Source of the DNA: Actinomadura syzygii | Lineage (GTDB): Bacteria; Actinomycetota; Actinomycetes; Streptosporangiales; Streptosporangiaceae | Assembly (NCBI RefSeq): GCF_008085905.1 | Contig: NZ_VSFF01000005.1 | Coordinates: 186,001 to 250,000 of the forward strand | Reading direction: 5' to 3' | Length of the DNA: 64,000 nucleotides | Shown: in pieces, positions 1-64,000 of the stretch | How positions within the stretch are numbered: position 1 is the stretch's first letter | Layout: every line of letters starts with the position of its first letter | The notes under the pieces: generated by a model | What the model saw: the letters and a program-made list of their open reading frames with translations, nothing else | Told to the model about the DNA's origin: nothing | Databases searched by the model: none | Translations under genes and position numbers: made by a program

Positions 1-9
1 GCGAGGGGA

Positions 10-846
10 GTGGCTGTGGTCGCCTGTTCGGGCAATTCCGCGGATGACTGGCCGGTGACGCGCCGGTCGGTCATCGGGGGCGTGGTGGGCGCCGGGCTGC
101 TGGAGGTGCTGTCGCTGGGGCTGCCCGTCCAGAACGCGGCCTTGGCCGACGATCCTCCGCTCTGGGGGCCCGCGGACGGCGACCGCTTCACGGCGGACGC
201 CCCGCGCGTCTACACCCGCGCGCAGTGGAAGGCGCGTCCGGCGCGGCGTCCGGCGAAGGTGCTGAACCGGCGGCCGGACCACATCATCATCCACCACACG
301 GCCACGGCGAATTCGAGGGACACCTCCCTCGCGCACGCTTTCGCGCTGTCGCGGTTCATCCAGTCGTTCCACATGAACAGGAACGGGTGGGACGACTCCG
401 GGCAGCAGCTCACCATCAGCCGGGGCGGCATCGTGATGGAGGGCCGCAACCGCAGCCTGAAGGCCGTCCGGGCGCGGGACCTCGCGGTCGGCGCGCAGGT
501 GCTGCACCACAACTCGCACACGATCGGGATCGAGAACGAGGGCACGTACTCCAGCAGGGCCGTCCCGCGACGCCTGTGGCACTCGCTGGTGGAAGTGTGC
601 GTGTGGCTCTGCCGCACGTACGACCTGGAACCGCGCAAGGCGATCGTCGGGCATCGCGACCTCAACCAGACGGCCTGCCCGGGGGACGCCCTGTACGCGA
701 GGTTGCCGGCGTTGCGCAGGTCCGTGTCGGCGCGTCTCGGCGGCTCGCCCGATCAGGAGCCCGCGGATGAGTCTCAGCAGGGACCGGAGCACTCCACGGA
801 CGATTCCGGGTTCCCCGTCCTGCCGTCGATCGACGACCTGACCTGA
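10..846 (+). CDS. Tat-exported N-acetylmuramoyl-L-alanine amidase / PGRP-like protein
   Basis: Predicted zinc amidase cleaving the MurNAc-L-Ala bond of peptidoglycan outside the membrane. The N terminus carries a twin-arginine signal (TRRSVIG, Arg18-Arg19) followed by a hydrophobic run ending near ALA46. The Amidase_2/PGRP domain spans roughly residues 70-240. Likely zinc ligands are His95 in IIIHHTAT, His215 in GHRDLNQ and Cys223 in CPGD. The tail is acidic and low complexity. Start is GTG at 10 or the in-frame GTG at 16; GAGGGGA at 3-9 suits the second slightly better. The gene could extend left of the window edge, but a signal peptide this close to the start argues that it does not. Confidence 0.85.
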   Translation: MAVVACSGNSADDWPVTRRSVIGGVVGAGLLEVLSLGLPVQNAALADDPPLWGPADGDRFTADAPRVYTRAQWKARPARRPAKVLNRRPDHIIIHHTATANSRDTSLAHAFALSRFIQSFHMNRNGWDDSGQQLTISRGGIVMEGRNRSLKAVRARDLAVGAQVLHHNSHTIGIENEGTYSSRAVPRRLWHSLVEVCVWLCRTYDLEPRKAIVGHRDLNQTACPGDALYARLPALRRSVSARLGGSPDQEPADESQQGPEHSTDDSGFPVLPSIDDLT

Positions 847-860
847 GCGGCCGCCGGGCA

Positions 861-1049
861 TCAGGTCTCCGGGGTCGTGTAGCGGGTTCGGCGGCGGGCG
901 ATCTCCGGGTCGATGCCCTCGACCAGCGACCAGATGCCCGCCACCCGTTCCACCAGGGTCTCGGGGGGCAGCCCGGCCAGGCCCTCCGCCGCCAGGTCGT
1001 CGATCGCCTGCGTCAGCCGGGCCATCCGCTCGCCGTGTGTGGAACACAT
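861..1049 (-). CDS. small SOS-linked protein related to the N-terminal helix of DUF222/13E12-type proteins
   Basis: A 62-residue, mostly helical protein: MARLTQAIDDLAAEGLAG, then LPPETLVERVAGIW. The sequence resembles the short N-terminal region of actinobacterial DUF222/HNH (REP13E12-like) proteins, but no endonuclease domain follows. The ATG start (1049-1047) lies inside a near-consensus LexA palindrome, so any transcript under that operator would be nearly leaderless. It sits downstream of, and on the same strand as, the MATE gene with a gap of 115 bases. An alternative start is the second Met at 1025. Function unknown; SOS induction is inferred from the operator. Confidence 0.6.
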   Translation of the reverse strand: MCSTHGERMARLTQAIDDLAAEGLAGLPPETLVERVAGIWSLVEGIDPEIARRRTRYTTPET

Positions 1050-1053
1050 GTTC
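1042..1053 (-). promoter_or_regulatory. LexA/SOS box overlapping a start codon
   Basis: On the minus strand the sequence reads TCGAAC-ATGT-GTTCCA. The core GAAC-N4-GTTC is a perfect palindrome. The flanks match the mycobacterial/actinobacterial SOS consensus TCGAAC-N4-GTTCGA at all but one position. The N4 spacer contains the ATG of the small gene. Confidence 0.75.
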
Positions 1054-1164
1054 GAATAGTAGCGAGTGTGGCGGCCGGTGCGGATGCGGTTCGCGGAAAT
1101 TCGGCTGCGGACCACCCCGGGCGGACGCGCCGGACGAGCCGGCCGCGCCGGGTGAACGCGCTGG

Positions 1165-2493
1165 TCAGCGGACGGCGCCGGTCACCAGCCAGCGGTCGCC
1201 GCGGGCGCGGAGGCCGAGGGTGATCATGCGGGTGAGCATCCACAGGCCGATCGCCGTCCAGAGCCCGATGAGGCCCGCGTCCGCCCGGTAGAGGACGAGC
1301 GCCGCGGGCAGGAACACGGCCGTCGCGATCAGCGTCGTCAGGGCGAGGTAGGCGCCGTCCCCGGCTCCGATCAGGATCCCGTCGAGGACGAAGACCACGC
1401 CCGCCACCGGTTGCAGCACCGCCACCACCAGCAGCGACGCGAGCAGCAGGTCGCGGACGCCGCCGTCCGAGGTGAACAGGTCGGGCAGCCACGGCCGGAC
1501 GGCGACGATCATCAGCCCGAACGCGACGCCGCAGCCGACGCCCCACGCCACCATCCGCCGCGTGACGGCCCGCGTGGCGCCGATGTCGGACGCGCCCAGG
1601 TACCGTCCGGTGATCGCCTGCCCGGCGATCGCGATGGCGTCGAGGGCGAACGCGAGGAGTGTCCAGACCTGGAATCCGACCTGGTAGGCGGCGATCTCCT
1701 GGTCGCCCATCCGCGCCGCGACGGACGTCCCGATGATGAGGACGACGCGCAGCGCCGCCGTCCGCACGAGCAGGCCGAAACCCGCAGTGGCGGACGTCCT
1801 CAACCCGTCCAGGTCGGGCCGGACGGGAGCGCCGTGCCGCAGCGCCGCCCGCAGCACGACCACCACGTAGACAACGGCGCTGCCCGTCTGGGCGAGCACG
1901 GTGCCCCACGCGGACCCGGCGATCCCCCAGTCCAGGACGATCACGAACACCACGTTGAGCAGCAGGTTCACCGAGAATCCGCCGACCGCCACGAGGAGGG
2001 GCGTGCGGGTGTCCTGGAGGCCGCGCAGCACGCCCGTCCCGGCGAGGACGATCAGCATCGACGGGATCCCGAACAGGCTCACCCGGAGGTAGGTTTCGGC
2101 GAACGGCGCGACGGCTGGCGACGCGCCGAAAGCATCCACGATCAACGGAATCAGCGGCCAGCCGACCACGATCAGCCCGACGCCGATGGCGAGCGCGAGC
2201 CACATCCCGTCGATCCCCTGCCGGACGGCGGCCCGCAGATCACCGGCGCCGACCTGCCGCGCCACCCCGGCGGTCGTCCCGTAGGCGAGGAAGACGCACA
2301 GGTAGACCAGGGTGTTCAGGGCCTGCCCGGCGACTCCGAGCCCGCCGAGCGGCGCCGTGCCGAGGTGCCCGACGATCGCCGAGTCGGACAGCAGGAACAG
2401 GGGTTCGGCGACGAGCGCGCCGAAGGCGGGCACGGCGAGGCGCAGGATCTCGCGGTCGTGCGCGCGCGCGAGCGTTCGCCGGGGGATGGTCAC
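1165..2493 (-). CDS. MATE-family multidrug/toxin efflux transporter (DinF-like)
   Basis: An integral membrane antiporter predicted to export cationic drugs or metabolites against Na+ or H+. About 442 residues with some twelve hydrophobic segments in two six-helix halves. Family-typical stretches include FLLSDSAIVGHLG near the N terminus and AYQVGFQVWTLLAFALDAIAIAGQ-like helix 7/8 residues at the start of the second half. I chose GTG at 2493 (VTIPRRTLARA), which lies close to the usual DinF-branch N terminus; the frame stays open to 2535. It is divergent from dnaB, a conserved actinobacterial arrangement. E. coli dinF is SOS controlled; here the nearest LexA box belongs to the next gene downstream. 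Confidence 0.88.
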   Translation of the reverse strand: MTIPRRTLARAHDREILRLAVPAFGALVAEPLFLLSDSAIVGHLGTAPLGGLGVAGQALNTLVYLCVFLAYGTTAGVARQVGAGDLRAAVRQGIDGMWLALAIGVGLIVVGWPLIPLIVDAFGASPAVAPFAETYLRVSLFGIPSMLIVLAGTGVLRGLQDTRTPLLVAVGGFSVNLLLNVVFVIVLDWGIAGSAWGTVLAQTGSAVVYVVVVLRAALRHGAPVRPDLDGLRTSATAGFGLLVRTAALRVVLIIGTSVAARMGDQEIAAYQVGFQVWTLLAFALDAIAIAGQAITGRYLGASDIGATRAVTRRMVAWGVGCGVAFGLMIVAVRPWLPDLFTSDGGVRDLLLASLLVVAVLQPVAGVVFVLDGILIGAGDGAYLALTTLIATAVFLPAALVLYRADAGLIGLWTAIGLWMLTRMITLGLRARGDRWLVTGAVR

Positions 2494-2632
2494 CGCGTCG
2501 AGGGTACCAGGCCGTAACTTTCGAAAAAACTTCAAGCCTTACATCGGCCTGGACGGCGAACTAATTTTCCCGCACCGCCGGTGGACGACGTCCATGCAGG
2601 TCAACGCGGTAGGAGTGGAAAACTTTCGCTGG

Positions 2633-2709
2633 CCGTCCACAGAGTTATCCACAAGTCGTGCACAACTGGAGCGGCGTGTCTGCACAGGGACTCCACAGGC
2701 TCGTCCACA
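2633..2709 (+). promoter_or_regulatory. DnaA-box array in the MATE-dnaB intergenic region
   Basis: The 340-base gap between the MATE and dnaB starts (2494-2833) holds a same-orientation array of boxes. CCGTCCACA is at 2633-2641, the canonical TTATCCACA at 2645-2653, GACTCCACA at 2689-2697 and TCGTCCACA at 2701-2709. Weaker matches are TCGTGCACA at 2656 and GTCTGCACA at 2678. Box starts step by 12, 11, 22, 11 and 12 bases, roughly one helical turn. DnaA control of dnaB or local DnaA titration is inferred. The left part of the gap (2510-2580) is AT-richer and probably carries the divergent promoters. Confidence 0.65.
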
Positions 2710-2833
2710 GGCCGCGTTGCTCCCGGCCGCGTGGGCTCGGGAGAATGTCAGACGCTTCGGATAGACGTGGGATGAACGGTCGGCGATGAGGCGGACGGGG
2801 CCGCCGACGACCGGTGATGAAGGGGGTGCGACG

Positions 2834-5455
2834 GTGAGCGTGGCCGAGATTGGACCGCCCGAACCCGAGTTCGAACGCACCCCGCCGCATGACATCTCGG
2901 CCGAGCAGGGCGTGCTCGGCGGCATGCTCCTCTCCCAGGACGCCATCGCCGAGGTCGTCGAGATGCTGCGCACGCCCGACTTCTACCGTCCGGCGCACCA
3001 GATCGTCTACGACACCATCCTCAACCTCTACGGCCGCGGCGACCCCGCCGACGCGGTCACGGTCGCGGGCGAGCTGACCAAGAACGGCGAGATCGGACGC
3101 ATCGGCGGCGCCCCCTACCTGCACACCCTCATCTCGCTGGTGCCGACCGCCGCCAACGCCGGGTACTACGCGAAGATCGTCCACGAGCGGGCGATCCTGC
3201 GGCGGCTGGTCGAGACCGGCACCCGCATCGTTCAGATGGGCTACGCCGCCGACGGGGCGGACGCCGACGAGGTGCTCGACCGCGCCCAGGCCGAGGTCTT
3301 CGCGATCGCGGAGAAACGATCCGGCGAGGACTACATCTCCCTCAGCGAGATCATGCCCGGCGCCCTGGACGAGATCGAGGCGATCGGCAGCCGCGGCGGC
3401 CAGATGGTCGGCTGCCCCACCGGCTTCGCCGACCTCGACGCCCTCACCAACGGCCTCCATGCGGGCCAAATGATCGTGGTCGCAGCCCGCCCCGCCATGG
3501 GGAAGGCGCTAGAACTCGGCACAGTCCTCCCAACCCCGACAGGCTGGACGACGATGGGGGACGTCCGAGTCGGTGACCGCCTGATCGGAGCCGACGGCGA
3601 ACCGACCCGCGTCGTCGCCGCGACCGAGGTCATGCACGGCCGTCCCTGCTACGAGATCGAGTTCTCGGACGGCGAGGTCATCATCGCCGATGCCGAACAC
3701 CAATGGCGTACGACGACCCGTGCCGCCCGCCGTCACCGGAGCCAGAAGAAGACGGCCTACTACCGGCCCGATGAGGCGATCAACCGTGTCCGATGGGCGA
3801 CCGCCGACGCCAACGAACAGCCTCCCCGGCTCCTCTCGCATCGCCAGGCCGTGGCCGAAGTCGGAGCGGAGTTCAGACACGCCCTGCACGCGGTCACCAG
3901 GCAATTGGGTCACCGAGGCGAAGTCGACACGAGCATCTCGAAGCGTCGAGTCCGCTACGAATGCACGAGTCTCTACCAGGGGCTACTGTACCGAGCCGCG
4001 CGACCGAAGAATGCCGCGACCACGGCGTCGCACCGGCCCATCAAGACGACCGCAGAGATCGCCGCGACACTGCGTTGCGACGGCGACAACCGGCCCAACC
4101 ATGCCGTCGAGGTAGCCGCTCCGTTCAAGCTGCCGGATGCGGATCTCCCCATCGACCCCTATGTGCTCGGAGCGTGGCTCGGCGATGGGTGCAGCCGGGA
4201 CGGCAGCATCACCTGCTTCGATGACGAGATCCTGGAAGAAATCGAAGCGGCCGGACAGCCGATCGAGCGGCGCCTCACCCCGGGGCGATTCGGCCTCCCC
4301 GGCCTCGCTCGCAAGATCAAAGACCTGGGCCTGTGGGGGAACAAGCACGTCCCGGCCCCGTACCTGCGGGCGTCCGAGGCGCAGCGGCGGGCGTTGCTGG
4401 CCGGGATGCTCGACACCGACGGGTACGTGTCGGAGATCGGGCAGGTGCAACTCGGCTTCGTTAACGAGCGGCTGGCCGATGACGCGCACGAGCTGATCCT
4501 GAGCCTCGGCTACCGCGCGACGATGACGACCAAGCCGGTCAAGGGCCGTTCCGCCGAGACCTCGACGTACTACCGGATCAACTTCACTCCCGCCGAGGCC
4601 GTGTTCCGGTTGCCGCGTAAGGCGGCGCGGCAGCGCGGGAACGTCCATCCGAAGACGCGGGTGCGGTACATCGTTGACGTGCGGCGCGTTGAGAGCGTGC
4701 CGGTCCGGTGCGTCCAGGTCGACAACGCCGACCACATGTATCTGGCGGGGCGATCCTGCATCCCGACGCACAATTCGACCCTGGCGCTCGACTTCGCGCG
4801 GGCGGCGTCGATCAAGCATGGGCTGACGTCGGTGTTCTTCAGCCTGGAGATGGGGCGCAACGAGATCACGATGCGGCTGCTGTCCGCCGAGGCGCGGGTG
4901 GCGCTGCACGCGATGCGGTCCGGCACCATGCAGGACGAGGACTGGACGCGCCTCGCCCGCCGGATGAGCGAGGTCGCCGAGGCCCCCCTGTTCATCGACG
5001 ACTCGCCCAACATGTCGATGATGGAGATCCGGGCCAAGTGCCGGAGGCTCAAACAGCAGCACGATCTGCGCCTGGTCATCATCGACTATCTGCAGCTGAT
5101 GTCGTCGGGGAAACGGGTCGAGAGCCGCCAGGTCGAGGTGTCGGAGTTCTCCCGTTCGCTGAAGCTCCTCGCCAAGGAACTGGGCGTCCCGGTCATCGCG
5201 TTGTCGCAGCTCAACCGAGGCCCCGAACAGAGAACCGACAAAAAGCCCATGGTGTCCGACCTTCGCGAATCGGGCAGTATCGAGCAGGATGCGGACATGG
5301 TGATTCTTCTGCATCGGGAGGACGCCTATGAGAAGGAGTCGCCTCGTGCGGGGGAGGCAGACCTGATCGTGGCCAAGCACCGTAACGGGCCGACCGCCAC
5401 CGTCACGGTCGCGTTCCAGGGGCATTACAGCCGTTTCGTCGACATGGCTCAGTAG
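2834..5455 (+). CDS. dnaB: replicative DNA helicase DnaB, interrupted by an intein
   Basis: Hexameric 5'-3' replicative helicase. The precursor is 873 residues; removal of the 423-residue intein leaves 450, normal for actinobacterial DnaB. The N-terminal domain (PPHDISAEQGVLGGMLL) occupies residues 15-120 and the RecA-like ATPase follows. Walker A ARPAMGK|STLA is split by the intein between Lys224 and Ser648. Walker B is LVIIDYLQLM, and motif H4 (RQVEVSEFSRSLKLLAKEL) and SDLRESGSIEQDAD are intact. I chose GTG at 2834 (MSVAEIG), preceded by an A/G-rich ribosome binding site, over an open frame starting at 2786. A MmcQ/YjbR gene follows 10 bases later, probably in the same transcript. Confidence 0.97.
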   Translation: MSVAEIGPPEPEFERTPPHDISAEQGVLGGMLLSQDAIAEVVEMLRTPDFYRPAHQIVYDTILNLYGRGDPADAVTVAGELTKNGEIGRIGGAPYLHTLISLVPTAANAGYYAKIVHERAILRRLVETGTRIVQMGYAADGADADEVLDRAQAEVFAIAEKRSGEDYISLSEIMPGALDEIEAIGSRGGQMVGCPTGFADLDALTNGLHAGQMIVVAARPAMGKALELGTVLPTPTGWTTMGDVRVGDRLIGADGEPTRVVAATEVMHGRPCYEIEFSDGEVIIADAEHQWRTTTRAARRHRSQKKTAYYRPDEAINRVRWATADANEQPPRLLSHRQAVAEVGAEFRHALHAVTRQLGHRGEVDTSISKRRVRYECTSLYQGLLYRAARPKNAATTASHRPIKTTAEIAATLRCDGDNRPNHAVEVAAPFKLPDADLPIDPYVLGAWLGDGCSRDGSITCFDDEILEEIEAAGQPIERRLTPGRFGLPGLARKIKDLGLWGNKHVPAPYLRASEAQRRALLAGMLDTDGYVSEIGQVQLGFVNERLADDAHELILSLGYRATMTTKPVKGRSAETSTYYRINFTPAEAVFRLPRKAARQRGNVHPKTRVRYIVDVRRVESVPVRCVQVDNADHMYLAGRSCIPTHNSTLALDFARAASIKHGLTSVFFSLEMGRNEITMRLLSAEARVALHAMRSGTMQDEDWTRLARRMSEVAEAPLFIDDSPNMSMMEIRAKCRRLKQQHDLRLVIIDYLQLMSSGKRVESRQVEVSEFSRSLKLLAKELGVPVIALSQLNRGPEQRTDKKPMVSDLRESGSIEQDADMVILLHREDAYEKESPRAGEADLIVAKHRNGPTATVTVAFQGHYSRFVDMAQ
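3506..4774 (+). other. DnaB intein, class 3 splicing type, with LAGLIDADG homing endonuclease
   Basis: A 423-residue in-frame insertion exactly inside the P-loop (GK|S). The first residue is Ala, not Cys or Ser, so class 1 splicing is excluded. The class 3 signature W-C-T is present: His65-Gln66-Trp67 in block B, Cys402 in VPVRCVQVD (block F) and Thr421 in PTHN (block G), with the terminal Asn423 and Ser as +1. The central domain has both dodecapeptide motifs: YVLGAWLGDG (residues 219-228) and LLAGMLDTDG (297-306), with their acidic residues kept, so the endonuclease looks intact. Codon choice over the first two thirds looks more relaxed than in the exteins, consistent with horizontal acquisition. 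Confidence 0.93.
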
Positions 5456-5465
5456 GCAGGCGGGC

Positions 5466-5891
5466 ATGGCGGCCGGTGAGGAACGGCGGGCCCGGGTCGA
5501 GGACGTGCACGACCTGGCGCTCGGCATGCCCCACGTCACGGTCGAACACGGCAAGGGCGGCAACCCGATCTACCAGGTCGGCGGCAAGTCGTTCGTGTTC
5601 TTCCGCACGGCCCGTCCTGACGCCTTCGACCCGGAGACGGGCGAGCGCTACACGGACGTGATCGTGTTGTGGGTGCCGTCCGAGTCCGACAAGCAGGCCA
5701 TGGTCCAGGACGAGAGCTCGCCGTTCTTCACCACTCCCCACTTCAACGGGCATTCGTCGGTGCTGCTGCGCGGGAGCCGGGTCGGTGAGCTCACGTTGCG
5801 GGAGGTCAGGGAGGTCGTCCAGGACGCCTGGCTGTCGCGGGCATCGCGGCGGCGCGCGGAGACCTGGCTTCGCGAGCACCCCGAGCCCTAG
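5466..5891 (+). CDS. MmcQ/YjbR-family protein
   Basis: A 141-residue protein of the MmcQ/YjbR fold, a CyaY-like DNA-binding domain of unclear role. Family features are VEDVHDLALGMPHV at the N terminus, the central YQVGGKSFVFFR strand pair, SSPFFTTPHFNGHSSVLLR, and the C-terminal LREVVQDAWLSRA helix followed by RRAETWLREH. It starts 10 bases after dnaB and is probably cotranscribed. Its last codons and stop form the first unit of a 24-bp tandem repeat. Confidence 0.8.
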   Translation: MAAGEERRARVEDVHDLALGMPHVTVEHGKGGNPIYQVGGKSFVFFRTARPDAFDPETGERYTDVIVLWVPSESDKQAMVQDESSPFFTTPHFNGHSSVLLRGSRVGELTLREVREVVQDAWLSRASRRRAETWLREHPEP

Positions 5892-5938
5892 CTTCGCGAG
5901 CACCCTGAGACTTGGCTTCGCGAGCGCCCTGAGACCTA
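5867..5938. repeat. 24-bp tandem repeat, three units, between convergent genes
   Basis: GCTTCGCGAGCACCC-type units begin at 5867, 5891 and 5915, and a truncated fourth (GCTTCGGGGA) begins at 5939. The period of 24 bases equals eight codons. Unit 1 encodes the C terminus (LREHPEP) and stop of the YjbR gene, and unit 3 ends at the stop codon of the opposing oxidoreductase gene. Units differ by a few substitutions, for example the stop codon in unit 1 has become TTGG in unit 2. Confidence 0.9.
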
Positions 5939-7015
5939 GCTTCGGGGAATTCGTTCGAGCAGTTCGTGGAGTGCGTGAGCCTCCCGGAAATCGGGAACGC
6001 GGTGGCCGCCGTCGCGCAGGTCGGCGATCAGGTGCCGGTAGAGGCGGGCGACGTTGGACGCCTGCGCAGGCAGGCCCGAGGCGTCGTCGGCGTCGAGCGC
6101 GACTGGTTCCCAGGCACGCCCCGAGCGCGAAATGAACAGCTCCAGGCGTCCGATCTGGAGTTGCACGGCCAACGGTTCCTTTTCGGGCGCGGACACCAGG
6201 GCGAGGCTCCCGTCCGTCCCGGTGATCTCCAGCCGGGTGCGCGGCGGCCCGGATTCGGCGTCGTGCAGGTGGATCGACATGACGGCGCCGGAGCCGAGGC
6301 CCGCGATGGCGAGGAGCTGGTCGGGGGCGGTGACCTTGATGGGTTCCCCGGTTTCGGCGACGCGGTGGTCCGGGCTGCGGAGGGCGGTCCGTGCGGTGAG
6401 GTCGGTGATCGGCCCGAGCACGTGTTGCACCAGGTCGAGGGCGTGTCCGCCGAGTACGTCGAGGAGCCCGGCCCCGTTGGCGGCGTCGAAGGTGTAGGCC
6501 GACCGGGCGGGGACGTCGACGTCCGCGCCCCTGGTCCGCGCGCTGTAGAGCGTCGCTGACAGGACGTTGCCGATCGCGCCCTCGCCGAGCAGTTCGCGCA
6601 TGCGGACCGCGGCGGGGGCGAAGCGCGCCTGGAGGCCGACCGCAGTGCGGACTCCGGCCGCGTCCGCGGCCGTGCTCAGGGCGCGGGCCTCGGCGGACGT
6701 GCGGGTCAGCGGCCATTCGCAGTACACGTGCTTGCCCGCGTCCAGCGCCGCCGTGACGAGTTCGACGTGCGCGGGGACCTTGACGGTGACGACGACGAGG
6801 TCCACGTCAGGGTGCCCGGCGAGGTCGGCGGCGTCGGTGAAGGCGTAGCGGGCACCGAACCGGTCGCGGGCAGACCGCGCCGTCTCGGCCCGGGTGGTCG
6901 CGACCGCGGTGAGCGCCACGTCCGGAATGGAGTCGATTGCCGGTATGTGGGCGCGCGACGCCCACCCCTGGCCAGGACTGGCTCCCACGATGCCGACGTT
7001 GATCGGACGGGTCAT
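5936..7015 (-). CDS. Gfo/Idh/MocA-family NAD(P)-dependent oxidoreductase
   Basis: A 359-residue dehydrogenase probably acting on a sugar, inositol or similar polyol; substrate not deducible. The N-terminal Rossmann domain shows GIVGASPGQGWASRAHIPA and DVDLVVVTVKVPAHVELV. The usual EKP catalytic loop is CEWPLT (EWP), as in Gal80-like members, so the lysine normally used in hydride transfer is replaced by Trp. The C-terminal alpha/beta domain begins near residue 130. It is divergent from a TetR gene, with a long palindrome between them that is very likely the shared operator. Its stop codon overlaps the 24-bp repeat. Confidence 0.87.
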   Translation of the reverse strand: MTRPINVGIVGASPGQGWASRAHIPAIDSIPDVALTAVATTRAETARSARDRFGARYAFTDAADLAGHPDVDLVVVTVKVPAHVELVTAALDAGKHVYCEWPLTRTSAEARALSTAADAAGVRTAVGLQARFAPAAVRMRELLGEGAIGNVLSATLYSARTRGADVDVPARSAYTFDAANGAGLLDVLGGHALDLVQHVLGPITDLTARTALRSPDHRVAETGEPIKVTAPDQLLAIAGLGSGAVMSIHLHDAESGPPRTRLEITGTDGSLALVSAPEKEPLAVQLQIGRLELFISRSGRAWEPVALDADDASGLPAQASNVARLYRHLIADLRDGGHRVPDFREAHALHELLERIPRS

Positions 7016-7031
7016 CGACGTTCTCCTAACT

Positions 7032-7076
7032 GGGTCATGATGTTCCGTTTATAGCATAACTGGAACATCATGACCC
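7032..7076. promoter_or_regulatory. TetR-type operator, 15-bp perfect inverted repeat
   Basis: GGGTCATGATGTTCC (7032-7046) and GGAACATCATGACCC (7062-7076) are exact reverse complements separated by 15 AT-rich bases. The spacer (GTTTATAGCATAACT) probably carries -10 elements for one or both divergent genes, so repressor binding would block both directions. Confidence 0.85.
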
Positions 7077-7097
7077 GGTTCGGCTAGCCTGGCGGGC

Positions 7098-7703
7098 ATG
7101 ACCGCGGTCGACGCCCTGCTCGCCCCCGGCGGCACGAGGCTGCGCGCCGACGCGCGCCGCAACGCCGAGCGCCTGGTGGCCGCCGCCCGCGCCGCCCTGG
7201 ACGAACAGGGCCTGGAGATCACCACGCGCGACGTCGCCCAGCGCGCCGGGGTCGGCCTCGGCACGCTCTACCGGCGCGTGCCGTCGCTGGACGCGCTGCT
7301 GTCCGCGATCCTGATCGACACGATCACCGAGATGACCGAGCTGGCCCTCCGGGCACGCGCCGCCGACGACCCCTGGACCGCCTTCGTCGATTTCGCCGAG
7401 TCGTACGTGCGGCTGCGCGCGTCGAGTTGCGGCCTGCACGACGCGCTGTCCGGGGCATGCGACCTGGATCTCGACCCGCATATCGATCGCCTCCGCCAGG
7501 AGGTGCGGCACCTGGTCGCGCGGGCGCAGGACGCCGGGGCGATCCGCGACGATCTCGACTGGAGCGACGTCCCGTTCGTGCTGGCCACGGCGATCCCGTC
7601 CGACCACACGATCGGGCTCAGCGCCAAGCCGGACCAATGGCGGCGAAATCTCGGCATCATCCTCGACGGTCTGCGTCCCTCGCCGAGCATGGGTTCTGAA
7701 TAG
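7098..7703 (+). CDS. TetR/AcrR-family transcriptional regulator
   Basis: A 201-residue repressor. The N-terminal helix-turn-helix is recognisable from ITTRDVAQRAGVGLGTLYRRVPSLDALLSA (residues about 42-71). The C-terminal ligand domain matches the SbtR-like TetR_C type that follows RRVPSLDALL motifs. Divergent from the Gfo/Idh/MocA oxidoreductase, with a 15+15 bp operator in the 82-base gap; autoregulation and control of the oxidoreductase are inferred. Start ATG at 7098 follows a modest purine stretch. Confidence 0.87.
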   Translation: MTAVDALLAPGGTRLRADARRNAERLVAAARAALDEQGLEITTRDVAQRAGVGLGTLYRRVPSLDALLSAILIDTITEMTELALRARAADDPWTAFVDFAESYVRLRASSCGLHDALSGACDLDLDPHIDRLRQEVRHLVARAQDAGAIRDDLDWSDVPFVLATAIPSDHTIGLSAKPDQWRRNLGIILDGLRPSPSMGSE

Positions 7704-7779
7704 GGGCGAACGCGGCCAGCTCCTGACCGCATTGGTTCGTACCGTGCCTGGACGACACGACCTACGAGGGGGCTTCACG

Positions 7780-8655
7780 ATGACGATCGTCGTCACCACT
7801 CCGACCGGACATGTCGGATCCCGGGTGGTCCGACTGCTGTTGCAGGCCGGGGTCCGGCCGCGCGTGCTGGTCCGCGACCCGGCCCGGCTGGACGGCGCGA
7901 CCCGCGAACGTGTCGACGTCCGGCGCGGTGACCTGACCGACGCCGGGTTCGTCCGGGAGGCGACGTCCGGTGCGCGGACGGTCTTCTGGGTCGACCCGAC
8001 TCCGCCCACGTCCGAGAACCCGAACGAGACCTCGGAGCGGACGGCGTCCGGGCTGATCGACGTCGTCCGCGCGGGGGAGGTCGGGCGGGTCGTCCTGCTG
8101 AGCAGCGTCGGCGCGGAGCTGCGGCACGGGGCCGGGCACATCGACGCCCTGGCGCGGATCGAGGAGCGGCTCGACGCGACCGGCGCCGACATACTTCACC
8201 TGCGCTGCGGCTACTTCTTCACGAACCTGCTGATGGACCTGGACGGCCTGGCCCGCGGCGTCCTGACCACGTCGTTCCATCCGGATGCGCCCATGGCTTG
8301 GGTCGATCCACGCGACATCGGCGACGTCGCCGCCGCGCGCCTGCTCAACGAGGCGTGGACGGGCCGCGTCGTGCAGGGCGTCCACGGGCCCGAGCACCTG
8401 AGCTTCGCGCAGGTCGCGGAGATCGTGTCCGACGCGGTCGGGCGGAAGATCCGGCTGGACGCGGTCGGTGACGACGACGTCCGCGCCGCTCTCCGGTCGG
8501 CCGGGCTGCCGCCCGGCGCGGTGGAGGGCATCGTCGGCATGGCGGCCGGGACGCGCGACCTGGTCCCCGAGCAGCCGCGCGACGTCGTGACCACGACGCC
8601 GACCACGCTGGCGGCCTGGGCGTACGCCCATCTGCGGCCACTGCTCCGTACCTGA
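7780..8655 (+). CDS. NmrA-like / atypical SDR NAD(P)-binding protein
   Basis: A 291-residue atypical short-chain dehydrogenase. The dinucleotide motif TTPTGHVGSRVV is at residues 6-17, and the next conserved element is RGDLTDAGFV. The Tyr-Lys catalytic pair of classical SDRs is not seen; NmrA members often act as redox sensors or NADPH:quinone reductases (QorB-like). ATG at 7780 has a strong CGAGGGGG ribosome binding site and removes a non-conserved 16-residue extension. It stands alone, 76 bases after the TetR gene. Confidence 0.8.
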   Translation: MTIVVTTPTGHVGSRVVRLLLQAGVRPRVLVRDPARLDGATRERVDVRRGDLTDAGFVREATSGARTVFWVDPTPPTSENPNETSERTASGLIDVVRAGEVGRVVLLSSVGAELRHGAGHIDALARIEERLDATGADILHLRCGYFFTNLLMDLDGLARGVLTTSFHPDAPMAWVDPRDIGDVAAARLLNEAWTGRVVQGVHGPEHLSFAQVAEIVSDAVGRKIRLDAVGDDDVRAALRSAGLPPGAVEGIVGMAAGTRDLVPEQPRDVVTTTPTTLAAWAYAHLRPLLRT

Positions 8656-8670
8656 CGGTATTAGAGTGCG

Positions 8671-9219
8671 GTGGTGCCCGATGTGCCGGAAGACCCGTCG
8701 ACGCTGATCGGCGACGAAGACCGCGAGAATGCCGTGCGGCGCGTTCAGGACGCGTACGCGGAAGGGCGCGTCTCGCACGAGGACATGACCGAACGTCTCG
8801 ATCGGGTGCTCTCCGCCAGAACGCGGGACGAACTCGCGAAAGCGCTGACCTCGCTCCCGGCGGAAAAGGCGCCCGCGACGTCCACGATCGGCGCGTTCAA
8901 CGGACGGATCAAGCGGCGCGGCGCATGGCGGGTGCCGCGAAACCTCAAGGTCGAGTCGGCGTTCGGACGGGTGCGGTTGGACCTGTCCCGCGCGGTCATC
9001 GAGCATCCGGTGGTCGATATCGAGATGCGGCTCGGCACCGGCAGCGCCACGATAACGGTGCCGCGCGACGCGGTCGTCGACATCGAGGATCTGAAGTCCT
9101 CGTGGAAGCCGACGCTTTACAAGGCCGCGCGGCGGGCCCGTCCCGGCGCCGGGCCGACGATCCGCATCTCGGGGGCCATGGGTTTCGGCCGCTTGAAAAT
9201 CCGCCACGCACGCCGCTGA
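8671..9219 (+). CDS. DUF1707 domain protein with LiaF-like C terminus
   Basis: The N-terminal DUF1707 (SHOCT-like) module is clear from GDEDRENAVRRVQDAYAEG then RVSHEDMTERLDRVLSARTRDELA (residues 14-57). The C-terminal half is predicted beta-rich (FGRVRLDLSRAVIEHPVVDIEM, then TVPRDAVVDIEDLKSSW), like the cell-wall-stress LiaF-type beta helix. No membrane segment is visible. GTG starts at 8671, 8674 and 8683 are all possible. Function unknown. Confidence 0.75.
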   Translation: MVPDVPEDPSTLIGDEDRENAVRRVQDAYAEGRVSHEDMTERLDRVLSARTRDELAKALTSLPAEKAPATSTIGAFNGRIKRRGAWRVPRNLKVESAFGRVRLDLSRAVIEHPVVDIEMRLGTGSATITVPRDAVVDIEDLKSSWKPTLYKAARRARPGAGPTIRISGAMGFGRLKIRHARR

Positions 9220-9274
9220 ACGCAGCGCTTCGCGACCCTTCCACGGACGGGCCGCCAGGCCGCACACTCTGGTC

Positions 9275-9790
9275 ATGACGGTGCTCGAAACGGAACGGCT
9301 GCTCCTGCGGCCTTTGACCGGTGCGGATTTCGAGGATTACGCGGAGATGCTGGCCGATCCGGAGGTGGCCTCGGGATTGGCGGAAACCGTGAGCACCGGC
9401 CGGGCGGACGCCTGGCGCAGCCTCGCCATGTTCATCGGCCACCGCGAGATCCGGGGATATTCGCACTGGGCGCTGGTGGAGAAGGCGACGGGCGCTTTCG
9501 TGGGACGCGCCGGCCCGTGGCGGCCGCACGGTTTCCCGGGTCTCGGAGTGGGATGGTGCCTGTCCCGCCGCCATTGGGGAAAGGGCTACGCAGCGGAGGC
9601 CGGGCGCGCCGCCGTCGCCCACTGTTTCGCCGAACTCGGGGCGGACGAGGTCATCTCACTGATCCTGCCGGGCAACAGCCGTTCCATCAGCGTGGCCGAA
9701 CGCATCGGACACACGCACCTGCGCGACTCCGAATACCGCGGCCGGCGCGTCCACATCTACGGACAACGCGCAGCGGGTCAGCCGACTTAG
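9275..9790 (+). CDS. GNAT-family N-acetyltransferase (RimJ/RimL-like)
   Basis: A 171-residue acetyltransferase. The opening ETERLLLRPLTGADFEDYAEM is typical of the RimJ/RimL branch. The acetyl-CoA pyrophosphate loop is RRHWGKGYAAEAGRA (R/Q-x-x-G-x-G/A), and NSRSISVAERIGH is the conserved C-terminal helix motif. Substrate not predictable. Its stop is 20 bases from the end of a convergent gene, with no obvious hairpin terminator. Confidence 0.8.
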   Translation: MTVLETERLLLRPLTGADFEDYAEMLADPEVASGLAETVSTGRADAWRSLAMFIGHREIRGYSHWALVEKATGAFVGRAGPWRPHGFPGLGVGWCLSRRHWGKGYAAEAGRAAVAHCFAELGADEVISLILPGNSRSISVAERIGHTHLRDSEYRGRRVHIYGQRAAGQPT

Positions 9791-9809
9791 GCGTCGGACG
9801 AATGCCTTC

Positions 9810-10130
9810 TCAGCTGGACGAGGCCGAGGGACGGTGGACGATCGCCGTTCCGCTGTCCAGGTCGATTTTGCGGCGTGGAGGCGCGCTGTCGTCTTCGTCG
9901 TCCCTCATCATGAGCGAGGAATTGCGCTGATCCTGCTGGTGGCGGTGCGTGCCTTGGAAGAAGGCGTCCAATTCGCCGACCGCGACCGCCGAGAGGGGAC
10001 GGCCCCCGTCGTCCCGCCGCCAGGGCAGCCGGAAACGGCGGTGCGCCCACAGGCCCGCGCGGTCGAGAACGGCGAACGCGACCAGCCCGATCACGAGCCC
10101 GGGAATGGTCATGAAGACGATGACGGCCAT
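9810..10130 (-). CDS. small membrane protein, DUF6191-like
   Basis: A 106-residue protein with one N-terminal membrane helix (MAVIVFMTIPGLVIGLVAF), then a cytoplasmic region with VGELDAFFQGTHRHQQDQR, RDDEDDSAPPRRKIDLDSGTA. This pattern matches the actinobacterial DUF6191 family of unknown role. ATG at 10130 has GGAG four bases upstream; an in-frame GTG at 10151 is an alternative. Confidence 0.65.
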   Translation of the reverse strand: MAVIVFMTIPGLVIGLVAFAVLDRAGLWAHRRFRLPWRRDDGGRPLSAVAVGELDAFFQGTHRHQQDQRNSSLMMRDDEDDSAPPRRKIDLDSGTAIVHRPSASSS

Positions 10131-10181
10131 GCCGCTCCAACGAACCCGCACGGCCCCGAGTTGCGCCCCCCGCGCCGCAGG

Positions 10182-10763
10182 TCAGCGGTAGCCGCGCTTG
10201 AGCAGATACTTCGCTCCCGCCGCGAAACCTTCGGGGCTGAGCAGTTCGAACCCGAAGACGTCGGCGAGCCGGTCGGTGGTGTTGAACGCGGCGCAGACCG
10301 CCAGCGCGTCCTTGACCTGCTGAGGCGTGACACCGGCGGCGAGCACTCGGCGCATGTCCTCAGCGCCGATATCCCCCTCCCGCGTCAGCTCACCCAGCAT
10401 TCGCAACGTCGCCCGCAGCGGTTCCGAAACGGGCGCCGTTTCCAGATCGGCCAGAACTGCCGTGACCAGAGACTCGTCCTGGTAGGCGCGCGTCGCGGTC
10501 GCGGTGTGCGCGCCGACGCAGAACGCGGACTCGTTCACCTTGGACACATAGGCCGCCATCAGTTCCCGGTCGCCCACCGACCACTCGGACGGACCACGTA
10601 TCGCCCGGTGCGTGAATTCCTTGGCCCGTGCCCCGTAGAAGTCGGGCCGGTAGAAGACGAGCTTGGCGGCGTCCGGCATGGGCTGCCCGGAGAACAGCCG
10701 GACGGCCGCGAACAACACCTTGGTCCCGGGACGGTAGCCGTGGTTGAGAATGTCAAGTCGCAT
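10182..10763 (-). CDS. carboxymuconolactone decarboxylase / AhpD-like protein
   Basis: A 193-residue AhpD-fold protein. The core VGDRELMAAYVSKVNESAFCVGAHT has one Cys and a downstream His (C-x3-H), rather than the CxxC pair of true AhpD. A peroxidase-related or gamma-carboxymuconolactone-type activity is therefore uncertain. MRLDILNHGYRPGTK at 10763 is the likely start, as the frame upstream is low in conservation. Its start overlaps the end of the preceding gene (10753) by 11 bases, so translation is coupled. Confidence 0.78.
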   Translation of the reverse strand: MRLDILNHGYRPGTKVLFAAVRLFSGQPMPDAAKLVFYRPDFYGARAKEFTHRAIRGPSEWSVGDRELMAAYVSKVNESAFCVGAHTATATRAYQDESLVTAVLADLETAPVSEPLRATLRMLGELTREGDIGAEDMRRVLAAGVTPQQVKDALAVCAAFNTTDRLADVFGFELLSPEGFAAGAKYLLKRGYR

Positions 10764-11085
10764 GACCCGGCCTCTCGGCGGCGGTAGCTTCGGCCAGGGC
10801 GACCAACCCGGCGTCATACAACCGCGCGGAATGACCGACCGCAGCGCAGACAACCAGCTCGAAAATCTGATCCTCGGTGCATCCCGACGCCTTCGCCGCC
10901 GCGAGATCCGCCTCGGTGACCTCTGCGGGCCGGTCGACGACTTTGCCGATCAGCGCGTCCAAGGGCGGGGAAAGCCCGTCATTGCTGAACGCACGCGCCC
11001 GCTGCCGCGCGGATGCCCGGCCTTCGCCGTCCAGCACACGGTTCACCAGCGCCTGGTGCGTCGCCCATTTCTCGTCCTCCGGCAT
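10753..11085 (-). CDS. small carboxymuconolactone decarboxylase-family protein
   Basis: A 110-residue single AhpD-like domain. DGLSPPLDALIGKVVDRPAEVTEADLAAAKASG then EDQIFELVVCAAVGHSARLYDAG places the conserved Cys and His. Start ATG at 11085 (MPEDEKWATHQ) with GGAGGG upstream. First gene of a two-gene operon with the larger family member downstream. Together they resemble cassettes where two half-size AhpD-fold subunits are encoded side by side; interaction is a guess. Confidence 0.75.
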   Translation of the reverse strand: MPEDEKWATHQALVNRVLDGEGRASARQRARAFSNDGLSPPLDALIGKVVDRPAEVTEADLAAAKASGCTEDQIFELVVCAAVGHSARLYDAGLVALAEATAAERPGHAT

Positions 11086-11309
11086 AGCGCCCTCCTCGCC
11101 GACTGGATACCCAGGTATAGGACGGTCAGCCGCCCGCGGAACGTGACACCGCCCCGCCGAACCCCATCCCCGTCCTGGGTGAATACCGAGGTCAGCGGCA
11201 CAGTGTGACAATTCGGTGGCCTCTGGCGCTGGCTTATATGTAGGTCACGGATACCCCGCCGTGACCCGCGCCATGGGCGGCCCACGGACTGCGGCATCCC
11301 ATGGCCCGG

Positions 11310-11340
11310 CCCCGTCCTCCCGCCGCCGTGGAGGGCGGGG
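11310..11340. terminator. GC-rich hairpin, probable terminator
   Basis: CCCCGTCCTCC (11310-11320) and GGAGGGCGGGG (11330-11340) form an 11-bp stem with one G-U pair and a 9-base loop. It follows the minus-strand membrane-protein gene ending at 11356. There is no clear U-tract. Confidence 0.5.
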
Positions 11341-11355
11341 CCCCACAACCCCCCG

Positions 11356-11844
11356 TTATTGGTAGGACGTCGTAATGGCGGCTGTTGTGGTGAGGACGCT
11401 CATCGTTACGCCGTAGGCGAGGGCCGCCTTGAGCGGGATGAGGTCGGACGAACCGCGAGGTTCGGTTCGGCGGTAGGTGGCGTAAATCAGGAACGGGTAG
11501 AGAAGCGCGAAGGCGAGTGTTCCGGCGATGAGGCCGATGGCGCGGTAGCGGCTATCGGATTGGTCTTTGACGGCCGTGTCGATCTCGAACCTGATCTGCG
11601 CGGCCTGTGCTCTGAGATCGGTCGCGGCGACCGGATCGGTCTGGGCGAGGCTTTGCGCCTTGGTGTCGAGGGCGTCGGCGTGGGCCGTCTTGGCCTGGTG
11701 CAGGCGGGCGGCGCCCGGCGGCGCTTTCAACTCGAAGAGCGCGTGCTGGTCGAGCGCGAAACCTATGAGCAGGAAATAGACGACGGTTCCCCAGACCAAC
11801 ACCCTGAGTACGAGGTCGCGTCTGATGCCGTCGTTCTCGTCCAT
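11356..11844 (-). CDS. hypothetical membrane protein, three predicted helices
   Basis: 162 residues, family not recognised. Hydrophobic segments are at about 13-31 (VLVWGTVVYFLLIGFAL), 102-124 (AIGLIAGTLAFALLYPFLI) and 139-160. Between helices 1 and 2 is an Ala- and Gln-rich, probably extracytoplasmic, helical region (residues 43-98). Start ATG at 11844. It is divergent from a secreted-protein gene across a 164-base gap. Confidence 0.65.
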   Translation of the reverse strand: MDENDGIRRDLVLRVLVWGTVVYFLLIGFALDQHALFELKAPPGAARLHQAKTAHADALDTKAQSLAQTDPVAATDLRAQAAQIRFEIDTAVKDQSDSRYRAIGLIAGTLAFALLYPFLIYATYRRTEPRGSSDLIPLKAALAYGVTMSVLTTTAAITTSYQ

Positions 11845-12008
11845 GCGGCCGCGTCCCTTCGGGAGGTTGGTGTGGTCTTATCACTCCGGGCGGCGCGGGG
11901 GCTGTGAATCGGGGGAGCCCGGAAATTGGGACCTTGGCGCTTCTGCCGGGCGGTGAGACGCTCACCGGCGATCGGATTCCGAGAACGCCCTCCGAAGAGG
12001 AGACCGGT

Positions 12009-12815
12009 TTGCTGCCTCGACGCTCCCTCGTTACCGCCGCGCTCGTCGCGGCCGTCGCAAGCGCCCCTCCCGCCACGGCCGCCGAGCGCGGGTTTCCTGA
12101 TCTGCGCATGGTGCAGGCCGCCGGGATGGTCTCGCCCTACGAAGCCCGAACAGGACGCTGCCCAGACGGCATGCAGCCCGTAGGCGGCGGATTCGATCTC
12201 CCCGAGGGACACAGCGTGGCCGCCACCGTGCCCGTCGCCGGGGCAGGGTGGCAGGTCAAGGCCCGTTCCGACGCCGGGGCGACGGAAGCCTTCGACATGA
12301 CCTGGTACGCCATGTGCGCCACTCCGCCGCCCGGTTACGAGATCGTCAAGAGGACGGAGACGGCAGTCCCCAACGGCGAAGCCCGCTCTGTTACCTGCCC
12401 GTCCGGTAAGGACATGGTGGCCACCGGGGCAGAAGCCAAGGGGCCCGGCGCCGAACTGAACGCCAGCTACATCTTCTTGGCGGCCTCGGCCCAGGTCTAT
12501 TACTCCGTCGCCAGCGGCACCAGCCACGAAGCCGACACCGTCGACCTGGACGTCTACGCCGTCTGCACCGACCACGACCTCACCGTCTGGAGCACGAGGC
12601 TAAGCGAGGGCGACTTCGACAACGGCGACGGACCCACATTGGCGTGCCCGAACGGCAGCAGGGCCGTCAGCGCCGGGTTCAACCTGGGGATCACCACCAG
12701 CCATGTAACCGGCAGCAGGCCCCGAGCGACCGGCGGCAGCGATTGGAAATTCACCGGGACCGATCCGGATCGCTCCCAGTATTACCTGCTTAGTGGCCTC
12801 GTCTGCGCTGACTGA
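12009..12815 (+). CDS. secreted hypothetical protein
   Basis: A predicted exported protein with a short signal peptide (RRSLVTAALVAAVASAPPATAA). The mature part has repeated short beta-like modules, each with a Cys (CPDGMQPVGGGF, CPSGKDMVATGAEA and CPNGSRAVSAGFN). These three related C-P-x-G motifs suggest an internal triplication. The frame is open from 11904, but TTG at 12009 has GAAGAGGA upstream at good spacing and places the signal peptide at the very N terminus. Function unknown. Confidence 0.65.
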   Translation: MLPRRSLVTAALVAAVASAPPATAAERGFPDLRMVQAAGMVSPYEARTGRCPDGMQPVGGGFDLPEGHSVAATVPVAGAGWQVKARSDAGATEAFDMTWYAMCATPPPGYEIVKRTETAVPNGEARSVTCPSGKDMVATGAEAKGPGAELNASYIFLAASAQVYYSVASGTSHEADTVDLDVYAVCTDHDLTVWSTRLSEGDFDNGDGPTLACPNGSRAVSAGFNLGITTSHVTGSRPRATGGSDWKFTGTDPDRSQYYLLSGLVCAD

Positions 12816-12865
12816 TCCACGGCGGAGTGGCATCGTGGTCGGGCGAGCGATGCGAAGGGACCTCG

Positions 12866-13648
12866 GTGCGAAATCCAGCAAACGACCCCGGCCCTACGAG
12901 CTATGAAGCCGAACTGCGGCGGCACAATGAGGTGCTGCGCCGGGCCTGCGGTGTTCAGGTCGATGAACACGTCCTCGACATCGGTTGTGGGGCCGGGGAG
13001 ACGACCCGGGAGGCCGCGCGTATCGCGCGGAGCGGCAGTGCCCTCGGGGTGGACGTCTCCGCTCGCGCCATTGAGCGCGCCCGCGAACTCGCCCAGGCGG
13101 AAGGGCTGGGCAATGTCGCCTTCGAGTGCGCCGACGCGCAGGTCCACAGCTTTCCGCAGGAGCGCTTCGACCTCGTGACCAGCAGGTTCGGGACGATGTT
13201 CTTCGCCGACCCCGTCGCCGCGTTCACCAACATCGGGCGAGCGCTGCGCCCGTCCGGACGCCTGGTGATGATGGTCTGGCAGTCCCACGAACGTAACGAA
13301 TGGGACGTGGCCATTCATCACGCACTCGAAACCGTCGACGAGAAACAGGGGCCGGATCCGTTCTCCCTCGCCGATCCCGCGTCCGTGAAGCAGATTCTGA
13401 CGGACGCGGGGTTCACCGACGTCAATTTCACCGACGTCCACGAGCCGGTCTACTACGGCCACGATGTGGACGCCGCGCTCGCCTGGATCAGCGGCTTCAC
13501 CTGCACCAGCGAGACACTCAGGCGATTGGACGCCACCGCCGCGACGCGGGCGATCGGGCGGCTACGCGAAATGCTCGCCGCTCATTCCACGGATGACGGC
13601 GTCTGGTTCGATTCCCGCGCCTGGATCGTCACCGCCCACCGCCCCTGA
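12866..13648 (+). CDS. class I SAM-dependent methyltransferase
   Basis: A 260-residue Methyltransf_11/25-type enzyme. Motif I is VLDIGCGAGETTREAAR, followed by the acidic LGVDVSARAIERAR, FECADAQVHSF and FDLVTSRFGTMFF. The post-motif region GRALRPSGRLVMMVWQ fits the UbiE/menG-like small-molecule group. Substrate unknown. GTG at 12866 (VRNPANDPG) has AAGGGAC upstream; the frame is open from 12827. Confidence 0.8.
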   Translation: MRNPANDPGPTSYEAELRRHNEVLRRACGVQVDEHVLDIGCGAGETTREAARIARSGSALGVDVSARAIERARELAQAEGLGNVAFECADAQVHSFPQERFDLVTSRFGTMFFADPVAAFTNIGRALRPSGRLVMMVWQSHERNEWDVAIHHALETVDEKQGPDPFSLADPASVKQILTDAGFTDVNFTDVHEPVYYGHDVDAALAWISGFTCTSETLRRLDATAATRAIGRLREMLAAHSTDDGVWFDSRAWIVTAHRP

Positions 13649-13682
13649 GCGGCATGATGCCGTCCTCGCGAACGCCGTGCGA

Positions 13683-13710
13683 CCCGCGGGGTCGTGGCCG
13701 CCCCCGCGGG
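13683..13710. terminator. bidirectional hairpin between convergent genes
   Basis: CCCGCGGGG (13683-13691) and CCCCGCGGG (13702-13710) form a perfect 9-bp stem with a 10-base loop. It lies between the methyltransferase (ends 13648) and the minus-strand gene ending at 13718. Confidence 0.6.
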
Positions 13711-13717
13711 CCCGCCT

Positions 13718-14938
13718 TCAGGGGATCTTCGAGAAGTCGATCAGCGCGGTTCCGGCGTCGTTCTGGATGAAGCGTTGCGGGCTCGGCTCGTCCTTCCCTC
13801 GCCCGAGGACCTCGTTGAATCGCGGTATCCCGGTGTCGATCAGCTTGCCGCTCCGCAGGTCGTACAGGACGTGAGTCCTCGTCCTGGCCCCGTCAGGGAA
13901 GTAGGGGACGAAGCGGTCATAGATGACGCCCATCATCGGAGAGCCGGGGATGTCGGACGGCAGAGTCCTCCCGTCCTTTCCGCTCCTGCGTTGCATGACA
14001 ATGGTCCTGTTCCAGGGGTTGGAGCCGACGCACCAGGTCACCGCGCATGACCATGGCTCCTTGAGCGGTGCGAGGACCGCCTTGCGTCGCTCCCCCGTCC
14101 GCACGTTCCAAAGTGACCGGTACACGACGTCCGGCCACTTCTTCCCGTCGTACACGGGCGAGCCGATCCAGGGCCAGCTGACGATCTCGTAGCCGTCGCT
14201 GCCGGGGACAACGGTGGACGCGCCGCCTGCCAGGGGGACTTTGTGGATGCCGTCGTTCATGCCCCAGACGATGGTGTCGCCGTCGATGAGCAGCGTGGTG
14301 ATCGAGTCGCCGCGCATTCCGATGATCTTGTGCGGGGCGCCGCCGGCGAGCGGCGCCCCCCAGATCTCGACCGTGTCGCGGCCGTTCACACGGTACGACA
14401 GCCACCAGACCACCTGGCCCTGCCCGATGGCGAAGTCGGACGCGAAGATCTTCGATCCGCCCGGGACGACGATGTCGGTGATCACCCGGGCCTTGTGGGC
14501 GCCGAGGTCGTAGGCCCACACCTTGTCCGGTTTCTGCAAGGACGACGTGGTCGCCCCCACCAGTGTTCCGCCGTCCAGCAGTGCGAACGGTTCCAGAACG
14601 CGCCCGTTGGGCAACCTGCTGGGGAGGCTCCGGACGGCGTCCGGCCACCGTTCGCGCAGTTTCACCGGCGTGCCGAGCTGGGCGCGCGACACCGGTTTGA
14701 GGCCACCGGCCTTGGCGGCGACGGGCGGCCTGTCCTGATCGGACCGCAGCAGCCCGCCGACCGCGCCGGTCCCGCCGACGGCGACGGCGACCGCGACCAC
14801 GGCGGCCGACGTCCGGACGCGGCGTCGCCTGCGACGCGCCTTCTCCACCCGCTTGATCAGGCCCGTCCTGACCTCCGGGGCCTGTCGCGCCGCGGTCGTG
14901 AGCGTGGCGCGCAACGCCCGGTCCAGGTCATCGGTCAT
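13718..14938 (-). CDS. membrane-anchored beta-propeller-like protein paired with an ECF sigma factor
   Basis: 406 residues. A short cytoplasmic part (MTDDLDRALRATLTTAARQ) with a basic stretch (KRVEKARRRRRRVR) precedes one transmembrane helix (residues about 48-66). The rest is a large extracytoplasmic domain with repeating WGAPLAGGAPHKI, WGMNDGIHKVPLAGG-like blades suggesting a TolB/YncE-like propeller. Its ATG at 14938 overlaps the end of the sigma gene by 11 bases, so the two are coupled. A sensor or anti-sigma-like role is inferred from position; no zinc anti-sigma motif is seen. Confidence 0.72.
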   Translation of the reverse strand: MTDDLDRALRATLTTAARQAPEVRTGLIKRVEKARRRRRRVRTSAAVVAVAVAVGGTGAVGGLLRSDQDRPPVAAKAGGLKPVSRAQLGTPVKLRERWPDAVRSLPSRLPNGRVLEPFALLDGGTLVGATTSSLQKPDKVWAYDLGAHKARVITDIVVPGGSKIFASDFAIGQGQVVWWLSYRVNGRDTVEIWGAPLAGGAPHKIIGMRGDSITTLLIDGDTIVWGMNDGIHKVPLAGGASTVVPGSDGYEIVSWPWIGSPVYDGKKWPDVVYRSLWNVRTGERRKAVLAPLKEPWSCAVTWCVGSNPWNRTIVMQRRSGKDGRTLPSDIPGSPMMGVIYDRFVPYFPDGARTRTHVLYDLRSGKLIDTGIPRFNEVLGRGKDEPSPQRFIQNDAGTALIDFSKIP

Positions 14939-15461
14939 GGTGCCCTCCCGCCGTGGACGCGGCGGCCGGACGCCAGTCCGCGCGTAGCTTGCCGAGCGCG
15001 CGGGCGGCCTGGCTGCGGACCGTCCCGCGCGAGATGCCGAGCATCCCGGCGATCTCCTCGTCGGACAGGTCCTCGTAGTAGCGCAGGACCAGGACCGCAC
15101 GCTGCCGCCGCGGCAGCGAGGTCAGCGCCTCCCAGAGCCGCGGGTCGTGCTCGGCCCGTTCCAGGCCGCGGTCGTCGTAGCGTCCTTCCGGGACGCTGCC
15201 GACCAGGTGCTCACGTTTCCGCCGACGCCACATGCTGATGTGCTGGCGGGCCATGATCGTCCGGACGTACCCCTCGGGGTCGTTCTTGTTGACGACCCGG
15301 CTCCAGGCGCTGCTCAGCCTGATCAGGCCCTCCTGGAGCAGGTCCGCCGCGTCGTCGGGATTGCCGGTGAGCACATAGCCGTAACGGAGCAGCGCCTGCG
15401 CGCGCGTCGTCACGAATTCCTCGTAGGTCACGCCGTCGTGATCCAAGGCCGTCCCTTCCAT
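14928..15461 (-). CDS. SigE-family ECF RNA polymerase sigma factor
   Basis: 177 residues. Region 2 is EEFVTTRAQALLRYGYVLTGNPDDAADLLQEGLIRL. The linker carries DPEGYVRTIMARQHISMWRRRKREH. Region 4 is LPRRQRAVLVLRYYEDLSDEEIAGMLGISRGTVRSQAARAL, with an evident helix-turn-helix. It belongs to the actinobacterial SigE family of group IV factors. It forms a coupled pair with the membrane protein downstream, which probably controls it. Confidence 0.9.
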   Translation of the reverse strand: MEGTALDHDGVTYEEFVTTRAQALLRYGYVLTGNPDDAADLLQEGLIRLSSAWSRVVNKNDPEGYVRTIMARQHISMWRRRKREHLVGSVPEGRYDDRGLERAEHDPRLWEALTSLPRRQRAVLVLRYYEDLSDEEIAGMLGISRGTVRSQAARALGKLRADWRPAAASTAGGHHDR

Positions 15462-15532
15462 CGACCCCAGGACGCCTGGACCGCCCGAACTGTTGCACGT
15501 TCCGAGGAACTCGACGCGCTGCCCGGCGGGCC

Positions 15533-15943
15533 CTAGGAGTCGAGGACGGCGGCGACGGCTTCGATCTCCACGAGCTGATCGTGGTAGCCGAGGACGGTGA
15601 CGCCCATCAGCGTGCTGGGGACGTCGTGATCACCGAACGCGGCGCGCACGACTTCCCAGGCGGTCCCCAGATCCTTCTGCTTGCTGGACGCGACGAGGAC
15701 CCGGGTGGAGATGACGTCGTTGATGGACGCTCCGGCGTCTGCCAGGGCGATCCGCATATTCTCGACGGCCTTCGCCGCCTGACCTGCGTAGTCGCCGACC
15801 GCCGCCGTGGTTCCGTCCTCGTTCAGCGGACAGGCCCCGGCGAGGAAGATCAGGCGGGACCCAACGGCCGCCGACGCGGCGTAGGCGTACTCGGCGACGT
15901 CCGACAGCGAGGACGACCGGATCAACGTGACGGCACTACTCAT
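15533..15943 (-). CDS. RidA/YjgF-family protein
   Basis: A 136-residue Rid-superfamily member, possibly an enamine/imine deaminase. Family elements are RLIFLAGACPLNEDG, GDYAGQAAKAVENMRIALADAGASINDVIS and the C-terminal VEIEAVA. The canonical arginine used by RidA proper (in the C-R-V or S-x-R segment) is represented by TRVLVAS. Substrate unknown. A 10-bp palindrome lies 25 bases upstream of its start. Confidence 0.82.
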   Translation of the reverse strand: MSSAVTLIRSSSLSDVAEYAYAASAAVGSRLIFLAGACPLNEDGTTAAVGDYAGQAAKAVENMRIALADAGASINDVISTRVLVASSKQKDLGTAWEVVRAAFGDHDVPSTLMGVTVLGYHDQLVEIEAVAAVLDS

Positions 15944-15967
15944 GGACGCTCCCTTCCAACCAGGCTA

Positions 15968-15977
15968 GGAACGTTCC
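15968..15977. promoter_or_regulatory. palindrome GGAACGTTCC upstream of ridA-like gene
   Basis: Perfect 10-bp inverted repeat 25 bases before the RidA start codon on the minus strand. It lacks the four-base spacer of a LexA box. A regulator site is plausible but unproven. Confidence 0.35.
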
Positions 15978-16199
15978 ATCGTGCCACCTCGGACCGCCCG
16001 AACCAGGCAGCCCATGTGCGGTGGACGGCCTGTTACGGCTCGACCGTCGCCCTGCACAGCCTCGCAGTAGACGACATCCGCGACCGCCCTCGACAGCCAG
16101 GACGCGGTGTGAACACCACCTCCCGGCCGGGTGACTCTGGCCGCCAAGGCAGTTGACGCCCACTCCATCGAACGGTTGGACAGGAAGGAAAGGTAAGCC

Positions 16200-16241
16200 G
16201 TGACCTCGCCGCACGAACCCCACCGAGCGCGCTGGAGGTAG
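16200..16241 (+). CDS. 13-codon micro-ORF, candidate leader or RiPP precursor peptide
   Basis: GTG at 16200 encodes MTSPHEPHRARWR, stop TAG at 16239. A near-ideal ribosome binding site (AAGGAAAGG, 16185-16193) sits 6 bases upstream, better than that of many real genes here. The stop falls between the GGAGG and ATG of the radical SAM gene, which begins 2 bases later, so translational coupling is possible. The peptide has His, Arg and Trp residues that a radical SAM maturase could modify. A plain coupling leader or chance is equally possible. A further 21-codon GTG frame (16131-16196) lies just upstream but has no ribosome binding site. Confidence 0.35.
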   Translation: MTSPHEPHRARWR

Positions 16242-16243
16242 AC

Positions 16244-17134
16244 ATGACCATCGCCGTCCCGGCCACGCCCGCGCCGCCGGTTCTCGATCCGGTTCGGTTC
16301 TTAGAGCTGGAGATCACCCGGCAATGCGCGCTGCGGTGCAGGCACTGCTACAGCAACTCGGGCCCGGCCGCCGGGACCGGCGAGATGACCACGGCCGACT
16401 GGATGAGCGTCATCGAGCAGGCCGCGGCCCACCCCACGATCACCACGGTGCAGTTCATCGGCGGTGAACCCACCGACCATCCCGCGTTCGTCGAACTCGC
16501 CGAATACGCACTCCTGCACGGCCTCCAGGTCGCGGTGTTCACCAACCTCCTCCACGTTGACGAACCGCTCTGGGAGCTGTTCGGCCGCGACGGCGTGAAG
16601 CTGTCGACGTCCTGGTACACCGCCGACCGCGCCCAGCACGACCAGATCACCGGGCAGCCCGGATCCTGGGACGCCACCTGGGCCAACATCGCCACCGCCC
16701 GGCGGCTCGGGCTCAAGGTGAAGGTCGGCATGGTCGAGGTCCTGGCCGACCAGGACCTCACCGGCGGCGCCGAGATGCTCACCATGCTGGGCATCACCGA
16801 CATCACCCGCGACCACGCCCGCCCGGTCGGCCGCGCCGCGCGCCGGGCAAGCCCGCCGACCGGCGGTGACCTGTGCGGCCGGTGCGGCGACGGCCGCGCC
16901 GCGATCGACACCGATGGGCGCCTCATGCCGTGTGTCCTTGGACGCGGCTTCGACGCCGGAAACGTGACCCAGACGCCGCTCGCGGAACTACTCAACGGCG
17001 AAGCGTGGCACCGGGTCCTCGGGGCGATTCCCCGCCGCACCGGAGCCGTCCACGCCTGCAACCCCGACAGCGACGGTAACGATTGCTCCCCCGCCGAGAC
17101 CGAGGCGTGCAACCCTGCCTACGACGATGACTAG
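16244..17134 (+). CDS. radical SAM/SPASM-type peptide maturase-like protein
   Basis: 296 residues. The [4Fe-4S]-SAM triad is C28-x3-C32-x2-C35 (RQCALRCRHCYSNSG), with the GGEP SAM-binding motif at 73-76. The C-terminal third carries six more cysteines (211, 214, 230, 272, 281 and 289), spaced like a SPASM domain that holds auxiliary clusters. Such enzymes usually modify ribosomal peptides or enzyme side chains. GGAGG lies 5 bases before the ATG. It overlaps the next gene by 8 bases, so it probably works with the PCMT-like methyltransferase. No large precursor gene is adjacent. Confidence 0.85.
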   Translation: MTIAVPATPAPPVLDPVRFLELEITRQCALRCRHCYSNSGPAAGTGEMTTADWMSVIEQAAAHPTITTVQFIGGEPTDHPAFVELAEYALLHGLQVAVFTNLLHVDEPLWELFGRDGVKLSTSWYTADRAQHDQITGQPGSWDATWANIATARRLGLKVKVGMVEVLADQDLTGGAEMLTMLGITDITRDHARPVGRAARRASPPTGGDLCGRCGDGRAAIDTDGRLMPCVLGRGFDAGNVTQTPLAELLNGEAWHRVLGAIPRRTGAVHACNPDSDGNDCSPAETEACNPAYDDD

Positions 17135-18269
17135 CCACGCCTGGAAAGACCACGCCGCACGCCTCGCGGACACCGCCGCGCACCGAGGGTCGCGGTGGTA
17201 CGCGCCGATCGCCACCACACCCCGGCATCGATTCGTCCCCCGCTGGTGGCAGGCCGACGGCGGCGCCTGGACCCTGCGCGACGGAACGACCGACGAACCC
17301 GCGTGGTTCCGCGCCGCCTACAGCGACCGCACACTGGTGACCCGTATCGGGACGACCCACGCCGACCACGCCCCGGAAGGCAGCCGGGCGACCGGCCGTC
17401 CGACCTCGTCGTCGACGCTGCCCGGCCTGGTCGTGGCAATGCTCCGGCACGCCCGCATCGCCGCAGACTCCCACGTGCTGGACGTCGGTACCGGGTCGGG
17501 CTACTCGGCCGGCGTCATGTCGGCATACCTCGGTGACGAACACGTCACCAGCGTCGACATCGACCCGTACCTGACACAGATCGCCGCCCAACGGCTCGCC
17601 GGGATCGACCGGCACCCCGACATCGTGACCCTCGACGCGACCGGGCCGTTGCCCGGCGCCTACGACCGGATCGTGTCGATGGTCTCCGTCCGACCGATCC
17701 CACCGAGCTGGCTCGCCGCGCTCAACCCCGGAGGACGACTGGTAACGACCGTCACCAACACAACCCTGATCATCACGGCGGACAAAACCACCGACGGCGG
17801 CGCGGTCGGGCGGGTCGAGCGCGACCGCGCCGGATTCATGGCGACCCGATCGGGCGGCGACTACCCGCCACCCGCCAGCACCTTCGACGCCGTGAGGGAG
17901 TTGGACGGCGACACCGTCACCACCGGCCGGTATCCCGTCCTCGACGTCACCGAGGCGTGGGACCTGCAATCAATGCTCGAACTCACCGCACCGGACATCC
18001 AGCACCACTTCGAGCAGCGTCCAGACGGGCAGCGAACCGCCTGGATGCTCCACGCCGACGGGTCATGGGCACGAGCGACCGGTCACCGAGGCAACCCTCC
18101 GACTGTCCACCAATCCGGCCCCCGCCGCCTCTGGGACATCCTGGAGACGATCCGCCACCGCCTCAACATGAGCGGCGACCTCCCGGTACGCGGAGCCAAG
18201 GTCACGATCAACCCCGAAGGAACGATCACCCTCCACCGAGGGCACTGGACCGCCGTGATCGCCAAATAA
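17127..18269 (+). CDS. PCMT-like SAM-dependent methyltransferase
   Basis: 380 residues. The N-terminal half resembles protein-L-isoaspartate O-methyltransferase: TPRHRFVPRWW, RPTSSSTLPGLVVAMLRHARI, then motif I HVLDVGTGSGYSAGV and TSVDIDPYLTQIAAQRL. The C-terminal 150 residues (from about 230) are an extension seen in the actinobacterial methyltransferases found near peptide-modification genes (the so-called FxLD system). Related PCMT-type enzymes in RiPP pathways methylate Asp side chains to give aspartimides. Translationally coupled to the radical SAM gene. Convergent with the DUF397 genes, no hairpin between. Confidence 0.8.
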   Translation: MTSHAWKDHAARLADTAAHRGSRWYAPIATTPRHRFVPRWWQADGGAWTLRDGTTDEPAWFRAAYSDRTLVTRIGTTHADHAPEGSRATGRPTSSSTLPGLVVAMLRHARIAADSHVLDVGTGSGYSAGVMSAYLGDEHVTSVDIDPYLTQIAAQRLAGIDRHPDIVTLDATGPLPGAYDRIVSMVSVRPIPPSWLAALNPGGRLVTTVTNTTLIITADKTTDGGAVGRVERDRAGFMATRSGGDYPPPASTFDAVRELDGDTVTTGRYPVLDVTEAWDLQSMLELTAPDIQHHFEQRPDGQRTAWMLHADGSWARATGHRGNPPTVHQSGPRRLWDILETIRHRLNMSGDLPVRGAKVTINPEGTITLHRGHWTAVIAK

Positions 18270-18311
18270 CGCACGAACAACACCGAAACCGCCCCCGACC
18301 ATCGACCCGAC

Positions 18312-18488
18312 CTAGTGCTTGAGGTCGGAGACCAAGGCCCGGAGTGCGTCGCGAGTGATCAGGAGGCGCGGGCCGTGGGGGTCTTTGGAGTCGCGGAGGG
18401 CGATGGCCTCGGGGAGGTGGCCGACCTCCACGCAGTCACTCCCGGCCTGGGTTCCGCTGTGACTGCTCTTGCGCCACGTCGTCGTCAC
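18312..18488 (-). CDS. DUF397 protein, distal copy
   Basis: 58 residues with the DUF397 signature TTWRKSSHSG, then CVEV and ALRDSKDPHGPRL. GTG start at 18488. DUF397 proteins accompany XRE/DUF5753 regulators in actinomycetes and can antagonise them (as in Scr1-Scr2 and WhiJ-type pairs). This copy sits 67 bases after its near-identical neighbour, and remnants of the XRE gene's 3' end precede it, so it arose by tandem duplication. The upstream frame (about 18490-18520) reads like a pseudo-3' end of the XRE gene. Confidence 0.85.
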   Translation of the reverse strand: MTTTWRKSSHSGTQAGSDCVEVGHLPEAIALRDSKDPHGPRLLITRDALRALVSDLKH

Positions 18489-18555
18489 TGAACGCCTCCA
18501 CTGGCTTGGTGATCAGGCCCTTAGCTCTGGCCAGTTGGGCCAGAGTGGGTGGCGG

Positions 18556-18732
18556 TTAGCGTTTCAGGTTTTTGATCAGAGTCTGGAAAGTGGCGGGGGC
18601 GATGTGGAGGTGGGGGCCGTGGGGGTCTTTGGAGTCGCGGAAGGCGATGGTCTCGGGGTGGCGGCCGACCTCCACGCACTCACTCCCGGACTGGGTTCCG
18701 CTGTGACTGCTTTTGCGCCACGTCGTCGTCAC
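18556..18732 (-). CDS. DUF397 protein, proximal copy
   Basis: 58 residues: TTTWRKSSHSGTQSGSECVEV, then TIAFRDSKDPHGPHLHIAP. GTG start at 18732, inside the 3' end of the XRE gene, which it overlaps by 53 bases in another frame. The C-terminal 20 residues diverge from the distal copy (LHIAPATFQTLIKNLKR against LLITRDALRALVSDLKH), suggesting specialisation after duplication. Confidence 0.87.
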   Translation of the reverse strand: MTTTWRKSSHSGTQSGSECVEVGRHPETIAFRDSKDPHGPHLHIAPATFQTLIKNLKR

Positions 18733-19537
18733 TGAACGCCTCCATAGCCTTCGTGATCAAGTCTTTGGACCTGTGTTCGGGGAGAGCCTTCGCGCTGATG
18801 CGCGCGAACAGGATCGCGTATTCGGCGACCTCTGTGGGAGACGATACAAGCCGACCGCCGCCGATCGACTCGGTGTAGGCGACCTCTCCGAAGTCGTCGC
18901 CGGTGACGAGCTTGAGACCGCCGTCCAAGCCTGGGTAAGCACCGGTCTCGAAGCTTTGCGGGATCACGTGGAGGACGACGTTCGGGCGTTCCGCCACCTT
19001 GAGGAGGTGGGCGAGCTGCTCTCGCATGATCTGGGGGCTGCCCACCGGCCAGCGCAAGGTGGCCTCGCTCAGCATCACCATGACGAATGCCCGGTCGAGG
19101 ACGCCCTGTCGTTCGAGTCGCTCGGTGACGTCCGGCTCGGGGTCGGGGACACCTCCGCCGGTCAGCAGTGCGCGGGCGTAGTTCTCGGTCTGGAGCACGC
19201 CGGAGATCAGGAGCGGCTCGAAGATCCGGATGATTCGGGCCCGCTGCTCGAACGTCTTGTACCGGGCGAGCCATTGCGGGTCGTGGCCGATGCTGGCGTA
19301 CCAGACCAGGATCGCGAACGCGCCGCCGGTGTCCCACGCCTTGTCGAGGAGGATCGCGCGGGTCGCGTCGAGCCGCTCGACGTTGTTCTCGATGCGCGAA
19401 ACGGTGGCCTTGCTGGCGTTGATGATTCGTCCTACGGCTTCGCCGGACAGCTCACGCTGGTTTCGGCAGAAGCGTAGGTAGTAGGCGATGAACGCCCACA
19501 AGCCTTGCTTGGGGTCGGGGGGCGGGTTGGTCGCCAT
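18680..19537 (-). CDS. XRE-family regulator with DUF5753 (Scr1/WhiJ type)
   Basis: 285 residues. The N-terminal helix-turn-helix is at about residues 20-75 (LSGEAVGRIINASKATVSRIENNVERL). The DUF5753 domain follows, with EQRARIIRIFEPLLISGVLQTENYARALL and LLKVAERPNVVLHVIPQSFETGAY. The gene overlaps the DUF397 gene downstream and is divergent from an HATPase gene, reproducing the WhiJ-AbaA-type cassette of developmental and antibiotic regulators. An 8-bp palindrome in the divergent promoter region may be its operator. Confidence 0.88.
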   Translation of the reverse strand: MATNPPPDPKQGLWAFIAYYLRFCRNQRELSGEAVGRIINASKATVSRIENNVERLDATRAILLDKAWDTGGAFAILVWYASIGHDPQWLARYKTFEQRARIIRIFEPLLISGVLQTENYARALLTGGGVPDPEPDVTERLERQGVLDRAFVMVMLSEATLRWPVGSPQIMREQLAHLLKVAERPNVVLHVIPQSFETGAYPGLDGGLKLVTGDDFGEVAYTESIGGGRLVSSPTEVAEYAILFARISAKALPEHRSKDLITKAMEAFSDDDVAQKQSQRNPVRE

Positions 19538-19577
19538 GGGCGGGGGCCCTCGCGTCTCGTGTTGTTTCGGGTACGGA

Positions 19578-19585
19578 GAGTACTC
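19578..19585. promoter_or_regulatory. palindrome GAGTACTC in the XRE/HATPase divergent region
   Basis: Perfect 8-bp inverted repeat 41 bases upstream of the XRE start. A looser repeat, GTGTGA...TCACAC, lies nearby at about 19605-19630. Candidate operators for the XRE regulator; binding not shown. Confidence 0.4.
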
Positions 19586-19651
19586 GCGCCAACATAACCC
19601 GAGGGTGTGACGGTGTGTCGTGGTTCACACAACTCGACGAAGGTCGGAGCG

Positions 19652-20044
19652 ATGTCCACTGCGGCGATGGCACCTGAGATTCCCAGGCTCATCCTGGAGC
19701 CCAATGAGAAAGCGGCGGGGAGGGCGCGGCGGTTTGTGGCGGCGCGGTTCGCGGAGTGGGGGATCGCGGACGACGACATCGGCCGGCTCGTGGTGAGCGA
19801 GCTGGTCACCAACGCCTATGTGCACGGGGAGGGGCGGATCGTCGTGCGCGTGTTCGTGGACAAGCACGACCGCCTCCCGGTGGTGGAGGTGTGGGACGGC
19901 GGCGCGAAATTGCCCTTCATCCCGGCGCTGGACTGCACCGCGACGTGCGGCCGGGGGCTGCTGCTGGTGGCGGAACTGGTGCGGGAGTGGGGCGTCCGTC
20001 CTCTGGACGAAGGAGGGAAGGTCACGTGGGCCAAACTTCACTGA
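19652..20044 (+). CDS. HATPase_c-like ATP-binding protein (SpoIIAB/RsbW type)
   Basis: A 130-residue serine-kinase-like domain. The N-box is DDDIGRLVVSELVTNAYVHG (residues about 37-56), the G1 region VVEVWDGGAKLP, and the G2-like CTATCGRGLLLVAELVREWGV. This solitary type is common next to XRE/DUF397 genes in actinomycetes and may bind sigma or anti-anti-sigma partners. ATG at 19652 preferred (AGGTCGGAG upstream) over 19607. It overlaps the following gene by 19 bases. Confidence 0.85.
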   Translation: MSTAAMAPEIPRLILEPNEKAAGRARRFVAARFAEWGIADDDIGRLVVSELVTNAYVHGEGRIVVRVFVDKHDRLPVVEVWDGGAKLPFIPALDCTATCGRGLLLVAELVREWGVRPLDEGGKVTWAKLH

Positions 20045-20397
20045 TCCGCTACCGGGTGCGCCGGGCCGTCCAGCATCGGTATCTGGAATGGCGCGCGCTG
20101 CGGAACCGGGACATCGTCATGGCCCATCTGGACGCGCTCGTCCCGCCGCTTGAGCGGCGCGGATGGCGGTGCGTGAAGACCTATGAGCCGGACGTGGTCC
20201 CGGTCCGGGTTCCGCTGCTGCGGATTTACGGCGCCGATATCGCCATGACGTTGTGCGTGCTCGCGGTTCCGTACGGCCTCTGGAGCTACTACGAGGCGGC
20301 GCGCGGGCGGGACGCGTGGTTCTGCCCGTGCGGGGACGCCGAATGGGCGGCGGAGACCGTGGACGAATTCCTCCGGGAGCGGTCGTCCACCCGATGA
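20026..20397 (+). CDS. hypothetical protein coupled to the HATPase gene
   Basis: 123 residues from GTG at 20026, which has a strong AGGAGGGA site. The N-terminal third is basic (RYRVRRAVQHRYLEWRALRNRD). The C-terminal part carries WFCPCGDAEWAAETVDEFL, ending in a possible CPC metal or redox pair. Family not recognised; seen in the same position in XRE/HATPase cassettes, as far as I recall. Overlaps both neighbours, so part of a three-gene coupled operon. Confidence 0.65.
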   Translation: MGQTSLIRYRVRRAVQHRYLEWRALRNRDIVMAHLDALVPPLERRGWRCVKTYEPDVVPVRVPLLRIYGADIAMTLCVLAVPYGLWSYYEAARGRDAWFCPCGDAEWAAETVDEFLRERSSTR

Positions 20398-20606
20398 ACG
20401 AGGCCGTCGCGCTGCTGCTGGTCCAGCGGCTCTTTCCCGAGTGGGTGATCACTCGGGACGCGCACGGGAACTGGCAGGCCGCCATTTCCTCTGGCGATCT
20501 CGACGGGCTGATGACGCGGCTCGCCGCCGCCGATCCGGACGCGGCGCGGCGAGCCGCCTGCTTGCTGAGCGAGAGCGGGCGGGTCAGTCGGACGGGGCCA
20601 GGATGA
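20394..20606 (+). CDS. small hypothetical protein, last gene of HATPase operon
   Basis: 70 residues (MNEAVALLLVQRLFPEWVI, then a linker and LMTRLAAADPDAARRAACLL). Its ATG overlaps the upstream stop as ATGA, classic coupling. No family recognised. The 3' end overlaps the convergent YbjQ-like gene by 23 bases. Confidence 0.6.
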   Translation: MNEAVALLLVQRLFPEWVITRDAHGNWQAAISSGDLDGLMTRLAAADPDAARRAACLLSESGRVSRTGPG

Positions 20607-20829
20607 CGGCGGTGCCGACCAGCACGTATTTGGTCCGTATGTAATGACTGTTGAAGTAGCTGTTGATCCGCAGGGCGATGATCGCGTGCGCGCCGCGTTG
20701 CACCGCGGACTTCGCCAGCTCGTCGAGGCCGTTGCCGACATCGGAGTTCTCACACCACACCGGCCATGCCTGTTCGATGGGTCCGGCGCCCGCGGTCGGG
20801 ACGCCGTCGGTCGTGTAGATCGGAATCAC
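20584..20829 (-). CDS. YbjQ/UPF0145-like small protein
   Basis: 81 residues. GLDELAKSAVQRGAHAIIALRINSYFN and YVLVGTAVIL match the C-terminal strands of the UPF0145/YbjQ heavy-metal-binding-domain family, but the protein is short at the N terminus. Role unknown. Stands alone between the HATPase operon and a GNAT gene. Confidence 0.6.
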   Translation of the reverse strand: MIPIYTTDGVPTAGAGPIEQAWPVWCENSDVGNGLDELAKSAVQRGAHAIIALRINSYFNSHYIRTKYVLVGTAVILAPSD

Positions 20830-20854
20830 CCGGCTAGCTAACCATAAACTTAGA

Positions 20855-21370
20855 TCAGCGGGCGGGGCGCTCGTAGATGAGTTCGCGGCCGTCGATCTCG
20901 TCCCATTGCTCGCCGACGTGGGTGAAGCCGTGGCCCGCGATCGTGGCGAGGGACGCCTCGTTGTCCGGGCTTATCGTCGCGCGGACGGTCTTCACGGACG
21001 GCTCGGACGCCGCCCTTTCCAGCATCGCGGCGAGCATCGCGCGGGCGTGGCCGCGGCGGCGGTGCGCGGGATCGACGGAATAGGAGATCTCGACCGTCCC
21101 ATCAGGGTCGGGAGGGGATTGGAATCCCGCGTATCCGACGACGGCCCCGTCGCTCTCCGAAACGGCGGCGCGGACGATCCAGGAGGCGATTTCCGGGTCG
21201 TGAGCGAGCTGCTCAAGGCGGAGCCGCCAAAGGAATATGGCCTCGTCGGTGATGAAATAGTCGGTGAGCGTGACTCCTGCGGCGGTGCTCGCGGCGGCGA
21301 GGTCACCCTCCAGCAGGGCGGTCATCGCGGCCGCGGGGATTTCCACGAATCGCAGGCCGGTGGACGTCAT
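20855..21370 (-). CDS. GNAT-family N-acetyltransferase
   Basis: 171 residues. AVVGYAGFQSPPDPDGTVEISYSV leads to the CoA loop DPAHRRRGHARAML, then VRATISPDNEASLATIAGHGF. Substrate unknown. Its ATG overlaps the stop of the MarR gene by 4 bases (ATGA), so it is the second gene of a MarR-controlled operon. Confidence 0.82.
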   Translation of the reverse strand: MTSTGLRFVEIPAAAMTALLEGDLAAASTAAGVTLTDYFITDEAIFLWRLRLEQLAHDPEIASWIVRAAVSESDGAVVGYAGFQSPPDPDGTVEISYSVDPAHRRRGHARAMLAAMLERAASEPSVKTVRATISPDNEASLATIAGHGFTHVGEQWDEIDGRELIYERPAR

Positions 21371-21828
21371 AGGCGACTCCTTTTCGCGTGGTGGTCTGCC
21401 AGCTTGGTCAGCAGGGCCGTGAGTTGGGCGCGTTCGGACGGGTCGAGCGGCTCTAGAAGATCGTCCTGGATCCCGGCGAGCACGTCATCCAATTTTGCGA
21501 GGTGGCGGGCGCCGTCCGGGGTGAGGGTGATGATGTTGCGCCGCCGGTCGGACGGGTCGGGCGCCCGCTCGACCAGCTTCTTCTCGGCGAGCTCGTTCAG
21601 CGCGGCGACGACGTCGCTGCGGTCGATGCCGGTGTGGCGGCCCAGCGTGGCCTGGCTGGACGGCCCGTACTCGTCCAGCGCCGCGAGCAGCCGGTAGTGG
21701 TAGCCGCGCGCGCCCGCGGCGGCGAAACCGTCCCCGACCAGGCGGTGGCTGTGCGCGGACACCATGTTGATCAGCCAGCTGGCGGCGTTCCTGACGCGCG
21801 CGGGCGGCTGGGCGTCGACCGACATCAT
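21367..21828 (-). CDS. MarR-family transcriptional regulator
   Basis: About 153 residues. The winged helix is evident from SSQATLGRHTGIDRSDVVAALNELAEKKLVERAPDPSDRRRN, including the DxRxR-like wing. Two adjacent Met codons offer starts at 21828 and 21825. Divergent from a SnoaL-like gene, with three identical-length 13-bp inverted repeats between. Autoregulation with control of the divergent gene is inferred. Confidence 0.88.
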   Translation of the reverse strand: MMSVDAQPPARVRNAASWLINMVSAHSHRLVGDGFAAAGARGYHYRLLAALDEYGPSSQATLGRHTGIDRSDVVAALNELAEKKLVERAPDPSDRRRNIITLTPDGARHLAKLDDVLAGIQDDLLEPLDPSERAQLTALLTKLADHHAKRSRL

Positions 21829-21849
21829 GCGGATCAGTGTACGGGGTTG

Positions 21850-21902
21850 TTGGTTGAACCAACGGTATGTATTGTTGGTGACACCAATGTTGGCTTAACC
21901 AA
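21850..21902. promoter_or_regulatory. three MarR-type operators
   Basis: TTGGTTGAACCAA (21850-21862), TTGGTGACACCAA (21875-21887) and TTGGCTTAACCAA (21890-21902) share TTGG-N5-CCAA. Centres are 25 and 15 bases apart. They fill the 84-base gap between the divergent MarR and SnoaL-like genes. Confidence 0.85.
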
Positions 21903-21912
21903 TGGAGTTGTG

Positions 21913-22299
21913 ATGAACGACCGTGAAGAGCTCTCCGCGCTGGTCAGCCGTCTGGGACTGTGGCTGGACGAGCACGCGCCCGACACCGGACGCGCCCTCT
22001 TCAGCGCGGACGCGGAGGCGCACACCGCGGGCGGGGTCGCGAAGGGCGTCGACGCGCTTATCGCGCAGGCCCAGAAGAACCACACGGTGTCGACGCAGCA
22101 CTTCATCACGAACAAGCTCGTAGAACTGGACGGCGATCGGGCCGTCGTCCGGGCGAACCTGCTCGTCGTCTTCGCCAACGAAGGCGGGCCGCGCCTGCTG
22201 GGCGAGCGTTACGAGATAGGTGCGGTCCGGGCGGCGGACGGGTGGCGGATCTCGCGCGTCCAGATCCGTCCGGTGTGGGAGGTCGCCAACGCCGCCTAA
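21913..22299 (+). CDS. SnoaL/NTF2-like protein
   Basis: 128 residues of the SnoaL_4 type: an alpha-helical start with ALFSADAEAHTAGG, followed by beta strands TQHFITNKLVELDGDRAVVRANLLVVF and RYEIGAVRAADGWRISRVQIRPVWEVANA. Possible small-molecule isomerase, cyclase or hydrolase. ATG at 21913 follows the operators directly. Its stop overlaps that of the convergent SDR gene. Confidence 0.78.
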   Translation: MNDREELSALVSRLGLWLDEHAPDTGRALFSADAEAHTAGGVAKGVDALIAQAQKNHTVSTQHFITNKLVELDGDRAVVRANLLVVFANEGGPRLLGERYEIGAVRAADGWRISRVQIRPVWEVANAA

Positions 22300-23093
22300 G
22301 CGGTGGTGAGTTTCTCGGAGATGGCGTGGAGTTGCGCGCGGGCGGCCCGGTCGTATGCCTGGTCGTCGGCGCGGGACTCCCTGAGACCGTTGAAGAAGCG
22401 TCCTGACACGTCGTCCAGCGCTGGGTCGGTCACAAGACGGTGGGTCGCGCGGACCCCCTCCTCTAGCGTGCTTATAGGTGACGACACCATTTTCGTCGGC
22501 ATGTAGGTGGCCGGGTGTAGTGCGTTAGCTGTGACGCCCGTCCCGGCCAGTTCGTCCGCCAAGTCGATGGTGAAAAGGACCTGTGCGAGTTTGCTCTGGC
22601 AGTAGGCGCGTATCCCGCTGAAGCCGTGGTGGAGCATGACGTCGTCAAAGTCGATGGCCTGCTGACCCAGACTGCTCACGTTGACGATGCGCGCTGGGGC
22701 CGAGCTGATGAGGGTCGGTAGGAGAAGCCGGGTGAGCAGATACCCGGACAGGTAGTTCACCTGGAACGTCAGTTCGTGCCCATCCGCGCTTTCTCGTCGT
22801 GGTCCGTCTGCACCGATGCCAGCGTTGTTGACCAGGACGTCCAGTCGCGGGTGGTCGGTCCTGACCGCCTCTGCCAACGCGCGTGTCTCGTCCAGGGACG
22901 ACAGGTCCGCGCGGTACCAGGACGCCCGGCCGCCGATCTCCTGCAAGGTCGCCTTGCCGCGCTGGTCGTCCCGTCCGTGAACGAGGACCGTCGCGCCTTC
23001 GGCGGCGAGTTCGGCGGCCAGTGCGCGGCCCAGTCCGTCCGTCGCGCCGGTGATGAGAATGGTCTGCTCTTCGATGGGACGCATATGGTCCAT
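22296..23093 (-). CDS. short-chain dehydrogenase/reductase
   Basis: About 265 residues. The cofactor motif is TGATDGLGRALA, then LVNNAGIGADG, the catalytic Ser in VNVSSLGQQ and the YCQSK pair (Tyr and Lys). The layout resembles retinol-dehydrogenase-like classical SDRs. An NADP preference is suggested by HGRDDQR after beta 2. Starts at 23093 (MDHMRPIEEQ) or 23084 are equally plausible. Confidence 0.87.
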   Translation of the reverse strand: MDHMRPIEEQTILITGATDGLGRALAAELAAEGATVLVHGRDDQRGKATLQEIGGRASWYRADLSSLDETRALAEAVRTDHPRLDVLVNNAGIGADGPRRESADGHELTFQVNYLSGYLLTRLLLPTLISSAPARIVNVSSLGQQAIDFDDVMLHHGFSGIRAYCQSKLAQVLFTIDLADELAGTGVTANALHPATYMPTKMVSSPISTLEEGVRATHRLVTDPALDDVSGRFFNGLRESRADDQAYDRAARAQLHAISEKLTTA

Positions 23094-23163
23094 CGTGCTC
23101 GGCGCGCGCGAACGGTAACCAGGGTTCATCCACCCTGGTATCCCGACTACCCGGTTCGTCCGG

Positions 23164-23940
23164 CTAGGGGCGGGCCAAGAAGTCCTGGATGAGTTTCGCG
23201 AATTCGTCGGGTCGTTCCATCAGCGCGACATGTCCGGTGTCGAGTTCGGCGTAGTCGCTGCCCGCAATGCGGTTGGACAGGTCGCGGTGGTTCTCGACGG
23301 GGATCGTCAGGTCGCGCGTGCAACCGATGGCGAGCGTGGGCGCCTCTATGCGCGACAGCAGCGGACGGACGTCGACCCGCCGAACCAGGTCGAGTTGGCG
23401 AAGGCGTCCGTCGTTGGGCTGCATGAAGCCGTGCGCACCTTCTGCCGCCTCGTAGCCGATCTCGTTCAGGTGGGGGCGGGCGAAGGAGGTGAGCGTCCCT
23501 AGGCGTCCGAACCCTTCGGGGGAGTTCGCGATGCTCAGCCACAGGGCTATCAACTGCTGGATGTACACGTCCTCCGTGTGGGCCCACCCGGCGGCGACGA
23601 CGAGGCGGCGGACCAGATCCGGGCGCAGCGCAGCAGCGGCGGCGGCCGTGGGCGCGCCGAGCGAGAAGCCGACGACGTCGGCCGGGCCCGTCCCGGCGTC
23701 CTCGATCACGGCGCTGACCTGCTCGGCGAGCGTCTCGATCGTGAGCGGTGCGCCGTCGTCGGAGGCGGAGTCGCTGCCGGAAAGGTCAGGAAGGTACACG
23801 GTGTTGCGGCTGGTGAAGCGGTCGAGGATCCCGTCCCACATGAACGAGCCGGGGCCCACGCCGTGGACGAGCACGACCGGCGGGCCGGAGCCCTCGGTGC
23901 GGTAGGAGATACGGGCCTTGCCAACGGTGATTTCTGCCAT
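23164..23940 (-). CDS. alpha/beta-hydrolase fold protein
   Basis: 258 residues. The oxyanion region is LVHGVGPGSFMW, the nucleophile elbow GFSLGAP, and the late catalytic His GHVALMERPDEF, with an acid in CTRDLTIPVE. Substrate unknown. Divergent from an XRE/PAS-like regulator (start 24043), which may control it. Confidence 0.85.
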   Translation of the reverse strand: MAEITVGKARISYRTEGSGPPVVLVHGVGPGSFMWDGILDRFTSRNTVYLPDLSGSDSASDDGAPLTIETLAEQVSAVIEDAGTGPADVVGFSLGAPTAAAAAALRPDLVRRLVVAAGWAHTEDVYIQQLIALWLSIANSPEGFGRLGTLTSFARPHLNEIGYEAAEGAHGFMQPNDGRLRQLDLVRRVDVRPLLSRIEAPTLAIGCTRDLTIPVENHRDLSNRIAGSDYAELDTGHVALMERPDEFAKLIQDFLARP

Positions 23941-24042
23941 GCCCCCAACGCTGCCCGCGCCGGACGCCGATGAGGAGCGGACCGCCTTGGCTAGGACAGA
24001 CGGTCCCAGCCTGAGGCCGGTCCGGGCCGCGGTGGATCACCG

Positions 24043-24909
24043 ATGATTGGACGTATGGACATGGACCGCCGCGAACTGGCCGACTTCCTCCGCCGTTCCC
24101 GGGAGCGGCTGCGTCCGCGGGAGGTCGGCCTGACGGAGGGGCCCCGGCGGCGCACCCCGGGGCTGCGCCGGGAGGAGGTGTCGCAGCTCGCGGGCATGTC
24201 GGCGGACTACTACATGCGCCTTGAGCAGGCACGGAGCCCACAGCCCTCGACGCAGTTGCTGCGTTCGCTGGCCCGCGCGCTGCGGCTGACGGAGGACGAG
24301 CGCGACCACCTCTACGTCCTCGCCGGGCACCGTCCGCCCGCCGGGCCGTTCGCGGGGGAGCACGTCCGGCCGGGCCTGCTCTACCTGCTCGACCGGCTGG
24401 ACGACACCCCGGCGACGATCATCGGGGACCTCGGGGACGTGCTGGCGCAGAACTCGATGTCCGAATTCCTTTTCGGCTGCGTCTGCACCGTCGAGCCCGT
24501 CGACCGGAACATCGTGTGGCGATGGTTCACCGACCCGTTCGTCAGGGAGGCGTACCCGGAGGCGGAGCACGAGCGCTACAGCCGTCTGCATGTCGCCGAT
24601 CTACGCGCGGCGGTGGCGCGGCGGGGGAACGACGCGGTCGCGTCCGCCCTGGTCGGACGGCTGCACGAGGCGAGCGACGAGTTCACGCGGCTGTGGGAGC
24701 GGCACGAGGTCGCGGTGCGGCGCAGCAGTCGCATGAAGGTGCTGCACCCGGAGATCGGCGCGATGGAGTTCGACGCGGAGATCCTGCTGACCCCGGCTGA
24801 GGATCAGCGGTTGGTCGTCTTCACGCCGCCGCCGGGCAGTCCCACTGTTGAAGCGCTCGAACTGCTCGGCGTGATCGGTGCGGAGACCGTCCACCGGAGC
24901 CACGTCTAG
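24043..24909 (+). CDS. XRE-family regulator with MmyB-like ligand domain
   Basis: 288 residues. The helix-turn-helix is in the N-terminal 85 residues: RRRTPGLRREEVSQLAGMSADYYMRLEQ is the hallmark of the MmyB-like family, followed by the PAS-like ligand domain. Family members often sit beside, and control, a divergent dehydrogenase or hydrolase gene, as here. ATG at 24043; internal Met codons at 24055 and 24061 are possible. Its stop codon overlaps that of the convergent methyltransferase. Confidence 0.88.
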   Translation: MIGRMDMDRRELADFLRRSRERLRPREVGLTEGPRRRTPGLRREEVSQLAGMSADYYMRLEQARSPQPSTQLLRSLARALRLTEDERDHLYVLAGHRPPAGPFAGEHVRPGLLYLLDRLDDTPATIIGDLGDVLAQNSMSEFLFGCVCTVEPVDRNIVWRWFTDPFVREAYPEAEHERYSRLHVADLRAAVARRGNDAVASALVGRLHEASDEFTRLWERHEVAVRRSSRMKVLHPEIGAMEFDAEILLTPAEDQRLVVFTPPPGSPTVEALELLGVIGAETVHRSHV

Positions 24910-26018
24910 GGGACCAGCCGCCAGAGGGTTGTGGTTTCGGCGGCGCGTGCCGAGTGGAGCGGGTCGTCGGGGTCGGTCGCGCGGGGGTGGCGCGGCTTGG
25001 CGTCGAGCGTGCCCGCGACCTTTAGGCCGGACTCATGGAACAGGGCGAGAAGGTCGTCCCGGGTGCGTAGACCCAGGTGCTCGGCCAGGTCGGACATGAT
25101 GAGCCAACCTTCGCCGTCCGGTTCGAGGCGCTGCGGGAGGCCGGACAGGAAACCTCGGAGCATGCGTTCTTTCGCGTCGTAGACGGCGTGCTCTAGGGGC
25201 GAGGCCGGTTTGCCTGGGAGCCACGGCGGATTGCAGACGATGAGCCCCGCTTTCCCCTCGGGGAACAGGTCTGCTCGGACGACATCGACCCGCACTTGCA
25301 GGCGCTCGATGTTCTCTTGGGCGCAGGCAAGCGCGCGCGGGTCGTTGTCGGTGGCGACCACTCGGTCGATACCGCGACGGGCCAGGACTGCCGCGAGTAC
25401 CCCTGTGCCCGTCCCAATGTCGAAGGCCGTGTCGGTGGACGGGATCGGTGCTTCGTTCACCAGGTCTACGTATTCGCCCCTGACCGGGGAGAAGACGCCA
25501 TGGTGCGGGTGGATCCGGTCGCCGTCTAGGGCGGGGATCGGCACCCCTTTCCTACGCCATTCGTGCGCGCCGATGAGACCGAGCAGTTCGCGGAGGGACG
25601 TCACGTAGGGGCGGTCGTCCGGGCCGTACACCTCGGTGCAGGCTTCCTGTACGTCCGGGGCTCGGCGCAGGGGAATGGTGTGGCCCGGGTCGAACGGGAT
25701 GAGCAGCATGCCCAGCGTCCGCGCGCGCTGGGCTCGTGCTTGCCGGAACAGATGAAATGCCTGCGCGCCGGTGGGTTCTTGCTTCTTGCGTTTCGGTGGA
25801 CGGTCGATCCGGCGAGCCAACGCGGTGAGGAGCTGGCGCGCGTTCTGGAAGTCGCCCCGCCACAGCAGGGCCGTGCCCTCACAGGCCAGCCGGTAGGCGT
25901 CGTCCGCGCGCGTCTCGTCGTCGGCGACCACGACGCGGCGGGGCGGTGGGGCGCCGCCTTCCGACCGCCAGCGGACGCTCAGGTCCCGGCCGCCCTCCCG
26001 CCAGGAGATCTCGTCCAC
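24906..26018 (-). CDS. class I SAM methyltransferase with NPPW motif (RsmC/PrmC-like)
   Basis: 370 residues. The catalytic domain lies at about 160-330: FDIGTGTGVLAAVLARRG, VVATDNDPRALACAQENIERL and IVCNPPWLPG. The NPPW tetrad is typical of N-methylation of Gln, Asn or nucleobases (HemK/RsmC-like). The N-terminal 150 residues are a separate domain rich in basic residues, perhaps for RNA or protein binding. Its start is only 18 bases from that of a divergent gene. Confidence 0.8.
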   Translation of the reverse strand: MDEISWREGGRDLSVRWRSEGGAPPPRRVVVADDETRADDAYRLACEGTALLWRGDFQNARQLLTALARRIDRPPKRKKQEPTGAQAFHLFRQARAQRARTLGMLLIPFDPGHTIPLRRAPDVQEACTEVYGPDDRPYVTSLRELLGLIGAHEWRRKGVPIPALDGDRIHPHHGVFSPVRGEYVDLVNEAPIPSTDTAFDIGTGTGVLAAVLARRGIDRVVATDNDPRALACAQENIERLQVRVDVVRADLFPEGKAGLIVCNPPWLPGKPASPLEHAVYDAKERMLRGFLSGLPQRLEPDGEGWLIMSDLAEHLGLRTRDDLLALFHESGLKVAGTLDAKPRHPRATDPDDPLHSARAAETTTLWRLVP

Positions 26019-26036
26019 ACCGAGTACCGTATCCGC

Positions 26037-26423
26037 GTGCGTCTACCTGGGCCATTGCATGCCGCGAACGAGGGTCTCGCCTTCCTCCTGGAGGTCGTGG
26101 CCATCGTCGCCCTTGCCTGGTGGGGGTTCTCCACTGGCGGGAACGTGTTGGTCAACGTCGTCCTGGGGGTTGGGGCACCGCTCGCGGCGATTCTGCTGTG
26201 GGGTACGTTCGCCGCACCCAAGGCCCGGTACAAGGTCGCGTTGCCGTTCGTGCTTATGGTCAAGGCCGTGGTGTTCGGTGCGGGAGCCCTTGCGCTGTAC
26301 GGGGTTGACCGCCCCGGATGGGCGATCGCCTTCGCGGTGGTTGCTTTCGTTAACACCGCTTTGGCGACCGCCGACCGGGAGGCTCATTTCCGCGCCGAAC
26401 GCGCCGAACGCACCGAACGTTAA
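26037..26423 (+). CDS. DUF2568/YrdB-family membrane protein
   Basis: 128 residues with four predicted helices. LAFLLEVVAIVALAWWGF, VLGVGAPLAAILLWGTFAAPKAR and AVVFGAGALALYGVD match the YrdB-like DUF2568 family. GTG at 26037 is the first suitable start; it leaves only 18 bases to the divergent methyltransferase start, so promoters must overlap coding sequence or the true start is further in. Confidence 0.75.
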   Translation: MRLPGPLHAANEGLAFLLEVVAIVALAWWGFSTGGNVLVNVVLGVGAPLAAILLWGTFAAPKARYKVALPFVLMVKAVVFGAGALALYGVDRPGWAIAFAVVAFVNTALATADREAHFRAERAERTER

Positions 26424-26439
26424 GCGGACCCCGTCTGCT

Positions 26440-26802
26440 CTACGCGGGGACCTTGTCGAGAAAACCGTGCACGCGGTCGAAGCGGCCCTCGTCGTCGAAC
26501 ACCGCCACGTCGAAGCCGACCGCGATCGCCTCCCCGCCCTTCGGGGCGAGTTCCCAGGTAAAACGGGCCACATTGTGGTGGGCGTCCACGGCGCCCGCCG
26601 GACGGAACACGAGGCCCGGGAACTGCTGCTGCGCGGCACTGACGAAGGCGTCGATCGCGTCGCGTCCCTCGGCGACGCCGAGCGGGTCGACGTAGACGGC
26701 GCCGTCCGTCCACAGTTCGTCGATCGCGGCGCGGCGGGCAGCCGGGTCCTTCTCGTTCCAGATCGCCAGGTAGCGTTCCACTCGCTGCTGAACGTCGCTC
26801 AT
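26440..26802 (-). CDS. SnoaL/NTF2-like protein
   Basis: 120 residues. VERYLAIWNEKDPAARRAAIDELW, VYVDPLGVAEGRDAIDAFV and FTWELAPKGGEAIAVGFDVAVFDDEGR show the SnoaL_2-type fold. Function unknown. ATG at 26802 (MSDVQQ) preferred to an upstream Met at 26817. Confidence 0.8.
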   Translation of the reverse strand: MSDVQQRVERYLAIWNEKDPAARRAAIDELWTDGAVYVDPLGVAEGRDAIDAFVSAAQQQFPGLVFRPAGAVDAHHNVARFTWELAPKGGEAIAVGFDVAVFDDEGRFDRVHGFLDKVPA

Positions 26803-26974
26803 CTGATGACTCCTCATCCGATCGTCCGGGTCGGTCGGTTCGTCCCCCGGTGATCCCTACGTTGCCAACCCGGCGGCGGAAGATCGATTACCTGGGAGGT
26901 CATCACGCCGATGATCGTGCGGCGCCGGACGATGATGTCGGATTCCGGCTAGTGAACGTGCCTGACCATCGTCG

Positions 26975-28459
26975 ATGCTGGAAGACATGCATGAGGACGC
27001 GGAAAGGTGCGTGCGGGCCGTCCAGGCGAAGGACGCCCGGTTCGACGGATGGTTCTTCACCGGCGTCGTCACCACGGGGATCTACTGCCGCCCTAGCTGC
27101 CCGGTCGTCGCCCCCAAGCCGGAGAACATGCGGTTCTACCCGAGTGCGGCCGCCGCGCAGCAGGCGGGTTTCCGCGCCTGCAAGCGGTGCCGACCCGACA
27201 CCACGCCCGGCTCACCGGAATGGAACCATCGCGCGGATGTCGTCGCCCGCGCCATGCGGCTGATATCCGACGGTGTGGTCGACCGTGAGGGTGTCCCCGG
27301 CCTTGCCGGACGACTCGGGTACAGCACCCGCCAGATCGAACGGCAACTCAACGCCGAACTGGGCGCGGGGCCACTCGCCCTGGCTCGGGCCCAGCGTGCT
27401 CAGACGGCGCGTCTTCTCATCGAAACGACGACCCTTCCCATGGGGGACGTCGCGTTCGCGGCGGGGTTCGCCAGTATCCGGGCCTTCAACGAGACCGTCC
27501 GGGAAGTGTTCGCCCTAACGCCGAGTGGGTTGCGCGACCGCGTAGCCAAGGGGCACCCACCCGCCGGATCTGGCGCGCTTTCGTTGCGGCTCCCTTTCCG
27601 GGCGCCGCTCTGCCCCGACAACCTCTTCGGACACCTCGCCGCCACCGCCGTACCGGGTGTCGAGGAATGGCGGGACGGCGCCTACAGGCGCGCTATGCGC
27701 CTACCCCACGGGCATGGGATCGCCACCCTCCGGCCCCACCCGGACCACGTCGCCTGCACCCTGACGTTGAGCGACCTCCGCGACCTCACCATCGCCATCA
27801 GCCGCTGCCGCTGGATGCTCGACCTGGACGCCGACCCCATCGCCGTGGACGATCTGCTCCGCACGGACCCGGTTCTCGCCGCTCTGGTGGACAAGGCCCC
27901 TGGACGACGTGTCCCGCGAACCGTCGACGCACCCGAATTCGCCGTCCGCGCGGTATTGGGCCAGCAGGTCTCGACAGCCGCCGCCCGCACCCACGCGGGA
28001 CGACTCGTCACCGCCTACGGCGACCCCATCACCGACGCGGGCGGAGGACTGACGCACCTGTTCCCGACCCCGTCCGCCCTGGCGGAACTCAATCCAGAGG
28101 ACCTCGCGTTCCCGCAGACAAGGCGCAACACCCTCATGACCCTTGTCGACGCACTCGCGAGCGGCGAAATCGACCTCGGCGTGGGGAGCGACTGGGACGA
28201 AGCCCGCGCACGCCTTTCCGTCCTCCCAGGCATAGGCCCTTGGACGATCGAGACGATCGCGATGCGCGCCCTGGGGGACCCCGACGCATTCACGCCCACA
28301 GACCTCGGAATCAGGGCCGCCGCCAAGTCGCTCGACCTTCCCGCCACACCGGCCGCCCTCACCCGTCATGCTGCTCAATGGCGACCCTGGCGCGCCTATG
28401 CCGTCCAATACCTGTGGGCGACCGGTGACCATGCCATCAACCTGCTTCCCGCATCCTGA
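26975..28459 (+). CDS. bifunctional Ada-like regulator / AlkA 3-methyladenine DNA glycosylase
   Basis: 494 residues. The Ada metal-binding methyl-acceptor domain has Cys38, Cys42, Cys69 and Cys72 (CRPSC, CKRC), identical spacing to E. coli Ada. An AraC-type helix-turn-helix domain follows (residues about 90-195). The C-terminal AlkA part has the N-terminal fold and the helix-hairpin-helix glycosylase LPGIGPWTIETIAMRALG, with the catalytic Asp in FTPTDLGIR. This fusion with ogt downstream is the mycobacterial adaptive-response arrangement. It repairs and senses alkylation damage. Confidence 0.93.
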   Translation: MLEDMHEDAERCVRAVQAKDARFDGWFFTGVVTTGIYCRPSCPVVAPKPENMRFYPSAAAAQQAGFRACKRCRPDTTPGSPEWNHRADVVARAMRLISDGVVDREGVPGLAGRLGYSTRQIERQLNAELGAGPLALARAQRAQTARLLIETTTLPMGDVAFAAGFASIRAFNETVREVFALTPSGLRDRVAKGHPPAGSGALSLRLPFRAPLCPDNLFGHLAATAVPGVEEWRDGAYRRAMRLPHGHGIATLRPHPDHVACTLTLSDLRDLTIAISRCRWMLDLDADPIAVDDLLRTDPVLAALVDKAPGRRVPRTVDAPEFAVRAVLGQQVSTAAARTHAGRLVTAYGDPITDAGGGLTHLFPTPSALAELNPEDLAFPQTRRNTLMTLVDALASGEIDLGVGSDWDEARARLSVLPGIGPWTIETIAMRALGDPDAFTPTDLGIRAAAKSLDLPATPAALTRHAAQWRPWRAYAVQYLWATGDHAINLLPAS

Positions 28460-28478
28460 ATCAGGAGGATTTCCGTTC

Positions 28479-28988
28479 ATGGGATCGACGCGCGTCGTCC
28501 TGGACAGTCCCGTAGGAGACCTCACCTTGGTCGCCGTCGACGGTGGTCTGGCCGGGCTGTACATGGAGATGCAGCGGCACCGTCCGTCCGAGGAGATGTT
28601 GGGTGTGCCGGGGGATCCGAAGGATGAGCCCTTCGCGTCCGCCGCCGAACAGCTCTCCGCCTACTTCGCCGGTGACCTGACCGAGTTCGACCTACCGCTG
28701 AACCTTCTGGGGACGCCTTTCCAGCAGCAGGTGTGGACTGCGCTCCAGGAGATTCCTTATGGCGAGACCACGACTTATGGTCAGATCGCCGTCGACCTGG
28801 GGAAGCCGTCCGCGTCGCGGGCGGTCGGGCTCGCCAACGGGCGCAACCCGATCAGCTTGATCGTCCCGTGCCACCGGGTGGTCGGGGCGAACGGCGCCCT
28901 CACCGGATACGGCGGCGGCCTCGACCGCAAGCGCTACCTCCTCGACTTCGAGCGCAAGACCAGGACCACCGTCGACGCCCTCTTCTGA
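28479..28988 (+). CDS. ogt: methylated-DNA-[protein]-cysteine S-methyltransferase
   Basis: 169 residues. The active-site PCHRVVG (Cys131) and the helix-turn-helix with its Arg finger (SASRAVGLANGRNP) are intact. ATG at 28479 with AGGAGG 10 bases upstream. It directly repairs O6-methylguanine and lies 19 bases after the Ada-AlkA gene, so it is almost certainly co-induced by alkylation. Confidence 0.95.
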   Translation: MGSTRVVLDSPVGDLTLVAVDGGLAGLYMEMQRHRPSEEMLGVPGDPKDEPFASAAEQLSAYFAGDLTEFDLPLNLLGTPFQQQVWTALQEIPYGETTTYGQIAVDLGKPSASRAVGLANGRNPISLIVPCHRVVGANGALTGYGGGLDRKRYLLDFERKTRTTVDALF

Positions 28989-29113
28989 GGCGCGTCGGCA
29001 GGCGTCCGCGGCACGTCTGAGCTGGGTGTTCGGGAAATGTCGGAGGCCGGGGATACCGTGCGTGTCATGGCCGGTACCCCGGCCGGCACCACCGTCGCGG
29101 AGAGGCTGATCAA

Positions 29114-30259
29114 GTGGAGTTCCGAGTCGACCGGCAGACGCTCGCCGACGCCGTCGCGTGGGCTGCGCGGACGCTCCCGGCCCGCCCCGCGCTGCCCGTC
29201 CTCGCGGGCATGCTCATCGAGGTCACCGACCAGGGCGAGCTGACCCTCGCCGGGTTCGACTACGAGGTGTCCGCCCGCGCCAGGGAGGACGCCGACGTCG
29301 CCGAGCCGGGGCGCGCCCTCGTCCCCGGGCGGCTGCTCGCCGACATCGTGCGGAACCTCCCGCCGCACCCGGTCGAGGTCGTCACGAAGGGCTCGGAGGT
29401 CGTCGTCCGGTGCGGCCCGGCCGAGTTCGGCCTGCTCACCCTCCCCGTCGAGGACTACCCCACCCTCCCCGAGCCGCCCGCCGTCGCCGGGACGATCCCA
29501 GGCGACCTGTTCGCCACCGCCATCGCCCAGGTCACCCCCGCCGCCGGGCGCGACGACACCCTCCCGATGCTCACCGGCGTCCGGATCGACATCGACGGCG
29601 ACACGATGTGGCTCGCCTGCACCGACCGCTACCGCATCGCCGCCCGCGAGCTGACCTGGTCGCCCGCCGAGGAGGGCTTCACCGCGGGCGTCGTCGTCCC
29701 GGCCCGCACCCTCGCCGACACCGCCAAGGCGATCCGGCGCGACTCCGCGGTCACGATCTCCCTCGGCGGCGCGGGCGACACCCTGATCGGCGTGTCCGGC
29801 GGCGGACGCAGCATGACCAGCCGCCTCCTCGACGACCAGTACATCAACTACCGGTCGCGGCTCACCGGCACGTGGACGTCGGTGGCCGAGGTGCAGGTCG
29901 CGCCGTTCGTCGAGACGATCAAGCGCGCGGCGCTCGTCACCGAGCGCGGCACGCCCGTCCGGCTCGCCTTCACCGCCGACGAGCTGCGCGTCAGCGCCGC
30001 GACCGGCGACTCCGCCCGCGCCAACGAGAGCCTTCCGGCGCAGCTCAGCGGCGACGACATCGACATCGCCTTCGCGCCCCAGTACCTGCTGGACGGCCTC
30101 GCCGGAATCGACACCGAGTACGCCCGCCTCGAATGCGCGAGCCCCACGAAGGCCGCGCTCCTCACCGGCATCCCCGACAAGAAGGACGACGAAGACGCCC
30201 CATCCGAAAGCGACACGGGGTTCCGCTACCTCGCCATGCCCGTCCGGCTGACGTCCTGA
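29114..30259 (+). CDS. sliding-clamp (DNA polymerase III beta) paralogue
   Basis: 381 residues, full clamp length, all three DnaN domains. GRDDTLPMLTGVRIDIDGD and LACTDRYRIAARELTW (domain 2) and the C-terminal YLAMPVRLTS are diagnostic. Differences from canonical actinobacterial DnaN include LLDDQYINYRSRL, where FPKYR is expected, and a divergent domain 3. No dnaA or recF is adjacent, so this is probably a second clamp rather than the main dnaN. It lies 125 bases after ogt, next to DNA repair genes. GTG start. Confidence 0.85.
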   Translation: MEFRVDRQTLADAVAWAARTLPARPALPVLAGMLIEVTDQGELTLAGFDYEVSARAREDADVAEPGRALVPGRLLADIVRNLPPHPVEVVTKGSEVVVRCGPAEFGLLTLPVEDYPTLPEPPAVAGTIPGDLFATAIAQVTPAAGRDDTLPMLTGVRIDIDGDTMWLACTDRYRIAARELTWSPAEEGFTAGVVVPARTLADTAKAIRRDSAVTISLGGAGDTLIGVSGGGRSMTSRLLDDQYINYRSRLTGTWTSVAEVQVAPFVETIKRAALVTERGTPVRLAFTADELRVSAATGDSARANESLPAQLSGDDIDIAFAPQYLLDGLAGIDTEYARLECASPTKAALLTGIPDKKDDEDAPSESDTGFRYLAMPVRLTS

Positions 30260-30266
30260 CCCTCGC

Positions 30267-30848
30267 TCACAGGTCGAGGACGGCCAGGATGAACCGCACC
30301 TCGCCCTTACCCGCGTTGCCGTACGAATGGGGACGGTCGCCGACGAACACGGCCGCCGCCCCCTCCTCGACCAGGTCCGTCCGCCCGTCGACGCCGAGCG
30401 TCAGCGTGCCCTCCTGCACGAACACGATCTCCTTGGTGCCGGGGACGTGCGCGTCGCTCTCCCGCGTCTCCCCCGGCCGCAGCACCCACCGCCACAACTC
30501 CAGCGACGGCCGCGGATCCGACCCGGCGAGCAGCGTCCCCGTCCCGCCCCGCTCGCCCTCCCACAGGACGACGTGCCGCTCCGGCCGGAACATCCGCACC
30601 GGCGGCTCCTCCTCCACCTGCACGAGCCGCGTCAGCGGGACGCCCAGCGCGTCCGAGATCCGGATGAGCGTGCCGAGGTTCGGGTTCCCGCGCCCCTGCT
30701 CAAGCCCGACCAGCACGCCCTTGCTGACCCCGGCGCGCCCGGCGAGCTCGTCCAGGCTCCACCCGTGCCCGGCCCGCAACGCCCGAACGGTCCGCGCCAC
30801 GGCCTCCCCGGTCGCCCCCTGCCCACCCACCCGAGCCTCCAACTCCAC
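30267..30848 (-). CDS. XRE-family regulator with cupin domain
   Basis: 193 residues. The helix-turn-helix is SLDELAGRAGVSKGVLVGLEQGRGNPNLGTL (residues about 31-61) and the cupin domain is LRPGETRESDAHVPGTKEIVFVQEGTLTL. Such regulators sense small metabolites. GTG at 30848 matches family start (VELEARVGG). Divergent from the B3/B4 and EamA genes, a combination I have seen repeatedly in actinomycetes; it probably represses them. Confidence 0.85.
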   Translation of the reverse strand: MELEARVGGQGATGEAVARTVRALRAGHGWSLDELAGRAGVSKGVLVGLEQGRGNPNLGTLIRISDALGVPLTRLVQVEEEPPVRMFRPERHVVLWEGERGGTGTLLAGSDPRPSLELWRWVLRPGETRESDAHVPGTKEIVFVQEGTLTLGVDGRTDLVEEGAAAVFVGDRPHSYGNAGKGEVRFILAVLDL

Positions 30849-31050
30849 CCGAACCCCACCCGCCGCTCCCAGTCTTACGCATCCCCGCCCCACACCCCCA
30901 CCGTCTACCCAGACCTCAACCCCAACCTCACCCGCCCTGGCTTCACGCGCTCGGGTGCGGCGGCTCGTTGCGTTGGGAAGCGGCGGCCTGCGGCGGTCGG
31001 TATGATGGTATTTGGGTTTCATTAAAGTGACCGTGGCGGAGGGTGCAGGG

Positions 31051-31716
31051 ATGCTGGACCGGGTCGTGGTGGACGAGGCCGTACGGGAGATGCGGCCCGA
31101 CTTCGCCGTGCTCGTCGTCGTCGCCGAGGGGCTCGTGAACGGGCCGGGCGACGAGGAGTCGGAGCGCTGGCTGGCGGACGCCGCCGGGCGGGCCGTCCCG
31201 GACGATCCGCACGTCGAGGCGTGGCGCGCGGCGTACCGGGCGTTCGGCGCGAAGCCGAAGCGGACCCGTCCCTCGGTGGAGGCGCTGCTCCGCCGCGCCG
31301 ACGCGCTCCCGTCCGTCAACAGGGTCGTGGACGCCTACAACGCCGTCAGCGTCGAGTACGCCCTGCCGATCGGCGGCGAGGACCTCGACGCCTACCGCGG
31401 CGCGGCCCGCCTGGTCAGGGCCACCGGCGAGGAGCCGTTCGACGTGATCGCGGGCGGCGAGCCCGCGGTGGAGCACCCGGACCCGGGCGAGGTCGTCTGG
31501 CGCGACGACGCGGGCGTCACCTGCCGCCGCTGGAACTGGCGGCAGTGCGTCAGGACGCGCCTAACCGAGACCACGAAGAACGGGTTCTTCCTGCTGGAAC
31601 GCCTTGAGCCGTACCCGGTCGACAGGCTCCTTGAGGCGGGCGACAAGCTCGCGGAAAGGCTCCGCGCCATCGCGCCGGACGTCCGGGTCGAGTCCCGGCT
31701 GATCGGCGGGCGGTGA
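31051..31716 (+). CDS. B3/B4 (tRNA-synthetase-beta-like) domain protein
   Basis: 221 residues. PSVNRVVDAYNAVSVEYALPIGGEDLDAYRG and YPVDRLLEAGDKLAERL mark the B3_4 domain, related to the editing region of phenylalanyl-tRNA synthetase beta. Solitary versions may hydrolyse mischarged tRNA or bind amino acids. ATG at 31051 with GGAGGG upstream. A good -10 element TATGAT is at 31001-31006. Overlaps the EamA gene by 4 bases. Confidence 0.8.
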   Translation: MLDRVVVDEAVREMRPDFAVLVVVAEGLVNGPGDEESERWLADAAGRAVPDDPHVEAWRAAYRAFGAKPKRTRPSVEALLRRADALPSVNRVVDAYNAVSVEYALPIGGEDLDAYRGAARLVRATGEEPFDVIAGGEPAVEHPDPGEVVWRDDAGVTCRRWNWRQCVRTRLTETTKNGFFLLERLEPYPVDRLLEAGDKLAERLRAIAPDVRVESRLIGGR

Positions 31717-32609
31717 TGGTCACCGTCCTCGCGCTCAGCGCCGCGCTCGCCTACGGGGTGGCCGACTTCCTCGGCGGCGCCGTCGCCCGGAAGTCGACCG
31801 TGTTGAAGGCGCTGGTCTGGTGCGTCCCGGGCGGGCTCGTGGTCGTGCTCGTGGTCGCGTTGCTCGCCCCTGGCAACCCCGCGCTCGGCCCGATGGTCTG
31901 CGGCTTCGCGGGCGGTCTCTTCGGCGGGACGGGTCTGATCGCCTTCTACCGCGCCCTCGCCCGGGGGCCGATGAGCGTGGTGGCCCCGGTGTCCGCGCTG
32001 GCCGCCGCCGTCCTGCCGGTGGGCGTCGGGATCATGCGGGGCGAGCGACTGGACATGTCCGTCCTGCTCGGAGTGTTGCTGTGCCTCGTGGCTATCGGGC
32101 TGGTCAGCATGGAGGTAGGGAAAGGCGAACCGGAGGACGGGGATGTCGCCGTGGCGGCGGTGCCCTGCTGGCGGCGGCTGCTCGACTCCGGGCCGCTGAT
32201 GGCGGCCGTGTCCGGCGCGTGCTTCGGGATCTTCTACGTGCTGCTGAAGACCGCCGGGGACGACGCCGGGCTCTGGCCGATCGTCGGCGCCCGCGTGGGC
32301 ACGCTGTCCATCGTGGCGGTGGCGCTGCTGGCCGTCGTCCTGCGCGGCTCCGGCCTCGGCCCGCGCATGCCCGGCCGCACGATGATCGCGCTCGCGCTGC
32401 TCTCCGGCGTCCTCGACGCGGGCGCGAACGCGCTCTACTTCCTCGCCGCGCACCGGGGGATGCTCAGCCTCGCCGCCGTCCTGACGTCGCTCTACCCGGC
32501 GATCACCGTGCTGCTGGCCCGGATCGCCTACAGCGAACGGCTGCGCGTCGTCCAGCGGGTGGGGATGGCCGTCGCCGTCGCGGGCGTCGCCCTCGTAACG
32601 GTCGGCTGA
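31713..32609 (+). CDS. EamA/DMT-family transporter
   Basis: 298 residues with ten hydrophobic segments in two EamA repeats (AYGVADFLGGAVARKS near the start; the second repeat begins near LMAAVSGACFGIFYVLLK). Probably exports amino acids or related metabolites. Coupled to the B3/B4 gene (GTG at 31713 or ATG at 31716) under the XRE-cupin regulator, so the three genes may handle the same amino acid. Confidence 0.88.
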   Translation: MMVTVLALSAALAYGVADFLGGAVARKSTVLKALVWCVPGGLVVVLVVALLAPGNPALGPMVCGFAGGLFGGTGLIAFYRALARGPMSVVAPVSALAAAVLPVGVGIMRGERLDMSVLLGVLLCLVAIGLVSMEVGKGEPEDGDVAVAAVPCWRRLLDSGPLMAAVSGACFGIFYVLLKTAGDDAGLWPIVGARVGTLSIVAVALLAVVLRGSGLGPRMPGRTMIALALLSGVLDAGANALYFLAAHRGMLSLAAVLTSLYPAITVLLARIAYSERLRVVQRVGMAVAVAGVALVTVG

Positions 32610-32623
32610 CCCCCAAGACGACG

Positions 32624-32656
32624 AAGGCCGCAACCCCTGTGCGGGGGTGCGGCCTT
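32624..32656. terminator. strong bidirectional hairpin terminator
   Basis: AAGGCCGCAACCCC and GGGGGTGCGGCCTT pair nearly perfectly around a short loop. It serves the EamA gene from the left and tRNA-Ser(CGA) from the right. Confidence 0.8.
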
Positions 32657-32666
32657 TCGGGCTGGG

Positions 32667-32751
32667 CGGTGGTGGTGGGATTCGAACCCACGGAAGGTTG
32701 CCCTTCACACGCTTTCGAGGCGTGCGCCCTCGTCCACTAGGCGACACCACC
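32667..32751 (-). tRNA. tRNA-Ser (anticodon CGA)
   Basis: The minus strand folds into a complete tRNA of about 85 bases. The acceptor stem is GGTGGTG/CACCACC with discriminator G. The anticodon stem CACGC/GCGTG closes the loop CTCGAAA (anticodon CGA, codon UCG). A long variable arm typical of Ser is present, and the T-arm is GTGGG-TTCGAAT-CCCAC. CCA is not encoded. Confidence 0.95.
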
Positions 32752-32752
32752 G

Positions 32753-32768
32753 CGGGAGAGCCTACCGG
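32753..32768 (-). promoter_or_regulatory. tRNA-Ser leader/-10 motif shared with the second tRNA-Ser gene
   Basis: On the minus strand CCGGTAGGCTCTCCCG ends one base before the tRNA. It is identical in sequence and spacing to the motif before tRNA-Ser(GGA). TAGGCT fits a -10 hexamer seven bases from the mature 5' end, and its TAG is the stop codon of tadA. Confidence 0.6.
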
Positions 32769-33244
32769 ACGCGGCGGCGCGCGAAGAACTCGGTTAGGAG
32801 CGCGCCGCACTCGTCCGCCAGCACTTCGGCGACGACTTCGGGACGGTGGTTGAGCCGCCGGTCGCGGACGACGTCCCACAGCGATCCCACCGCGCCCGCC
32901 TTCGGGTCGACCGCGCCGTAGACGAGGCGGTCGATCCGCGCCTGGACGCACGCCCCGGCGCACATCGTGCACGGCTCCAGCGTGACGACCAGCGTGCATC
33001 CGGACAGGCGCCACGTTCCGAGGGCCTCCGCGGCCGCCCGCATCGCGATGATCTCCGCGTGCGCGGTCGGGTCGCCGCCGCGCTCCCGGTCGTTGTGCCC
33101 GGCGCCGACGATCGTGCCGGACGGGTCCAGGACGACGGCCCCCACCGGCACCTCCCCGGCGTCCAGCGCCTTCCGCGCCTCCCCGAGCGCCGACCGCATC
33201 ACGCCCGCGAGCCCCGCGACCACGGCGTCCGCGCCCGCCATCAC
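32762..33244 (-). CDS. tadA: tRNA-specific adenosine deaminase TadA
   Basis: 160 residues, converts A34 to inosine in tRNA-Arg(ACG). The zinc deaminase motifs are His62-Ala-Glu64 (TAHAEI) and Cys92-x-x-Cys95 (PCTMCAGA); the GEVPVGAVV lead strand is conserved. ATG at 33244; Met16 is an alternative. It is followed immediately by tRNA-Ser(CGA) and preceded by two TadA-associated proteins. Confidence 0.94.
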   Translation of the reverse strand: MMAGADAVVAGLAGVMRSALGEARKALDAGEVPVGAVVLDPSGTIVGAGHNDRERGGDPTAHAEIIAMRAAAEALGTWRLSGCTLVVTLEPCTMCAGACVQARIDRLVYGAVDPKAGAVGSLWDVVRDRRLNHRPEVVAEVLADECGALLTEFFARRRVR

Positions 33245-33313
33245 GGCGTCCGGCCCCGGCCCGCCGCCGTCGGGCAGGTCTGGTGCGGGGCGGAGGCGGG
33301 GGCGGGGGCGGGG

Positions 33314-33751
33314 TCAGTCACGGAGGCGGTCGAATTCTTCGCCGAAGCCCGCCTGTTCGGCCACGGCGAGCAGCGCGTCGCCGGGGAGGGCGCGTTCGCC
33401 GAGGTCGCTGACGCGCTCGGCGGCCAGGCCGAGGTCGTGGAGGAGGCCCGGGTCGCCGCCCGGGTCGCCGTCCGGGATCTCGCCGACGAGCTGCTGGAAC
33501 AGGGCGCCGAGCCCGTCCTCGCGGACGGTGGAGACGTAGGCGCGCGGTTCGTCCTGGCCGTCCAGCCGGACGATCGCGAACCAGTCGTCGTCGGCCTCCG
33601 CGAGCAGCACCACCGGGTCGCCGTAGGACTCGACGGCCGCCTCCCGCATCAGGTCGGCGACGTCGTCGACGTGCTCGGCCTCGGCGAGCACGGCCTCGGC
33701 GCCGACCCAGCCCTGCGGGGTCCGCGCAAACACGGCGGCGAAATAGGACAC
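33314..33751 (-). CDS. tRNA adenosine deaminase-associated protein, copy 1
   Basis: 145 residues, acidic. Elements shared with the upstream paralogue are FARTPQGWVGAEAVLAEAEHVDDVADLM, WFAIVRLDG and the C-terminal GERALPGDALLAVAEQAGFGEEFDRL. The family is defined by its position beside tadA in actinobacteria; biochemical role unknown. GTG start at 33751 (VSYFAAVFA); the frame runs on upstream without conservation. Confidence 0.8.
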   Translation of the reverse strand: MSYFAAVFARTPQGWVGAEAVLAEAEHVDDVADLMREAAVESYGDPVVLLAEADDDWFAIVRLDGQDEPRAYVSTVREDGLGALFQQLVGEIPDGDPGGDPGLLHDLGLAAERVSDLGERALPGDALLAVAEQAGFGEEFDRLRD

Positions 33752-33871
33752 GTGCCAATTGTGACCCAACGGGTACCGGAGACACACCCCTGACCCCCGC
33801 GACCCGGCGCGCTGCCGCCGGGAAACGGTCCTCGCGTCCGGATTTCGGGGACGCACCCCCGCCGGGACGTG

Positions 33872-34357
33872 TCAGGCGATGGCGTCCATGGCGCGCTCGA
33901 AGGCGGGGGCGAAGCCGATGCGGCCCGCGATGCTGAGGAGCATCTCGTCCGGATACAGCTCCAGGTCGCCGGAGATGGCGCCGAGCTCCATCTCGTCCAG
34001 GCCCAGGTCCGCGAAGATGGACATGTCGCCGACCGGGAGGACCTGGTCGAGCTCCTCGTCCTCCGGGATCGGGATGTCCAGATAGTCGAGGACCTGCCCG
34101 GCGAGCGGCCAGTCGACGGAGGCCGTGACGTCCGAGAGGAACACCATCACCTCGTCGCCCAGTAGGCGGATCGCGACGAAGAAGTCGTCGCCGACCGAGA
34201 CCAGCCCGACCGTCCCGCCGAGGCTCGGCTGCTGGCGCAGGGCATGGATCAGCCCCGCGAGGTCCTCGGTCAGCGCCACCGGGAGGATCTCGGCCTCCCA
34301 GCCCTCGTCTTCCCGATACACCACGACGGCGAAGTCCGTCGCGTCGACATCCGTCAT
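33872..34357 (-). CDS. tRNA adenosine deaminase-associated protein, copy 2
   Basis: 161 residues: [50 protein letters not shown] and the tail [29 protein letters not shown]. It is recognisably homologous to the next gene downstream, so the pair arose by duplication. A shared acidic surface suggests a protein or RNA-mimic interaction, which is speculation. ATG at 34357. Confidence 0.8.
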
Positions 34358-34528
34358 CTCCACCCCACCGGCACGTTTCCTGCCACGGCATGGTCCCAGA
34401 TGCGGCGCGTGCTCGTACGCCCCACCGTCAAACTGGGCGCCGCACCGGCGCGTGAGGCGGGGAGTCAGCGCCACGAACCGGGGCCCAACGCCACGAATCC
34501 ACCGTTCCCGGAACCCGCGTCACCGGGC

Positions 34529-34882
34529 TCAGTTGATGCGGAACGTGCGGCGGCGGAGCGCGGCGTGGATCCGCGCGCGGCGCGACCGGTGCGGGGTCAC
34601 CCGGCGGCGCAGTTCGCGGGCCTCGGCCAGCTCGCGCAGGAAGATCGCGCGGCGGCGCAGCCGCTCGCGGACCTCCTCGGGAGTGATCTCGCGGACCTCC
34701 TCCGGGGCGATGCCGCCCTGCGGGCCTGGTCGCGTCGAGACGGCGGGAGCGGGAGCGGAGTCGTCGGGGAGTGCGGGGTCGTCGTCGGGGGCGGGCGTGC
34801 GCGTCGCGGCCGCGGGCGGGTCCGGCGCGGACTCGCGGGCCCGCGCAGCCCCTCCCGGCTGCTGATCGCTTTCGCTGTTCAT
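34529..34882 (-). CDS. hypothetical protein with basic helical C terminus
   Basis: 117 residues. The first 60 are disordered and Ala/Pro/Asp-rich. The C terminus ([30 protein letters not shown], then [20 protein letters not shown]) is a long basic helix likely to bind nucleic acid. It sits divergent from upp. No family recognised. Confidence 0.6.
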
Positions 34883-34966
34883 ACCGCCATACTGCCCAGC
34901 TCAGCGGTGTCCTATCCTATTTCACCGGGCTCTGGCCGATCTTCCGAGGTGGGCTACGGTGAGCGG

Positions 34967-35605
34967 ATGCAGACCCTCGCCGTCGACCACCCCCTCGTCG
35001 CGCACAAGCTCACCACGCTGCGGGACGTCCGCACCGACTCCCCCACGTTCCGGCGGCTGGCGGACGAACTCGTCGCCCTCCTCGCCTACGAGGCGACCCG
35101 GGACGTCCGGGTCACCGGGGTCACCGTCCGGACGCCGCTCGTCGAGACGGCGGGCGTCCAGCTGGCGAGCCCGAAGCCGCTCGTGGTGCCGATCCTGCGC
35201 GCCGGGCTCGGGATGCTGGACGGCATGACGCGCCTGCTGCCCACCGCCGAGGTCGGCTTCCTCGGCATGGTCCGGGACGAGGGCACGCTGCAGGCCGAGA
35301 CGTACGCGACCCGGCTCCCGGACGACCTGTCCGGACGGCAGTGCTACGTCCTCGACCCGATGCTCGCCACCGGCGGGACGCTCGCGGCCGCGATCCGGCT
35401 GCTGTTCGACCGCGGCGCCGATGACGTCACCGCCATCTGCCTGCTCGCCGCCCCGGAGGGGCTCAAGTACCTGGAGCAGACGTTCGCCGACCTCGACGCT
35501 CCGGTCCGGGTGGTGACGGCCGCGATCGACTCCCACCTCAACGAGCAGGGCTTCATCATGCCCGGTCTCGGGGACGCCGGAGACCGCCTGTACGGCGTCG
35601 TCTGA
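34967..35605 (+). CDS. upp: uracil phosphoribosyltransferase
   Basis: 212 residues, salvages uracil to UMP with [31 protein letters not shown], the PRPP loop [13 protein letters not shown] and the C-terminal [10 protein letters not shown] are all conserved. ATG at 34967, preceded by a weak GTGAG site; the open frame upstream is not conserved. The tadA-upp neighbourhood is typical of actinobacteria. The last codons and stop enter an 11-bp tandem repeat. Confidence 0.95.
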
Positions 35606-35651
35606 GCAAGCTCTGAGCGAGGTCCGAGCGAGGTCTGAGCGAGGTCTGAGG
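35601..35651. repeat. 11-bp tandem repeat, about 4.6 units, at the upp stop codon
   Basis: TCTGAGCRAGG-type units begin at 35601, 35612, 35623, 35634 and 35645 (last one partial). The upp TGA stop is in unit 1, and further TGA triplets recur in the later units. Confidence 0.9.
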
Positions 35652-35836
35652 CCCGTCCCGCAGCGGGTTCTCGGGGCTGATCACGATCGGGACGCGGTCG
35701 TCTCCGGCGATGTTCGTTCCCGATGGCAAGGGGTACGTAGGGCCTACGGAACGCCACTGCGCGTTCCCCTCCGCCGTCCCGGCACAGGGGACCGTCAGGA
35801 CCGGGCGGCGCGAGCGAGCTCGATCGAGGACACGTG

Positions 35837-36097
35837 ATGGCTCACCAAGGGGAAGGCGACCTGCCGCGCTACGCGGAGATCGGGGAACGGCTGACCGAGG
35901 AGTTCGACGGGGTGCACGCCGCCGAGACGGTGGACCGCTGCGTCTCCGCCGCCCGGTACGGGGCCGAGGAAGTGATGGGGGCGGCGCCCGCCGACCTCGT
36001 GGAGCGGATCGCGCGGCGGCATCTGGAGGTGCTCGCCACGGTCGCGGCCGAGAAACGGCGCAGGACGCGCCGCTCGTCCCTCGACAACGCGCCCTGA
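35837..36097 (+). CDS. three-helix-bundle small protein (DUF3562-like)
   Basis: 86 residues. RYAEIGERLTEEFDGVHAAETVDRCVSAARYGAEEV, then LVERIARRHLEVLATVAAEKRR. This helical dimerisation module is common and short in actinobacteria; role unknown. Start ATG at 35837, or GTG at 35834. Confidence 0.7.
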   Translation: MAHQGEGDLPRYAEIGERLTEEFDGVHAAETVDRCVSAARYGAEEVMGAAPADLVERIARRHLEVLATVAAEKRRRTRRSSLDNAP

Positions 36098-36145
36098 TCT
36101 CCGCTGGACGACGCGCACTGACCCCCCGATGACGCGCCTCGCCGC

Positions 36146-36178
36146 CGCCTCCGCGAGGGGCGACCGATCGCGGAGGCG
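36146..36178. terminator. hairpin terminator
   Basis: CGCCTCCGCGA (36146-36156) and TCGCGGAGGCG (36168-36178) form a perfect 11-bp stem with an 11-base loop, 48 bases after the small helical protein gene. Confidence 0.65.
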
Positions 36179-36283
36179 ACAGGTGTGTGGCCGCGGGAAC
36201 GCGGGACTGCGCGTGCTTTGCCGGTCGTGGGCGCTGTGCGAGACTGATTCGGGGTCCGTGGGACGATGCTCCGGGAGGCAGCA

Positions 36284-36442
36284 GTGCCCGCCAAGAAGTA
36301 CATCACGTGGGTCGCTGTGGCCTTCGTGGCGTTCTATGTGATCAGCCAGCCGGACGGCGCGGCTCGGTCCATGGAGAACGCCGCGAACGGTCTCGCGTTC
36401 GCCGCGGACTCCCTGGCCACCTTCGTCAACGGCATCGCCTGA
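36284..36442 (+). CDS. 52-residue membrane protein upstream of PH-domain gene
   Basis: GTG at 36284, with GGGAGG upstream, encodes one N-terminal membrane helix (YITWVAVAFVAFYVISQP) followed by an amphipathic Ala-rich helix (AANGLAFAADSLATFVNGIA). A small protein of this pattern precedes the PH-domain gene in many actinomycetes, from memory. Seven bases separate it from that gene, so they are cotranscribed. Confidence 0.7.
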   Translation: MPAKKYITWVAVAFVAFYVISQPDGAARSMENAANGLAFAADSLATFVNGIA

Positions 36443-36449
36443 GGTTCGG

Positions 36450-37064
36450 ATGAGGCTCGTAACCCCCGGCGACTCCGCGCCGGCGTCGGTGAACAAGTAC
36501 CTGCTCCCGCACGAGAACCAGGTCATCACGGTCCGCCGGCATCCGGCGACCCTGATGGTGCCGGTCGGCCTCGTGCTCGGCGGCCTGATCGTCGCGGGCG
36601 TGCTGAGCAACACGGTCAAGGAGGCCATGTCCTGGGTGTGGTGGGGCTGGCTGATCCTGCTCGGCTGGTTCGTCTGGCGGGTCGCGGAGTGGTCCGTCGA
36701 CTACTTCGTGATCACCAACCAGCGGATGCTGTTGACCACCGGCCTGATCACCCGCAAGGTCGCGATGATGCCGCTGGCCAAGGTCACCGACATGAGCTTC
36801 AAGCGGACGATCGCGGGCCGCATGCTCGGCTACGGCGAGTTCGTCCTGGAGTCCGCCGGACAGGACCAGGCGCTCACCAACGTCGACTACCTCCCCTACC
36901 CGGAGCAGCTCTATCTCGAGGTCTGCGAGATGATCTTCCCGAACAAGAATCCCGCGCCCGAGGAGCCGCTGCCCCCGCCCCCGCCGCCGCGCCGCCCCCG
37001 GGAGCCCGTGGAACCGGTCGAGGGGGACGTCCCGAGCGCGTCCGGACCGGACGAGCAGGGCTAG
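36450..37064 (+). CDS. bacterial PH-domain membrane protein (YdbS-like)
   Basis: 204 residues. Two membrane helices (LMVPVGLVLGGLIVAGVL and WVWWGWLILLGWFVWRVAEW) are followed by the bPH2 domain DYFVITNQRMLLTTGLITRKVAMMPLAKVTDMSFKRTI, RMLGYGEFVLESAG. The C terminus is a proline-rich cytoplasmic tail. Function of this family is unknown, perhaps envelope-stress related. Confidence 0.87.
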   Translation: MRLVTPGDSAPASVNKYLLPHENQVITVRRHPATLMVPVGLVLGGLIVAGVLSNTVKEAMSWVWWGWLILLGWFVWRVAEWSVDYFVITNQRMLLTTGLITRKVAMMPLAKVTDMSFKRTIAGRMLGYGEFVLESAGQDQALTNVDYLPYPEQLYLEVCEMIFPNKNPAPEEPLPPPPPPRRPREPVEPVEGDVPSASGPDEQG

Positions 37065-37099
37065 CCCGACGGCGCGGCTTTCTGGTCAATTTCGGCGGA

Positions 37100-37129
37100 T
37101 TGACGATCTTGCGGGTAGGGTCCGATAAC
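37100..37129 (+). promoter_or_regulatory. candidate promoter for the TPR regulator
   Basis: TTGACG (37100-37105) and GATAAC (37124-37129) with an 18-base spacer, 211 bases before the GTG/ATG of the regulator gene. Housekeeping-sigma type; transcription start not known. Confidence 0.45.
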
Positions 37130-37340
37130 GTCCAGGGGTGTGACATGCGTCGCGAGCGCGGGCGGTTCGTCCCGTCCGGCCCGGCGCGCCAGGGCGGAGC
37201 GGCGGGCGCGCGGGGGCTCGCAGAGCCCGCCCGGAAGCGCCGTTGTCCCGCCGCTTCATTACTCTCGATGTGCGATAACCCGCAATGTGCAATCATGTCG
37301 GCACCCCAGCCGCCTGTTTACTTCCGCTAAGTGAGTCCAC

Positions 37341-38789
37341 ATGCCGGGTCCAGGCAACGTCGGCGAACGTGTCCGCAACCTGCGGCTGACCAGACGCTTG
37401 TCGCAGGCACAGCTCGCCGGTCACGACCTTTCCGACAGCTACATCTCTTTGATCGAGTCGGGCAAGCGCACTCCGACGCCGACCGTGCTGCGCATGCTGG
37501 CCGAGCGCCTCGGCTGCACCCCGGAGTACCTCGCCGAGGGCGTCGAGCCGGAGCAGCGCGCCCACCTGGAGGTACGGGAGCGGCACGCGCACCTGGCACT
37601 GCTGCGCGGCGACCCGGTCACCGCCGAGTCCGGCTTCGACGAGGTGATCGCGCGCAGCGACGACCCCGATCTGACGTCCCGCGCCCGCTGGGGCCGCGCC
37701 CGCGCCCTGGAGGCGCTCGGCCGCACCGACCAGGCGATCGCGCTCTTCGAGGAGCTGCGCGAGCAGGCCGAACGCGATCCGGGACGGGCGAGCTGGCTGC
37801 CGCCGGTGATCGCGCTGGCGCGCTGCTACCACGCCGTCGGCGACCTCGGCCAGGCCATCGCGCTCGGTGAGCGCGCCATCGAGCGGCTGGGCCTGCTCAA
37901 GCTGAGCGTCGGCGAGGAGTACACCGAGGCGGGACGAATTCTGCTGCTCGCCTATGTGGACCGGTCCGAGCCCGCGCGCGCACACGAACTCGGCCGCCGC
38001 CTCCTGCACCCGCGGGACGTGCCGGACGTGCCGACCAGCGTCCACTACCAGCAGGCCAGCAAGCGCGCCCTCGACGAGGGGACGATCGGCGACGCCCTGT
38101 ACCTCGCCGACCAGGCCCTCGCCGTGCGCAACGACGCGGCCCCGGCGCACGCCCGCGCCCGGCTGTCCCTGGCCGCGGCGAAGGCGCTGCTGAGGGGCGT
38201 CACGCCGTTCTCGGCCCCGGCTCCGTCCGGGACGGTGCCGGATGGTCCGAACGGGTTCGAGCGTCCCCGTCCCGAGGGTTCGCGCGAGGCCGCCCGGGAA
38301 GCCCTCGCCCTCTTGGACGACGCGACCGGTCTGGACGAGGCCGAGACCACCGAGAGCACCATCGCCAGAGCGCGCGCGCTGGTCCTCGTCGGCGAACTGG
38401 ACGAGGCCATCCGTACGCTGGTGCAGTTCCTCGACACCGGCCTGGTGCTGGCCGCGCCGAAGGGCACGACGCCGGTGGCGCCCGAGCCCAGCGGTGACGT
38501 CGCCGCGCGGACGCAGAAGACCGTGCTGGCACGGCTCGTCCTCGCACGGGCGCGCGTCGCCCAGGGCGACCCGGCGGCGGCGCTGCTCGTGCTGCACGCC
38601 GCGTCCGAGCAACTGGGCACGCTGCACCCGGGGCGTCCCGCGGCGCACCTGTTCAGGGAGCTGGGGGAGCTGTTCGAGCTGGTCCAGGACGCGGAGAGCG
38701 CCGCGTTCTCCTACCGGCGGGCGCTGGAGGCGGCCGGGCTGCGGGCCGCGCGCCCGCAGGCCGCAAGCCGCGATCTCGGACGAGTCTGA
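37341..38789 (+). CDS. XRE-family regulator with TPR array
   Basis: 482 residues. The helix-turn-helix lies in the first 70 residues: RVRNLRLTRRLSQAQLAGHDLSDSYISLIESGKRTPTPTVLRMLAERLGC. From residue 75 on come repeated TPR-like helix pairs (ARWGRARALEALGRTDQAIALFEEL; LPPVIALARCYHAVGDLGQAIALGERA). A Pro-rich linker lies near residues 290-315. Conserved in filamentous actinomycetes; possibly binds a signalling peptide or partner protein, as PlcR/Rgg-like regulators do. Confidence 0.85.
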   Translation: MPGPGNVGERVRNLRLTRRLSQAQLAGHDLSDSYISLIESGKRTPTPTVLRMLAERLGCTPEYLAEGVEPEQRAHLEVRERHAHLALLRGDPVTAESGFDEVIARSDDPDLTSRARWGRARALEALGRTDQAIALFEELREQAERDPGRASWLPPVIALARCYHAVGDLGQAIALGERAIERLGLLKLSVGEEYTEAGRILLLAYVDRSEPARAHELGRRLLHPRDVPDVPTSVHYQQASKRALDEGTIGDALYLADQALAVRNDAAPAHARARLSLAAAKALLRGVTPFSAPAPSGTVPDGPNGFERPRPEGSREAAREALALLDDATGLDEAETTESTIARARALVLVGELDEAIRTLVQFLDTGLVLAAPKGTTPVAPEPSGDVAARTQKTVLARLVLARARVAQGDPAAALLVLHAASEQLGTLHPGRPAAHLFRELGELFELVQDAESAAFSYRRALEAAGLRAARPQAASRDLGRV

Positions 38790-38852
38790 CCTTTTCCTCC
38801 TTCTAAGTCCGTTGCGGTGGGGGCGGAATAAACCCGGACCGATCAGCGTCTT

Positions 38853-38873
38853 ATCATCCAGACGTAGGATGAT
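38853..38873. promoter_or_regulatory. GntR/FadR-type operator
   Basis: ATCATCC (38853-38859) and GGATGAT (38867-38873) are perfect inverted repeats with a 7-base spacer (AGACGTA), 20 bases upstream of the FadR-type gene's GTG start. Autoregulation likely. Confidence 0.7.
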
Positions 38874-38892
38874 TCGCTGACCGGAGGTAATC

Positions 38893-39585
38893 GTGACCTT
38901 GCGCACGGCCCGCCGCTCCTCGCTCGTCGACCAGGTGATCGAGCAGCTCAGGAGCGAGATCACGGGCGGCGGCTGGCCGGTCGGCGCGAAGATCCCGCCC
39001 GAGCCGGCGCTCGCGGAGGCCCTCGGCGTCGGGCGCAACACCGTCCGGGAGGCCGTCCGCGCGCTGACCCACGCCGGGCTCCTGGAGAGCCGGCAGGGCG
39101 ACGGTACGTACGTGCGGGCGACGAGCGAGCTGTCCGGGGCCGTCCGGCGTCGGCTTGAGACGGCCGAGTTGGTCGAGATCCTCGAGGTTCGGCGCGGGTT
39201 CGAGGTGGAGGCCGCGCGGCTCGCCGCCGCGCGCCGCACCGAGGCCGACGTCGCCGCGATCGCGCTCGCCCTCGCCCGCCGCGACGCGGCCTGGGCGGCG
39301 GGCGACCACGACGCGTTCGTCGAGGCCGACCTCGCCTTCCACACCTCCGTCGTCGAGGCCACGCACAACCGCGTCCTGACCGACCTGTACCGCGACTTCA
39401 GCGCCGCGCTCCGCGCCAGCATCGGCGCGGCCGGGTCGCTGCTGGAGCACGCGGACGTCCCGCACGGCCCCATCGCCGCGGCCGTCGAGGCAGGCGACGC
39501 GGACGCCGCCACCCGGGCCGCGCACGCGTGTCTGGACCAGATCCTCGCCTCCGCCAAGTCCGGCCGGCCGGCGACGACCTCCTGA
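38893..39585 (+). CDS. FadR-subfamily GntR transcriptional regulator
   Basis: 230 residues. The winged helix is IPPEPALAEALGVGRNTVREAVRALTHAGLLESRQGDGTYV (residues about 36-76). The FCD ligand domain has EILEVRRGFEVEAARLAAARRT and the metal-ligand-type D-x3-H (ADLAFHTSVVEATHN). GTG start with GGAGG. Probably controls the MFS exporter gene 110 bases downstream. Confidence 0.92.
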   Translation: MTLRTARRSSLVDQVIEQLRSEITGGGWPVGAKIPPEPALAEALGVGRNTVREAVRALTHAGLLESRQGDGTYVRATSELSGAVRRRLETAELVEILEVRRGFEVEAARLAAARRTEADVAAIALALARRDAAWAAGDHDAFVEADLAFHTSVVEATHNRVLTDLYRDFSAALRASIGAAGSLLEHADVPHGPIAAAVEAGDADAATRAAHACLDQILASAKSGRPATTS

Positions 39586-39695
39586 CCCTCCAAGCCGCTG
39601 CCCGGCAGCTGCCGTCCGGCGCCCGCGCCCAATCGTTTGGGCCCAGGTCCGGCGGCCCGCGTCCCGGGCGTTCGAAGCTCACGACGAAGGACGAG

Positions 39696-40937
39696 ATGAA
39701 CTCCCCTGTGACGAGCAGAGTCTCCCGTGCGACGGCCGTCTGGTCGCTCGTCGGGCTGGTCCTGCTGACGATCAACCTGCGCGCCGCCATCACCGGGATC
39801 GCGCCGGTGCTCGGCGAGCTGCGCGAGGCGTTCGGGCTGTCCGGCGCGGCGGTCGGCGTCCTCACCACGCTGCCGGTGGTGTGCCTCGGCGTGTTCGCGT
39901 CCGTCGCGCCGCTGGTCGCGCGGCGGCTCGGCACGGACGTCGCGATCGCCGGGTCGCTCGTGCTGATCACGGCCGGGATCGTGGTGCGGGTGGTGGAGTC
40001 GCCGCTGTCGCTGTTCGTTGGAACGGTCCTGGCGGGTGCCGGGATCGCGATGGGCAACGTCCTCATGCCCGCCGTGATCAAGCGCGTGTTCCCCGCCCGG
40101 GTCGGCTCGCTGACCGGGCTCGCGATGATGCTGATGGCCGCGAGCGGGGCCGTCGCCGCCGCGCTCGCCGTCCCGCTGGACGAGGCGGGCGGCTGGCGGC
40201 TGGCACTCGCGATCTGGGCCGTGCCGTCGGCGTTCGCGCTGCTCGTGTGGGGGCCGCTCGCGCTGCGCGGGCGGTCGTCCCGCCCCGCCGAGACCCCGGC
40301 GCGCGACGCGGACCACTCGCTGCTCCGCTCGCCCGTCGCCTGGTTCGTCGCGGCGTTCATGGGCCTCGCGTCGCTGATGTTCTACGTGCTGATGTCGTGG
40401 CTGCCGGAGATCATGCGGGACGCCGGATACGCTCCCGCGACGGCCGGGATGATGATGTCCACGATGATGATCGTCGGCATCCCGCTGGGCTTCGCCGTGC
40501 CGGTGTTCGCGGCGCGGCTGCGCGACCAGCGCCCGGTCGTCTTCGCGGTCGCGGCCGTCATGGTCGCGGGGCTCGTCGGGATGATGGCCGTGCCGTCCGC
40601 CGGATGGGTGTGGGTCGTCGTGCTCGGCCTCGGCACCGGCAGCGCGTTCCCGCTGGCCTACACGCTGCTCAGCCTGCGCTCGCCGAACCCGTCGATCGCG
40701 GCCGGGCTGTCCGGGATGGCGCAGACCGGCGGGTACCTGCTCGCCGGGACGGGACCGTTCGCGGTCGGCGTCCTGCACGGGGCGACGGGCGGGTGGAACG
40801 TCCCGCTCGTGCTGCTGCTGGTGCTCGTCGTGCCGGAGGCGGTGTTCGGGCTGCTCGCCGCACGTCCCGGCCTCATCCGGCTGCGGGAGGCGAAGCCCGC
40901 GCCGCGCGCCTTGCCCGCCCCGGAACCCGTCCGCTGA
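39696..40937 (+). CDS. MFS transporter, CynX/NimT type
   Basis: 413 residues with about twelve hydrophobic segments. LLTINLRAAITGIAPVLGELREAFGLSGAAVGVLTTLPV is characteristic of the CynX/NimT cyanate-nitroimidazole exporter family. Substrate unknown. ATG at 39696 follows GAAGGACGAG; the open frame upstream runs into the regulator. Likely regulated by the FadR-type protein. Confidence 0.9.
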   Translation: MNSPVTSRVSRATAVWSLVGLVLLTINLRAAITGIAPVLGELREAFGLSGAAVGVLTTLPVVCLGVFASVAPLVARRLGTDVAIAGSLVLITAGIVVRVVESPLSLFVGTVLAGAGIAMGNVLMPAVIKRVFPARVGSLTGLAMMLMAASGAVAAALAVPLDEAGGWRLALAIWAVPSAFALLVWGPLALRGRSSRPAETPARDADHSLLRSPVAWFVAAFMGLASLMFYVLMSWLPEIMRDAGYAPATAGMMMSTMMIVGIPLGFAVPVFAARLRDQRPVVFAVAAVMVAGLVGMMAVPSAGWVWVVVLGLGTGSAFPLAYTLLSLRSPNPSIAAGLSGMAQTGGYLLAGTGPFAVGVLHGATGGWNVPLVLLLVLVVPEAVFGLLAARPGLIRLREAKPAPRALPAPEPVR

Positions 40938-40944
40938 CGGGGTC

Positions 40945-41253
40945 TTAGGAGAAGTCGACGGCGTCGAGGTCGAGCACCCGGGCGTGCAGGACGAGCCGCT
41001 GGTGCAGCGCGGCGCGCAGCGCCCGGTGCAGGCCGTCCTCCAGGTAGAGCTCGCCCTTCCACTGGACGACGTGGGGGAACAGGTCGCCGTAGAAGGTGGA
41101 GTCCTTGGCGAGGAGGGACTGGAGGTCCATCTCCCGCTTGGTGCTCACGAGTTGGTCGAGGCGGACCTGGCGAGGCGGGATCTTGGCCCAGTCCCTGGAC
41201 GAGAGCCCATGGTCCGGATAGGGCCTTCCGTCACCCACCGCCTTGAAGATCAC
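40945..41253 (-). CDS. ParB/Srx-like small protein (annotated elsewhere as VapB-like)
   Basis: 102 residues. PPRQVRLDQLVSTKREMDLQSLLAKDS and HVVQWKGELYLEDGLHRALRAALHQRLVLHARVLDLD form a ParB/sulfiredoxin-like core, with the DGLHRA motif at the nucleotide site. Close relatives are frequently labelled VapB antitoxins, but no toxin gene is adjacent here, so I do not adopt that label. Its stop lies 8 bases from the MFS stop. Confidence 0.7.
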   Translation of the reverse strand: MIFKAVGDGRPYPDHGLSSRDWAKIPPRQVRLDQLVSTKREMDLQSLLAKDSTFYGDLFPHVVQWKGELYLEDGLHRALRAALHQRLVLHARVLDLDAVDFS

Positions 41254-41491
41254 CCTCCGAGTCTACGGTGTCGGCATGACCCCGAGAAGGCGACTCAACA
41301 ACATGAGTCACTCCGCTTGCCAGGTTCGGTAAGGCATTTTCTCCCAGCTCACGGGCTTCGTTAGTAAGTACCGAACCCGCGGAGCGCAATTTACCTACGG
41401 GCCGTGGGGCGGCGCTGTTGGGACGCTTGTCAATTGCGGCGGCCGCGGGGAGGCGGGCCATGGCGCTCGTCCGGTCGGCCCCCACCTGCCG

Positions 41492-42667
41492 TCAGGTGGA
41501 CCATTCCAACGGCAACGACTCCAGCCCCAGCACCTGCCCCGCGTGCTCCGTCACCCGCGCGCCGTCCGGGACGCGGTAGTCCGGGATGCGGGCATGCCAC
41601 TCGCGGAGGGCGATCTGGAGCTCCATCCGGGCGAGGTGGGCGCCGAGGCAGTGATGCGGGCCCGCGCCGAACGCGATGTGGCGGTTCGGGTGCCGGTCGA
41701 GGTCCACGACGTGCGCGTCCGGGAGCGCGCGCGGGTCGCGGGTCGCGGCGGCGAGCGGGAGCAGCACCATGTCGCCCGCCTTCATCGGGCAGCCTTGGAC
41801 GTCGGCGTCGCGGGTGACCTTCCGTCCGACGGCGACGATCGCGTAGGCGCGCAACAGCTCCTCGACGGCGGACGAGACGACGCCGGGGTCGCTCGCGACG
41901 CGCGTCCGGTCGGCGTCGTGGCGGGCCAGGTGCCAGAAGGCGTACGACAACGCGGCCGACACGGTGTCCAGACCGGCCAGGAACAGCAGGACGAACAGCG
42001 ACAGCAGCTCCCCGTCCGCGACCGGACGGTCGCCGACGCGGAACGACAGCGCGGCCGTGACGATGTCGTCGCGCGGGTCGCGTCGCCTGGCGGCGATCAG
42101 CTCGGTGAAGCAGGCCGCGACGTCCGCCATGGCCGCGCGGCGCGCCCGACGGCCCTCGGACGACGGCGTGTGCAGGATCGCGTTCGCCCAGGCCAGGAAC
42201 TCCGGGAGCCGCTCGGTCGGCAGCCCCATCAGCTCCAGGAAGATCGACGTCGGGAAGACGCGGGCGAAGTCGGCGACGAAGTCGCACGTCCCTTGAGCGG
42301 CCAGCCCGTCGACGAGGTCGGCGCAGCGGCGGACGGCGTCGTCCCGCATGGCCCGCGCCCGCGCCGGGCCGAACAGCGGGCGCAGCAGCCGCCGCCACAC
42401 CGTGTGCTCGGGCGGGTCGAGCATCTCGGGGATCCACCGGTAGGCGGGGTCGGCGTCCAGCGCGCTGATCGCGCGGTTCGAGAACAGGCCGGGGGAGCGG
42501 CAGGCGTCCATGATCGCGTCATGGCGGGTGAGCAACCAGAACCCCCGGTCGGAGCGGGCCGCCGGATGCAACTCGCGCAACTCGTCGAACAGCGCGTGCG
42601 CCGACCCGGCGGGACGGTTCGCCACACCGGGATCGAAGTCGACGACCGGGTACTCGGAACCGCTCAC
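41492..42667 (-). CDS. cytochrome P450
   Basis: 391 residues. The heme loop is FGAGPHHCLGAHLARMEL; the I-helix oxygen-binding motif is LFLAGLDTVSAAL (AG-x-D-T); ExxR appears as EELLR. The substrate is unknown; no dedicated ferredoxin adjacent. GTG at 42667 (VSGSEYPVVDF) is the likely start, since further upstream it would enter the tRNA region. No other biosynthetic genes are nearby. Confidence 0.92.
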   Translation of the reverse strand: MSGSEYPVVDFDPGVANRPAGSAHALFDELRELHPAARSDRGFWLLTRHDAIMDACRSPGLFSNRAISALDADPAYRWIPEMLDPPEHTVWRRLLRPLFGPARARAMRDDAVRRCADLVDGLAAQGTCDFVADFARVFPTSIFLELMGLPTERLPEFLAWANAILHTPSSEGRRARRAAMADVAACFTELIAARRRDPRDDIVTAALSFRVGDRPVADGELLSLFVLLFLAGLDTVSAALSYAFWHLARHDADRTRVASDPGVVSSAVEELLRAYAIVAVGRKVTRDADVQGCPMKAGDMVLLPLAAATRDPRALPDAHVVDLDRHPNRHIAFGAGPHHCLGAHLARMELQIALREWHARIPDYRVPDGARVTEHAGQVLGLESLPLEWST

Positions 42668-42748
42668 GGCACCCCCAGGGCAAGCGAGGCCGATGCCCTC
42701 CGGACAAGCGAAGGCCGGTGCCCATCGTAGGCACCGGCCCGGTAGCGG

Positions 42749-42833
42749 CGGAGGATGCGAGATTCGAACTCGCGAGGCGTTGCCACCAACACGCTTTCCA
42801 AGCGTGCGCCCTAGGCCACTAGGCGAATCCTCC
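42749..42833 (-). tRNA. tRNA-Ser (anticodon GGA)
   Basis: Complete minus-strand tRNA. The acceptor stem is GGAGGAT/ATCCTCC with discriminator G; the anticodon stem CACGC/GCGTG has loop TTGGAAA (anticodon GGA, reads UCC/UCU). A long variable arm and the T-arm GCGAG-TTCGAAT-CTCGC are present. CCA not encoded. Confidence 0.95.
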
Positions 42834-42834
42834 A

Positions 42835-42850
42835 CGGGAGAGCCTACCGG
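42835..42850 (-). promoter_or_regulatory. tRNA-Ser leader/-10 motif, second copy
   Basis: CCGGTAGGCTCTCCCG on the minus strand, one base before the tRNA, identical to the motif before tRNA-Ser(CGA). The TAG inside TAGGCT is the stop codon of the DUF952 gene. Confidence 0.6.
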
Positions 42851-43179
42851 TTCTCGGGCAGTGACTTGGTCTCAATTACGGCGGACGGCGGGATCGGGCC
42901 GTAGACGTGCGGGAACACCTCGTCACCAGCCGGTTCGTAGCGGACGGGGGCGTCCAGCCGGGACACGTCGATCACCAGCAGGACCAGGTCGGAGCGGGCG
43001 ACGGCGGTGTAGAAGCGGCCGAGGACGCCGTCCACCTGGGCCAGGTCGGAGGAGCAGTGGATGAAGCCTTCGTCGTCGAGCGTCCGGCCCAAGGTGGACA
43101 TGGTGTAGGGCGTGTCCGAGTCGACGGCGTTCTGCCAGTGGGTTCGCTCGGCGATGTGCAGGAGAGTCTGGACGGACAT
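42844..43179 (-). CDS. DUF952 protein
   Basis: 111 residues. LLHIAERTHWQNA, then EGFIHCSSDLAQVDGVLGRFY and VRYEPAGDEVFPHVYGPIPPSAVI match the DUF952 family, which shares an ADP-ribosyltransferase-like fold with the H-x-S motif in FIHCSS. Function unknown. Ends immediately before tRNA-Ser(GGA). Confidence 0.88.
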   Translation of the reverse strand: MSVQTLLHIAERTHWQNAVDSDTPYTMSTLGRTLDDEGFIHCSSDLAQVDGVLGRFYTAVARSDLVLLVIDVSRLDAPVRYEPAGDEVFPHVYGPIPPSAVIETKSLPENR

Positions 43180-43240
43180 GCGCCGGAGACTACGCGGGAA
43201 GCGTGGCGTTCCAGGGTGGGGGATGCCATAGACTCTGGGA

Positions 43241-43330
43241 AGACCCCTCGCACGGCGTCACCCTGTGAACCTCCCCAGGGCCGGAAGGCAGCAAGGATAA
43301 GCAGGCTCTGGCGGGTGTGCGGGGGGTCCT
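43241..43330 (+). ncRNA. ffs: signal recognition particle RNA (small bacterial type)
   Basis: AGACCCCTCGCAC and GTGCGGGGGGTCCT close the hairpin, and the internal CCAGGGCCGGAAGGCAGCAAGGA element with GGAA-type tetraloop region is the universal SRP 4.5S core. A -10 element TAGACT is at 43229-43234, a few bases upstream. The ffs-dnaX order is conserved in actinobacteria. Ends are approximate. Confidence 0.93.
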
Positions 43331-43372
43331 TTCGCTTGTGACGCTCTGCTTCCCGAGGAGGGCGGGCCCCCG

Positions 43373-45754
43373 ATGAGTCTGGCTCTGTACCGCAAGTACC
43401 GGCCAGCGACGTTCGCGGAGCTGAAGGGGCAGGAACATGTCGCCGAGCCCCTCCAGCAGGCGCTGCGCAACGGCCGGATCAACCACGCCTACCTGTTCAG
43501 CGGTCCGCGCGGGTGCGGCAAGACGTCCAGCGCGCGGATCCTCGCACGGTCGCTGAACTGCGAGAAGGGGCCGACGCCCGATCCGTGCGGGGTGTGCGAC
43601 TCGTGCGTCGCGCTCGGGCCGTCCGGGACCGGGCACATCGACGTGATCGAGATCGACGCCGCCTCGCACGGAGGTGTCGACGATGCCCGCGACCTGCGTG
43701 AACGTGCGTTCTTCGCACCCGTTTCGGCGCGCTTCAAGGTGTACATCATCGACGAGGCGCACATGGTCACCCGGGAGGGCTTCAACGCGCTGCTGAAGCT
43801 CGTCGAGGAACCGCCGCCGCACCTCAAGTTCGTGTTCGCGACCACCGAGCCGGAAAAGGTCATCGGGACGATCCGGTCGCGTACGCATCACTACCCGTTC
43901 AGGCTGATCCCGCCGGGTGTGCTTCAGGAGCTGGTCGAGGAGATCCTGCGGTCGGAGGACGTGCCATACGAGACGTCCGCGCTGCCGTTGGCGGTGCGGG
44001 CCGGGGCCGGGTCGGCTCGGGACACCTTGTCGATCCTCGATCAGCTGCTGGCCGGGTCGGACGAGAAGGGCATCACGTACGCGCGGGCCGTCTCGCTGCT
44101 CGGCTACACCGACTCGGCGTTGCTGGACGAGGTCATCGCCGCTTTCGCGGGACGGGACGGCGCGGCTGTGTTCGCCGCCGTCGACCGGGTCGTGGAGAGC
44201 GGGCAGGATCCGCGGCGGTTCACGGCTGATCTGCTGGAGCGCGTTCGGGATCTGGTGATCCTGTCGAACGTTCCGGAGGCCGGGGGGACGGGGTTGCTGA
44301 ACGTCCCGCCGGACGAGTTGGAGCAGATGCGGCGGCAGGCTTCGTCCATGGGGGCGGGGGAGCTGACGCGGGCGGCCGATCTGCTGCACACCGGACTGAC
44401 GGAGATGCGCGGGGCGACTTCGCCGCGGTTGCTGTTGGAGCTGATCTGCGCTCGCATTCTGCTTCCGGCCGCTTATGACGATGAGGCTTCTCTGCTTGCT
44501 CGCCTGGATCGGCTGGAGCGTCAGGTCACTCAAGGCGGACAGGGCGGACAGGGCGGTTTCGGGGGCGGGGCGGTAGGTGGTGGGCCGGCTCCGGCCTTCT
44601 CGTCCGTCCCGCAGGGGGGTGGCGCGCAGAGCGGCTCCTCTCAGGCCGGTTTCCCGCAAGGCGGGCCGCAGCAGGCCAGCTCCCCGCAGGGCGGGCCACC
44701 GCAGGGCGGATCCTCACAAGGCGGCTCTCCGCAGGGTGGCTTCCCGCAGGGCGGGGCGCAGCAGGGTGGCTCCCCGCAGGGTGGCTCCCAGGGCGGCGGC
44801 TTCCCACGGGGCGGGTCGCGGGAGGGAGACGCTGGAGGAGCCGACGTTTCCCAGGCTCGCGAGTCCCAAGCGCACGAGCCCCAGACGCGCGAGTCTCGGA
44901 CACGTGAGCCTGCGGCCGCCTGGGAAAACGCGAGTCCCCGGGAAGAACAGTCCCCGCCCTCCCAGGGGGCCGAGCCCACTTCTAGTGTCAACCCCGCGCA
45001 GGGGCCTCCGGAAGTGGAACGGGGTTCTGTGGATAACCGCCGTCCCAGCGCGGGCGGCGGCTCTCCCGAAGCCCGGTCCAACGCCTACACCAGCCCGGCC
45101 GCACCCGCACCCGCGGCTGCACCCGCAGCAGGCGGGGCGTCTTCGGCTGGCTCCGCAGGGGCGGACTTCTCCACTGTTCAGCAGCTTTGGCCGGACGTCG
45201 TCGAGGCCGTCAAGCAGAAGAGCCGCGCCACGTGGATGGTCATCATGTCCGGGGTCCAGCCGGTCTCGCTGGACGGCAAGGTCCTTACCCTCGGCTTCGA
45301 CGCCGAAGGGCGCCGTCTCGGCTTCGTCAACGGAGGCCGGGACGCCGTCCTCCGCGAGGTCCTCAAGGAGCGGATGGGCGTCGACTGGCGGATCGACACC
45401 GTCGTCGGCGGCGGACCACCCGCGGCTCCCCCGCCGGGCAGGCCGGGCCCTAACACCGGGTTCGGTGGGGCGGCCACACCGAACCCGGCACCGCAGCCCC
45501 GGCCGCAGCCGAACGCCCAGGCCCACTCGCAGGCCCGGCCACCGGTCCCGCGCACCGAGAGCATGCCGGAACCGCCGCCCCCGCCGGACGAGCCTCCACC
45601 GCCCCCGGAACCCATGGACGAGAGCGACGAGGTCGACCCGGAAGGCGACGCCGACGTCGACGGCAACGAGGCTGAAATGACCGGAATGGCCCTCATCCAG
45701 CGCGAACTGGGCGGCCAGATCATCCGCGAGATCGACAACTCGTCCCAGTCCTAG
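43373..45754 (+). CDS. dnaX: DNA polymerase III subunit gamma/tau
   Basis: 793 residues, clamp-loader ATPase. Walker A GPRGCGKTSSA, zinc Cys cluster NCEKG and PCGVCDSC, Walker B VYIIDEAHM, sensor and SRC regions all present in the first 370 residues. Residues about 387-486 are an unusual Gln-Gly-Pro-Ser repeat (units such as SPQGG, FPQGG). A tau-like domain (FSTVQQLWPDVVEAVKQKSRATW) follows near residue 600, and the tail is proline-rich and acidic. Start ATG with a GAGGAGGGCGG-type site. No obvious frameshift site. Confidence 0.95.
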   Translation: MSLALYRKYRPATFAELKGQEHVAEPLQQALRNGRINHAYLFSGPRGCGKTSSARILARSLNCEKGPTPDPCGVCDSCVALGPSGTGHIDVIEIDAASHGGVDDARDLRERAFFAPVSARFKVYIIDEAHMVTREGFNALLKLVEEPPPHLKFVFATTEPEKVIGTIRSRTHHYPFRLIPPGVLQELVEEILRSEDVPYETSALPLAVRAGAGSARDTLSILDQLLAGSDEKGITYARAVSLLGYTDSALLDEVIAAFAGRDGAAVFAAVDRVVESGQDPRRFTADLLERVRDLVILSNVPEAGGTGLLNVPPDELEQMRRQASSMGAGELTRAADLLHTGLTEMRGATSPRLLLELICARILLPAAYDDEASLLARLDRLERQVTQGGQGGQGGFGGGAVGGGPAPAFSSVPQGGGAQSGSSQAGFPQGGPQQASSPQGGPPQGGSSQGGSPQGGFPQGGAQQGGSPQGGSQGGGFPRGGSREGDAGGADVSQARESQAHEPQTRESRTREPAAAWENASPREEQSPPSQGAEPTSSVNPAQGPPEVERGSVDNRRPSAGGGSPEARSNAYTSPAAPAPAAAPAAGGASSAGSAGADFSTVQQLWPDVVEAVKQKSRATWMVIMSGVQPVSLDGKVLTLGFDAEGRRLGFVNGGRDAVLREVLKERMGVDWRIDTVVGGGPPAAPPPGRPGPNTGFGGAATPNPAPQPRPQPNAQAHSQARPPVPRTESMPEPPPPPDEPPPPPEPMDESDEVDPEGDADVDGNEAEMTGMALIQRELGGQIIREIDNSSQS

Positions 45755-45961
45755 CGGGACACCCGCACGCCGACGACCGCCACGCAGGGAACCAGCCGCG
45801 ACGCCCCCCGACGCCACCCGCGACGCGGCCCCCGCCGCGGTCCGATCACCCCCGCCGCGGCCCCACGCGAACCAGGCGGCGGACGGTGACCACGGCTGAT
45901 GGCGTCGACGACGCCACCGGCGTACACTCCACCCCCTCCCCGACCGTGAACAGGCGGGATC

Positions 45962-46528
45962 ATGTCCGAAGACGTCACATTGACCGCCTTGGACCAGACC
46001 GCGGCCCTCGACGCCCTGGACGAGCTGGCCACCCTCTACGAGGAGATCTACGCCGAGCCCCCCTACAACTCGGCCCCCAAGTTCTCCGGGGACCGCTTCC
46101 TCGCCCGCACCCGCGAGCAGATCCTCACCTCCGGCTTCGCCTCGGTCGTCGCCCGCCGCGGCGAACGCCTGCGCGGGTTCACGTTCGGCTTCACGATGGC
46201 GCCGGGCGCCTGGTGGGCGAACGCGTCCGCACCGTCCGACGACGTGCTCGCGGCCGACAAGTTCGCCGTGGTCGAGCTGGTCGTCGCCGTCGCCGAACGC
46301 GGACAGGGCCTCGGCCGCGGCCTCCTGGACGAGCTGCTCCGCGAACGGAAGGAGCGGTACGCCACCCTCCCCGCCGTCATCGACGCGGACGCCTACGCCA
46401 TGTACGTGCGCTGGGGCTGGGAGAAGGCCGCGGAGTTCCGCGAGGAACCGCCGTTCTCGGACGCGCTGGTGCGCCCCCTCGTCCCGAAGAACGACCCGGG
46501 CCCGCCCCGTGACCTGGCCGCGGGCTGA
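45962..46528 (+). CDS. GNAT-family N-acetyltransferase
   Basis: 188 residues. [28 protein letters not shown] and [23 protein letters not shown] (CoA loop RGQGLG) define the acetyltransferase. Substrate unknown. The 207 bases upstream hold an inverted repeat (GGCGTC-GAC-GACGCC) and a -10-like TACACT. Confidence 0.8.
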
Positions 46529-46666
46529 ACGTCCCCCAAACCGACCGGCCCCCGATTCCCGCTGGTCCGGGCGGTGGTCTGGGATGGTGCGGGAGGGTCT
46601 GCACGGACATGGCCGGGGGTGGAGGACATGCCGAGATCAGGGTGAGTCGGCGCACCGGTGGTGCTC

Positions 46667-46696
46667 TTACCGCTTGGCCCCGCGAACCCGTAGTCT
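46667..46696 (+). promoter_or_regulatory. candidate promoter for ybaB-recR
   Basis: TTACCG (46667-46672) and TAGTCT (46691-46696) with an 18-base spacer, 77 bases upstream of the YbaB start. Confidence 0.45.
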
Positions 46697-46772
46697 CGGG
46701 GGACGGACGTCCGGTGGCTGGCGGAGCGCCAGGGAGAAGGCCCTCTCGGGGGGCCGGAAGAGGGAGTGCACC

Positions 46773-47195
46773 GTGGAACCCGGTGGTCAGTTGAACATGC
46801 AGGAACTGCTCCAGCAGGCGCAGGCCATGCAGGAGCAGCTCTTCAGCGCCCAGCGCGAGCTCGCGGAGGCCGAGGTGCGGGGGACCGCGGGCGGCGGTCT
46901 CGTCACCGCGACGGTCAACGGGCAGGGCGAGGTCACGGGCCTGTCGATCGACCCGAAGGCCATCGACCCCGACGACCCGGCCGACACGGCGGAGACGATC
47001 GCCGACCTCGTCCTCGCCGCGATCCGCGACGCCGGGCGCGAGGTGCAGGAGCTGCAGCAGGAGAAGATGGGCCCGCTCGCCCAGGGCCTCGGCGGAGGCG
47101 GCGGCATCCCCGGCCTCGGCGGCGGCGGCGGAGGCGGAGGCGGGCTGCCCGGCGGCTTCCCAGGGCTCGGCGGCGGTCCGGGCTCGGGCGCCTGA
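46773..47195 (+). CDS. YbaB/EbfC-family nucleoid-associated protein
   Basis: 140 residues. [27 protein letters not shown] forms the dimer helix, then [42 protein letters not shown]. The last 40 residues are almost all Gly with Pro and Leu, a low-complexity tail found in actinobacterial members. Binds DNA; gene order ybaB-recR is near universal. GTG at 46773 with AAGAGGGAG. Confidence 0.9.
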
Positions 47196-47251
47196 CAACG
47201 AACGCCCATAAAAGCCAGAAGCGCCAGAAAGCCTAGGAAAGGAGGGGTCCG

Positions 47252-47851
47252 TTGTACGAAGGGGTGGTTCAGAACCTCATCGACGAGCTGGGCAGGCTGC
47301 CCGGCGTCGGCCCCAAGAGCGCGCAGCGGATCGCCTTCCACCTCCTCGCGGCCGATCCGGCCGACGTCGAGCGGCTCGGCAAGGCGCTCAAAGAGGTCAA
47401 GGACAAGGTCCGCTTCTGCAAGACGTGCGGGAACGTCGCAGAAGAAGAGGAATGCCGGATCTGCCGGGACGCGCGCCGCGACCCCCACGTCATCTGCGTC
47501 GTGGAGGAGTCCAAGGACGTCGTCGCGATCGAGAAGACCCGCGAGTTCCGCGGCCGCTACCACGTCCTCGGCGGCGCGATCAGCCCGATCGAGGGCGTCG
47601 GCCCCGACGACCTGCGCATCCGCGAGCTGATGCAGCGCCTCGCGGACGGCGCGGTGACCGAGCTCATCCTCGCCACCGATCCCAACCTGGAGGGCGAGGC
47701 GACCGCGACCTACCTGGCCCGGCTCGTCAAGCCGATGGGCCTCACCGTCACCCGTCTGGCCAGCGGCCTGCCGGTGGGTGGCGATCTGGAGTACGCCGAC
47801 GAGGTCACGCTCGGCCGCGCATTCGAAGGACGGAGGCTGCTCGATGTCTGA
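47252..47851 (+). CDS. recR: recombination protein RecR
   Basis: 199 residues. The helix-hairpin-helix [17 protein letters not shown] is followed by the zinc finger Cys56, Cys59, Cys68, Cys71 and a Toprim domain ([36 protein letters not shown]). TTG start with AAAGGAGG. Works with RecO/RecF in gap repair. Overlaps the DUF5063 gene by 8 bases. Confidence 0.97.
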
Positions 47852-48404
47852 CCCCACCAGCCAGCCCAACAGCCAGAAGGACTGGAACGCCCTCGCCGAG
47901 CGCGTGGCGCGCCACGTCGACAACTACCTGAACGGCCTGGAGGCGGTCGCGCGCGGCGACGGCGGCGTCCATACCGTCCCCCTGCTCCTTCTTGAGGTGT
48001 CGCAGGTCATCCTGGCGGGGGCGCAGCTCGGCGCCAGCGCCGACGTCATCCTCCCGGACAACTGGGAGCCCGAGGTCGGCCCCGACCCCGACCTCGACGC
48101 CATCCGGCAGGGCCTGTCCGAACGCCTCGACGCCCTGGACGACTACGTCGAGGTGTTCGACCCGTACAAGGACACCGAGCCCACGTCCTACCGCCTGTCG
48201 GACGACCTGGTGGACGTCGCCAGCGACCTCGTCCACGGACTGCGCCACTACCAGCAGGAACGCCCCCTCGAAGCGCTCTGGTGGTGGCAGTACTCGTACT
48301 TCAACCACTGGGGCAACCACGCCGGCGCCGCCCTCCGCGCCCTGCACGCCTTCGTCGCCGACGCCCGCCTGAACGTCGCCACCGAAGCCGCCACCACCGC
48401 CTAG
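47844..48404 (+). CDS. DUF5063 protein
   Basis: 186 residues. [39 protein letters not shown] and [29 protein letters not shown] are typical of this family, which is found directly after recR in actinobacteria. Mostly helical, function unknown. ATG at 47844 overlaps the recR stop. Confidence 0.87.
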
Positions 48405-48513
48405 CCCCGAGGAAGCTCCCACCCGGCTCTACTCGGCCAGACCTCCCGCCGAGCTCCCCCAGCTCCGTTCGGCCCGACCTCGCTCCAGCCCGGCTCCCAC
48501 CCAGCCCGGGGGC

Positions 48514-48807
48514 CTAGCCTTCGCCGGGGGTCGGGGCGCCGGGGGCGCCTAAGCTCCACGCGACCATCTCGGCGGCCTTCTCGGCGTCCGGGCCGTACCG
48601 TTCCAGGCCCGCCGCGTACTGCTTGAGCTCGCCGTCCCAGGTGACCGTGGTGGACCGCGCCCGGTACGAGACGCGCAGGACGCCGTCCTCACCGGGACGC
48701 GCCGTGGACATCTGCGGTGCCCTCCGCCGCAGCGCCGCGTACAGCGAGTCCAGCGGACCCCTCCGGACGCGCGGCAACTCCTCGAACGGGGCCATCGGCT
48801 CTCCCAT
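48514..48807 (-). CDS. hypothetical actinobacterial protein
   Basis: 97 residues. RVRRGPLDSLYAALRRRAPQMS, then VLRVSYRARSTTVTWDGELKQYAAGLERYGPDAEKAAEMVAWSLG suggest a small beta-rich module plus helix. No family recognised. ATG at 48807 or 48795; the frame continues upstream without conservation. Confidence 0.6.
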   Translation of the reverse strand: MGEPMAPFEELPRVRRGPLDSLYAALRRRAPQMSTARPGEDGVLRVSYRARSTTVTWDGELKQYAAGLERYGPDAEKAAEMVAWSLGAPGAPTPGEG

Positions 48808-49163
48808 CGCCCTTCCCGCCTCCCTCACCGCCGGTGGACGAGATGGACCACGGCGCCCCCGCCGCCCCTGCCGCCGCCCGGACGCGCCCGCCTCGCTCAC
48901 AGGCGGCCGCCCCGGAAGATCCGCGCCGACACAGGGCCCGCGCACGTCCGGTAACCGAGACTATTCGGACGGTTCATGAAGGCCCAGGTTTTCTGTGGCT
49001 CCGCGGAGATAGATCTCCGGGACCCAGCGCCCGGATATCCACCCGCCACGGCACTGCACACCCACCCCAACGGCCCAGCGAAGTCGCAATACGTCCGGCG
49101 CCCTCCTCAGACCCACGGTGAAATCCGCTTGCGACCCCCCGGACCGCCGCGCAGCATGGGCCT
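48808..49163. other. 356-base gap between divergent genes
   Basis: No convincing gene. It contains a 16-bp palindrome CGGAGATAGATCTCCG (49004-49019) and an AT-richer stretch near 48950-48970 that could be a promoter for the minus-strand gene. The right part is the leader of the LLM oxidoreductase. Confidence 0.5.
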
Positions 49164-50012
49164 GTGCGCTTTTCGATCAACGTGCCGAACTTCGGCGACT
49201 TCGCGGACGTCCGAGCGCTGGCGCGGGTCGCGTCCGCGGCCGAGGAAGCAGGCTGGGACGCCCTGTTCGTCTGGGACCACGTCGTCCACGTCAAGAGCGA
49301 GCGCAAGACCTTCGCCGATCCGTGGATGCTGCTGACCGCGGCGGCCCTCGCGACCAGCCGGATCAAGCTCGGCACCCTCGTCACCCCGGTGGCGCGGCGG
49401 CGGCCGCAGCAGCTCGCCCGGCAGGTCGCGACGCTGGACGCCCTCAGCGGCGGGCGCGTGATCTTCGGCGCCGGGCTCGGCGGGCCGGTCGCCGACGAGT
49501 TCGGCGCCTTCGGCGAGACGACCGACAAGACCGTCCTGGCCGAACGGCTGGACGAGGGACTCGACCTCCTCGCCCGCTACTGGACCGGCGAACCCGTCAC
49601 CCACCACGGGCCCCACTACCAGGTCGACGACGTGGCGCTGCTGCCCGCGACCGTGCAGCGTCCGCGCCCGCCGGTCTGGGTCGCCGGGTTCTGGCCGAAC
49701 CGCCGTCCGATGCGGCGCGCCGCCCGGTGGGACGGCGCGGTCCCCCTGTTCGGCCCCGGTTCGCACGGGTATTCGCCCGCACCCGAGGACGTCCGGGAGT
49801 TGACCGACTACGTCCACCGGCACCGCGAAGGCGACGGCCCGTTCGAGATCGTCGTCGGCGGCACCAGCCCGGCCGACGCCCGCGACCTGATCGGCCCCCT
49901 GTCCGACGCGGGCGCCACCTGGTGGGACGAGCGGCAGTGGCTGGACAGCGACGACATCGACAAATACGACCCCGTCATGCGCCGCATAGAACAGGGCCCG
50001 CCGAACATCTGA
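49164..50012 (+). CDS. LLM-class flavin/F420-dependent oxidoreductase
   Basis: 282 residues of the luciferase-like TIM barrel. SINVPNFGDFADVRALARVASAAEEAGWDALFVWDHV, RIKLGTLVTPVARRRPQQLARQVATLDALSGGRVIFGAGLG are diagnostic. Cofactor (FMN or F420) and substrate undetermined. GTG start. Confidence 0.87.
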   Translation: MRFSINVPNFGDFADVRALARVASAAEEAGWDALFVWDHVVHVKSERKTFADPWMLLTAAALATSRIKLGTLVTPVARRRPQQLARQVATLDALSGGRVIFGAGLGGPVADEFGAFGETTDKTVLAERLDEGLDLLARYWTGEPVTHHGPHYQVDDVALLPATVQRPRPPVWVAGFWPNRRPMRRAARWDGAVPLFGPGSHGYSPAPEDVRELTDYVHRHREGDGPFEIVVGGTSPADARDLIGPLSDAGATWWDERQWLDSDDIDKYDPVMRRIEQGPPNI

Positions 50013-50096
50013 CCGGGCGCGAGCGAAGAGCGCCCCCCGCGCGCCCTACGCGGACCGGGGGCTGAGCGGGCGTAAACGGGGTACGGAGTTACCTGT

Positions 50097-50127
50097 TTGT
50101 AATCCATGCGGCCGGGCTCTGTAGACT
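50097..50127 (+). promoter_or_regulatory. candidate lysC promoter
   Basis: TTGTAA (50097-50102) and TAGACT (50122-50127), 19-base spacer, 43 bases before the start codon. No riboswitch-like fold was recognised in the short leader. Confidence 0.4.
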
Positions 50128-50169
50128 CGACGTCCGGTACGCCTGACCCCGAACCGAGGAGCGCCATCC

Positions 50170-51444
50170 GTGGCCCTAGTCGTGCAAAAGTACGGTGGCT
50201 CCTCCGTCGCCGACGCCGACGGCGTCAAGCGGGTCGCCCAGCGCATCGTCGCGACGAAGAAGGCGGGCAACGACGTCGTCGTCGTGGTGTCCGCGATGGG
50301 CGACACGACGGATGATCTCATCGACATGGCCAAGCAGGTCAGCCCGCTGCCCCCCGGCCGCGAGCTGGACATGCTGCTCACCGCCGGCGAGCGGATCTCG
50401 ATGGCCCTGCTCGCCATGGCCATCGCGAACCTGGGCCACGAGGCCCGCTCGTTCACCGGCTCCCAGGCGGGCGTGATCACCGACGGCTCGCATGGCAAAG
50501 CCAAGATCATCGACGTGACGCCGGGACGGATCCGCCTCGCGCTGGACGAGGGCTCGATCTGCATCGTCGCCGGGTTCCAGGGCGTCTCGCAGGGCACCAA
50601 GGACATCACCACCCTCGGCCGCGGCGGCTCCGACACCACCGCGGTGGCGCTCGCCGCCGCGCTGGACGCCGACGTCTGCGAGATCTACTCCGACGTCGAC
50701 GGGGTCTTCACCGCCGACCCGCGCATCGTGCCCGCCGCCCGCAAGATCCCGAAGATCTCCTACGAGGAGATGCTGGAGATGGCGGCGTCCGGCGCGAAGA
50801 TCCTGCATCTGCGCTGCGTGGAGTACGCGCGCCGCTACAACATCCCGATCCACGTACGGTCCTCGTTCAGCCAGAAGGTGGGCACCTGGGTCGTCGACAG
50901 CAGCGAGATCGAAGGACACGACATGGAGCAGGCGATCATCTCCGGCGTCGCGCACGACCGGAGCGAGGCCAAGATCACGGTGGTCGGGGTGCCGGACAAG
51001 GTCGGCGAGGCCGCCACGATCTTCACCGTGCTGTCCGAGGCCGAGATCAACATCGACATGATCGTGCAGAACGTGTCGGCGGCGTCCACCGGCCGCACGG
51101 ACATCTCGTTCACGCTGCCCGCCACCGACGGGCAGAGCGCGCTGACCGCGCTGAACAAGGTCAAGGAGCGGATCGGGTTCGAGTCGCTCCGCTACGACGA
51201 CCGGATCGGCAAGGTCTCGCTGATCGGCGCGGGCATGCGCTCGCACCCCGGCGTCACCGCCACCCTGTTCAGCGCCATCGCCGAGGCCGGCGTCAACATC
51301 GAGATGATCTCCACCTCGGAGATCCGGATCTCGGTCGTCGTCGCCCAGGACGACATCGACACCGCCGTGGCCGCCGCCCACCACGCCTTCGACCTGGACG
51401 CCGAGCAGGTCGAAGCGGTCGTCTACGGCGGCACCGGCCGCTGA
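50170..51444 (+). CDS. lysC: aspartate kinase
   Basis: 424 residues, first step of the Lys/Thr/Met/diaminopimelate pathway. The N-terminal VQKYGGSSV motif, [19 protein letters not shown] and two C-terminal ACT domains (about residues 265-420) are present. Actinobacterial enzymes are usually alpha2beta2, the beta subunit arising from an internal start; candidate Met codons exist near residue 250. GTG start with GAGGAGC. Followed by asd, the usual pair. Confidence 0.96.
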
Positions 51445-51624
51445 CTTTCGGGACTCGTCCTCCGCCGCCCAGGCAGGCCGCCGACCGGCCCGCTTGGGCG
51501 GTGCCCTTCCCTGAGCGGGGTCCTATAGCGCGGGGTTCGCGCGTCACGTGACGCAGTGGGCGGGCCGGGACGGTGGCAGCATCCCCTGCGGGAACCGGTC
51601 GCGGACGGCGGTAGTTCAGAGGAT

Positions 51625-52701
51625 GTGAGTGCGACGATGGACTCGTCTTCCGGGCTGCCGACCCTCGCGGTCGTCGGCGCGACCGGGGCGGTCGGTGCCG
51701 TGATGCTCGACCTGCTGTCCGTCCGCCGCGATGTGTACGGGGAGATAAGGCTCGTCGGCTCGGAACGGTCCGCCGGGCGGACGCTCCGGGTGCGCGGCGA
51801 GCGGGCCGAGGCCGTGGCGCTCGCACCCGGGGTGTTCGACGGCGTCGACATCGCGACGTTCGCGGTGCCCGCGCCGGTCGCCGCGGAATGGGCGCCGGTC
51901 GCGGCGGAGCGCGGCGCGGTGGCGGTGGACGGGTCCGGCGCGTTCCGGATGTGCGCGGACGTCCCGCTCGTCGTCCCCGAACTGAACCCCGAGCGGGTCC
52001 GGGACCGTCCGCGCGGCATCGTCGCGGGCCCCGGCTGCACCACCCTGTCGATGATCGTCGCGCTGGGCGCGCTGCACCGCAGGTACGGGCTGCGGGAGCT
52101 GGTCGTCGCGTCCTACCAGGCGGCGTCGTCGGCCGGCCGGGACGGCGTCGACACCCTGTACGCGCAGCTGGAGAAGGTCGGCGGCGACCGCGCGCTCGGC
52201 AACCGCGCGGGCGACATCCGCGGGGTGGTCGGCGAGCTCGGCCCGTTCCCGGCGCCGCTCGCGCTGAACGTCGTCCCTTGGACGGGCACGCGCGAGGACG
52301 GCGGCTGGACGTCCGACGAGGTCGCCGTCCGCGCCGAGACCCGCAAGGTCCTCGGGCTGCCGGGGCTCAAGGTGTCGGCGACCTGCGTGCGCGTGCCGGT
52401 GGTGACGGCGCATTCGGTGGCCGTCCACGCCGTGTTCGAGGAGCGGACCGACCAGCGGGAGGCGCAGGCGATCCTCGCGTGCTCGCCGGGCGTCGTGCTG
52501 TGCGACAACCCGGAGACGCACGAGTTCCCGACGCCGTCCGACGTCGTCGGGACCGACCCGGCCTGGGCCGGACGTGTCCGCCGCTCGCTCGACGACCCGC
52601 ACGCGCTCGACCTGTTCCTCTGCTGCGACAACCTGCGCAAGGGAGCCGCGCTGAACACCGCGCAGATCGCCGAGCTGATCGCCGCGGGCCGCACCGACTG
52701 A
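51625..52701 (+). CDS. asd: aspartate-semialdehyde dehydrogenase
   Basis: About 358 residues, converts aspartyl phosphate to aspartate semialdehyde. The Rossmann motif is VVGATGAVGAVMLDLLS. The active-site Cys is in GIVAGPGCTTLSM, where N-P-N-C is usual; both Asn are replaced by Gly. Arg in TCVRVPVVT and the catalytic His in AHSVAVHAVF are kept. GTG at 51625 or ATG at 51637 are both possible. Lies 180 bases after lysC, with a CCGCCCA/TGGGCGG hairpin between. Confidence 0.92.
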   Translation: MSATMDSSSGLPTLAVVGATGAVGAVMLDLLSVRRDVYGEIRLVGSERSAGRTLRVRGERAEAVALAPGVFDGVDIATFAVPAPVAAEWAPVAAERGAVAVDGSGAFRMCADVPLVVPELNPERVRDRPRGIVAGPGCTTLSMIVALGALHRRYGLRELVVASYQAASSAGRDGVDTLYAQLEKVGGDRALGNRAGDIRGVVGELGPFPAPLALNVVPWTGTREDGGWTSDEVAVRAETRKVLGLPGLKVSATCVRVPVVTAHSVAVHAVFEERTDQREAQAILACSPGVVLCDNPETHEFPTPSDVVGTDPAWAGRVRRSLDDPHALDLFLCCDNLRKGAALNTAQIAELIAAGRTD

Positions 52702-52783
52702 CCGCGCCCGGCTACGGCGCGTCACGGTGACGGCCGTGTTCCGGACGGGCCGGACGTCGTGGCGGGGCCGTATGGTGGCATGC

Positions 52784-53452
52784 GTGACCGAGACGAAGGC
52801 CGTGAAGTCCGAGCAGACGCGGGCCGTGATCGTCGAAACGGCGCTGCGGCTGTTCAGGGAGCGCGGGTACGAGGCGACGACGATGCGCGCGATCGCCAAG
52901 GAGGCGGGCGTCTCGGTCGGCAACGCCTACTACTACTTCGGGTCCAAGGAAGAACTGATCCAGGCGTACTACGACGAGCTGCAGGACGAGCACCTCGCCG
53001 CCTGCCGGGCCGTCCTGGACGCGGAGACCCGGTTCGCGCCCCGGCTGCTCGGCGTTCTCAAGGCCCGCGTCGACACGATGGTCCCCTACCACGAGTTCGC
53101 GGGGAAGTTCTTCAAGTTCGCCGCCGAGCCGACCAGCCCGCTCAACCCGTTCAGCGCCGAGTCGGGCCCGGCCCGCGAGTCGGCCGTCGCGATCTACCGC
53201 GAGGTCGTCGAGGGCTCCGACCTGAAGATCGACAAGGAGTTCCGGGCGGAGCTGCCGGAGCTGCTGTGGATCTACTCCATGGGCATCGTCCTGTACTGGG
53301 TGCACGACAGCTCGCCCGGCTGCCGCAAGACGTACCTGCTCGTGGAGCGGACGGTCCCGCTGGTCAACCGCATGGTCGCCATGTCGCGGATGCCGGGCTT
53401 CAAGTCGGTGACGCGGGAGCTGGTCGGCATCATCCGCGAGGTCCGCGCGTAA
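52784..53452 (+). CDS. TetR-family transcriptional regulator
   Basis: About 222 residues. The helix-turn-helix is MRAIAKEAGVSVGNAYYYFGSKEELIQ; the C-terminal domain is of the TetR_C_31-like kind with LPELLWIYSMGIVLYWVHD. GTG at 52784 (VTETKAVKSEQ) preferred; ATG at 52772 possible. Target unknown; no operator seen in the short asd-TetR gap. Confidence 0.88.
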   Translation: MTETKAVKSEQTRAVIVETALRLFRERGYEATTMRAIAKEAGVSVGNAYYYFGSKEELIQAYYDELQDEHLAACRAVLDAETRFAPRLLGVLKARVDTMVPYHEFAGKFFKFAAEPTSPLNPFSAESGPARESAVAIYREVVEGSDLKIDKEFRAELPELLWIYSMGIVLYWVHDSSPGCRKTYLLVERTVPLVNRMVAMSRMPGFKSVTRELVGIIREVRA

Positions 53453-53469
53453 GGGCGCTCGGGCGCGCC

Positions 53470-54276
53470 TCAGCGGAATGTGATGTCCCAGTGGTCTTTC
53501 TCTCGGGCGAAGAGTGCGCCGTCAGGTGAGCGGTAGAGGCGCGCGCCGTCGCTTCTGACGCCTTGCGGCTCGTACTCCCTGACCGCCCGGTCGACGCACG
53601 AGCTGGGGGCGATGTCGAGTTTGTAGCCGTTCGAGTGGCTGAACCGGCCGCCCGCGTGGCCGTGCTCCGTCCCGCCCGTCACGGTGACCTCGCAGCCGCT
53701 GGACGCCGCGAAGCCGATCACGCCTCTGACCGTCCCGAGCCGGACGTTCTCGAACGACGTGCAGCTCCGGACCGCCTGGTCGGAGCACCCGCCGGTCGAC
53801 TGCCAGTCGATGCCGTTCGCGCGCAGCAGGCTTTCGGCGAGCCCCTGCCCGAGCCGCGCCGAATCCGGCAGCCGCCGGACGACGTCCCGCGGCGAAATCC
53901 CGCGCAGCCGCTGAGCACCCGAAACCCGTCCCTTCCGGGCGTTGGCGGCGTTGGCGATCGCGTCCAGCCTGCTTGGAGGCGACGCGATCCGGTTGGCGGG
54001 AGAAAGAGCCGTGAGCGCTGGGGCCTCGCCGGGTGTGGACGGTTCAGCTGAGGCTGGCGGGGCAGTGCGTGACCAGGCGGGTGGTTGGGACGCGCTGGCG
54101 GGTGGGGCCGTGATGACCAGCAGTGTGATGGGGACGGATAGGACTGTGACCAGCGCGGTCAGGCGGTGACACGGATGGGGCCCGCCGTCTCCGGACGGGT
54201 TGGGCGCTCGGTGCCGTCTGAGGCGGGGTGCGCGGCGGACGCGGGCATGGGTGCGCGTGCGGTGTGGCCGGTTCAT
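53470..54276 (-). CDS. secreted protein with M15-like metallopeptidase motif
   Basis: 268 residues. A basic N terminus and a hydrophobic segment (ALVTVLSVPITLLVITAPPASA) suggest export. The C-terminal domain has RFSHSNGYKLDI (S-H-x2-G-x-x-x-D), the zinc signature of M15 D-Ala-D-Ala carboxypeptidases, and a late HWDITF in place of the usual HWH/E. Four Cys may form disulfides. Activity uncertain because the general-base position is not clearly seen. Confidence 0.65.
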   Translation of the reverse strand: MNRPHRTRTHARVRRAPRLRRHRAPNPSGDGGPHPCHRLTALVTVLSVPITLLVITAPPASASQPPAWSRTAPPASAEPSTPGEAPALTALSPANRIASPPSRLDAIANAANARKGRVSGAQRLRGISPRDVVRRLPDSARLGQGLAESLLRANGIDWQSTGGCSDQAVRSCTSFENVRLGTVRGVIGFAASSGCEVTVTGGTEHGHAGGRFSHSNGYKLDIAPSSCVDRAVREYEPQGVRSDGARLYRSPDGALFAREKDHWDITFR

Positions 54277-54382
54277 GTGATCCCCCCGATCGGTGATGTC
54301 CGGGGGGCGGGGCCGGTCCGCCGTGGACCGGCCGTGCGGTGCGGCCGCTCGGAGGGATGCCCGGGTCTTTGATCTTGTAAAC

Positions 54383-54416
54383 CCCGGGGGACGGGGCGGG
54401 CGGCCCGTCCCCCGGG
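54383..54416 (-). terminator. strong hairpin terminator of the S9 peptidase gene
   Basis: CCCGGGGGACGGG and CCCGTCCCCCGGG are a perfect 13-bp inverted repeat with an 8-base loop, just past the peptidase stop codon on the minus strand. GTTTAC follows. Confidence 0.85.
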
Positions 54417-54420
54417 ACCT

Positions 54421-56202
54421 TCACGACATGCCTAGATGTTTCCGGGCGAAGCCGATCTCGGCGGCCATCTGGGTGATGCGCTCCTCGACGACGAGGGAGC
54501 CGTGCCCGGCGTCGTACCGGTACATCTCGTGCGGATGTCCCAGCTCGGCGAGCCGGGCGAGGTAGTTGTCGATCTGCCGGATGGGGCAGCGCGGGTCGTT
54601 CTCCCCGGCGAGGACCAGCACCGGCGCCCTGACCGCCTCCACGTAGGTGATCGGGGACGACTCCCGGTACCGCTCCGGGACCTCGGACGGCGACCCGCCG
54701 AACAGGGAACGGTCGAACGCCTGGAGGCCCTCCATCTCGTCCGCGTAGGCGGCGACGTAGTCGGCCACGGGGACCGCGGCGACCGCGACGCTCCAGTCGT
54801 CCGGCTGAGTGCCGATGCCGAGCAGAGTGAGGAAACCGCCCCACGAGCCGCCGGTCAGGACGAGCCGCGCCGGATCGGCCAGCCCGCTGGACACGGCCCA
54901 GTCGCGGACGGCCTTGATGTCCTCCAGTTCGGTGAGCCCGACCCGTCCCTCGATGGCGTCGCGCCATTCCGACCCGTACCCGGTCGATCCCCGATAGTTG
55001 ACGCGGACGACCGCGAACCCATGGTCGACCCAAGCGGCGGCGGACGGGACGAACGAATCGTCGTCCTGAGCGGTCGGCCCACCGTGAATGTCGAAAACGG
55101 TGGGGTAGGGGGCGTCGCCGTCAGGTTTGCTGACCAGGGCGTGGATGCGTCCGGCGCGGCCGTCCACCCAGACGTCCTCGACCGGGACGGACGGCGGCGC
55201 GCCCGGACCCGGCGGCGTCAGCACCACCGCGCCGGAAGTGCTACGTATGACGGGCGGTTCGGCGGCGGACGACCAGGAGAACTCGACCGTCCCGTCCGGC
55301 CGGACATCCGCCCCGCCGATCACGCCGCGCGGCGTGTCCACCCTGGTCAGGGTGCCGTCGGACAGGTCGTAGCGGTACAGCTCGTCGCGCGCCTCGTGGT
55401 TGTGGGAGACGAGCAGCGCCGTCCCGTCCGGGTACCAGGAGGCGCCGAAGTCGCCGGGCAGGTCGAGGACGATCTCGCGTTCGGTCCCGGCGACCGGGTC
55501 CCAGATGAGGATCTCGTCCCGGCCGCGGCGCTCGTGGTTGACGAGGAGCCGCGCGTCCCCGTCGACCGGAGCGAAACCCGCGCCGTAGACGCCTTTGCCT
55601 GGGCCGTCCCATAGGTCGGCGACCGTGGAACCGTCCGCGCGTAGGACGCGCAGCGCCATGTGGCGGCTGTCGCCGTGTTCGCTGTGCCCGATTGCGATCA
55701 GCGATTCGTCCCGGGAGAGGCCCGCGACGTGTGCGTCCTCGGCGTGGTGGTAGAGCACCTCGGGCGATGCCGCCGGACGGCACAAATGGATGGTGTTTCC
55801 TGCGTCGGTCGTCCGTCCGATGACGGCTAGGCCAGAGCGTCCCAGGCTCAGCCCAGACGGATACGACGGTTCCAGTTCGGGGACGGCCGGGACGCTCTCC
55901 GGTGGGACATTCTCGTCCGGGGCGTGGAAGGGAGCGCGTTTCCACACGCCGAACTCGTCGCCGTCGGTGTCCGCGAACCACCACACCCATTCGCCGGACG
56001 GGTCGATCGTGCCCGCCCACGTGCCGTTAGGACGGTCCGTCACCTGCCGCTGCGCGCCGGTGTCACGGTCCCAGGAGTAGATCTCCCAGGTCCCCGTGGC
56101 GTTCGACCGGTGGACGCTGCGGCTCGGGACGTCCCGCGCCCATCGCGGCAGGGTGATCCGGGCGGCTCGGAAACGCGCCTTCCAGCGCTCGTCATCGACC
56201 AT
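54421..56202 (-). CDS. S9-family prolyl-oligopeptidase-like serine peptidase
   Basis: 593 residues. The N-terminal beta-propeller (blades such as GTWAGTIDPSGEWVWWF) spans about 330 residues. The alpha/beta-hydrolase catalytic domain has YRGSTGYGSEWRDAIEG, the nucleophile TGGSWGGFL, the acid in GENDPRCP and His in DAGHGS. Cytosolic aminoacyl/dipeptidyl peptidase type. ATG at 56202. The MerR gene lies 83 bases upstream on the same strand. Confidence 0.92.
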   Translation of the reverse strand: MVDDERWKARFRAARITLPRWARDVPSRSVHRSNATGTWEIYSWDRDTGAQRQVTDRPNGTWAGTIDPSGEWVWWFADTDGDEFGVWKRAPFHAPDENVPPESVPAVPELEPSYPSGLSLGRSGLAVIGRTTDAGNTIHLCRPAASPEVLYHHAEDAHVAGLSRDESLIAIGHSEHGDSRHMALRVLRADGSTVADLWDGPGKGVYGAGFAPVDGDARLLVNHERRGRDEILIWDPVAGTEREIVLDLPGDFGASWYPDGTALLVSHNHEARDELYRYDLSDGTLTRVDTPRGVIGGADVRPDGTVEFSWSSAAEPPVIRSTSGAVVLTPPGPGAPPSVPVEDVWVDGRAGRIHALVSKPDGDAPYPTVFDIHGGPTAQDDDSFVPSAAAWVDHGFAVVRVNYRGSTGYGSEWRDAIEGRVGLTELEDIKAVRDWAVSSGLADPARLVLTGGSWGGFLTLLGIGTQPDDWSVAVAAVPVADYVAAYADEMEGLQAFDRSLFGGSPSEVPERYRESSPITYVEAVRAPVLVLAGENDPRCPIRQIDNYLARLAELGHPHEMYRYDAGHGSLVVEERITQMAAEIGFARKHLGMS

Positions 56203-56285
56203 GCCCACCAGTATCGCCGCTCGCTGATCACACACCGGGCGGCGCCGAACCGGGGGCGTCCTTGATGGAGTTCTCCGGGACTCGA

Positions 56286-57065
56286 TCAGCGGTCGTCGAG
56301 CGCTTGGTCGATCGCGGCGTTGATCTGCTCGTCCATGGCGGAGGCGAAGCCCGCCTCGACCGATGCCTGCGCGTCCGGGCGGAGTTGCGCGAGCGTCTCG
56401 CGGAGGTCGTGCGCGTCCTGGTCGCCGGCGAAGGCGACGACATGGTCGACGATCAGCCGGACGAACGTCTCGGCCAGGTCGTCCATGCTGCGCTGGAGGT
56501 CACGTCCGACCGAGAGGATCTCCGCCAGCGGCACCCCGGCGCGGACGAGCGCCACCGTCGCGTCGAGCCGGCGGCGGCTTCGGTGGGTGACGCGGTCGCC
56601 GTCCGCGTCCAGGTGCCCGAGCTCGACCGCCCGCGCCACCGTCTCCGCGGCGCGCTCGCCGGGGAACAGGGCCGCCAGCTCGTCCAGCGTCATGGTCACC
56701 GGGACTTCGGCCGGCGCGGCGGCCGCCGTCCCCTCGACGCCGAGGACGGCCGCGATGTCGCGGCCCTGCTCCCACGCCGACAGCAGTTCGCGGACGCCTT
56801 CGATGGTGTGGCCGCGGTCGAGCAGCTTCGCGATCACACGGAGGCGGGTGAGGTGCGCCTCGGAGTAGAGGCCGATCCGGCCGGTGCGCCGCGGCGGCGG
56901 GAGCAGCTTGCGCTCCTGGTAGTAGCGCAACGTGCGGATCGGGATGCCGGCGGCCGCGGCCAGCTCGCCGATGCGGTACTCGCGCCCGCCCGTGCTTTCC
57001 AGGCTCGTGCGTCCGGCCGCGTGATCATCGGGTGCGGTCGGGTCTTCGTTCACGCGCGCCAGCAT
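56286..57065 (-). CDS. MerR-family transcriptional regulator
   Basis: 259 residues. The winged helix is YRIGELAAAAGIPIRTLRYYQERKLLPPPRRTGRIGLYSEAHLTRLRVI (residues 30-78), with a coiled coil and a long C-terminal helical domain after it. No Cys ligands, so not a metal sensor. Possible start further downstream at the Tyr-Arg motif. The target may be the S9 peptidase gene or a divergent lipoprotein. Confidence 0.88.
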   Translation of the reverse strand: MLARVNEDPTAPDDHAAGRTSLESTGGREYRIGELAAAAGIPIRTLRYYQERKLLPPPRRTGRIGLYSEAHLTRLRVIAKLLDRGHTIEGVRELLSAWEQGRDIAAVLGVEGTAAAAPAEVPVTMTLDELAALFPGERAAETVARAVELGHLDADGDRVTHRSRRRLDATVALVRAGVPLAEILSVGRDLQRSMDDLAETFVRLIVDHVVAFAGDQDAHDLRETLAQLRPDAQASVEAGFASAMDEQINAAIDQALDDR

Positions 57066-57190
57066 AGTTCGCGGCCGGAGCCGGACACGTCCCGTCCGGC
57101 GGGCGCCGGGAACGCGATCTTGCCCGCCGCCGTCAGATCCGGGTCGGCGACGTCCCGGCCGGGACGTCCCACGGCAGAGGAGAGACGAGA

Positions 57191-57412
57191 ATGCGCAAGA
57201 CCCCGTCCGCCGCCCTCGCGGTCACCGTCATGGTCGCCGCCCTGGGGCTCACCGCGTGCGGTGACAAGCGGTGGTGCGAGCACGACGCCACCGACACGAA
57301 GGTCAGCGACCGGTACTGCAAGAGCAACACGCCCGGCTACGAGTGGGAGTCGGGCGGGGGCGGGCACAAGAAGCCGAAGCACAAGAAGACGAAGACCAAG
57401 TCGCACCGCTGA
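57191..57412 (+). CDS. small lipoprotein
   Basis: 73 residues. Signal peptide with lipobox LTAC (Cys23) then DKRWCEHDATDTKVSDRYC, giving two more Cys. The C-terminal tail is lysine- and histidine-rich (GGGGHKKPKHKKTKTK), possibly cell-wall or polyanion binding. ATG with GGAGAGACG. Family not recognised. Confidence 0.7.
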   Translation: MRKTPSAALAVTVMVAALGLTACGDKRWCEHDATDTKVSDRYCKSNTPGYEWESGGGGHKKPKHKKTKTKSHR

Positions 57413-57439
57413 ACTCGCAGCGGCACTGGTGCCGGGGCG

Positions 57440-57583
57440 CTAGGTGACGCGCCGGGCGGTCTTGATCCTGCGTTGTCGGCGCCGCCGCTTTCCGTTCTCG
57501 GCCTGGGACGCCTGGATGGCGAGCAGGTCGCGGAGGGTGCGGGGGACGATGTCCTGAGGACGGTCGGCGAAAGCTGAAGGCAT
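57440..57583 (-). CDS. 47-residue basic peptide, second gene of a small operon
   Basis: ATG at 57583 has a very strong AAGGAAGGAA ribosome binding site. The first 30 residues (MPSAFADRPQDIVPRTLRDL) form an amphipathic, leader-like helix. The C terminus is highly basic (GKRRRRQRRIKTARR). No family recognised. A DNA/RNA-binding peptide or antimicrobial-like product are both guesses. Convergent with the small lipoprotein gene. Confidence 0.55.
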   Translation of the reverse strand: MPSAFADRPQDIVPRTLRDLLAIQASQAENGKRRRRQRRIKTARRVT

Positions 57584-57627
57584 CGGATTCCTTCCTTCGG
57601 GATCGAGATGGGATCGGTGTTCGGGGA

Positions 57628-57888
57628 TCAGGCCGCGGTGACCGGCGCGCGGTACGCCCGCGACACGGTGCTGAGCGCCCAGCGCATCCGCGCCAGGTAC
57701 GTCTCGGGATGGTCGCCGGCCTCCTGGGCGACGGTGGCGACGCACGTGGAGTAGGCGCCGAGCCGGTCGTCGATCGCCGCGCGGACCTGCTCGGTGGAAG
57801 GGTGGTCGGACTCCTGCAGCTCGCAGCAGAACAGGATCTCGGCCAGGTCGGAGGTTGTGAGCGAGGTGAGGGTCGGCGTGTTCGACAT
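57628..57888 (-). CDS. 86-residue hypothetical protein, first gene of a small operon
   Basis: MSNTPTLTSLTTSDLAEILF, then CCELQESDHPSTEQVRAAIDDRLGAYSTCVATVAQEAGDHPETYLARMRWAL. Three Cys, including a Cys-Cys pair; mostly helical and acidic. ATG at 57888 follows GAAGAAGG. 44 bases separate it from the basic 47-residue peptide, so the opposite charges of the two products may be meaningful. Confidence 0.6.
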   Translation of the reverse strand: MSNTPTLTSLTTSDLAEILFCCELQESDHPSTEQVRAAIDDRLGAYSTCVATVAQEAGDHPETYLARMRWALSTVSRAYRAPVTAA

Positions 57889-58235
57889 CGTCTGCCTTCT
57901 TCCTGCGGAGGGGGCCTCGTCCCCCTGCTGCCGAATACGACTCTGCCGCTCCGGCAGAATCATCGCCATAGGGGAAAACCCCCATCCGGGGTGGAGTAAT
58001 CCCCCCGGGAGACCCTTAGTCCGTGCGGGAGGGGGCCAGGGTCGCGGGGGCGCACGCCCGGATGTTCCGGCAGGCCGGGCCTGGTAAAGCCGCCTAGGGC
58101 AGCCCTGTTCGCCATGATCCCGACCCCCGATCCGGACAGCGTTCTGTAGCTCATTCGTCCGGAGACAGGAAGTTGGACGTCCCTCGTCCCGTGCCGTCTT
58201 TGTGGCCAGATCATGATGTGTGGGAGAATCTGGCC
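57889..58235. promoter_or_regulatory. 347-base divergent promoter region with several inverted repeats
   Basis: No gene. Repeats are TCTGCCG-CTC-CGGCAGA (57942-57958), GGGGAAAACCCC (57971-57982) and CCGGGG...CCCCGG (57986-58008). They probably bind regulators of the small-protein operon. The right end holds the GlxA-type operator described separately. Confidence 0.55.
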
Positions 58236-58236
58236 A
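58203..58236. promoter_or_regulatory. 9-bp inverted repeat overlapping the GlxA-type start codon
   Basis: TGGCCAGAT (58203-58211) and ATCTGGCCA (58228-58236) are perfect reverse complements 16 bases apart. The last base of the right arm is the A of the ATG. Probably the autoregulatory operator. Confidence 0.7.
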
Positions 58237-59216
58237 TGCATCGTGTGGTCGTACTGGCGCTGGACGGCGTGTACCCGTTCGAGCTGAGCATCCCGGTCCG
58301 CTTGTTCGGGGCCGCCGTGTCGGCGGACGGCGAGCCGCTCTACGAGGTCATGACCTGCAGCGTCGACGGCGGACCGGTCAGGACGAACGCCGACTTCGAC
58401 CTCGCAGTCCGGCACGGGCCCGAACTCGTCCGGACGGCGGACACGCTGGTCATCCCGCCCTGCGCCTACGACCTCAACGGCCCGGCCCGCCTCCCCGGAC
58501 CGCTCGCCGGGACGCTCGGCGCGCTGCGTCCCGGCACGCGCCTCGTGTCGATCTGCACGGCGTCCTATGTGCTGGCCGCCGCGGGCCTGCTCGACGGGCG
58601 TCCCGCCACCACGCACTGGCGCGACGCCGCCCGCTTCCAGCGCGAGTTCCCCAAGGTCAGGGTGGACCCGGACGTCCTGTTCGTGGACGACGGCGACGTC
58701 CTCACCGCGGCCGGCGTCGCCGCCGGGATCGACCTGTGCATGCACATCGTCCGGCGCGACCAGGGCAGCGAGGTCGCGAACGGCGTGGCCAGGCGCTGCA
58801 TCGTGCCGCCGTGGCGGGAGGGCGGGCAGGCGCAGTTCATCGAACGTCCCGTCCCCGGACCGGAGGCGGCGACGACGTCGGCGACCCGGGCGTGGGCGCT
58901 GGAGCAGCTGCACCGGCCGCTCGCGTTGGGCGAACTGGCGAAGCACGCGCGGATGAGCGTCCGGACGTTCTCCCGCCGGTTCCGGGACGAGGTCGGCATG
59001 ACGCCCGGACAGTGGCTGACGCAGCAGCGCGTCGAGCGCGCCCGCCGCCTGCTGGAGACGACCGACCTGGCGGTGGACCGCATCGCCGCCGAGGCCGGGT
59101 TCGGGACGGCGGCGTCGCTGCGGCAGCACCTCGTCGCGACGATCGGCGTCCCGCCGTCCACCTACCGCCAGACCTTCCGCACCACCGCGGCGCGCGTCCC
59201 GGCGCCCGCGTCCTGA
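58236..59216 (+). CDS. GlxA-family regulator (DJ-1/PfpI plus AraC)
   Basis: 326 residues. The N-terminal DJ-1/PfpI-like domain (VVVLALDGVYPFELSIPVRLF; SICTASYVLAAAGLLDGRPATTHW) carries a Cys at the elbow position of the fold. The C-terminal double helix-turn-helix is LALGELAKHARMSVRTFSRRFRDEVGMTPGQWL and VDRIAAEAGFGTAASLRQHL. ATG at 58236 with GGGAG upstream. Possibly controls its neighbours or is autoregulated. Confidence 0.9.
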   Translation: MHRVVVLALDGVYPFELSIPVRLFGAAVSADGEPLYEVMTCSVDGGPVRTNADFDLAVRHGPELVRTADTLVIPPCAYDLNGPARLPGPLAGTLGALRPGTRLVSICTASYVLAAAGLLDGRPATTHWRDAARFQREFPKVRVDPDVLFVDDGDVLTAAGVAAGIDLCMHIVRRDQGSEVANGVARRCIVPPWREGGQAQFIERPVPGPEAATTSATRAWALEQLHRPLALGELAKHARMSVRTFSRRFRDEVGMTPGQWLTQQRVERARRLLETTDLAVDRIAAEAGFGTAASLRQHLVATIGVPPSTYRQTFRTTAARVPAPAS

Positions 59217-59235
59217 TCGGCCGACCGCCGAACGG

Positions 59236-60894
59236 CTAGAAGGTGTGCACGGCCCTCTCGTTCGGGACGCAGTGCGTCATCTTCAGTCCGGCGACGTCCC
59301 GGGAGCCGTTCTTGCCGAGGTTGTCGAGCCGCCGCTGATCCTCGTCCGTGAGGTCCTGGCCGGGGAGCGGCTTGAGGTGCGCGACGGCGTCCGGACCGAT
59401 TCCGAGCCCTTTCCCGACGCGCAGTCCGAGGTCGTCCTCCACCAGCAGGAAATGCCAGACCATCCGTTCCTGGACGGGACGCGCGCACTGCGAGATCAGC
59501 TCGACGAAGTTGCGGACGAGGTCGTCCCGCTCCCATTCCTCCATCAGCAGGTACCGCTGCCCGGCCTGCAGATAGTCGGCTGCCCGCGGAATGCGCTTGC
59601 GCGTCAGCCGTCCCCGGATCTCCGGCCCCTGCTCGTCGTGCGTCGGATACTGCCCTTCCCGCAGCCCGCCCGTAATGGACGGCTCGTAGTTCACATGCGG
59701 GTTCTCGCCGCCGTCGTCGATGAGGAACGCCATTTGCCCGTCCCGCTGGTTCGTCCGGACCTGAGCCCGCTTCGCCTGGTTGACGGGCAGTTGCAGATAG
59801 TTCGGCCCGACGCGGTGGCGCTGCGTGTCGCTGTAGGAGAACGTCCGCCCGACGAGCATCTTGTCGTCGGAGAAGTCGAGGCCGTCGACGAGGACGCCCG
59901 TCCCGAACGAGATCTGCTCGTTCTCGGCGAAGTTGTTGTCGACGTTCCGGTCGAGGACGATCCGCCCCACCGGCAACGCCGGGAACTGGTCCTCCGGCCA
60001 GACCTTGGTGTCGTCGAGCGGGTCGAAATCCAGCTCGGGATGGTCGTGGTCGTCCATCAACTGGACGAGCAGCTCCCATTCCGGGAAGTCGCCTCGGTCG
60101 ATGGCCTCGTGCAGATCCCGCGTCGCATGCCCGAGGTCACGGGCCTGGACGGCCGCCGCGTCCTCCTCCGTCATGCTCCGCACGCCCTGCTTCGGCATCC
60201 AGTGATATTTGACGAGCTTCGTCTCGCCCGCGCCGTTCACCCATTTGTAGGTGTTCACGCCGAAGCCCTGCATGTGCCGGTAGTCGGCCGGGATTCCGCG
60301 CGGGCTGAAAAGGTTGACGAGCATGTGCATCGACTCGGGCGTCTGCGACATGAAGTCGAAGATGCGCGCCGGTTCCTGCCGGAACGTCACCGGGTCGGGC
60401 TTGAGGGCGTGGATGACGTCCGGGAACTTGATGGCGTCGCGGATGAAGAAGACCGCGAGGTTGTTCCCGACGAGGTCCCAGTTGCCGTCCTCGGTGTAGA
60501 ACTTGATGGCGAAGCCGCGCGGGTCGCGGGCCGTCTCGGCCGAGTCGCGCCCGCCGATGACCGTGGAGAACCGCAGCGCGACCGGCGTCCGCGCGCCCCG
60601 CTCCTGGAACAGTTTCGCCCTCGTGTACGTGGCGACCGGCTCGTCGCCCCATTTCCCGTACGCCTCGAAGAACCCGTAGGCCGTCGCGCCCCGCGCGTGG
60701 ACGACCCGCTCCGGAATCCGCTCCCTGTCGAAATGGCTGATCTTCTCCAGGAACTGGTAGTTCTCCAGCGTCGCCGGGCCGCGCGCACCGACCGTGCGCT
60801 GGTTCTGGTTGTCGTACACCGGGTGGCCCTGCCGGTTCGTCAGTACCGGACGCTCGTCCCCCGGCTCTGCCCCCATGCTCGAAACGTCCGTCAC
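59236..60894 (-). CDS. monofunctional heme catalase
   Basis: About 552 residues. Distal His66 in ERVVHARG, Asn in VGNNLAVFF, and the proximal Tyr in [12 protein letters not shown] are all present. [26 protein letters not shown] is diagnostic. The 480-560 residue length without a C-terminal flavodoxin domain indicates the small-subunit type. GTG at 60894 (VTDVSSMG) follows AAAGGAG; the frame starts at 60912. Removes H2O2 in the cytoplasm. A minus-strand SARP-type gene lies immediately upstream. Confidence 0.95.
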
Positions 60895-60989
60895 GACGGG
60901 CTCTCCTTTCACCGCTTCGATGCGGCCCTACCCGAGAAGGGGCAAGCCAACGTCGTCGTCAGGTAACGGCTGTCCCCCGGGCGCGGGGC

Positions 60990-62954
60990 TTACCGGGAGA
61001 GGGCGGCGTTCAACTCGTCCAGGAAATGGGAGACCGGGCCCAGGGTGACGAGTCCGCTGCCCGCGCCCGCCAGTTCCCCGGCGGCCGGGCGGAGCCGCTC
61101 GTGCGCGCGTCGCATCGTCGCGCGATCGTCCAGCTTGACCGCGGCGCGGGCGGTGAGCGCCCAGAGCGCTTCGAGCAGCAGGTCGGCGGGAGGTTCGGGT
61201 GTTTCGCGCAGCGCCTCGGCGGCCGCGTCGCGATCGCCCCGCGCCAGCAGGACCAGCGGCCGCGCCCACGGCTCGTACGGCCCCCAGTCGGCCGGGCCGG
61301 TCGGCGCGGGACGCCCCTCGCGCACGCACCGGCAAAGCAGGGCAAGCGACGGCAGACCGTCCTGAAACCCGGGCATCCCAGAGCCGTCCAGCCGATCGAC
61401 GGCCGCCCGGTAGGCGGCCTCCGCGCCATCCCCCGACGCGGCCAGACGCAACGCCCGATACCAGGCCGTGAACACTCCCACCAGCGGACGCTCATGCCGC
61501 TCGGCCAGCCGTTCCACCGCCGCCGCGTGCCCGTCCGCCGCCCCGAAGTCGCCGAGTGCGCTCCGCGCCTGCATCCGGATGAGATGTCCGAGTACCTGGT
61601 GGTTCGCCAGCTCGTGCCGTTCCGACAGCGCGACCAGCTCGGCGCCGATCTCGTCCCGCCGCGCCGCGAGCCCCGCCCGCTCGAACGCCTGCATCCACAC
61701 GCCGTTCAGCGCGAAGGCCAGCAGGACGGGATCGTCCAGGCGGCGGGCGATGCGCTCCGCCTCGCGCGCCGCCTCACGCGCGCGCCGCGAACCGGTGCCT
61801 CGCGACTCCAGCGCGACCGTCGCCAGCAGGCGGGCGCGCGTCGCGTCCGTCCCGCCGGACGGGAGGGCCGCGAGGGTGCGCTCGGCCGCCGCGACCAGCT
61901 CGGCGGCCTGGCGCGGATCGTCCGACCGCGTCCAGACCGCCGGGACGTCGTACGCGCCGATCACCCGCGCGGTCAGCTCCGCGTCCCCGAGCTCCTCCGC
62001 CGCCGCGACCGCCGCCAGGCGCCGCTCGCGCGCCGCTTCGAGCCCGCCGCCGCCCGTCACCGCGAGGTCCCGCAAGATACCGACCGTCGACTCCAGCCTG
62101 GCCCGCGCGCCAGAAGCACCTGACCCGACCGTCCGGTCATAGACGGCCGCGGTGTCCGCCCAGACCCGCGCCGCCGCGTCCTGCCCCTGGAGATGGTCGG
62201 CCTGGCGGAGGACGTCCTCCTCCAGTTTTCGCAACGCTGGCCCCGGGTCGATGCCCAGTTGCTCTACCAGCAGCCCCCGTGCCCTTCGGAGGACGGTGAG
62301 GGCGTCTGCCTGGCGTCCCGTCCGGTACAGCGCGAGCGCCAGCAGCCGCCAGGCGTCCTCGCGCCAGGGATGCTCGGCGGCGTGCGCGTCCAGGTCGGGA
62401 ACCGCCTCGGCGGCGCGCCCGACCGCCAGCATCGCCTCCGCCCGCCGCTCGACCGCGTGCAGCCGCAGCTCCGTCAGCCGCGCGCGCTCGGCCCGCGCCC
62501 AACTCTCGTCGGCGAAGTCGGCATAGGCGGGGCCGCGCCACCAGCCGAGCGCCTCGTCCAAGATCCCGAACGCCTCCCCGGACGGACGGTCCGTCGCCAC
62601 CGCGCGCTCGAAACGCCAGGCGTCCACGTCGTCATCTCCGGCCCGCAGCGCATACCCGGGACCCTCGGTGACCAGCGTCCGGGACGGCGCGCGCGGCGGC
62701 CGGTCCGGCTCCAGCGCCCGCCGCAGCGCCGCGACGAACGTCCGCACCGCGCCGACGGCGTCCGGCGGCGGCGCGACCCACAGGTCGTCGACCAGCCGCG
62801 ACACCGGGACGACCCGTCCGCGCGCCACGATCAGCCGCGCCAGCACCGCCCGGTGCCGCGGGCCCTTCAACGCGACCGCGCGCCCGTCGCCGTCCCACGC
62901 CGCGACGGGCCCCAGCACCCCGAACAGGACGTCCACCCAGGCAACGCTACTCAT
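60990..62954 (-). CDS. SARP/AfsR-like regulator (BTAD domain, TPR C terminus, no NB-ARC)
   Basis: About 654 residues. The winged helix LFGVLGPVAAWDGDGRAVALKGPRHRAVLARLIVARGRVV is followed by the BTAD TPR domain (EALGWWRGPAYADFADESWARAERARLTELRLHAVE and LRPWREDAWRLLALALYRTGRQADAL-like repeats). The long helical C-terminal half resembles TPR repeats rather than the NB-ARC ATPase of AfsR. Only 34 bases separate its ATG (62954) from that of the divergent hydrolase, so it may control that gene. Confidence 0.88.
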   Translation of the reverse strand: MSSVAWVDVLFGVLGPVAAWDGDGRAVALKGPRHRAVLARLIVARGRVVPVSRLVDDLWVAPPPDAVGAVRTFVAALRRALEPDRPPRAPSRTLVTEGPGYALRAGDDDVDAWRFERAVATDRPSGEAFGILDEALGWWRGPAYADFADESWARAERARLTELRLHAVERRAEAMLAVGRAAEAVPDLDAHAAEHPWREDAWRLLALALYRTGRQADALTVLRRARGLLVEQLGIDPGPALRKLEEDVLRQADHLQGQDAAARVWADTAAVYDRTVGSGASGARARLESTVGILRDLAVTGGGGLEAARERRLAAVAAAEELGDAELTARVIGAYDVPAVWTRSDDPRQAAELVAAAERTLAALPSGGTDATRARLLATVALESRGTGSRRAREAAREAERIARRLDDPVLLAFALNGVWMQAFERAGLAARRDEIGAELVALSERHELANHQVLGHLIRMQARSALGDFGAADGHAAAVERLAERHERPLVGVFTAWYRALRLAASGDGAEAAYRAAVDRLDGSGMPGFQDGLPSLALLCRCVREGRPAPTGPADWGPYEPWARPLVLLARGDRDAAAEALRETPEPPADLLLEALWALTARAAVKLDDRATMRRAHERLRPAAGELAGAGSGLVTLGPVSHFLDELNAALSR

Positions 62955-62988
62955 CCGATGCTCATTCACGGGGTGCAGCCTGGGGGAC

Positions 62989-63852
62989 ATGGAGAACATC
63001 ACTGGATTCGACTACAAGCGCGTCCGCGTCGCGGACGATGTGTCCTTGAACGTCGCGGTTGGCGGTAGCGGAAGCCCCATCGTCCTGCTGCACGGCTTCC
63101 CGCAGACCCACCTGATGTGGCGCCACGTAGCCACGGACCTGGCTGCCGACCACACCGTCATCTGCCCCGACCTCCGTGGGTACGGCGCGAGCGACAAGCC
63201 CCTTGACGGCTACGCCAAGCGCACCATGGCCGAGGACATCGTCGCCCTGGCCCGCGCCCTCGGCCACGACCGCTTCGCCCTGGCCGGACACGATCGCGGC
63301 GCCCACGTCGCCTTCCGCGCCGGCCTCGACCACCCGTCGACGATCACGCACCTGGCCTGCCTGGACATCCTCCCGACCCTGGACATGTGGGACGTCATGC
63401 ACGGCGCCAGCGCGGCGGTCGGCTTCCACCTCTACCTCATGGCCCAGCCGCCGGGACTCCCCGAGCAACTCATCGCCGGAGCACCGGACGCCTTCTTCGG
63501 CCATTTCCTCGACCTGTGGACGAACGACCCGTCCGCCATTCCCGACGACGTCCGCGCCGCCTACCTGGCCGCCTCCCGCGCCGCGATCCCGTCGATCGTC
63601 GCCGACTACCGCGCGACCGCCGGAATCGACGTCGAGCACGACCAGGCCGACCGTTCAGCGGGCAACACGCTGCGGATGCCGGTCGCCGTCCTCCAGCAGG
63701 ACTGGGGCGCCGCCCTCGGCTACGACGCGGCGGCGGTATGGCGCGCCTGGGCCCCCGACCTGCACCACTCGACGGTCACCTGCGGCCATTTCATGGCGGA
63801 GGAGGCGCCGTCCGAGATCACCAAGGCCCTCCGCGACCTCCTGGCCCGCTAG
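62989..63852 (+). CDS. alpha/beta-hydrolase of the haloacetate-dehalogenase/epoxide-hydrolase type
   Basis: 287 residues. The nucleophile is Asp102 in AGHDRGAHVAF (Asp in place of Ser, as in fluoroacetate dehalogenase), with HGFPQTHLMW at the oxyanion region and His267 in CGHFMAEE. The Arg of HDRGAR is kept once (Arg103) but the second is His106. The halide-pocket His-Trp pair looks like His-Leu (FHLYLMAQP), so defluorination is doubtful. ATG at 62989 with GGGGGAC. Overlaps a convergent gene by 4 bases. Confidence 0.85.
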   Translation: MENITGFDYKRVRVADDVSLNVAVGGSGSPIVLLHGFPQTHLMWRHVATDLAADHTVICPDLRGYGASDKPLDGYAKRTMAEDIVALARALGHDRFALAGHDRGAHVAFRAGLDHPSTITHLACLDILPTLDMWDVMHGASAAVGFHLYLMAQPPGLPEQLIAGAPDAFFGHFLDLWTNDPSAIPDDVRAAYLAASRAAIPSIVADYRATAGIDVEHDQADRSAGNTLRMPVAVLQQDWGAALGYDAAAVWRAWAPDLHHSTVTCGHFMAEEAPSEITKALRDLLAR

Positions 63853-64000
63853 GTCGGCCAGACCAGGCACTTCGCGCTGCCGGACGCGATACGGCCCGCC
63901 TCGACACCGAAATGGACGACCTGGAAACGCACCCGGTAGCCGTTGCCCACCATGTCGGCGGTAAGGCTGTAATGGACGAACGTCGCACCCTCGCTCGCCA
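63849..64000 (-). CDS. 3' end of an unidentified gene, cut by the window edge
   Basis: Only the last 50 codons are visible (ASEGATFVHYSLTADMVGNG, then YRVRFQVVHFGVEAGRIASG and KCLVWPT). The predicted beta-strand pattern with a single Cys near the end suggests a secreted or immunoglobulin-like domain. No family can be named. The stop overlaps the hydrolase stop. Confidence 0.6.
   Translation of the reverse strand, partial: ASEGATFVHYSLTADMVGNGYRVRFQVVHFGVEAGRIASGSAKCLVWPT

Follow-up and report, generated by a model that had tools for sequence, protein, structure and literature searches.

The closest described relatives of the system reported here are orphan gene clusters in which a radical SAM (rSAM) enzyme is paired with a PAMT, defined as a PCMT domain with a C-terminal extension of more than 100 aa. 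The sections of Lee et al. 2023 (PMC10787088) that deal with them count 249 rSAM-PAMT clusters and describe two adjacent genes, as in our locus, for which a precursor or substrate was not found. PAMTs are also the modifying enzymes of imiditides and pamtides. In the corresponding parts of PMC10787088 and PMC13001092, the precursor of these peptides is a separate small gene, the core set does without an rSAM enzyme, type II precursors hold Asp among the cysteines, and known PAMT sites are Asp-based (TxDGC, DTAD, or an Asp between CxxC motifs). For PAMTs of other RiPPs, methylation of Asp that leads to aspartimide and then to isoAsp has been published. Graspetide systems with a TIGR04188 methyltransferase share the methyltransferase family, and the relevant passages of PMC8939145 place HATPase genes near graspetide loci as well. 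The SPASM maturases SkfB, SuiB, CteB, and PqqE have the fold and the rSAM core in common with our rSAM protein. In borosins, the modifying methyltransferase and its core peptide are parts of one fusion protein.

Here, we analyzed a window of Actinomadura syzygii DNA (the whole stretch of 64,000 nucleotides) that holds such a pair, with the following features:

16200 to 16241, forward strand: 13-codon micro-ORF (GTG at 16200, stop at 16239-16241), judged not to be a gene
16233 to 16238, forward strand: Shine-Dalgarno sequence TGGAGG of the rSAM gene, read directly; it coincides with the Trp-Arg codons of the micro-ORF
16244 to 17134, forward strand: rSAM gene, 296 aa, with Pfam Radical_SAM and SPASM matches above cut-off
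17048 to 17131, forward strand: CxP-repeat tail (residues 269-296) at the end of the rSAM protein, a candidate fused substrate in view of its low pLDDT, its conservation in 114/114 relatives, and its co-divergence with the partner
17072 to 17086, forward strand: tail motif D-G-N-D-C, residues 277-281, with D277 as the proposed methylation site given the enrichment of D[SG].DC
17127 to 18269, forward strand: PAMT-like aspartyl O-methyltransferase (MT) gene, 380 aa, with a PCMT domain and a TIGR04188 match of 258 bits (cut-off 380)
18312 to 18488, reverse strand: DUF397 gene, copy 1 (PF04149, 73.4 bits)
18556 to 18732, reverse strand: DUF397 gene, copy 2 (PF04149, 68 bits)
18680 to 19537, reverse strand: XRE-type regulator with DUF5753 (PF19054, 148.5 bits)
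19607 to 20044, forward strand: histidine-kinase-like ATPase (PF13581, 41.4 bits)

The rSAM-MT pair is real and recurrent. The two genes overlap, as an earlier note on this DNA had claimed; they lie on one strand and share 8 bases, and they very probably belong among the orphan clusters covered by the cited sections of PMC10787088. The note had spoken of a "possible undescribed RiPP-type system." The enzymes are indeed of RiPP type, but the system is undescribed only in part, since orphan pairs of rSAM and PAMT already figure in that source. What sets our analysis apart from those clusters, as described there, is that the C-terminal tail of the rSAM protein is proposed as the substrate and that sister loci with other partner enzymes were found. 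Our main reading, to which we give a probability of about 0.6, is that the tail itself serves as the peptide substrate and that the pair forms a minimal two-gene peptide-modifying system, with the precursor fused to a modifying enzyme. The sequence logic fits a borosin-like arrangement, i.e., an enzyme with its own core at the C terminus, whereas the enzyme and the chemistry are unrelated to those of borosins and the tail would be the target of two partners. The fusion of the rSAM enzyme to its candidate substrate would also differ from the separate precursor gene of imiditides and pamtides. No fused or tail-borne rSAM substrate was found in the titles of open-licence papers.

The methyltransferase has a Pfam PCMT domain (56 bits, residues 98-227) followed by an extension of more than 100 aa, which makes it a PAMT by the definition in PMC10787088 and confirms its earlier description as PCMT-like with a C-terminal extension. 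Its TIGR04188 match spans residues 10-366, and its nearest solved chain is 1dl5. The score below the TIGR04188 cut-off and the lack of an ATP-grasp family among 12 neighbor proteins scanned with Pfam separate the locus from graspetide systems. The same scan of 12 proteins revealed no protease or transporter family. A WXXXGXP motif near the C terminus of PAMTs is reported for three RiPP classes in the sections of PMC13001092 that treat it; among 67 distinct MTs of our set, W...G.P occurs in 12 and W...G..P in 47, and the MT of the window reads LNMSGDLP. The duplicated DUF397 genes and the XRE/HATPase cassette next door, also noticed earlier, were recovered with Pfam. A DUF5753 gene lies within 4 kb in 12/43 loci, where its density in the genome of the window would predict about 1.7, and the protein cluster of the ATPase is represented within the same distance in 7/43. 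Matches in PADLOC (viperin-like, mads_2) were taken as superfamily-level only.

The rSAM protein carries the cluster motif CX3CX2C (C28, C32, and C35) and a Radical_SAM domain (PF04055, 64.7 bits), which place it in the radical SAM superfamily. For comparison, we started from 125 rSAM rows, left out 11 that were broken, frameshifted, or cut (L009, L182, L165, L090, L170, L186, L075, L091, L169, L033, and L092), and kept 114 relatives, a set that leaves out most partial matches of the relative searches. A single-query scan of genome contigs gave one locus. The motif CX3CX2C is found in 106/114 relatives, and 6 of the other 8 are cut by the start of the match. SkfB is the nearest solved structure both by sequence profile and by fold. 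Six cysteines follow the cluster motif (C211, C214, C230, C272, C281, and C289). The earlier count of three cluster and six C-terminal cysteines was therefore right, but the last ones, taken there for SPASM-like, do not form the canonical distal SPASM motif: the canonical proximal part (CX9-15GX4C) is present in 113/114 relatives, whereas the distal motif CX2CX5CX3C is present in 0/114, against 9/9 for the whole motif in the control MftC. With the distal part missing, the protein lacks the full canonical cysteine set of SPASM RiPP maturases, and where SkfB, SuiB, CteB, and PqqE have the distal ones it has CxP repeats. It consists of a folded radical SAM domain and half a SPASM domain (26.5 bits, cut-off 21.5), followed by a CxP tail predicted to be unordered.

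This tail is a constant feature of the family. C-x-P repeats end the rSAM protein in 114/114 intact relatives, and 502/517 tail cysteines are part of a CxP versus 7/748 core cysteines, with tail counts beginning at the first CxP, so that this one counts by definition. The AlphaFold model (alignment of 106 rows, L184 and L192 also being left out) has pLDDT below 50 at residues 269-273 and 275-296 and mostly above 90 elsewhere; the low values of the tail may mislead because the control on MftC, with a mean pLDDT of 50.7 from 9 sequences, was uninformative. Pooled over 19 hand-picked pairs, some of which share members, pN/pS is 0.31 in the tail and 0.36 in the core, and the tail exceeds the core in 8/19. 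Purifying selection on the tails, taken together, thus resembles that on the core.

Could the tail cysteines be ligands of auxiliary [4Fe-4S] clusters, i.e., a degenerate distal half of SPASM, with an unlinked peptide or protein as the real substrate? The tail does occupy the position of the canonical distal cysteines in a protein with a SPASM match, and across 106 rows C281 never varies and conservation of C272 reaches at least 90%, as expected of cluster ligands. Still, we consider this unlikely: tails have from 2 to 12 cysteines, the canonical distal motif is never found in the 114 relatives, the tail is unordered in the AlphaFold model (with the failed control mentioned above), and its motifs track the partner enzyme, which ligands would not need.

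The association between tail and partner is visible in the motifs. Among the 65 MT-linked tails, D-[SG]-x-D-C is found in 39, against 0.8 expected from shuffles, and D[SGT]..C in 47, against 0/43 tails with another partner. The commonest non-MT partner, a kinase-like protein (27 loci), goes with PGx[PG]xSxC in 26/27 tails versus 0/87 others. Frequencies of D[SGT]..C and PG.[PG].S.C both far exceed those of shuffles. It would be too strong to say that Asp-Gly/Ser/Thr motifs occur only with the MT: the loose form D[SGT].{0,2}C is also found in 12/27 kinase-like-linked tails (7.8 expected from shuffles), and DGGNC occurs in L251, a plasmid tail linked to APH. L144, which is linked to an MT and is sister to the kinase-like clade, has DSNDC, and the expected difference in motif is also seen between two sister rows, L109 with an APH-type kinase and L129 with an MT; the tree (108/114 rows) offers no more than 4-5 independent contrasts of this kind, without significance. 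The label "kinase-like" is used only because 6/9 members have TD[IL][HN]xxN...VDW, which we take to be an APH-like motif; two members scanned had no Pfam match, and hhalign against the APH-type partner gave a probability of 1.7. In the remaining partner class, one of the members scanned had an APH match (L113, E 6.6e-7). At three tail-bearing rows (L248-L250), the profiles detected no partner.

Tails also diverge with their partners. Tail distance correlates with MT distance at r 0.49 versus 0.25 with the rSAM core, equally across all thirds of the MT, and in all three partner classes (64/65 MT, 26/27 kinase-like, and 12/13 third-class rows) tail divergence follows the partner more than the protein's own catalytic domain. 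Partial Mantel tests tend toward overstatement. The co-divergence and the class-specific motifs are equally compatible with a tail that docks or recruits the partner enzyme, the substrate being encoded elsewhere. We regard this as rather improbable: the motif residues would suit the chemistry of each partner (Asp-Ser/Gly for an aspartyl MT, an invariant Ser for a kinase-like protein), no other conserved small neighbor was called in 43 loci, and we know of no CxP repeats acting as a docking motif. Alternatively, the MT, with its PCMT domain, could repair spontaneous isoAsp in an unordered tail prone to it, with no natural product being made. D-G and D-S are isoAsp-prone pairs, which counts for this idea. 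Yet the Asp motif is conserved rather than avoided, other lineages have a kinase-like partner, and the C-terminal extension and likeness to TIGR04188 group the MT with RiPP-type PAMTs as delineated in the cited sections of PMC10787088, so that a pure repair role seems quite improbable.

Under the fused-substrate reading, the rSAM enzyme would modify cysteines in its own CxP tail, within the chain or across a dimer. The reaction may be a thioether or another cross-link, a guess made because the nearest solved fold is that of the RiPP maturase SkfB. The MT would methylate the conserved Asp of D-[SGT]-x(0-2)-C, with aspartimide and isoAsp as the likely sequel. In related loci, the rSAM-plus-tail module would have a kinase-like protein as its partner, or else an ATPase together with an APH-type kinase, the tail sequence being matched to the partner. 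How the tail is released and what role the product may have can likewise only be inferred.

Where, otherwise, would the precursor be? Tail-profile searches (profiles A3 and A4, 200 genomes each) yielded 24 and 20 matches, the inspected set excluding G002, G136 (C239, C163), G187, and G179 (E 0.006-0.008), and gave no convincing stand-alone precursor. Most matches were rSAM C termini or already known rSAM fragments. L237, a frame of 75 aa (E 3.9e-11), resembles what is left of a tail with the rump of an MT behind it, and in L238 a tail precedes an MT shortened at its N terminus, both without rSAM; L242 and L243 are rSAM remnants adjoining an MT or ATPase. Four short frames (L239, L240, L241, and L244), in which CxP strings are single or few and whose surroundings gave no match to rSAM, MT, or kinase, are presumably due to chance. 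Gene calls in 43 loci (frames of at least 25 aa) contained no conserved small neighbor gene. These searches thus found no small gene next to the PAMT that would encode a precursor of the imiditide or pamtide kind, in agreement with the earlier remark that the pair has no visible precursor once the micro-ORF is discarded.

The micro-ORF itself had been put forward as a possible RiPP precursor, to be dropped if an alignment of relatives found it unconserved. The string is there, with AAGGA upstream, but it is absent from all four relatives that lie closest on the tree (L036, L108, L107, and L147), and the stretch read as its Trp-Arg codons is the Shine-Dalgarno sequence of the rSAM gene itself. 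In L115 and L116, gcgcgccGGAGGt...ATGACCAT is kept without the micro-ORF, with a similar GGAGG stretch ahead of ATGACCAT. Some short ORF that follows a Shine-Dalgarno sequence and stops close to where the rSAM gene begins occurs in 8/110 loci including the window (110 of the 114 loci, with the start placed by script); those in the 7 of the other 109 loci are unrelated in sequence, and the frequency is no higher than expected by chance. We therefore reject the micro-ORF, and give almost no credence to it or some other unlinked small ORF being the precursor.

These results may point to a broader class of RiPPs, common among actinobacteria and also represented by relatives in Paraburkholderia and Rhizobium, for which we see about even odds. 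It would consist of an rSAM maturase with its own (CxP)n core as an unordered C terminus and of interchangeable partners (aspartyl MT, kinase-like protein, or ATPase with APH-type kinase) that act in trans, each imprinting its own motif, with Asp-Ser/Gly in tails that go with the MT and an invariant Ser in those that go with the kinase-like protein. Should the tail prove to be the substrate, two proteins and a mass spectrometer would be enough to test the puzzle of the 249 clusters, as set out in the cited sections of PMC10787088. Fused cores would then go unnoticed when precursors are sought as small ORFs, and the family would provide an rSAM enzyme that carries its own substrate, a single scaffold re-tooled through swaps of partner enzymes.

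The genes considered here are the following, in window positions:

16200-16241, GTG to TAG: 13-codon micro-ORF, which reads as the earlier note stated
16244-17134: radical SAM protein (rSAM), with a CX3CX2C motif, a SPASM match above cut-off and six later cysteines
17127-18269: PAMT-like methyltransferase (MT), with a PCMT domain followed by a C-terminal extension

The rSAM and MT genes share 8 bases, in agreement with the overlapping pair described in the earlier note. The extension of the methyltransferase is equally borne out, since TIGR04188 (ATP-grasp peptide maturase system methyltransferase) matches nearly its full length, with 258 bits, below the cut-off of 380. The solved chain nearest to the MT is 1dl5 (T. 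maritima PIMT), the one structure placed in the PAMT clade in the accessible text of PMC10787088. The solved fold closest to the rSAM is the RiPP maturase SkfB, followed by the sugar-acid decarboxylase BlsE. The phage family phrog_13505 matches MT residues 8-342 (E 7.5e-58), so PAMT-like enzymes occur in phages too. The pair had been proposed as possibly undescribed. However, the accessible text of PMC10787088 reports 249 two-gene rSAM-PAMT clusters for which a neighbouring precursor or substrate protein was not found, while the words "radical" and "rSAM" are absent from the main text, in its accessible part, of a 2026 review (PMC13001092). Our literature search found no title on an rSAM substrate that is fused to the enzyme or carried in its tail. 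Hence, the pair is a known orphan, but the substrate proposed below, the family of tails and the exchange of partners appear to be new as far as literature searches reach.

Where could the substrate be? The micro-ORF had been put forward as a possible RiPP precursor. It is real as a reading frame, yet the rSAM gene has its Shine-Dalgarno in these very TGG AGG codons, 5 bases ahead of the ATG. It is not conserved: the four nearest relatives in the tree (L036, L108, L107 and L147) lack it, and among the 110 loci with an rSAM start placed by script, 8, counting the window, have a Shine-Dalgarno-preceded short ORF ending near that start, with unrelated sequences. A stretch similar to gcgcgccGGAGG...ATGACCAT is retained in two loci (L115 and L116) that lack the micro-ORF. 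The gene calls of 43 loci (frames of at least 25 aa) contain no conserved small neighbour gene. Profiles of two tail types, run on 200 genomes each, matched the tails of rSAM proteins, remnants of such proteins, decayed loci and some short frames with weak scores; among the matches read, none is a convincing stand-alone precursor.

Among 12 neighbour proteins, Pfam gave no match to ATP-grasp, protease or transporter families. It did identify a sigma factor, a RidA-like protein, a small-molecule-type methyltransferase, GNAT, MarR and SDR proteins, and the neighbouring cassette of the earlier note (18312-20044), with two DUF397, an XRE/DUF5753 regulator and a HATPase. In 12/43 loci, a DUF5753 regulator is found no more than 4 kb from the rSAM, against about 1.7 expected from the 49 copies in the window's genome, and across those loci 14 DUF5753 genes are near and 1 far for similar lengths of DNA; the cassette is therefore probably linked to the rSAM loci. 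Within the same distance, DUF397 occurs in 11/43 loci and HATPase in 7/43; the density expectation was computed for DUF5753. In the window's genome (G000), 3 of 7 TIGR04188-type matches have a DUF5753 regulator within 2.5 kb, so the cassette may accompany PAMT-type methyltransferases in general:

G000:C5:232241-235980, TIGR04188-type match near DUF5753
G000:C11:195187-197190, TIGR04188-type match near DUF5753
G000:C23:203154-205267, TIGR04188-type match near DUF5753

The rSAM itself carries a C-terminal tail of CxP repeats. We compared 114 rSAM rows (125 distinct rows from fetched loci minus 11 broken or cut), all of which have at least two C-x-P motifs in the tail. Counting from the first CxP, 502/517 tail cysteines lie in CxP, against 7/748 in the cores, and a tail has 2 to 12 cysteines. 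The six C-terminal cysteines called SPASM-like are present, but the whole canonical SPASM motif is found in 0/114 rows (MftC controls 9/9). Fe-S ligation by the tail is a rival explanation of this segment. One AlphaFold2 model (106 sequences, mean pLDDT 90.4), the sole basis for disorder, places residues 269-273 and 275-296 below 50. Nineteen close pairs, picked by hand, give a pooled pN/pS of 0.31 in tails and 0.36 in cores, the tail exceeding the core in 8 of them. Overall, the tail is predicted to be unordered and yet under a constraint similar to that on the enzyme. In L110 and L127, a CxP unit is repeated in tandem, as in multi-core precursors. In the decayed loci L237 and L238, the rSAM is missing and a CxP tail remains next to a methyltransferase that is reduced to a rump or shortened at its N-terminus.

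We suggest, from sequence comparison, that the tail would be the most economical substrate for the rSAM and its partner. In the accessible texts of PMC10787088 and PMC13001092, PAMTs of other RiPPs target Asp, for example in TxDGC (lanthipeptides), in DTAD (lasso peptides) or between CxxC motifs (type II pamtides); the D-[SG]-x-D-C and D-G-C of rSAM tails are close in kind to these. A repair role is a competing reading.

The family profile, built from 14 relatives, matches 85/298 genomes of the window's family and 33/394 of its class at E 1e-30 or better (the samples overlap). It also matches 28/72,556 plasmid records, including 22 from Streptomyces and one each from Paraburkholderia and Rhizobium. 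In the annotated MT-linked plasmid loci examined, the genes are called "radical SAM protein" and "protein-L-isoaspartate(D-aspartate) O-methyltransferase" or "methyltransferase domain-containing protein." On one Streptomyces plasmid (L256, 2410-2883) a HaaN-annotated gene (cyclophane-containing RiPP N-acetyltransferase) adjoins the pair, and in L101 and L111 the gene directly upstream resembles, by its motif, a PHP-type phosphoesterase. The MT lies directly downstream of the rSAM in 65/114 rows; other partners are a kinase-like protein (27), an AAA ATPase with an APH-type kinase (13) or the latter alone (3), and the profiles used detected no partner in 6.

Tail motifs follow these classes. D[SGT]..C occurs in 47/65 MT-linked tails, in 0/27, 0/13 and 0/3 of those with other partners and in 1/6 partnerless ones. 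Kinase-like-linked tails have an invariant Ser instead of the Asp motif, within PG.[PG].S.C (26/27, against 0/87 remaining tails). When tails were shuffled with cysteines and CxP prolines fixed, D[SG].DC was expected in 0.8 +/- 0.9 MT-linked tails (observed 39/65) and PG.[PG].S.C in 0.2 kinase-like-linked ones. The looser D[SGT].{0,2}C covers 62/65 MT-linked tails and also 12/27 kinase-like-linked ones, near the shuffle value of 7.8. In eight MT-linked plasmid loci outside the motif definition, counted by eye, the loose motif occurs in 7 and the spaced one in 4, L253 having neither. The sole APH-linked plasmid tail (L251) has DGGNC, contrary to the rule.

Is this more than shared ancestry? In the tree of 108 rSAM rows, the kinase-like-linked rows form a single clade (100/98), and L144, the sister of this clade, combines an MT with a DSNDC tail. 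In the sister pair L129/L109, the former has an MT with DSAC and DSEAC, the latter an APH-type kinase without such a motif. Well-supported branches give only 4-5 independent contrasts. On average, 3.1-3.5 of these have motif and partner changing together and practically none has them opposed, which taken alone is not significant (p = 0.125 at best). Across 64 MT loci, the correlation of tail distance is stronger with MT distance (r 0.49) than with the rSAM core (0.25), with partial values of 0.45 and 0.14; for the 46 D[SGT]..C tails alone it is 0.45 against 0.28. The difference (MT minus core) stayed above zero in each of 500 subsamples of 60%. Closeness on the DNA alone does not account for this, since tail distance correlates at 0.47-0.49 with the MT thirds but at 0.31 with the tail-adjoining rSAM third. 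The kinase-like class (26 loci) gives 0.46 with the partner against 0.05 with the core, and the ATPase class (12 loci) weakly the same trend (0.91 and 0.81 against 0.76). Because partial Mantel tests are known to err on the optimistic side, we put weight on this repetition across partner classes. A docking peptide is another rival reading of the tail.

Finally, none of the known partners occurs at three further CxP-tailed rows, on plasmids of Paraburkholderia sp. PGU19 (L248), Rhizobium sullae (L249) and Streptomyces (L250). These rows suggest that the CxP tail may be older than the partner enzymes.
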